Of a stretch of DNA of 20,317 nucleotides, positions 1 through 20,317 are shown piece by piece (the stretch's first letter is position 1; every line of letters begins with the position of its first letter). Made by a program: the position numbers and the translations under genes. Source of the DNA: a virus; the IMG/VR virus record IMGVR_UViG_3300020578_006155, positions 1 through 20,317 of that record; one strand, written 5' to 3'. Under the pieces are notes generated by a model, which worked only from the letters and a program-made list of their open reading frames with translations, was not told the origin of the DNA and searched no databases.

Positions 1-287
1 CCCCCATCAAGACCGATATGGAGTCCTTTTTTGAGGTGCTTACGGAAACCAACTAAAGCAGGAATTCTTGCAAACCCGTCTTTATCTTGCATGAAACCAA
101 AAGAGACGTTCCAGTTTTTCTTTGAAAAGTCTACTTTTTGACCCCATGACTTGGAATCCCAATCAACATTTTTTGCAATTGGTGCCATAGCTGTTGCTCC
201 GAAGGAGATGTCCCATCCCCCTTTTTTCTGAGCGAAAGTAGCTATTGAAAACATCATAGCAAAAAATAACAAAATGTTTTTTTTCAT
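1..287 (-). CDS. Secreted, possibly outer-membrane protein (3' part outside window)
   Basis: A minus-strand frame opens with ATG at 287 and runs off the left edge after 95 codons. Residues 1-19 form a signal peptide: a KKN basic start, a hydrophobic core (ILLFFAMMFSIA), then TFA|Q, the cleavage context typical of Bacteroidetes. The mature part (KKGGWDISFGATAMAPIAKN, later WNVSFGF and HIGLD) alternates polar and hydrophobic/aromatic residues and resembles short beta strands of an outer-membrane barrel. No catalytic motif is visible. Upstream lies a hairpin terminator (311-353) with TATTTATA 20 nt before the ATG, so the gene starts its own transcript. In a phage this could be a surface-modifying or superinfection-related protein, but that is inference. 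Coding and export are well supported; the function is unknown. Confidence 0.75.
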   Translation of the reverse strand, partial: MKKNILLFFAMMFSIATFAQKKGGWDISFGATAMAPIAKNVDWDSKSWGQKVDFSKKNWNVSFGFMQDKDGFARIPALVGFRKHLKKGLHIGLDG

Positions 288-307
288 TTGTGTTTTGTTT
301 TGTGATT

Positions 308-315
308 TATAAATA
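308..315 (-). promoter_or_regulatory. TATTTATA motif, candidate late promoter of the secreted protein gene
   Basis: On the minus strand TATTTATA ends 20 nt before the ATG at 287 and directly follows a terminator. It matches the motif that recurs before most transcription units in this window. A second copy lies at 369-376, 81 nt before the same ATG and beyond the terminator. Confidence 0.45.
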
Positions 316-353
316 AAAATCCCATCACAAATTCTTTCAAATTGCGTATGGGA
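311..353 (-). terminator. Rho-independent terminator after the YkgJ-like gene
   Basis: Read on the minus strand, TCCCAT pairs with ATGGGA, the stem continues after one bulged base with CGCAA/TTGTG, and TTTTTATTT follows. It lies between the end of the YkgJ-like gene (379) and the start of the secreted protein gene (287). Confidence 0.7.
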
Positions 354-378
354 CTGATATTTCTGTTCTATAAATATC

Positions 379-783
379 TTATGAATTTTGAAAATCGCTC
401 TTTGTCTGTTCTTGAAGGTAGGTGCACTCAAAATTCTTACAGGTATTGGGACGTATGTCGTAAACCATGCAGGCCTTTAGTTTCATATTGTAGAAGATGC
501 AGGGAAGGATAGGATTTATGGTGTCAACTCTTAATGATGGATAACTTCTTTTGTCTGACCACATTGATTTGTTTGGGAATAGTTTTTTCCCCTCTTCTAT
601 GTCAATAAAGACATCTTTGTAGTCAATTTCCCTTCCGAACTTTTCAGAAAGTCTTTGTAAAAATTCTTTAGTATCGTTGTGAGGACCGATGATAAAATCC
701 CTATTTCCAAGGGTACAGCAACCTCCATGGTTTCCTTCGAAACCCATGCACTTATTACTACATATATTGCAATCTGTACCCAT
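379..783 (-). CDS. YkgJ-like cysteine-cluster protein (putative Fe/Zn chelating)
   Basis: The 134-aa protein has nine cysteines at positions 5, 8, 12, 22, 23, 95, 105, 115 and 120. They are arranged as CxxCxxxC...GGCC in the N-terminal part, and as PCIFY...CMVYDIRPNTC..FEC in the C-terminal part. This is the layout of the YkgJ / CxxCxxCC family (PF03692), which is thought to bind a metal or Fe-S cluster and includes relatives of flagellin N-methylase. The substrate is unknown. The ATG at 783 follows the tmRNA terminator with only a few bases between them, so read-through from the tmRNA promoter could express it. No TATTTAT motif precedes it. The family call rests on cysteine spacing and the RPxxCxxFxC segment. 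Confidence 0.7.
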   Translation of the reverse strand: MGTDCNICSNKCMGFEGNHGGCCTLGNRDFIIGPHNDTKEFLQRLSEKFGREIDYKDVFIDIEEGKKLFPNKSMWSDKRSYPSLRVDTINPILPCIFYNMKLKACMVYDIRPNTCKNFECTYLQEQTKSDFQNS

Positions 784-818
784 AAAAAATTAAAGGGATA
801 ATAATTGTATCCCTTTTT
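784..818 (-). terminator. Rho-independent terminator of the tmRNA
   Basis: On the minus strand AAGGGATA and TATCCCTT form an 8-bp stem with a 7-nt loop, followed by TAATTTTTT. It begins immediately after the tmRNA 3' CCA and ends at the start of the YkgJ-like gene. Confidence 0.75.
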
Positions 819-1238
819 TGGTGGAGATGGCGAGGGTCGAACTCGCGTCTTACAATATTAAAATAAACAGACTACACGTTTATTCGATTGGTTCTCAACC
901 GACAAATAGAGAGTTCTTTTTTTCCACTAGAACTTACAACTGTGGTCGGTTCCTATTAAATCGGAATGAACCGAAAACACCTCCTGACAAATTTTCTGAA
1001 CTTAATCACGTGGTATTTGTCAAACCTCATGGACTTCTGTTCCTAGGTATTTGTCCTTACCGACCCGACGTTGTCGAAACTATTAAGCTCCAACAACAGC
1101 TTCCTCAGCCACAAGACCGAGAACAGCCATTTTAGCAAAAGTATTGCCAGTTATAATTCGAATCAGTTTTCAAGGAGTTAATTCAGCTCCTACGTGCCTG
1201 CGTACCTTAACTATTGCAATCAAAGCCAAGGCATCCCC
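819..1238 (-). ncRNA. ssrA: tmRNA (transfer-messenger RNA) with extended tag frame
   Basis: This is a 420-nt one-piece tmRNA read on the minus strand. The 5' end GGGGATG (1238 downward) pairs with CATCTCC next to a genomically encoded ACCA, giving a 7-bp acceptor stem with a CCA end at 819-821. A T-arm GCGAG-TTCGACC-CTCGC is present. Helix H2 forms between TTGCAATA (1219-1212) and TATTGTAA (857-850), and TTAA/TTAA extends it past a bulged G. By alignment with the remembered Bacteroides pattern (AACTGGC then the tag), the resume codon is GGC at 1148-1146. The tag frame runs 1148-1086 (21 codons), begins GNTFAKMAV and ends AVVGA. It is followed by tandem stops TAA and TAG. GTTGT in the last tag codons pairs with ACAAC after the stops, so the stops sit in the loop expected of helix 5. 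A candidate PK1 uses GGAG/CTCC plus GAAT/ATTC. The RNA rescues stalled ribosomes and tags the nascent chain. The tag is longer than the usual roughly 9-codon Bacteroidetes frame and lacks the -LAA/-AA end. Confidence 0.96.
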
Positions 1239-1257
1239 ATATTTTCAAAGAACATTA

Positions 1258-1287
1258 CAAATGTAGGTATAAATATTTTATTTTCAA
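1258..1287 (-). promoter_or_regulatory. Host-type promoter of the tmRNA (TTG-N19-TACATTTG)
   Basis: On the minus strand TTG (1287-1285) is separated by 19 nt from TACATTTG (1265-1258). This is a full match to the Bacteroidetes housekeeping consensus TTG-N17-20-TAnnTTTG. Transcription would begin about 10-15 nt before the mature tmRNA 5' end at 1238, leaving a short leader for RNase P to remove. TATTTATA (1275-1268) lies inside the spacer and may be a second, late signal. Confidence 0.6.
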
Positions 1288-1292
1288 ACTTG

Positions 1293-1300
1293 TATTTATA
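1293..1300 (+). promoter_or_regulatory. TATTTATA motif before the 346-aa unknown gene
   Basis: TATTTATA ends only 3 nt before the ATG at 1304. If it is a -10-like element, the message would be leaderless or nearly so. It is divergent from the tmRNA promoter. Confidence 0.4.
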
Positions 1301-1303
1301 AAT

Positions 1304-2344
1304 ATGGGTAGATTTGACTCATTTGTGGCACTAAAAAACTTTCTCGAGGGAAAACTTGATAGGTATGAACTCAGAGGTATTGATAAAAGAATTAATCAAG
1401 TTTCTCCAAAGAAGGACCTCGGCTCAAGTATGATTTATTATGATATGGGTTCTGACGAGGATTTATTCAAATTAGTTGGTCTTAGTGAAGAGGACATTTG
1501 GACTTACCGAAGTGTATCCTCGATATATGGTGGAGACATATATAGTGAGGAATTGAGTCACGAGGATTTCAACTCAGGATATGGTATTTGGGATAGTTTG
1601 GATGAGGACAATTTCGATAAATTGAAAATGATTTCTCAGTACATTATGAAAGAACCGTTTGAAGTTGATAATGATTTCTTGGGTAGATTTGCGAAAACTC
1701 TGTATAAAGTTTTCCCAAAAGAGACTCTGTCGATGATTAGGGATTTTGCTTATGAAAGAGATGGTGCTATGAGGAGCTCCGCAGAGGAAATAGTGAAAAA
1801 AGACATTCAAGACTATTTTGATGACAGTAATATAACTTACAATGGTAATGGTGTAATTTCATTTACAGTAAAAACTCTTTATAACAAATACTTGGAGATG
1901 GCAACACCCCATTATTCAATTTATAAGGTGTTAGGAAAACTTTTTGAAGAAAATCCTACTGACATGGGAGATTGGAATAATGCCGCTTGGGAGTCTGACT
2001 GGTCGGTGAATTTTGATAAAGAAAGTTTTAATCGTTCAGTCGAAAGGGAACTTGATTCCATTATTGAAAAGTTGGAAGATGATGAAGAGACTGCAAAAAA
2101 ATTCGTAGAAATGATTTCTAGAGTAAGTGCTAAGCACCCTCAAGGTCATTGGAAAAATCTTCCAAAAGACACAACCAAAACAGTTGATTATCAAGTTCGA
2201 GGGTTTGATTATCCTACTCAAACTATTATTGTGAAATTAAGAAAAGACCTCAAACAAAAAGAATTTAAAATGACCGAGGATAACTTCAACAATCTACTAT
2301 ATCAACCTGAGTTATTCAAAATTGGAGAATTGCACGAATTTTAG
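1304..2344 (+). CDS. Hypothetical protein, 346 aa
   Basis: I do not recognise this family. The frame stays open further upstream to 1214, but the upstream codons overlap the tmRNA 5' end and read as low-complexity translation. I therefore chose ATG 1304 (protein start MGRFDSFVALKNFLEGK), which follows the TATTTATA motif. The protein is acidic and hydrophilic, with no signal peptide or membrane segment. It has a DWNNAAWESDW aromatic patch and a C-terminal stretch (VDYQVRGFDYPTQTIIVKLRKDL) that looks like beta strands. Its stop codon lies immediately next to the promoter of the M20 peptidase. It is probably a cytoplasmic or minor virion protein; nothing visible decides between these. Confidence 0.7.
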   Translation: MGRFDSFVALKNFLEGKLDRYELRGIDKRINQVSPKKDLGSSMIYYDMGSDEDLFKLVGLSEEDIWTYRSVSSIYGGDIYSEELSHEDFNSGYGIWDSLDEDNFDKLKMISQYIMKEPFEVDNDFLGRFAKTLYKVFPKETLSMIRDFAYERDGAMRSSAEEIVKKDIQDYFDDSNITYNGNGVISFTVKTLYNKYLEMATPHYSIYKVLGKLFEENPTDMGDWNNAAWESDWSVNFDKESFNRSVERELDSIIEKLEDDEETAKKFVEMISRVSAKHPQGHWKNLPKDTTKTVDYQVRGFDYPTQTIIVKLRKDLKQKEFKMTEDNFNNLLYQPELFKIGELHEF

Positions 2345-2352
2345 TATCTTTG
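2322..2352 (+). promoter_or_regulatory. Host-type promoter of the M20 peptidase (TTG-N20-TATCTTTG)
   Basis: TTG (2322-2324) is followed after 20 nt by TATCTTTG (2345-2352), matching the Bacteroidetes TTG...TAnnTTTG consensus. It overlaps the end of the preceding gene. The ATG at 2357 is 4 nt away, so the message would have little or no leader. Confidence 0.5.
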
Positions 2353-2356
2353 TGTC

Positions 2357-3193
2357 ATGGATTACAATTTTGAGCTATTGAAAGAAGTTTTATCTGTTCC
2401 AACCACAACCTATAAGGAGGATTTGATGATTAAATTTTTGGAAAATTGGTTAACAGAAAAAAACATATTACACTACAAAGACGAGTATGGTAACGTATAC
2501 GCTACAAAAAAAACTTGTGAAGTTTCTGACGATTTTTTTTATCCTTGTGTTATTTCTCATACTGATACTGTTCACGGACTTAACCGTATAAATGTTCATG
2601 AGGAAAAACTGTTAAATGCCCAAGGTGAACTAAAATTAGCACTCAAAGCTTACAACGACAAAGGCGGACCTACTGGAATTGGTGGTGATGATAAATGTGG
2701 TGTTTACGCATGTTTGACACTGCTCGAACAAGTACCTTTTTTGAAGGCAGCATTTTTTGTTTCTGAAGAAACAGGGTGTCACGGTTCAAGAAAAGCCGAC
2801 AAAGATTTTTTCAACGACGTTGGTTATGCAATTCAATTTGATGCTCCGGAAAATTGGATGGTTACAGAAAAATGTTTTGGTCACGTTTTATTTGATAGGG
2901 ATAGTAATTTTTTCAAAAGTTGTGACAAAGTTCTCAAAGAAGGAATGAATCAATCTGATATGCAATACATGGTTCATCCCTACACAGATGTTTATGCTCT
3001 CAGAAGTCAATTCGATTTTTCTTGTATCAATTTCTCGATTGGATATTATGATTACCATTCCGAAAATGAATATGTTGTTGTTGAGGATGTTTATAATGGA
3101 ATCAATATGGGAAAAAAGATGATTGAAAAATTAGGTTACATCAGACACTTTAAAAAATCTTCAACAGAGGCCGAGCGATATGTCTTATATTAA
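2357..3193 (+). CDS. M20-family zinc metallopeptidase (PepT/aminopeptidase-like)
   Basis: The 278-aa protein carries the full di-zinc ligand pattern of the M20 family in order: H68 and D70 in SHTDTVHG, D111 in GIGGDDKCG, E137/E138 in SEETGCHGS, D162 in QFDAPE, and H234 in YDYHSENEYV. The family cleaves amino acids or short peptides, as in peptidase T. At 278 aa it is shorter than the roughly 400-aa bacterial PepT, so the lid/dimerisation domain is likely missing or reduced. There is no signal peptide, so it acts in the cytoplasm, where it could trim peptides released by Clp proteolysis (inference). It is convergent with the zinc-ribbon metalloprotein, overlapping it by 9 bp. A host-type promoter lies directly upstream. 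Confidence 0.85.
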   Translation: MDYNFELLKEVLSVPTTTYKEDLMIKFLENWLTEKNILHYKDEYGNVYATKKTCEVSDDFFYPCVISHTDTVHGLNRINVHEEKLLNAQGELKLALKAYNDKGGPTGIGGDDKCGVYACLTLLEQVPFLKAAFFVSEETGCHGSRKADKDFFNDVGYAIQFDAPENWMVTEKCFGHVLFDRDSNFFKSCDKVLKEGMNQSDMQYMVHPYTDVYALRSQFDFSCINFSIGYYDYHSENEYVVVEDVYNGINMGKKMIEKLGYIRHFKKSSTEAERYVLY

Positions 3194-3937
3194 GTTTTCC
3201 AACTTTTGGATATAAGGTTGGACCATTGGGTGGTCTTGAATATCTGTAAATTCAATTCCCTGTGATTTCATATTCTTGATTGTTCTGATTATATTTTCCA
3301 AGCTAGATTTGACGGCTAAAGAAGCTTGTGGGTAATTCTTTATAAATTCTGATAACTTGAATATTGTCCTCGCATCTTCAATTGGGATATCTAATTTTCG
3401 AATAATTGACCCAACCATATTTTTTGCAAATTGGTCTGCGTCTAACTCCATTTCCCAATATTGTTTGTAGAGAGATTCAAAATCATTCAAATCAAACTCT
3501 GTCAATGGGTTTGGCATTTTGATTTCAGATATTTGTTGTTCATGTCTGATTTCATGAAATAGAGTATAAAGGAAATCCCCAAAAGTAGACATGTGATTTG
3601 GTGCACAGACGATAACTTGGTCCCTCGTTCTTACACCAGAGTAGGTAGTGCAAGCGTTCAAAAATTTGACTCTATATCCTGATTCATTGATATAATTCTC
3701 AACAAATTTCTTTATCAAAGCAATTTTACTCCTTTGTTTAGCGGGAAAAGAAGATTCGAATTTTTCTAATACTCTATCAAAATTAGATGGTTTCGGTTTA
3801 TTGTCGTATCCACATTTATGACAAATGTATGGGTCATTACCACCTTGGGAAAGTTTCCAAGTCCATCCACAATTATCACAAATTACGTTACCGTCCTTAA
3901 TTTCCTCTGAGATTAATTTTTTTATCAAGTTTCTCAC
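3185..3937 (-). CDS. Zinc-ribbon plus HExxH metallopeptidase-like protein
   Basis: The 250-aa protein starts with GTG at 3937; no in-frame ATG lies upstream of it. Residues 20-42 form a zinc ribbon (CDNCGW ... ICHKCGYDN, with C20, C23, C39 and C42). Residues 128-132 are HEIRH, a gluzincin-type HExxH motif, and WEMELDADQFA (161-171) supplies a likely third ligand (E164). The layout resembles IrrE/ImmA-like peptidases, where HExxH is followed by an E..A..FA helix, but the similarity is only at motif level. The substrate is unknown. TATTTATC lies 3 nt before the GTG, and the clpC terminator lies just before that, so the gene is a separate unit. Its end overlaps the M20 gene by 9 bp. Confidence 0.75.
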   Translation of the reverse strand: MRNLIKKLISEEIKDGNVICDNCGWTWKLSQGGNDPYICHKCGYDNKPKPSNFDRVLEKFESSFPAKQRSKIALIKKFVENYINESGYRVKFLNACTTYSGVRTRDQVIVCAPNHMSTFGDFLYTLFHEIRHEQQISEIKMPNPLTEFDLNDFESLYKQYWEMELDADQFAKNMVGSIIRKLDIPIEDARTIFKLSEFIKNYPQASLAVKSSLENIIRTIKNMKSQGIEFTDIQDHPMVQPYIQKLENLI

Positions 3938-3940
3938 TAT

Positions 3941-3948
3941 GATAAATA
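3941..3948 (-). promoter_or_regulatory. TATTTATC motif before the HExxH gene
   Basis: The minus strand reads TATTTATC, 3 nt before the GTG start at 3937 and just downstream of the clpC terminator. It deviates from the recurrent motif only in the last base. Confidence 0.35.
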
Positions 3949-3950
3949 TA

Positions 3951-3976
3951 AAAAAAGGGGATTAACTCCCCTTTTC
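3951..3976 (-). terminator. Rho-independent terminator of the clpC-like gene
   Basis: The minus strand reads AAAAGGGGAGTTAATCCCC followed by seven T residues. The stem contains the stop codon of the clpC-like gene (TAA at 3964-3962). Confidence 0.85.
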
Positions 3977-5989
3977 TATTTTACTTTTCTTTTGTAGTTT
4001 TACTTCTTCACCAACTACTTTCAATTCGTATGATTTATTTTCTAGAATGTTACCTGTCAGAACCTCCTCTGAAATCAAATCTTCAATTTTGTCTTGAATA
4101 GCCCTTTTGAGTGGTCTGGCACCATAAATTTCATCAAATCCTAATTTGGAAAGATATTCTACAACAGTTTCATCATAATTGATTTTATACTTCATTTCTT
4201 GAAGTCTGCTTATCATTTTATTTAGTTCAATCGAAGTAATTTTTTTGATATTTTCTTTACTCAAAGAGTTAAATACTATTGTGTCATCAATTCTGTTTAA
4301 GAACTCAGGAGAAAAAAAGTTTTTCATCTCTTTTAGTAATGTCTGTTTTTTTGCTTCCTCATTACTATACGAATTATTAAATCCAATACCTGAACCAAAA
4401 TCTTGAAGTTTTTTCACACCCAAGTTGGTTGTAAGGATGATGAGTGTATTTTTAAAATTAATTTTCCTACCTAAACTATCTGTGACATGTCCTTCATCCA
4501 TCATTTGAAGTAGAACTGTGAATACATCCTTATGAGCTTTTTCAACCTCATCAAAAAGAATAACTGAATAAGGTTTATTTTTAACTTTTTCTGTAAGTTG
4601 ACCACCTTCTTCATATCCGACATAACCAGGTGGAGCTCCAACCAATTTTGAAACTGTGTGTTTTTCTTGATATTCACTCATGTCAACACGGATTAAAGCG
4701 TCTTCGGAGCCAAACAATTCTTTAGCAATTTGTTTTGCTAAGTGAGTCTTACCTACTCCAGTAGAACCTAAGAAAATAAATGAGCCGATGGGCCTGTTTG
4801 GGTCTTTGATACCGAGTCGGTTTCTTTTGATGGATTTGACAATTTTTTTCACAGCATCATCTTGGCCAATCACTTTGCTCATAATTTGTTTGTCCATGTC
4901 TACAAGATTTTTTGTATCATCAACTGTCATTTTGTTTACAGGAATCTTAGTCATATTGGAGACAACATCGTAGACATTTTCAAGAATAACGATTTGTTTT
5001 TCTTTTTCCATGAGCTCCTCAAACTTACTTTTCTCTAAATCAAGTTTGTCTAATAATTTTTTTTCTTTGTCTCTAAGTTGAGCCGCTTGTTCGTAGTTTT
5101 GTTTTTTAACAACCTCAATTTTTTGTTGTTTTATCTCACTGGCTTTCTTTTTCAATTCTTCGATGATTTCAGGAACTTTCACATCAGTCTGCATTCTTGC
5201 CCCAACCTCATCCAAGATATCAAAAGCTTTATCTGGAAATTCTCTATCAGTAATATATCTCTCTGCGAGTTTGACACAAGTTTCAATCACTTCATCAGAA
5301 TATTTTACTTTGTGAAATGACTCGTATTTTGCTCTGATGTTTTTCAATATATCAATTGTTTCTGAAACTGTAGAAGGTTCAACCATTATTTTTTGGAATC
5401 TACGTTCAAGAGCTCCGTCCTTTTCAATATTTTTTCTAAACTCGTCCGAGGTAGTCGCACCAATAACTTGAATTTCCCCTCTTGAAAGCGCAGGTTTGAA
5501 AATGTTTGAGCCATCCATAGAACCTACAGAATTACCTGAGCCAACTAAGGTGTGTATTTCATCGATGAATACAATAATGTTTGGATTATCTTGAAGTTCT
5601 TCTATGATTACTTTCATTCTTTCTTCAAACTGACCACGATATTTTGTTCCTGCAACAACGGAAGTCAAATCCAAATTAACAATTCTTTTGTCAATTAGAT
5701 TTTTTGGACAATTTCCTTGAACTATTTTTATTGCAAGACCTTCGACAATTGCTGTTTTACCACAACCAGGTTCACCAACAATTATAGGATTATTCTTTTT
5801 TCTTCGAGACAAAATTTGTGCAATTCTCAGAATCTCACGGTCTCTACCGATTACTGGGTCTAATTTTCCTTGTTCTGCCAATTTGTTCAAATCTCTACTG
5901 AAGTTGTCCAAAACAGGTGTGTTACTTTCAGGACTTTGTTTTGTTTTTTTACTCATCATTTTTTCGTCGTCGTCAATTAGGTCATTCAT
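3962..5989 (-). CDS. clpC: ClpC-type AAA+ unfoldase lacking the N-domain
   Basis: The 675-aa protein has two AAA+ modules. D1 carries Walker A GEPGCGKT (72-79), pore loop KYRG (116-119), Walker B VFIDE (140-144) and arginines R196/R197. A short coiled coil with a UVR-like motif (NYEQAAQLRDKE, 298-309) is the ClpC middle domain, not the long ClpB one. D2 carries Walker A GSTGVGKT (408-415), pore loop GYVG (455-458), Walker B ILFDE (477-481), R566 and sensor-2 GARPLKR (623-629). IGF at 535-537 in the D2 loop matches the tripeptide that docks Clp ATPases on ClpP. The usual N-terminal adaptor domain (about 150 aa) is replaced by a charged tail of about 25 residues. All catalytic residues are intact, so it should hydrolyse ATP, unfold proteins and feed host ClpP, or a phage ClpP outside the window. 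It is divergent from hsp20. A weak promoter (TTG-N20-CACCTTTG) lies at 6005-6035. Confidence 0.93.
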   Translation of the reverse strand: MNDLIDDDEKMMSKKTKQSPESNTPVLDNFSRDLNKLAEQGKLDPVIGRDREILRIAQILSRRKKNNPIIVGEPGCGKTAIVEGLAIKIVQGNCPKNLIDKRIVNLDLTSVVAGTKYRGQFEERMKVIIEELQDNPNIIVFIDEIHTLVGSGNSVGSMDGSNIFKPALSRGEIQVIGATTSDEFRKNIEKDGALERRFQKIMVEPSTVSETIDILKNIRAKYESFHKVKYSDEVIETCVKLAERYITDREFPDKAFDILDEVGARMQTDVKVPEIIEELKKKASEIKQQKIEVVKKQNYEQAAQLRDKEKKLLDKLDLEKSKFEELMEKEKQIVILENVYDVVSNMTKIPVNKMTVDDTKNLVDMDKQIMSKVIGQDDAVKKIVKSIKRNRLGIKDPNRPIGSFIFLGSTGVGKTHLAKQIAKELFGSEDALIRVDMSEYQEKHTVSKLVGAPPGYVGYEEGGQLTEKVKNKPYSVILFDEVEKAHKDVFTVLLQMMDEGHVTDSLGRKINFKNTLIILTTNLGVKKLQDFGSGIGFNNSYSNEEAKKQTLLKEMKNFFSPEFLNRIDDTIVFNSLSKENIKKITSIELNKMISRLQEMKYKINYDETVVEYLSKLGFDEIYGARPLKRAIQDKIEDLISEEVLTGNILENKSYELKVVGEEVKLQKKSKIEKGS

Positions 5990-6004
5990 ATTTTTTTATT
6001 TTTA

Positions 6005-6035
6005 CAAAGGTGTATCAAAAAATGGACAATTCCAA
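6005..6035 (-). promoter_or_regulatory. Possible host-type promoter of the clpC-like gene
   Basis: On the minus strand TTG is followed after 20 nt by CACCTTTG (6012-6005), one mismatch from TAnnTTTG. It lies 15 nt upstream of the ATG at 5989. The spacing equals that of the M20 peptidase promoter, but the match is weaker. Confidence 0.35.
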
Positions 6036-6041
6036 ACAACT

Positions 6042-6084
6042 TGTCAAAATGACATATTTTTTTTTATTTGTTGTCATTTTGACT
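6042..6084. promoter_or_regulatory. Two TGTCA-N3-TGACA dyads between clpC and hsp20
   Basis: TGTCA-AAA-TGACA (6042-6054) is a perfect dyad. TGTCA-TTT-TGACT (6072-6084) is the same dyad with one end mismatch. Their centres are 30 bp apart, close to three helical turns. Together they also form a 12-bp inverted repeat, GTCAAAATGACA / TGTCATTTTGAC. Relative to the predicted hsp20 start (about 6155) they lie at roughly -113 to -71, a usual place for sigma-54 activator sites. They could equally influence clpC. Confidence 0.65.
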
Positions 6085-6127
6085 TAATTGATAAAGATTG
6101 TTTAGTAAAAGTGTCTGTAATAATTCT

Positions 6128-6144
6128 TTGGCACTCATGTTGAT
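6128..6144 (+). promoter_or_regulatory. Sigma-54-like -24/-12 promoter of hsp20
   Basis: TTGGCAC (6128-6134) is followed after exactly 5 nt by TTGA (6140-6143). The sigma-54 consensus is TGGCAC-N5-TTGC, so only the last -12 base differs. A start near 6155 leaves an A-rich leader of about 30 nt before the ATG at 6186. No TAnnTTTG element is seen here. Confidence 0.6.
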
Positions 6145-6185
6145 AATCATAAGTATAAATAATAAATAAAAAAAAAATAAAGATT

Positions 6186-6581
6186 ATGATTTTATCAAAC
6201 AACGAACTAAACAGAATTTTTGATGATATTCTTGGTGGTAATTCTAACTACAACTATAAAACCACTTTAATCACAAAAAAAGATGAAGGTGAAAATTATG
6301 AAATGAACCACACTTCAGATGGTGCATATCTTTTCTTCGAAGCACCTGGATTCAATAAAAACAACTTGAAGGTCGAAATGGAAGATGGTATGTTACACAT
6401 TGAAGGGAAAAGAACTTACAAACTGAATGGAAAAGAAAAAACAAGGACCATTTCCAAAGAATTTAAAATTGGAAAAGAATATGACCCATCTTTAGTTGAG
6501 GCAACAATTGAAGACGGACTCTTGACCGTTTTTGTTCCAAACTTTGAGAAAAAAGAAAAGAAAAGAATAAGTCTTCTTTAA
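6186..6581 (+). CDS. hsp20: Small heat-shock protein, Hsp20 / alpha-crystallin family
   Basis: The 131-aa protein has an alpha-crystallin domain at about residues 35-119. The domain includes DGAYLFFEAPGFNKNNLKVEMEDGMLHIEGKR-type strand order and the family hallmark IEDGLLTVFVP (108-118). An ISL tail motif (128-130) matches the I-x-I/L docking motif. The N-terminal arm is short. Small HSPs hold unfolding proteins for refolding. T4-like cyanophages carry homologues, so this class of gene is known in the group. It is divergent from the clpC-like unfoldase, and a sigma-54-like promoter with two upstream dyads precedes it. It probably protects or assists folding of phage proteins in infected, stressed cells (inference). 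Confidence 0.92.
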   Translation: MILSNNELNRIFDDILGGNSNYNYKTTLITKKDEGENYEMNHTSDGAYLFFEAPGFNKNNLKVEMEDGMLHIEGKRTYKLNGKEKTRTISKEFKIGKEYDPSLVEATIEDGLLTVFVPNFEKKEKKRISLL

Positions 6582-6616
6582 TTTTACAATTTACTAATTG
6601 AAATTTTCTGAAATAA

Positions 6617-6624
6617 TATTTATT
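6617..6624 (+). promoter_or_regulatory. TATTTATT motif before the 2OG-oxygenase-like gene
   Basis: TATTTATT ends 11 nt before the TTG start at 6636, in the short gap after hsp20. Confidence 0.4.
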
Positions 6625-6635
6625 ATAAAATATTT

Positions 6636-7139
6636 TTGGAAAAAGTTTTATTAAAAGGTACATACGGGTTCAAAAATTTTATCAAGTCAGAAATTCAAAC
6701 AGAGTTGGTGAATTGGACAAATGATAATATTGATAAATTTAGAATAAACCCGAATGGTTACGGAAGAAAAAATAAGTTCATCACATCTGAAGATTCCATT
6801 CATCCAATTGTGCAAGAAATTAAAAAAAGGGTAATTGAGGTTGATGGCATGAACCCTTCTCAAGTAGATTTTTCACATATGGATTACATTGGTGTAAACA
6901 TAGAGAATGCTTATATTCATAAACACATTGACCATAACAAAGGGGATTTGACTCATATTAGGTGGAATTTGATATTGGGTAAACCCGAAGACGGAGGGCA
7001 TTCAATTTATGGAAAAGAAATCAATATATTAGAAGAGAAAATGATTTGGAAATGTATTGCAGGAAAAGTATTGCACGGAAGTACTCCTGTTATTGGTAAA
7101 AAACCAAGAATTACCTTATCATTGGGATTTTTTTTATGA
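6636..7139 (+). CDS. 2OG-Fe(II) oxygenase-like protein
   Basis: The 167-aa protein is read from TTG at 6636. No ATG occurs in frame between the upstream stop (6609) and the conserved-looking sequence, so a rare start is the best choice. HKHIDHN supplies the H97-x-D99 iron ligands, LHGST the distal H147, and KPRITLS the 2-oxoglutarate-binding R158, eleven residues after the histidine. This is the double-stranded beta-helix pattern of prolyl-hydroxylase-like dioxygenases, a class common in T4-like marine phages. The substrate is unknown; protein or nucleic-acid hydroxylation are both possible. A TATTTATT motif 11 nt upstream gives it its own candidate promoter. Confidence 0.65.
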   Translation: MEKVLLKGTYGFKNFIKSEIQTELVNWTNDNIDKFRINPNGYGRKNKFITSEDSIHPIVQEIKKRVIEVDGMNPSQVDFSHMDYIGVNIENAYIHKHIDHNKGDLTHIRWNLILGKPEDGGHSIYGKEINILEEKMIWKCIAGKVLHGSTPVIGKKPRITLSLGFFL

Positions 7140-7228
7140 TTGTATAATTATTTTCTTAACCCAATCCACAATCCAAAATAGGTTTTAAATTAACTTCCTC
7201 ATGTAAAAAAATGTGTCGTTTGAGTTCA

Positions 7229-7236
7229 TATTTATA
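7229..7236 (+). promoter_or_regulatory. TATTTATA motif before the KTSC gene
   Basis: TATTTATA lies 46 nt before the ATG at 7283, in an otherwise featureless AT-rich gap (7140-7282). Confidence 0.4.
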
Positions 7237-7282
7237 AATAATGTGGTAGTATTTTTTTATTTAAATCAATAATACATAATTT

Positions 7283-7525
7283 ATGTCAGTAACAAGAGAG
7301 GAAATCCGTGGTACAAAAATTTTGAATGAAATCAAATCTTCTAATTTAAAAAAAACGGAATACGACACAGAAACCAAACAAATGCTTGTTGAATTCAATA
7401 ATGGAACAAAGTATGAATATGGCGATGTACCCCATCAGATTTATACTAGATTTAGATTATCAGAATCACAAGGAAAATTTTTTACCGCTGAAATTGCAAA
7501 AAAATACAAGTACAAAAAAGTATAA
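7283..7525 (+). CDS. KTSC-domain protein
   Basis: The 80-aa protein has the KTSC pattern (PF13619): YDTETKQMLVEFNNGTKYEYGDVPHQIY, then SESQGKFFTAEIAKKYKY. The hallmark tyrosine/VP/S..G.(F/Y)F residues are present. KTSC domains occur alone or attached to lysyl-tRNA synthetase-like and other proteins and are frequent in phages; their role is not established. It lies between the oxygenase-like gene and the muramidase fusion, with its own TATTTATA motif. Confidence 0.75.
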   Translation: MSVTREEIRGTKILNEIKSSNLKKTEYDTETKQMLVEFNNGTKYEYGDVPHQIYTRFRLSESQGKFFTAEIAKKYKYKKV

Positions 7526-7534
7526 TACTCTGAC

Positions 7535-7542
7535 TATTTATT
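7535..7542 (+). promoter_or_regulatory. TATTTATT motif before the lytic fusion gene
   Basis: TATTTATT is followed by TAGG and then the ATG at 7547, a 4-nt gap, so a transcript from here would be nearly leaderless. Confidence 0.35.
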
Positions 7543-7546
7543 TAGG

Positions 7547-9139
7547 ATGAGTAATTTAAAAAAAATCCTTGATAGTTTTAAATTGAAAGATTCCCTAAAC
7601 CCCAAGGTTTGGGAAAATCCTAAAGACCCGAAAGAAGCTACCATGAAATCAAAAGTTAGAGAGGCTTTGATGAAGATTTCAGAGGAGTTTGTCGATGATT
7701 TAGGTGACGATGTTTTTGTGGAAGATGTTTTTCTAATGGGTTCACTTGCGAACTTCAATTGGTCGGAGTTTTCAGATTTTGATTTACACGTTATAGTGGA
7801 TACGGACAGATATGGAAAAGAAAAGGATTTATATGTCGAACTTTTTGATTTGAAGAAAAAACTTTTCAACTCCAAACATGACATCAAAATTTATGGATAT
7901 GATGTAGAGTTATATGCTCAAGGTTCAACTGATGAACATTATAGCGATGGAGTATTTTCTGTGTTCAATAACGAATGGGTTAACAGACCAACAAAAAAAA
8001 GACTTGATTTGAATATGTCTGTTTTGAAGGATAAGATTGAATGTTGGACAGAAAAAATTGACGACGCAATTGAAAATGCTAAAGAAACAAAGAATACAGA
8101 ACCATTGAAAAGACTAAAAGATAAGTTGAAAGACTATAGGCAATCTGGTTTAAGTCAGGAAGGAGAATTTTCCTATGAGAATTTGGTTTTTAAATATTTG
8201 AGAAGGTCTGGTCACATAGGTAAACTTTTTGATATAAAAAATAAAATGAAGGATAAAGAACTTTCCATCGAAAGAAAAATTACTGAACAAATTGATGAAC
8301 TAAAACCTAAAGACCTAATTTCAAAATCAACTTTTCTCTCATCATTGATGGACCTGATAGAAAATAGAGCAAAATTCGAGTATACTCCCGGACAGAAATT
8401 AATAAAAGATAAAGATGTGGTAAAAATTCAAGAAGCACTTCAATACTTGGGTTTTCTACTTCCAAAATACGGTGTCGACGGTAAATTTGGGGAAGAAACA
8501 AGGGGTGCTGTTATAGATTTTCAAGAGAAGTATGATTTGGATAAGACAGGAAAAGTGGATGACTCAAATCTAAAATTTTTAATAGCGGCTTTGATTGTAA
8601 AAGAATTCAATGATACAAAACTTTCGACAATTGAATATCAAGGAGAACCCACAGATGATAAATTTACATACTTAGATTTGAATGACCCAATCGGATACAC
8701 AACTTATAAAAAAATCTGCCAAGCATTTATTGATAGTAGAAATACAAACGCATTTGTGTCTGGTGATATGATGGCAAATTGTGCTAAAAAATATTTTTCA
8801 CAAGGATATATTCCACCTGAGTTAGCGTTAGCTCAACTTACTTTAGAGGGAGGTCTTTCTAAAGTTCTAACTGCAAAACCAATCAAAACAAAAAACCCAT
8901 TTAATGTTGGTAATACGGATTCAGGAAAGTTGAACTACCAAGATTCTTTTCAAGACGGTGTTTGCCTCTACTATGATTTGATGACAAAAAGTTATTTAAC
9001 CAAAGGAAAAACTGCAAAAGATTTACTACAAAACTTTGTAAATGTCAGGGGAAACAGATATGCATCCTCTGATGAATATGAACAAGACTTGGGGTCCTTG
9101 GTCAACTCGATAAAAAAAGTGACGGAACCTATTGCCTGA
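7547..9139 (+). CDS. Nucleotidyltransferase / peptidoglycan-binding / glucosaminidase-like fusion
   Basis: The 530-aa protein appears to have three domains. Residues about 35-245 hold a polymerase-beta-type nucleotidyltransferase fold: G65-S66 in FLMGSLANF, D77-x-D79 in SDFDLHV, and a third acidic residue at D119 or E121. Residues about 286-348 are a peptidoglycan-binding domain (VVKIQEALQYLGF ... DGKFGEETRGAVIDFQ). Residues about 390-525 look like a FlgJ/LytG-type glucosaminidase: ELALAQLTLEGG with E434 as candidate catalyst, then NPFNVGNTD, YYDLMTKSYL and NRYASSDEYEQDL. There is no signal peptide or transmembrane helix. It could be a virion-associated lysin, for example on the baseplate, or a cytoplasmic endolysin needing a holin. 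The N-terminal nucleotidyltransferase is unexpected for either role. Domain limits are by eye. Confidence 0.75.
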   Translation: MSNLKKILDSFKLKDSLNPKVWENPKDPKEATMKSKVREALMKISEEFVDDLGDDVFVEDVFLMGSLANFNWSEFSDFDLHVIVDTDRYGKEKDLYVELFDLKKKLFNSKHDIKIYGYDVELYAQGSTDEHYSDGVFSVFNNEWVNRPTKKRLDLNMSVLKDKIECWTEKIDDAIENAKETKNTEPLKRLKDKLKDYRQSGLSQEGEFSYENLVFKYLRRSGHIGKLFDIKNKMKDKELSIERKITEQIDELKPKDLISKSTFLSSLMDLIENRAKFEYTPGQKLIKDKDVVKIQEALQYLGFLLPKYGVDGKFGEETRGAVIDFQEKYDLDKTGKVDDSNLKFLIAALIVKEFNDTKLSTIEYQGEPTDDKFTYLDLNDPIGYTTYKKICQAFIDSRNTNAFVSGDMMANCAKKYFSQGYIPPELALAQLTLEGGLSKVLTAKPIKTKNPFNVGNTDSGKLNYQDSFQDGVCLYYDLMTKSYLTKGKTAKDLLQNFVNVRGNRYASSDEYEQDLGSLVNSIKKVTEPIA

Positions 9140-9163
9140 TTTTAAATTATTTAGAAAAACGTA

Positions 9164-9171
9164 TATTTATA
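9164..9171 (+). promoter_or_regulatory. TATTTATA motif before the Thr-Pro repeat gene
   Basis: TATTTATA ends 12 nt before the ATG at 9184. Confidence 0.45.
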
Positions 9172-9183
9172 AAGAAAAATTGA

Positions 9184-10173
9184 ATGGCTTTAGTTACATA
9201 TCTCATAGGTTCCTGTTCTGGCGGTCCAGCTATACTTGTTGACTTTGACAGTAGTAGTTTACCAGCAGTAAACGGTAACTATTATCTTACTTTTACAGGT
9301 GCAACAACTGAAGGTTGTTATGATATAATTGATAATGCTGAACCTGCAACAGGAGTTGATAAAGTAGCGACTTTATCTTCGGATTACGGAGATTGTGCAA
9401 CTTGTTTAGCTGTTGTCACTCCAACACCAACTGCAACAACCACACCAACTAAAACTCCAACGAATACACCAACACCAACTAAAACACCAACCAACACACC
9501 AACTAAAACACCAACTCAGACACAGACACCAACACCAAGCAACACACCAACTAAAACACCAACTAACACACCAACCAACACACCAACCAACACACCAACA
9601 AATACAAATACCCCAACACAAACTATTACACCTACTAATACCGCCTCAAATACACCAACCCCAAGTCAAACTCCAACGAATACACCAACAACAACTCAAA
9701 CCCCAACAAATACTCCGACAAACACCCCTACTAAAACACAAACTCAGACACCTACCAACACACCAACTAAAACACCAACTCCGACACCAACCCCTCCAGG
9801 ATTTTGGATTATTACAGATTGTGATGACACAGTCCGTATCGTAGATTTAGTAGGAATTTCTCCAACACTTGGACAGATGTATCTCTTACAGTTCAGTGGT
9901 GCAACCCCCTATGGTTGTTATTTTATCACTGACACAAGTTATGGACCATCTACAGACATCGGAGGTTCTTTAGGTGGACCGTACACCGACTGTGCTGAGT
10001 GTGGTCCATATTACACAGGTACATCTGTGAATGCATTCTATGAATCTGTTGGAACTTGTTGTGAAAGTGGGACAACTTTCAACTACCCACACCCTGAATA
10101 TGCGACAAACGGTGGAATCGCAATACAATTAAACGCAGTTGAAATTGGAGGATTCAATGGACTTAATAATTAA
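9184..10173 (+). CDS. Thr-Pro repeat protein with two related Cys domains (putative fibre or head-surface protein)
   Basis: The 329-aa protein has three parts. Residues about 7-74 and 208-273 are two diverged copies of one domain. Each has a [19 protein letters not shown]-like strand (second copy [20 protein letters not shown]) and a closing D-C-x-x-C (DCATC, DCAEC). Between them, residues about 80-205 are a low-complexity linker of [12 protein letters not shown] and TPTQTP units. The tail (274-329) has a CC pair and a [17 protein letters not shown] segment. Such PT-rich linkers are extended and are often found in exposed phage appendages. The first residues [12 protein letters not shown] are not a clear signal peptide. 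An exposed virion protein is inferred. An antisense frame and a +2 frame are also open across the repeat, an effect of its codon composition. Confidence 0.8.
9420..9797 (+). repeat. Thr-Pro coding tandem repeat
   Basis: The stretch is built from degenerate 6- and 12-nt units of the type ACACCAACTAAA / ACACCAACCAAC. It encodes the linker of the putative fibre protein. Exact runs such as ACACCAACCAAC repeated in tandem near 9565-9600 could change copy number by slippage. Confidence 0.9.
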
Positions 10174-10194
10174 ATTAAATTAAAAAAAAAATAT

Positions 10195-11430
10195 ATGGCA
10201 GACTTAAAACCAATAGGAAGTGAAAAACTTTCAGGACAGGATAAAATACAAAGAATTTTGGAAATTGCTCGATATAATGAGACGGTTCCAAAAAATTTAA
10301 ATGAAACATCTAATACAGAATTTTCAATTCCATTAGCGGATGGCTCTGAGTATCAAATCGTAAAAGAAAAACAAGGTTATGTTATTAAAAAAAATATTTC
10401 TGAATCCGTGACTGAATATATTGAGCCGATGAAAAACAGAAAGTATTATCCATCTTATTCTCAGGCTTTGAAAAGATTGAATCTTCTCGCCAAGGAAATT
10501 AATAGGCTTAACGAAAATGATGAGGGTGTAGAACTTTTTGGGGAGCAGAAAAAATTTGTTCTCAAAACACCAAAACCCAAAATGGATGAACCCGAGGCTG
10601 TAGCGGCGCCTTCACAACCACCTTCAGTTCCTTCACCAGAACTCCCGAGTGCTCCTGAAGCGGGTCTTGATATGGGTCCTGAAGAAACTTCTCCTTCAGT
10701 GGATATTGATATGACAGATGATGAGGTGTCATCCTCAGATGGACAAATGGATATTGAAGCCGGTAAAGAGGATATTCAGAGTGAACCATCACAAGAAATG
10801 ATTACCTTCAAGACAATTCAAAAACTTACAGGTAGACTAACTCAAAAGATTAGAGACTATGATAACCAAGATGGCATGACTTCTGAGGATATAAAATATG
10901 TGATTAATATGGTTCTATCGGCATTAGACCTAAAAAACTTGTCTGATGAAGACAAAGAAGATATCATGGCTAAGTTTGAACAAGCTGAGGAAAGAACAGA
11001 AGAAGGTAGTGATAGTGGAGCAGAAGAGGACATTACCTCAGATACTGAAGTAAAAGATATTCAAGCTGATATGGATATCCCTGTAGACCAAGAAATGGGA
11101 GAGGGAGACCACGGTATGATTCTAAATAATGTATATCAAGAATCAAAAGTTGATAAGGTATTATCGAAATACTTTGAAATTTCAAAAAAAGAAATTTTAG
11201 AAGTGAGAGAAAGAAAGGGGAACAGAAAAATAGAAAACCAAGCGCGTTTGGAACAAAAGATGAAAAGTGTTTCAAAATTCACAGAGTCACTTGAACAAGA
11301 AACGGCTTCAAGAAAATTCTTGGAAGAAAATTTTGAATTTAATTTGATAGGTAAAACAAACAAGAAAAACTTGGTTTTTGAAAATTCAGAAAAACAAGTA
11401 AAAATTACACCTGAGGGATTTGTTGTATGA
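10195..11430 (+). CDS. Hypothetical acidic protein, 411 aa (virion/assembly cluster)
   Basis: I do not recognise this family. The N-terminal ~115 residues look folded and basic (ADGSEYQIVKEKQGYVIKKN; YYPSYSQALKRLNLLAKEINRL). Residues about 125-200 are Pro/Ser/Asp-rich and acidic. Residues about 205-275 are helical (ITFKTIQKLTGRLTQKIRDYD; SEDIKYVINMVLSAL). The C-terminal third is a charged coiled-coil-like region ending in a small beta-like tail. It is the first of four overlapping genes leading into the terminase, and its stop overlaps the next start by ATGA. It follows the fibre gene by 21 nt with no motif between them, so the two are probably co-transcribed. An assembly or virion role is inferred only from position. 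Confidence 0.75.
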   Translation: MADLKPIGSEKLSGQDKIQRILEIARYNETVPKNLNETSNTEFSIPLADGSEYQIVKEKQGYVIKKNISESVTEYIEPMKNRKYYPSYSQALKRLNLLAKEINRLNENDEGVELFGEQKKFVLKTPKPKMDEPEAVAAPSQPPSVPSPELPSAPEAGLDMGPEETSPSVDIDMTDDEVSSSDGQMDIEAGKEDIQSEPSQEMITFKTIQKLTGRLTQKIRDYDNQDGMTSEDIKYVINMVLSALDLKNLSDEDKEDIMAKFEQAEERTEEGSDSGAEEDITSDTEVKDIQADMDIPVDQEMGEGDHGMILNNVYQESKVDKVLSKYFEISKKEILEVRERKGNRKIENQARLEQKMKSVSKFTESLEQETASRKFLEENFEFNLIGKTNKKNLVFENSEKQVKITPEGFVV

Positions 11431-11822
11431 GTCATTTAGTATTTGTAAACGGTCTTGGACCTGATTACAAAGGTGATAATATATATGAATTTATTTTTTC
11501 TGATATTGTAGATGTTTGGGGAGATTCTTGGGAAAGTAAACCATCGAATGGATATCCAAGTCCTCCTGAACTTGAAAAAATTAAAAAGGTTGGAGTTCTA
11601 AGAAATACCGATATTAAATTGGAATTGATACAGAACTCCGATTTTTTTTGTATGATAGACGCAATAGATGATGTGGTTGCGTTAGGATGGGAACCTGAAG
11701 AGTTAAGAGGACAAAAGAGATTGGTTTTTAGGTTTGGAGAGGAAGAACAAAAAATAAAAGATAAACTCTACGAAAGAGATTTTATTTTGGAATTTGAAAA
11801 AAATGTAGTATATGAAAAGTAA
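11427..11822 (+). CDS. Hypothetical protein, 131 aa
   Basis: I do not recognise this protein. It begins MSHLVFVNGLGPDYKGDNIYEFIFSD and contains PSNGYPSPPELEKIKKVGVLRNTDIKLELIQNSDFFCMIDAIDDVVALGW. This suggests a compact alpha/beta domain ending in a charged helix. It overlaps the preceding gene by 4 nt (ATGA) and the next by 11 nt, so translational coupling is likely. Its placement in the terminase cluster suggests conserved phage use, but there is no functional motif. Confidence 0.75.
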   Translation: MSHLVFVNGLGPDYKGDNIYEFIFSDIVDVWGDSWESKPSNGYPSPPELEKIKKVGVLRNTDIKLELIQNSDFFCMIDAIDDVVALGWEPEELRGQKRLVFRFGEEEQKIKDKLYERDFILEFEKNVVYEK

Positions 11823-12624
11823 TAACAAAGCGTTTCAACTTATCGAAAAAGGTTTATCCGCGAATACTGTTGCAAAGCTAGATGAAGCTCAAATTGGGGT
11901 ACTTCATAAAAAATTGGTTAGTGAAGTCACGATGGTTTCCGCAGGAGATTCAAGTACAATACAGAAACTCAAAGCGGAAAAAAAACCATTTGAAGTTTAC
12001 GAAAAACAGGGTGATGTGAAAGAACAAGATGATGTGGATATGGAAAAAGACCCATTCGAGCTTCAATCTACTCAAGATAAAAGACAAGTAGGACCGAGTG
12101 ATTATGGAGACAATCCAAAGGTAGATAAAGAAATGGACTCCGATGACGCTGATGGTATGGGAATAATGGAGGATAAAAAAACCGAAAAAACCCCTTTTGC
12201 AATTTGCACAGCACAATTGGGTAAAGAATTTGGAAGTAGGAAAAGAAGTCAGTGGAACGCTAAAGAAATGAACAAGTATGAAAGATGTGTTAAAGACGTT
12301 AAAAAATCTTTAAAGGAAGGAAAAAATCCCGTATCTTTATTTTTAGAAAACGAAATCACAAGAATTGTCGAAAAACATTTACCTCCGAAAATCACAAAAG
12401 GTGACTTGATGAAATATCTTGAAGAACAAGGTCCTGCTACTGCACCCACAAAACCAAAAGAAAAACCTGGTACAAAAGAAAAACCTGGTTCACCTACAAG
12501 ACCTATGAGACCAGGAAAAAATCCTCATCCTGGTGAAAAGGAAGCTCCGAGAGCAAAAAAAATTTCACCTGATGACGCAAAAGACAATGTAATAAAGACA
12601 ATAATGAAACTTTTGAAAAAATGA
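11812..12624 (+). CDS. Hypothetical charged protein, 270 aa
   Basis: The family is unknown. Residues 1-50 look helical. Residues 55-125 are acidic and low in complexity, with two similar KPFEVY / DPFELQ / TPFAIC segments. A short Cys-containing region follows (TPFAICTAQLGKEFGSRKRSQW ... YERCVKDVKKSLKEG, residues about 129-170). The C-terminal 65 residues are Pro/Lys-rich (KPGTKEKPGSPTRPMRPGKN) and end in a basic helix. The ATG at 11812 lies inside the end of the upstream gene, and the TGA overlaps the next start by 4 nt. It has the look of a disordered, nucleic-acid- or scaffold-binding protein, which is inference from composition only. Confidence 0.72.
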   Translation: MKSNNKAFQLIEKGLSANTVAKLDEAQIGVLHKKLVSEVTMVSAGDSSTIQKLKAEKKPFEVYEKQGDVKEQDDVDMEKDPFELQSTQDKRQVGPSDYGDNPKVDKEMDSDDADGMGIMEDKKTEKTPFAICTAQLGKEFGSRKRSQWNAKEMNKYERCVKDVKKSLKEGKNPVSLFLENEITRIVEKHLPPKITKGDLMKYLEEQGPATAPTKPKEKPGTKEKPGSPTRPMRPGKNPHPGEKEAPRAKKISPDDAKDNVIKTIMKLLKK

Positions 12625-13919
12625 GTAAAGTAATTAGAGAACAAATAGACTATGGAGATTATCCTGAAAGGATGGACCCCAATCTCGAAAGAAAGCTTAA
12701 AAGTGCTAAAAGTTTATATGCTCAAAATCCTGCATTTAGGAAAGGAGCTAAAGATGTCTCAAGAATTGCAAGCTCAAGATTTAAAAAGGTTGTTGATAAA
12801 CTAAGACAAGCAAGGACTTTACAAAGTATCACACCAAACATGATTCAAAGAATATACATGGAGGAAATGAGTAAAGTCCCTATGATTATTCAAATCGAAG
12901 CTAGACACAGACAAGAACTTGAAGAATTGGCAAAAAAAGTTTCATTAGAAGAGACTGAAGTGCCTGAAGGATGGTATCAAATTGAAGCTTTATTAAATAG
13001 AGAGCCGATTGATGTTTCAAATTTCAGGTTTAACCCTGAAGAAGACGAAGAAGAGGAAGAAGATAAAAAGCAAAAAATAGAGATTCCATCTTTTGATGTT
13101 GAAGACTTAACAAAAGAAGAAGAGTTAGAATTAGAAAAACACAAGAGAAACCTAATAAACGCTATTGTACAGGGTGCTGCCAAGAAAGGTCATTACCTTT
13201 TTCAAAAACCAGAGGTAAAATCCGAATTGGATAGAATTGATTCGAGACTATACCCCGCATATTTGGGAGTAATGGCAATCAATGATTTTCTCTACTTCAG
13301 TATGGAACAGATGATTGAACAAATGAGTGCAACGGGAAACGGAGTTGCTGGAAAAGTAGAATTACAAGATGCCGATGAAGAAGATGGCGATGAAAGTGGA
13401 GGTGAAGAAAAACCAGACACCAAAATTGTTGCTGAAGGGTTAATATTCCCAATTTTGACACATGAAATTATCAAAGGTGTGAAAGCTGCTAATGCTAGAT
13501 TTGGTCTTCCTACCGACCCGAGTATGAGAGAAAAAGTAAAATCCCAAGTCGATATTTTATCAAATGAGCCTATGCAACTACGTATTGGACCTGAGGTTGT
13601 TGAAAAAATAAGATTTTCTCTTCCTGATAAAATGTTTGATGAATCAAACAAGGGGTTAATAAACTGGTTTGAAATTCAATTATACCAAATTCCCGCTCAA
13701 GAATTTTTGGAAATTATAGGTAATGCTATTTCTGAGGATAAATCCAAACAGGAAAAGGCAACTAAAAAATTCGAGGAAATCATGAAAGAAGCCATGGAAT
13801 TGAAAAGAGAATATGAAGATTATCAAGAGGACCAAGGTGATGAAGGTAAAAGTGGCGATGACGAAGATGATGATTTAGATGATTTCTTGGGAAGTTTGGG
13901 AATATCGAGACCCAAATAA
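12621..13919 (+). CDS. Hypothetical protein, 432 aa, upstream of terminase
   Basis: I do not recognise this protein. The N-terminal half is helical and basic (LERKLKSAKSLYAQNPAFRKGAKDV; SSRFKKVVDKLRQARTLQSITPNMIQRIYMEEM). An acidic run follows at about 139-148 (EEDEEEEEDKK). A mixed middle region then contains a second acidic patch (DADEEDGDESGGEE). The end is strongly acidic: DDEDDDLDDFLGSLG. Central segments (NLINAIVQGAAKKGHYLF; LYPAYLGVMAINDFLYFSMEQMIEQM) suggest a folded helical core. It overlaps the previous gene by 4 nt (ATGA) and ends 6 nt before the terminase. Position next to gp17 would fit a small-terminase or packaging partner, but it is far longer than T4 gp16 and has no visible HTH motif, so I leave it unnamed. 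Confidence 0.75.
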   Translation: MSKVIREQIDYGDYPERMDPNLERKLKSAKSLYAQNPAFRKGAKDVSRIASSRFKKVVDKLRQARTLQSITPNMIQRIYMEEMSKVPMIIQIEARHRQELEELAKKVSLEETEVPEGWYQIEALLNREPIDVSNFRFNPEEDEEEEEDKKQKIEIPSFDVEDLTKEEELELEKHKRNLINAIVQGAAKKGHYLFQKPEVKSELDRIDSRLYPAYLGVMAINDFLYFSMEQMIEQMSATGNGVAGKVELQDADEEDGDESGGEEKPDTKIVAEGLIFPILTHEIIKGVKAANARFGLPTDPSMREKVKSQVDILSNEPMQLRIGPEVVEKIRFSLPDKMFDESNKGLINWFEIQLYQIPAQEFLEIIGNAISEDKSKQEKATKKFEEIMKEAMELKREYEDYQEDQGDEGKSGDDEDDDLDDFLGSLGISRPK

Positions 13920-13925
13920 TTTTCT

Positions 13926-15686
13926 GTGACTAAAGAACAACTAATTATCGAAGGGACCAAATGCATAAGGAATACTCCGTATGCATTAAAAACTTATTTA
14001 CAAACTTATGATAATACTGTATCAAAATACGTCCCATTAGACCTTTTTCCAGACCAAATTCGTTTAATACAAGATTATGACGAGTTCAATGAGAATATAG
14101 CCCTAAAATATAGACAAGCTGGTGTTTCTACTGTCACCGCTGCTTGGGCGTCGAAAAAATTGGTCTTTGCAAAAAAACAAAAACCTGAAAAAATTCTGAT
14201 TATTGCTAACAAACTCGACACTTCCGTTGAAATGGCTAATAAAATTAGAAATTTCACAGAACAATGGCCTGCTTGGGTTGGAGTTGGATTTTCAGTAGAT
14301 AAAAATTCTCAAAGGCATTTCAAATTAACAAACGATTGTGAGGTTAAAGCAGTTGCGACTTCAAAAGATGCTCTTCGAGGATACACCCCAACAATTTTGA
14401 TTTTTGACGAGGCCGCGTTCATAGAAGCAGATAATGATTTTTGGTCAGCTTGTATGGCCTCCCTTTCGACTGGTGGTAAGGTCATTGTTGTGTCCACTCC
14501 AAATGGTTACGACCAAATATATTACGATATATATGACCAAGCGCTCAGAGGAATGAATGAATTCAAAATCTCCGAGATGTTTTGGTATAGAGACCCGAGA
14601 TATACTAGAGATTTATACATGGTAAAAACCACTGATTTAGTTCATTTTTTATTGAATAGGGAAGATTATCCTCAAGATATCATAGTCGATTTATCAGTTA
14701 ACAATCCATATGAGAGAGACCACGCAATAACAACCGATTATATATCCAAAGGATATAAGCCTTGTTCGTCTTGGTTTGAGAGTATGGTGAAGAAATTGAA
14801 GTATGATAGAAGAAAAGTTGCACAGGAATTGGAGTGTAATTTTTTAGGTTCTGGTGATAACGTTTTTGAGCCCGAACTTATGAGAAACATCTCACACAAT
14901 CAATTAAGGGAACCTTTAGCGAAAATGATGGGAGGTTCACTGTGGATTTTCAAAGAGGTCGAAAATAATCACAAGTATGTCATGGGTGTGGATGTGTCGA
15001 GAGGAGACTCTGAGGACTTCTCATGTATTGAAATTATCGACTTTGATACTCGTGAACAAGTATTGGAATACGTTGGAAAGGTACCACCTGATGTCATAGC
15101 AGACATTGCGTATAAATGGGGTTCGATGTATAATGCTTATTGTGTGATTGATATTACGGGTGGTATGGGAGTCTCTACTGCAAGAAAGATGCAAGAAATG
15201 TCATATTCTAGTGGACTTTATGTAGACAATATAGACCCCTCAAAAAAATGGAAATGGGACCCCAAACTAAACGAAAAAATACCAGGAATAAATTTTAACT
15301 CGAAGAGGGTTCAAATCATATCAGCATTTGAAGAGGCATTAAGACATGATTTCAAGGTCTATTCAAATCGTCTATATAATGAAATGAACACTTTTATATA
15401 CATTCACGGAAGACCTGACCATCAAAAGGGTCACCATGATGATTGTATTATGGCTATGTCTATGGCGATTTATGTTGGTGAAAAGAATTTTCAGTCCATA
15501 CAGAAAGTTGTGAACCACACCAAGGCAATGTTAAATTCATGGACTAATATTAGCCACGAAAACAAAAACTCATCTGAATTCTTTAATCCTATGGTACCCC
15601 AAATGGGACGTTATAACTCACACAAACCTGGTCAACCCTCAAGAAGTGACTATCAAAAATATGGGTGGTTATTTGGAGTAAAATAA
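13926..15686 (+). CDS. Terminase large subunit (T4 gp17-like)
   Basis: The 586-aa packaging motor protein starts at GTG 13926. In the ATPase domain, RQAGVST (63-69) is the Walker A-like loop, ILIFDE (157-162) the Walker B with catalytic glutamate, and STPNG (190-194) the coupling motif. In the RNase H-like nuclease domain, D356 in GVDVSRGD, D409 in CVIDITGG and D505/D506 in GHHDDCIMA form the metal-binding acidic set. The length is close to T4 gp17 (610 aa). The protein docks on the portal, pumps DNA using ATP and cuts the concatemer. It is preceded by four overlapping unknown genes and followed directly by the portal gene, without the tail sheath and tube genes that separate them in T4. The C-terminal ~70 residues are polar. 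Confidence 0.96.
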   Translation: MTKEQLIIEGTKCIRNTPYALKTYLQTYDNTVSKYVPLDLFPDQIRLIQDYDEFNENIALKYRQAGVSTVTAAWASKKLVFAKKQKPEKILIIANKLDTSVEMANKIRNFTEQWPAWVGVGFSVDKNSQRHFKLTNDCEVKAVATSKDALRGYTPTILIFDEAAFIEADNDFWSACMASLSTGGKVIVVSTPNGYDQIYYDIYDQALRGMNEFKISEMFWYRDPRYTRDLYMVKTTDLVHFLLNREDYPQDIIVDLSVNNPYERDHAITTDYISKGYKPCSSWFESMVKKLKYDRRKVAQELECNFLGSGDNVFEPELMRNISHNQLREPLAKMMGGSLWIFKEVENNHKYVMGVDVSRGDSEDFSCIEIIDFDTREQVLEYVGKVPPDVIADIAYKWGSMYNAYCVIDITGGMGVSTARKMQEMSYSSGLYVDNIDPSKKWKWDPKLNEKIPGINFNSKRVQIISAFEEALRHDFKVYSNRLYNEMNTFIYIHGRPDHQKGHHDDCIMAMSMAIYVGEKNFQSIQKVVNHTKAMLNSWTNISHENKNSSEFFNPMVPQMGRYNSHKPGQPSRSDYQKYGWLFGVK

Positions 15687-15687
15687 C

Positions 15688-15695
15688 TATTTATA
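15688..15695 (+). promoter_or_regulatory. TATTTATA motif before the portal gene
   Basis: TATTTATA begins 2 nt after the terminase stop codon and ends 28 nt before the portal ATG at 15724. Confidence 0.45.
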
Positions 15696-15723
15696 TTATC
15701 TTGGTATCAAGTAAAATTGTAAA

Positions 15724-17562
15724 ATGAGTGAACAGAATCTAACGGTATGGCAACGGTTATCGAAAACCTTTGGTCCGAATTCCCTTCTCAATCAAGATTA
15801 TCCTATCTATAAGTTTGATAAGAAAGAACTTCTTAGAACGAAAAGTAAAGATGAATATGATAGGGAAAAATTACAGGCTCAACAGAGTTATTATATTGCA
15901 AATCAGTGGGCTAAAGTCGAAAACAATTTATATTCTCAAGCAATTTATTATGAACCATCGAGACTATCTGCTCAATATGACTACGAATCTATGGAGTATA
16001 CTCCTGAAATTTCAGCAGCTTTAGACATATATGCTGAGGAGTCTACAACACCAAATGAGGATGGATTTATTCTACAGATTTATTCCGAATCCAAAAGGAT
16101 AAAAGGTGTGTTAGCAGACTTATTCAACAACTCTTTAGACATCAATACCAATCTTCCAATGTGGACAAGAAATACCTGTAAGTACGGTGATAATTTTGTC
16201 TATCTCAAATTGGACCCAGAAAAAGGGGTTGTAGGATGTCAACAATTACCAACTATAGAAATAGAACGTAGAGAGGTGGGTGTAAGCCAAAAAATTACGA
16301 TAGAGCCTGAAAAACCTGAAGACAGAAAAGCGCTTCACTTTGATTGGAGTAATAAAAATATGACTTTTCAATCATGGGAAATTGCTCACTTTAGACTACT
16401 TGGAGACGATAGAAGATTACCTTATGGAACTTCGATGTTAGAAAAGGCTAGAAGAATTTGGAAACAACTATTATTGTCCGAAGATGCAATGTTGATTTAT
16501 CGTACATCAAGAGCTCCTGAAAGAAGAATTTTTAAGGTTTTTGTTGGAAATATGAACGATGACGATGTTGAGGCATATGTACAACGTGTTGCCAATAAAT
16601 TTAAAAGAGAACAAATTGTAGATAGTAAAACGGGACAAGTAGACATGAGATTTAATCAGATGGCGGTGGACCAAGATTATTTTGTACCCGTGAGAGACCC
16701 AGCAGCTCCAAGTCCAATTGATACTTTAGCTGGTGCACAAAATCTATCTGAAATTGCTGATATTGAATATATTCAGAAAAAACTTTTAACAGCTCTAAGA
16801 GTACCTAAAGCCTTTTTGGGGTTTGAAGAAGTTGTCGGTGATGGTAAGAATTTGTCTTTACAAGACATTCGTTTTGCTAGAACTATAAATAGGATTCAGA
16901 GAAGTATGCTCCAAGAACTTAACAAAATTGCAATTGTTCATTTGTTTTTGTTAGGTTTCGAAGATGAGTTGGAAAATTTTACTTTAGGTCTTACAAACCC
17001 TTCAACTCAAGCAGACCTACTTAAAATTGATGTTTGGAAAGAAAAAGTTTTGCTTTACAAAGATTTGGTTTCAGACCCAGGGAACGGTATTTCTGCCAGT
17101 TCTTCCACTTGGGCTAAAAAACATATTTTTGCTTGGTCAGATGATGAGGTTAAAACGGATTTACAACAACAGAGAATTGAAAGAGCTGTAGGTGAAGAAT
17201 TGAAACAAACACCAACAGTGATTTCTAAAACTGGTTTTTTTGATAATATCGACAAACTTTATGGCTCATCAACAGGAGCAACACCATCAGCCGGAGCTGA
17301 GACAACACCTGGTGGGGAAGAAACTTTAGGAGGTTTACCTGGTGTAGAATCGACACCTCAATCACCAGAATTGGCTCCTCCTGAGACACCTGAGACAACA
17401 ACACCTTCTGATACGGCAATTACTCCTGAGTCCAAACAAAAAGACATGAATATTTTAGTAGAAAGTGATTTGATAGAAGGTAAACAGGTAATAGATTTGG
17501 GACACGGACAAAAATCTTTAGGAAAAATTTCTGAAGAATTAAATAAGTTGTTGAACTCTTAA
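15724..17562 (+). CDS. Portal vertex protein (T4 gp20-like)
   Basis: The 612-aa protein matches the gp20 family. Markers are YESMEYTPEISAALDIYAEE (87-106), the wing/stem segments WEIAHFRLLGDDRRLPYGTS (218-237), and LEKARRIWKQLLLSEDAMLIYRTSRAPERRIFKV-type sequence (239-272). VRDPAAPSPIDTLAGAQN (323-340) and ALRVPKAFLGFE (357-368) follow. It forms the dodecameric channel at the head vertex that nucleates prohead assembly and binds the terminase. Compared with T4 gp20 (524 aa) it has a C-terminal extension: residues about 515-570 are Thr/Pro/Glu-rich and unstructured, and a helical end follows (ILVESDLIEGKQ...EELNKLL). It has its own TATTTATA motif upstream and another unit starts right after it. 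Confidence 0.96.
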   Translation: MSEQNLTVWQRLSKTFGPNSLLNQDYPIYKFDKKELLRTKSKDEYDREKLQAQQSYYIANQWAKVENNLYSQAIYYEPSRLSAQYDYESMEYTPEISAALDIYAEESTTPNEDGFILQIYSESKRIKGVLADLFNNSLDINTNLPMWTRNTCKYGDNFVYLKLDPEKGVVGCQQLPTIEIERREVGVSQKITIEPEKPEDRKALHFDWSNKNMTFQSWEIAHFRLLGDDRRLPYGTSMLEKARRIWKQLLLSEDAMLIYRTSRAPERRIFKVFVGNMNDDDVEAYVQRVANKFKREQIVDSKTGQVDMRFNQMAVDQDYFVPVRDPAAPSPIDTLAGAQNLSEIADIEYIQKKLLTALRVPKAFLGFEEVVGDGKNLSLQDIRFARTINRIQRSMLQELNKIAIVHLFLLGFEDELENFTLGLTNPSTQADLLKIDVWKEKVLLYKDLVSDPGNGISASSSTWAKKHIFAWSDDEVKTDLQQQRIERAVGEELKQTPTVISKTGFFDNIDKLYGSSTGATPSAGAETTPGGEETLGGLPGVESTPQSPELAPPETPETTTPSDTAITPESKQKDMNILVESDLIEGKQVIDLGHGQKSLGKISEELNKLLNS

Positions 17563-17570
17563 TATTTATT
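17563..17570 (+). promoter_or_regulatory. TATTTATT motif after the portal gene
   Basis: TATTTATT begins at the end of the portal gene and lies 15 nt before the ATG at 17586. Confidence 0.4.
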
Positions 17571-17585
17571 TTAAAAGTAGATAGA

Positions 17586-18284
17586 ATGACATTTGGTCAG
17601 TTAAAATCAATTATAGAGGAGAATTTACTAAACTCTTATAAAAATGAAGCAGAATTTAAAAAAACTCTTAGAGAGTTTAAAGGGAACGTTTTGAAAAATA
17701 AAAAGTTCTCGAAATTATTTTCTGTATATGAACAACTCTCAACTCCACAGGGATTATCTGAAAAAGAGGCAGATATTTTTTTAAATGAAGGATTGAATTT
17801 GATTTCCAAGATTATTCATTCTATTAAGATGCCTTATTCAAAATATACTCCTGAAACTAATTCATACGTTGACATTGACAATTTGGTCTACACCACAAAA
17901 CATAATATTACAGAAAGAATTCAATCCAAAAAAAGTATTATAGGTTTATTGATGAGTGAGCCCAAAAGGGATAATGACCCTGTAAAAATTCCACTTAATT
18001 CGATGGTAAAAATTGCAAATCAAACCTTGGAAAATTATATTCAATCGATGGATTCAGGAACTAAAAAACTTTTTTTGGAAGTTATCAAATCCGAAAAAGA
18101 TACTCTGGAAAAGCAATATTTATCGTTAAAGGAAACCACTATCGAAAAACTTAATAATTTACTTTCTGAACAAGATGAATCTGAAATGAAAACTAAAATT
18201 TCAGAAACAATCGAAAAACTACATAAAGAGAATTTTTCTCAAATCAATTATGTAAAATTAATCTCCTTAGAAAACGGATTATAA
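17586..18284 (+). CDS. Hypothetical helical protein, 232 aa (prohead region)
   Basis: The family is not recognised. The protein is almost entirely helical and charged (TFGQLKSIIEENLLNSYKN; EAEFKKTLREFKGNVLKN). A coiled-coil-like C-terminal half follows (FLEVIKSEKDTLEKQYLSLK; TIEKLHKENFSQINYVKL). In T4 the small prohead core genes 67 and 68 lie between portal and protease. This gene occupies the same place and has a scaffold-like composition, so a core or scaffold role is plausible but unproven. The stop codon lies inside a 22-nt palindrome that serves as its terminator and is shared with the convergent bS21 gene. Confidence 0.75.
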   Translation: MTFGQLKSIIEENLLNSYKNEAEFKKTLREFKGNVLKNKKFSKLFSVYEQLSTPQGLSEKEADIFLNEGLNLISKIIHSIKMPYSKYTPETNSYVDIDNLVYTTKHNITERIQSKKSIIGLLMSEPKRDNDPVKIPLNSMVKIANQTLENYIQSMDSGTKKLFLEVIKSEKDTLEKQYLSLKETTIEKLNNLLSEQDESEMKTKISETIEKLHKENFSQINYVKLISLENGL

Positions 18285-18301
18285 TCCGTTTTTCTTTTTT
18301 T
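18271..18301 (+). terminator. Shared palindromic terminator of two convergent genes
   Basis: A perfect 22-nt palindrome (18271-18292; half-site AAAACGGATTA) is followed on the plus strand by a T-rich run. It encodes the last residues and stop codon of both the plus gene (ending ENGL) and the minus bS21 gene (ending KNGL). The T-run is good on the plus strand; on the minus strand only TTTT follows. Confidence 0.8.
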
Positions 18302-18467
18302 CAATATAGATTGCTTTAAGTAATTTTTTTCTTTTTTTTACAGACTTTTTTTCAAATTCTTTCCGTTCATTCAGAATTTGGTTCTGTTTTGTTTTGATAA
18401 CTTTATTCTTGAGTTGTTTGAGAGATTTTTCCAGGTTATCGTTATTTTTTATTTCTATTATCAACAT
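18279..18467 (-). CDS. rpsU: Ribosomal protein bS21, phage-encoded
   Basis: This 62-aa protein is read on the minus strand from ATG 18467. A longer frame to 18497 exists, but MLIIEIKN at the shorter start matches the usual Bacteroidetes bS21 N-terminus (MLIIxxK), and TATTTATA lies just upstream. The body follows the family: LEKSLKQLKNKVIKT, then LNERKEFEKKSVKKRKKLLKA, then IYIEKK. Tyr54 is present; the equivalent residue in Flavobacterium bS21 is reported to hold the 3' end of 16S rRNA. bS21 joins the 30S subunit near the anti-Shine-Dalgarno. Other phages are known to carry bS21, where it is thought to enter host ribosomes. The gene is antisense to the surrounding head genes and shares a terminator with its convergent neighbour. 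Confidence 0.85.
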   Translation of the reverse strand: MLIIEIKNNDNLEKSLKQLKNKVIKTKQNQILNERKEFEKKSVKKRKKLLKAIYIEKKKNGL

Positions 18468-18473
18468 ATTAGA

Positions 18474-18481
18474 TATAAATA
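18474..18481 (-). promoter_or_regulatory. TATTTATA motif before bS21
   Basis: The minus strand reads TATTTATA 6 nt before the bS21 ATG at 18467. Its presence in this orientation supports both the bS21 start and the motif being a signal. Confidence 0.45.
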
Positions 18482-18522
18482 TTGTTTTTTGATTCATTTT
18501 TGACTATTGGAAAAACTACTCG

Positions 18523-18532
18523 TATTTTTATA
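18523..18532 (+). promoter_or_regulatory. TATTTTTATA, variant of the recurrent motif
   Basis: TATTTTTATA lies 29 nt before the ATG at 18562. It resembles the recurrent motif with two extra T residues, so it is a weaker candidate. Confidence 0.25.
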
Positions 18533-18561
18533 AAAATAAATTAAATGTAATATGAGTATCA

Positions 18562-18990
18562 ATGAAAAAAGGAAAAAGCGTCAAATTAAATCTTTTCAAT
18601 CCAATTAAATCTATGTATGGAACAGTTGATTCCAAAAACTTAAAATCAATTTTTATTAACATTCAGTCTTGGGTCACACCCATACAAGAAATGGAAAATT
18701 GGAACAGAATTGTAAATAACCTAAGTAGACAAATAAAACACTCAGTGTACGATTCTAACAAATCAGAATTATTTTTAACGAAAACAATAATTGATTTGGA
18801 CTTAAGAGTAAGCGGGATATCTACAGGAAAAAAATCTTTTTTTAATTTGGAAGTCAATTTATTTGCAAATGAAGAATTGAATTTCAAATCAGAAAATCTG
18901 AAAAAACAAATTAAAATAATCATCAAATCAATTTACCGAAATAATATTGAAAAGAACTCTTATTTTACTTTCTCAAAGTCTAAAAAATAA
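18562..18990 (+). CDS. Hypothetical protein, 142 aa (prohead region)
   Basis: I do not recognise this protein. It is basic, beginning MKKGKSVKLNLFNPIKSMYG. It continues with an amphipathic central region (SIFINIQSWVTPIQEMENWNRIVNNLSRQIKH) and strand-like segments (LFLTKTIIDLDLRVSG; FFNLEVNLFA). It ends in a Lys-rich tail (FTFSKSKK). It lies between the helical protein and the prohead protease, where T4 has small core proteins, but the resemblance is only positional. A different ATG at 18552 opens only an 18-codon frame and was ignored. Confidence 0.7.
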   Translation: MKKGKSVKLNLFNPIKSMYGTVDSKNLKSIFINIQSWVTPIQEMENWNRIVNNLSRQIKHSVYDSNKSELFLTKTIIDLDLRVSGISTGKKSFFNLEVNLFANEELNFKSENLKKQIKIIIKSIYRNNIEKNSYFTFSKSKK

Positions 18991-19009
18991 TTAAGATTAC
19001 AATTCTGTA

Positions 19010-19017
19010 TATTTATT
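19010..19017 (+). promoter_or_regulatory. TATTTATT motif before the prohead protease
   Basis: TATTTATT ends 12 nt before the ATG at 19030. Confidence 0.45.
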
Positions 19018-19029
19018 TGAAAATAAAGG

Positions 19030-19743
19030 ATGAAACAATTAAGAATATTAGAAGCTCATGAACTTGGTCATGGAATTTTGATAGAAATGGACGCAGGGTA
19101 TATTAATCCCCATGATTCACTTAATCTTCAACTAATGGAACAAGCAAAAAAAATGGATTTCAAAAATCCGTTTGAGTTTTATGCAGTTCTACAAAAATAC
19201 GATACTGCTAATCGTAATGGAAGATTTTATCCAGAAAAAATTCTGAAAAGAGAAGCTGAAAGATATAAAAAAATAATACAAAAAGGTTTGTCAACATCAG
19301 AGCTCAACCACCCTGAATCTTCCTTGATTGATTTAGATAGAGTATCGCATCTGATTACAGACATTTGGTGGGATAAAAACATATTGATGGGTAAATTAAA
19401 ACTGTTGACAAGTCCAGGATTTCACGAGTCAGGGGTTGTTTCTTGTAAAGGAGACATTGCTGCGAATCTAATGAGACAGGGTGTTACGATGGGGGTTTCA
19501 TCCCGTGGCGTCGGTTCGCTCAAAAAAGTCGGTGAGAGAAACGAGGTACAAGAAGATTTCGAGTTGATATGTTTTGATTTAGTTTCATCACCCTCAACTC
19601 CAGGGGCATATTTGTTCTCAAACGTTGATGAAAGGGGTCAATATGAGGAAAACTTAGAAGAAGAAAAAAAATCCAAAACAGAAGGTCAAATAGACAAATC
19701 TATTGATTTAATGAAAAAACTCACCGATTTTTTGGGAAAATAA
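19030..19743 (+). CDS. Prohead core protein protease (T4 gp21-like, family S77)
   Basis: The 237-aa protein shows the herpesvirus-protease-fold pattern of phage prohead proteases. ELNHPE (91-96) carries catalytic H94, and MGVSSRGVGSL (154-164) carries the nucleophile, S157 or S158. SPSTPGAYLF (187-196) follows at the usual place. TANRNGRFYPEKIL (59-72) matches the conserved RNGRxYP segment. It sits inside the prohead, cleaves scaffold and capsid precursors, and then digests itself. The length is near T4 gp21 (212 aa). It is followed 4 nt later by a small DUF4494-like gene, probably in the same message. A TATTTATT motif lies upstream. Confidence 0.93.
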   Translation: MKQLRILEAHELGHGILIEMDAGYINPHDSLNLQLMEQAKKMDFKNPFEFYAVLQKYDTANRNGRFYPEKILKREAERYKKIIQKGLSTSELNHPESSLIDLDRVSHLITDIWWDKNILMGKLKLLTSPGFHESGVVSCKGDIAANLMRQGVTMGVSSRGVGSLKKVGERNEVQEDFELICFDLVSSPSTPGAYLFSNVDERGQYEENLEEEKKSKTEGQIDKSIDLMKKLTDFLGK

Positions 19744-19747
19744 TTCT

Positions 19748-19960
19748 ATGGACCAAAAGTATTTCGTAGCTAAAATTCAGTATGAACTTACTGATGAAAC
19801 AACAGGTAAAATTAAAAAGATTAGAGAAGAAAAATTAGTTAAAGGTTTTTCTGTCACAGATGTTGAGGCAAAAGTAACCAAAAGATATGAAACTTTTTCG
19901 TATGATTGGAGAATAACATCAGTATCTGAAAGTAAAATTGATGAAGTAATTGAAAAGTAA
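19748..19960 (+). CDS. DUF4494-like small protein
   Basis: The 70-aa protein, starting MDQKYFVAKIQYELTDE, resembles one repeat of DUF4494, a domain seen in Bacteroidetes and their phages. Shared features are a W/Y-F-x-x-K-I/V-x-Y start, a GKIKKIREEKLVKGFSVTDVEAKV centre and a closing W-x-I-x-S-V segment. The function is unknown. It begins 4 nt after the protease stop with no motif between them, so it is co-transcribed. A strong hairpin follows its stop codon. The family call is from memory of the pattern and is moderate. Confidence 0.55.
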   Translation: MDQKYFVAKIQYELTDETTGKIKKIREEKLVKGFSVTDVEAKVTKRYETFSYDWRITSVSESKIDEVIEK

Positions 19961-19985
19961 AAGAGTGGTTAACCACTCTTTTTCA
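19957..19985 (+). terminator. Rho-independent terminator after the protease unit
   Basis: AAGAGTGGTT pairs perfectly with AACCACTCTT (19961-19980), with A residues before and a T-run after. It lies directly after the stop of the DUF4494-like gene. Confidence 0.9.
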
Positions 19986-19994
19986 TTTTTGGAA

Positions 19995-20006
19995 TATTTA
20001 TTTATA
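19995..20006 (+). promoter_or_regulatory. Overlapping TATTTATT and TATTTATA motifs before the last gene
   Basis: TATTTATT (19995-20002) overlaps TATTTATA (19999-20006). They end 11 and 7 nt before the ATG at 20014 and follow a strong terminator, exactly where a new promoter is expected. Confidence 0.5.
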
Positions 20007-20013
20007 AAAAAAC

Positions 20014-20317
20014 ATGGCATTTTATTTAACAGGATATTACGTTAAGGAAGGCTCAGAGGATACTCAAGTAGCAATTTTTTACCTGAATAGTTATAGGGAT
20101 TTAGATTCTTGGCAAAATAATACAGGCAATACAATTAAAGTTACACAGATACCCAACTCAACAATGGACATAAAACAGGCTATTGCAGGAGAAAGTTACA
20201 GAGTGAACCTTACAAATAGAGATGGGGCCACCGATAATTATTACATGATTACAGACAGTTGGAGCGAAGTAAGTGGTATGATAGACCAGCGAATAAGGAA
20301 AGGAGATACATTTAACT
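20014..20317 (+). CDS. Unknown protein after the prohead protease (3' end outside window)
   Basis: ATG 20014 opens a frame of 101 codons without a stop up to the right edge. The protein begins MAFYLTGYYVKEGSEDTQVA and continues with strand-rich sequence (IFYLNSYRDLDSW; SYRVNLTNRDGATDNYYMI). It does not look like a T4 gp22 scaffold, which is highly charged and helical and would be expected in this place. A beta-rich virion or decoration protein is possible. Start and unit boundary are supported by the terminator and TATTTAT motifs upstream. Confidence 0.7.
   Translation, partial: MAFYLTGYYVKEGSEDTQVAIFYLNSYRDLDSWQNNTGNTIKVTQIPNSTMDIKQAIAGESYRVNLTNRDGATDNYYMITDSWSEVSGMIDQRIRKGDTFN

Follow-up and report, generated by a model that had tools for sequence, protein, structure and literature searches.

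Why would a bacteriophage encode its own tmRNA, and what would become of the proteins that such an RNA tags? The question is raised by a tmRNA gene in the stretch of viral DNA analyzed here (the window), which is an entire virus record of 20,317 bases and a fragment of a larger genome. The window encodes a terminase (Pfam Terminase_6N), a portal protein (phrog_213), and a prohead protease (Peptidase_S77), all of the T4 type, in agreement with a preliminary description that had called the phage T4-like. The relatives of its terminase include contigs of 317–321 kb, and other relatives of the phage measure 304–326 kb; given these genes and genome sizes, we classify the window phage as a jumbo T4-like phage. 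It stands far from named phages, the terminase matches listed being less than 30% identical in every case, and a search of the INPHARED phages found no DNA relatives of the window. The host most likely belongs to the Bacteroidota, given that the ClpC-like protein of the phage is 55–60% identical to Bacteroidota ClpC and that the tmRNA gene is preceded by a promoter of the Bacteroidota type. In a 321-kb relative (G001, loci L659–L674), ARAGORN reports, besides the tmRNA, 24 tRNA genes, and these suffice for all 20 amino acids.

ARAGORN finds a single tmRNA in the window (1238..819), with the tag GNTFAKMAVLGLVAEEAVVGA followed by two stops, and the Rfam tmRNA model RF00023 aligns over exactly this span (102.6 bits, cut-off 47 bits, E 1.8e-39, model positions 1–374 of 374, not truncated). 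The agreement of the two programs bears out the earlier proposal of a complete tmRNA, for which no strand had been stated, and places it on the minus strand. The elements named in that proposal, namely the acceptor stem, encoded CCA, T-arm, resume codon (GGC), 21-codon tag frame, and tandem TAA TAG stops, are all present, as is the pseudoknot PK1 (table 1). The RNA thus fits RF00023 over its full length with an alanine-type tRNA-like domain (7-bp acceptor stem, G3-U70 pair, and T-arm), and its fold is 4.3 standard deviations better than those of dinucleotide shuffles.

Table 1. Features of the window bearing on the tmRNA and on its possible partners.
Feature	Position	Strand	Basis
Terminator-like hairpin with T run, downstream of the tmRNA	792..816	-	Sequence
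tmRNA gene, 420 nt, one-piece, CCA encoded at 819-821	819..1238	-	ARAGORN; Rfam RF00023; fold z -4.3; 150 distinct relatives
Acceptor stem, 3' strand	823..829	-	Pairing across relatives
T-arm	830..846	-	Pairing across relatives versus shuffles
Helix H5, contains the end of the tag and the stops	1070..1097	-	Pairs in the window sequence; Rfam alignment
Tandem stops TAA TAG	1080..1085	-	Sequence; ARAGORN
Tag reading frame, 21 codons, GNTFAKMAVLGLVAEEAVVGA	1086..1148	-	ARAGORN; relatives; pN/pS
Pseudoknot PK1	1160..1190	-	Modest pairing excess in relatives; Rfam alignment
Acceptor stem, 5' strand, including G3 of the G3-U70 pair	1232..1238	-	Pairing across 149 relatives
GTTCTTTGA leader adjoining the 5' end of the RNA	1245..1253	-	Similar element in relatives and hosts
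Bacteroidota-type promoter TTTG-N19-TAcaTTTG	1258..1288	-	Pattern upstream of relatives
M20/M42-type peptidase	2357..3193	+	Pfam/PHROG; tmRNA neighbor in most loci
Putative zinc metalloprotease, HEIRH motif	3185..3937	-	Sequence motif only
ClpC-like AAA+ unfoldase, 675 aa, no N-domain, GIGF ClpP-docking loop	3962..5989	-	Pfam; PHROG "ATP-dependent protease"; PDB ClpC match
Hsp20 small heat-shock chaperone	6186..6581	+	Pfam HSP20, E 3.8e-13

Comparison with related phages supports this structure. Relatives were collected through gene neighbors and a DNA pattern, followed by nhmmer and alignment; nhmmer recovered the tmRNA at ~150 loci of related phages, and the final set comprises 150 distinct tmRNA sequences. 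Of 149 sequences, 146 form all seven acceptor pairs and 148 retain G3-U70, the identity pair for alanine; acceptor pairs 4–7 covary. These figures come from re-registered sequences (36 alignment rows were one base out of register at the acceptor) and lean towards pairing, as for each sequence the 5' register that paired best among several offsets was chosen. Pairing in the T-arm reaches 97.8%, compared with 64.2% in shuffles, with double changes at all five pairs; in H2 it is 85.4%, compared with 68.2%. PK1 shows a modest pairing excess and is the one pseudoknot of four (PK1–PK4) that the relatives' alignment resolves. Covariation in H5 is weak on the relatives' alignment, perhaps owing to misalignment around indels. 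We considered whether the locus could be a pseudogene or a chance match, but the covariation, the selection on the tag described below, and the 150 relatives rule this out, and an origin as an integration-site remnant is unlikely because the complete gene persists across large T4-like genomes. Together, these observations strongly support the prediction of a working tmRNA whose tag would be translated. Directly downstream of the gene, positions 379–783 encode a cysteine-rich protein of 134 aa for which Pfam and PHROG return no matches.

The tag frame itself is conserved. An open frame of 20–22 codons occupies the same place in all 150 distinct tmRNA sequences, which together encode 92 distinct tags of 20–22 aa. 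An alignment in which the tag would be short and end in -AA, named in the preliminary description as the contrary reading, is supported neither by ARAGORN and Rfam nor by the 150 relatives. Among 95 distinct 21-codon tag DNAs, Gly11 of the tag is invariant, although encoded by three different codons, position 12 is Leu in 91, and the other two frames are open in only seven. For closely related pairs, the tag frame has a pN/pS of 0.46, versus 0.65 and 1.53 in the other two frames, and within the tag it is 0.39 for codons 1–13 and 0.59 for codons 14–21, all from pair counts that ignore shared ancestry; in codons 14–21, H5 may constrain the sequence as well. These patterns argue that the frame is under selection at the protein level, most strongly in codons 1–13. 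The conserved core of the tag is therefore internal and its C-terminus is freer, whereas ssrA tags usually show the reverse pattern, with conservation at the C-terminus. ARAGORN cuts or misses the tag in most tmRNAs of one large set of related loci (L275–L392), giving, for example, AEEATVVA instead of a 21-aa tag, and because standard annotation misses or shortens many such tags, the family is probably hidden in automatic annotation.

We compared these tags with those of 30 Bacteroidota genomes, in which loci found by Rfam search yielded 26 ARAGORN calls. All but one of the host tags are 9–10 aa long and end in LAA (18 tags) or MAA (7 tags), as in GENNYALAA, DNTSYRLAA, and GNTSYAMAA; the exception, a 23-aa tag that ends in RCR, is apparently a misread. 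By contrast, neither ending occurs in any of the 92 distinct phage tags, whose last residue is Ala in 88, Ile in three, and Ser in one; the commonest ends are TVA, VAA, AVA, and VGA, the last of which is that of the window, and VVA also occurs. The claim that the phage tag is long and unlike those of the hosts thus holds well beyond the window. The phage RNA nevertheless belongs to the same family as the chromosomal one-piece ssrA of Bacteroidota and shares with it a Gly or Asp resume codon and a GNT- or DNT-type start, so that the phage tag opens like a host tag and then runs on for about 12 more residues. Many relatives have a tag starting GNTFAKMAA, similar to host tags such as GNTSYAMAA; we place no weight on this likeness, which is absent in other phage clades.

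The likeness to the hosts extends to the region upstream of the gene, where host and phage genes share a promoter type and often a GTTCTTTGA leader. The pattern TTTG-N17–21-TAnnTTTG occurs upstream of the tmRNA in 73 of 140 relatives (0.5 expected), and a GTTCTTTGA-like element precedes 72 of 120 phage tmRNAs (1.8 expected) as well as several Bacteroidota host tmRNAs.

About 3 kb from the tmRNA, the window encodes a ClpC-like protein. Its sequence includes two AAA modules as well as a UVR motif; both pore-loop motifs are present, and so is an IGF loop of the type used for docking on ClpP. A pattern search for this docking loop (IGF, VGF, or MGF) picks out 128 of 129 relatives, and the last (L305) reads SIGF, which brings the count to 129 of 129. 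The best solved relative is ClpC (6em8, E 9e-219); given that the alignment begins only at ClpC residue 146, the N-domain is missing, and Pfam gives no Clp_N match. In a quick tree, 46 phage ClpC-like proteins form one group distinct from 30 Bacteroidota ClpC proteins (SH-aLRT 98). Some relatives show no ClpC-like match, and those relatives are fragments. Our knowledge of ClpP and SmpB comes from relatives, as a 20-kb fragment such as the window is too short to show either. ClpP is encoded by 13 of 15 large relatives and by three of 16 in a more distant and more fragmentary set, its Ser-His-Asp catalytic motifs are intact in sequence, and it matches PDB ClpP structures. By eye comparison of contig names, at least 35 of the best 80 ClpP contigs also carry a tmRNA of this family. 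In a 321-kb relative ClpP lies ~22 kb from the tmRNA, so the two do not form one operon, and in a 304-kb relative the tmRNA and the unfoldase are present and ClpP was not found. That this ClpP serves as the head protease is unlikely, given the S77 prohead protease of T4 type that these phages encode. Among the 15 large relatives, one encodes SmpB; the SmpB family comprises 28 viral contigs (L551–L578) of up to 322 kb, at least four of which carry this tmRNA.

Among the other genes of the window, the M20/M42-type peptidase could trim released peptides, and the putative zinc metalloprotease has no Pfam match. Elsewhere in the window, positions 7547–9139 encode a 530-aa protein in which a nucleotidyltransferase-like part is combined with a peptidoglycan-binding domain and one more part at the C-terminal end. 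Positions 9184–10173, in the structural gene region, encode a 329-aa protein that has an extended repeat tract rich in Thr and Pro (TPTNTPT type).

We hypothesize that the phage would transcribe its own tmRNA from the host-type promoter, that this RNA would be aminoacylated with alanine and delivered by SmpB (from the host or, in some relatives, from the phage itself), and that it would rescue ribosomes stalled during infection, appending the 21-aa tag to the unfinished protein. The tag would be a phage-specific degron, different from the LAA/MAA degron of the host, and would be read by the phage ClpC-like unfoldase that lacks an N-domain; the unfoldase would dock on ClpP (the phage's own in most large relatives, otherwise the host's), and the tagged protein would be destroyed. 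The tagging RNA is the well-supported part of this proposal and the assignment of the protease is circumstantial; we infer from the genes and patterns described above that the RNA is expressed, that it tags proteins in the cell, and that the phage protease recognizes the tag. Taken as a whole, phage-owned trans-translation with a tag feeding a phage ClpC–ClpP protease is, in our estimation, an even call. Somewhat more tentatively, we posit that tmRNA degron, ClpC-like unfoldase, ClpP, and sometimes SmpB make up a private tag-and-destroy pathway, through which rescue products would go to the phage protease and not to host ClpXP. If so, viruses would bring a protein-quality-control pathway of their own into infection, the presence of tmRNA genes in some phages would have a concrete explanation, and the pair of degron and unfoldase could serve as an orthogonal degradation tag.

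Alternatively, the phage tmRNA might merely supplement host trans-translation, with host ClpXP, Lon, or FtsH destroying the tagged proteins and the phage ClpC-like protein and ClpP serving assembly or host takeover. Many phage tags end in TVA, AVA, VVA, or VAA, and ssrA tags engineered to end in LVA or AAV are still degraded, the AAV variant through ClpXP (PMC11003136); by analogy, host ClpXP may still read phage ends of the TVA, AVA, or VAA type. Long non-LAA tags also need no phage protease, given that mycobacteriophage ErnieJ has one and no detected Clp genes, and ClpP lies ~20 kb from the tmRNA and does not share an operon with it. However, a tag that served the host proteases would be expected neither to lack LAA and MAA in all 92 cases where the hosts keep such ends, the window tag ending in VGA, nor to have its conservation peak in the internal core instead of at the C-terminus, and we consider this reading rather unlikely. 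The same evidence bears on the suggestion, made in the preliminary description, that the tag changes the fate of tagged proteins: an unfoldase with a docking loop and the ClpP of relatives could indeed receive them, but escape from ClpXP is not secure on the strength of a non-LAA end alone, since the LVA and AAV variants are degraded.

The tag might not be a degron at all, if ribosome rescue alone were selected or if the tag shielded or relocated its products, and that none of the phage tags has the host degron end would fit such a role. Yet its fixed length and conserved core indicate that the tag is not drifting, and the proteins of G001 (~320 kb) contain no peptide similar to it that would hint at a sorting signal, which also leaves unsupported the idea that the tag copies a head-targeting or other phage peptide; we regard a non-degron tag as quite improbable. 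Even further from what we observe is an RNA that acts as a decoy, titrating SmpB and blocking host trans-translation in the manner of the RNA of mycobacteriophage DS6A, which has only the tRNA-like domain. Expression of an RNA of that type is described as inhibitory to tmRNA (PMC4131195, citing Mao et al. 2009), but here both the mRNA-like part and the tag frame are intact and selected, and some relatives supply an SmpB of their own, so that a decoy would be very surprising.

Taken singly, tmRNAs (PMC4131195), tags that do not end in LAA, SmpB, and ClpP are all known from phages. Huge phages have been reported with a tmRNA and SmpB (Al-Shayeb 2020, PMC7162821), jumbo phages with ClpP (PMC7824862), and phage AP-J-162 with a tmRNA as well as Clp genes (PMC11242549); the portions of these three papers considered here describe no conserved phage tag and do not link tag and protease. 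Searches of open-access literature found no description of the family of 20–22-aa tags or of its pairing with a ClpC-like unfoldase lacking an N-domain and ClpP. The impression that the tag is new therefore stands for this tag family and not for non-LAA phage tags in general, which have precedents in ErnieJ and Bacillus phage G. ErnieJ, of the Bxz1 type, encodes a full tmRNA with a long (25 aa) tag, ATDTDATVTDAEIEAFFAEEAAALV, that ends in AALV; unlike the present phages, its tag is unrelated and neither a Clp ATPase nor ClpP was detected in its genome. Phage G has a tmRNA with the tag AKLNITNNELQVA, ending in QVA, as well as a phage ClpP and a Clp ATPase that adjoin each other at 187823–189600; it is an unrelated phage, however, its tag is 13 aa long, and its ATPase is by length (449 aa) of the short single-module type and not ClpC-like. 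Streptomyces phage Riptide has the ordinary tag ANSKFAFALAA and no detected Clp genes. Prevotella phage Lak-B1 has ClpP, a Clp ATPase, and a tmRNA missed by ARAGORN, whose tag, read by eye as DDEIEFRMAA, has a host-like MAA end. The 484-kb phage LR756508 (L393) has a divergent tmRNA for which the 8-aa tag given by ARAGORN looks wrong; by eye, its frame has about 35 codons and ends in PAAV. Phage tags that are long or do not end in LAA therefore occur elsewhere, as do phages with both a tmRNA and Clp genes, but the two are not strictly linked. A precedent for a long tag with its own protease is provided by Mesoplasma florum, in which an extended ssrA tag is read by a matched Lon and not by ClpXP (PMC9382460, PMC9097571). 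That system is bacterial, relies on Lon, has a tag that ends in NYAFA, and was demonstrated experimentally, whereas ours is drawn from sequence; what the two would have in common is a longer tag and, as proposed here for the phage, a matched protease in place of ClpXP.
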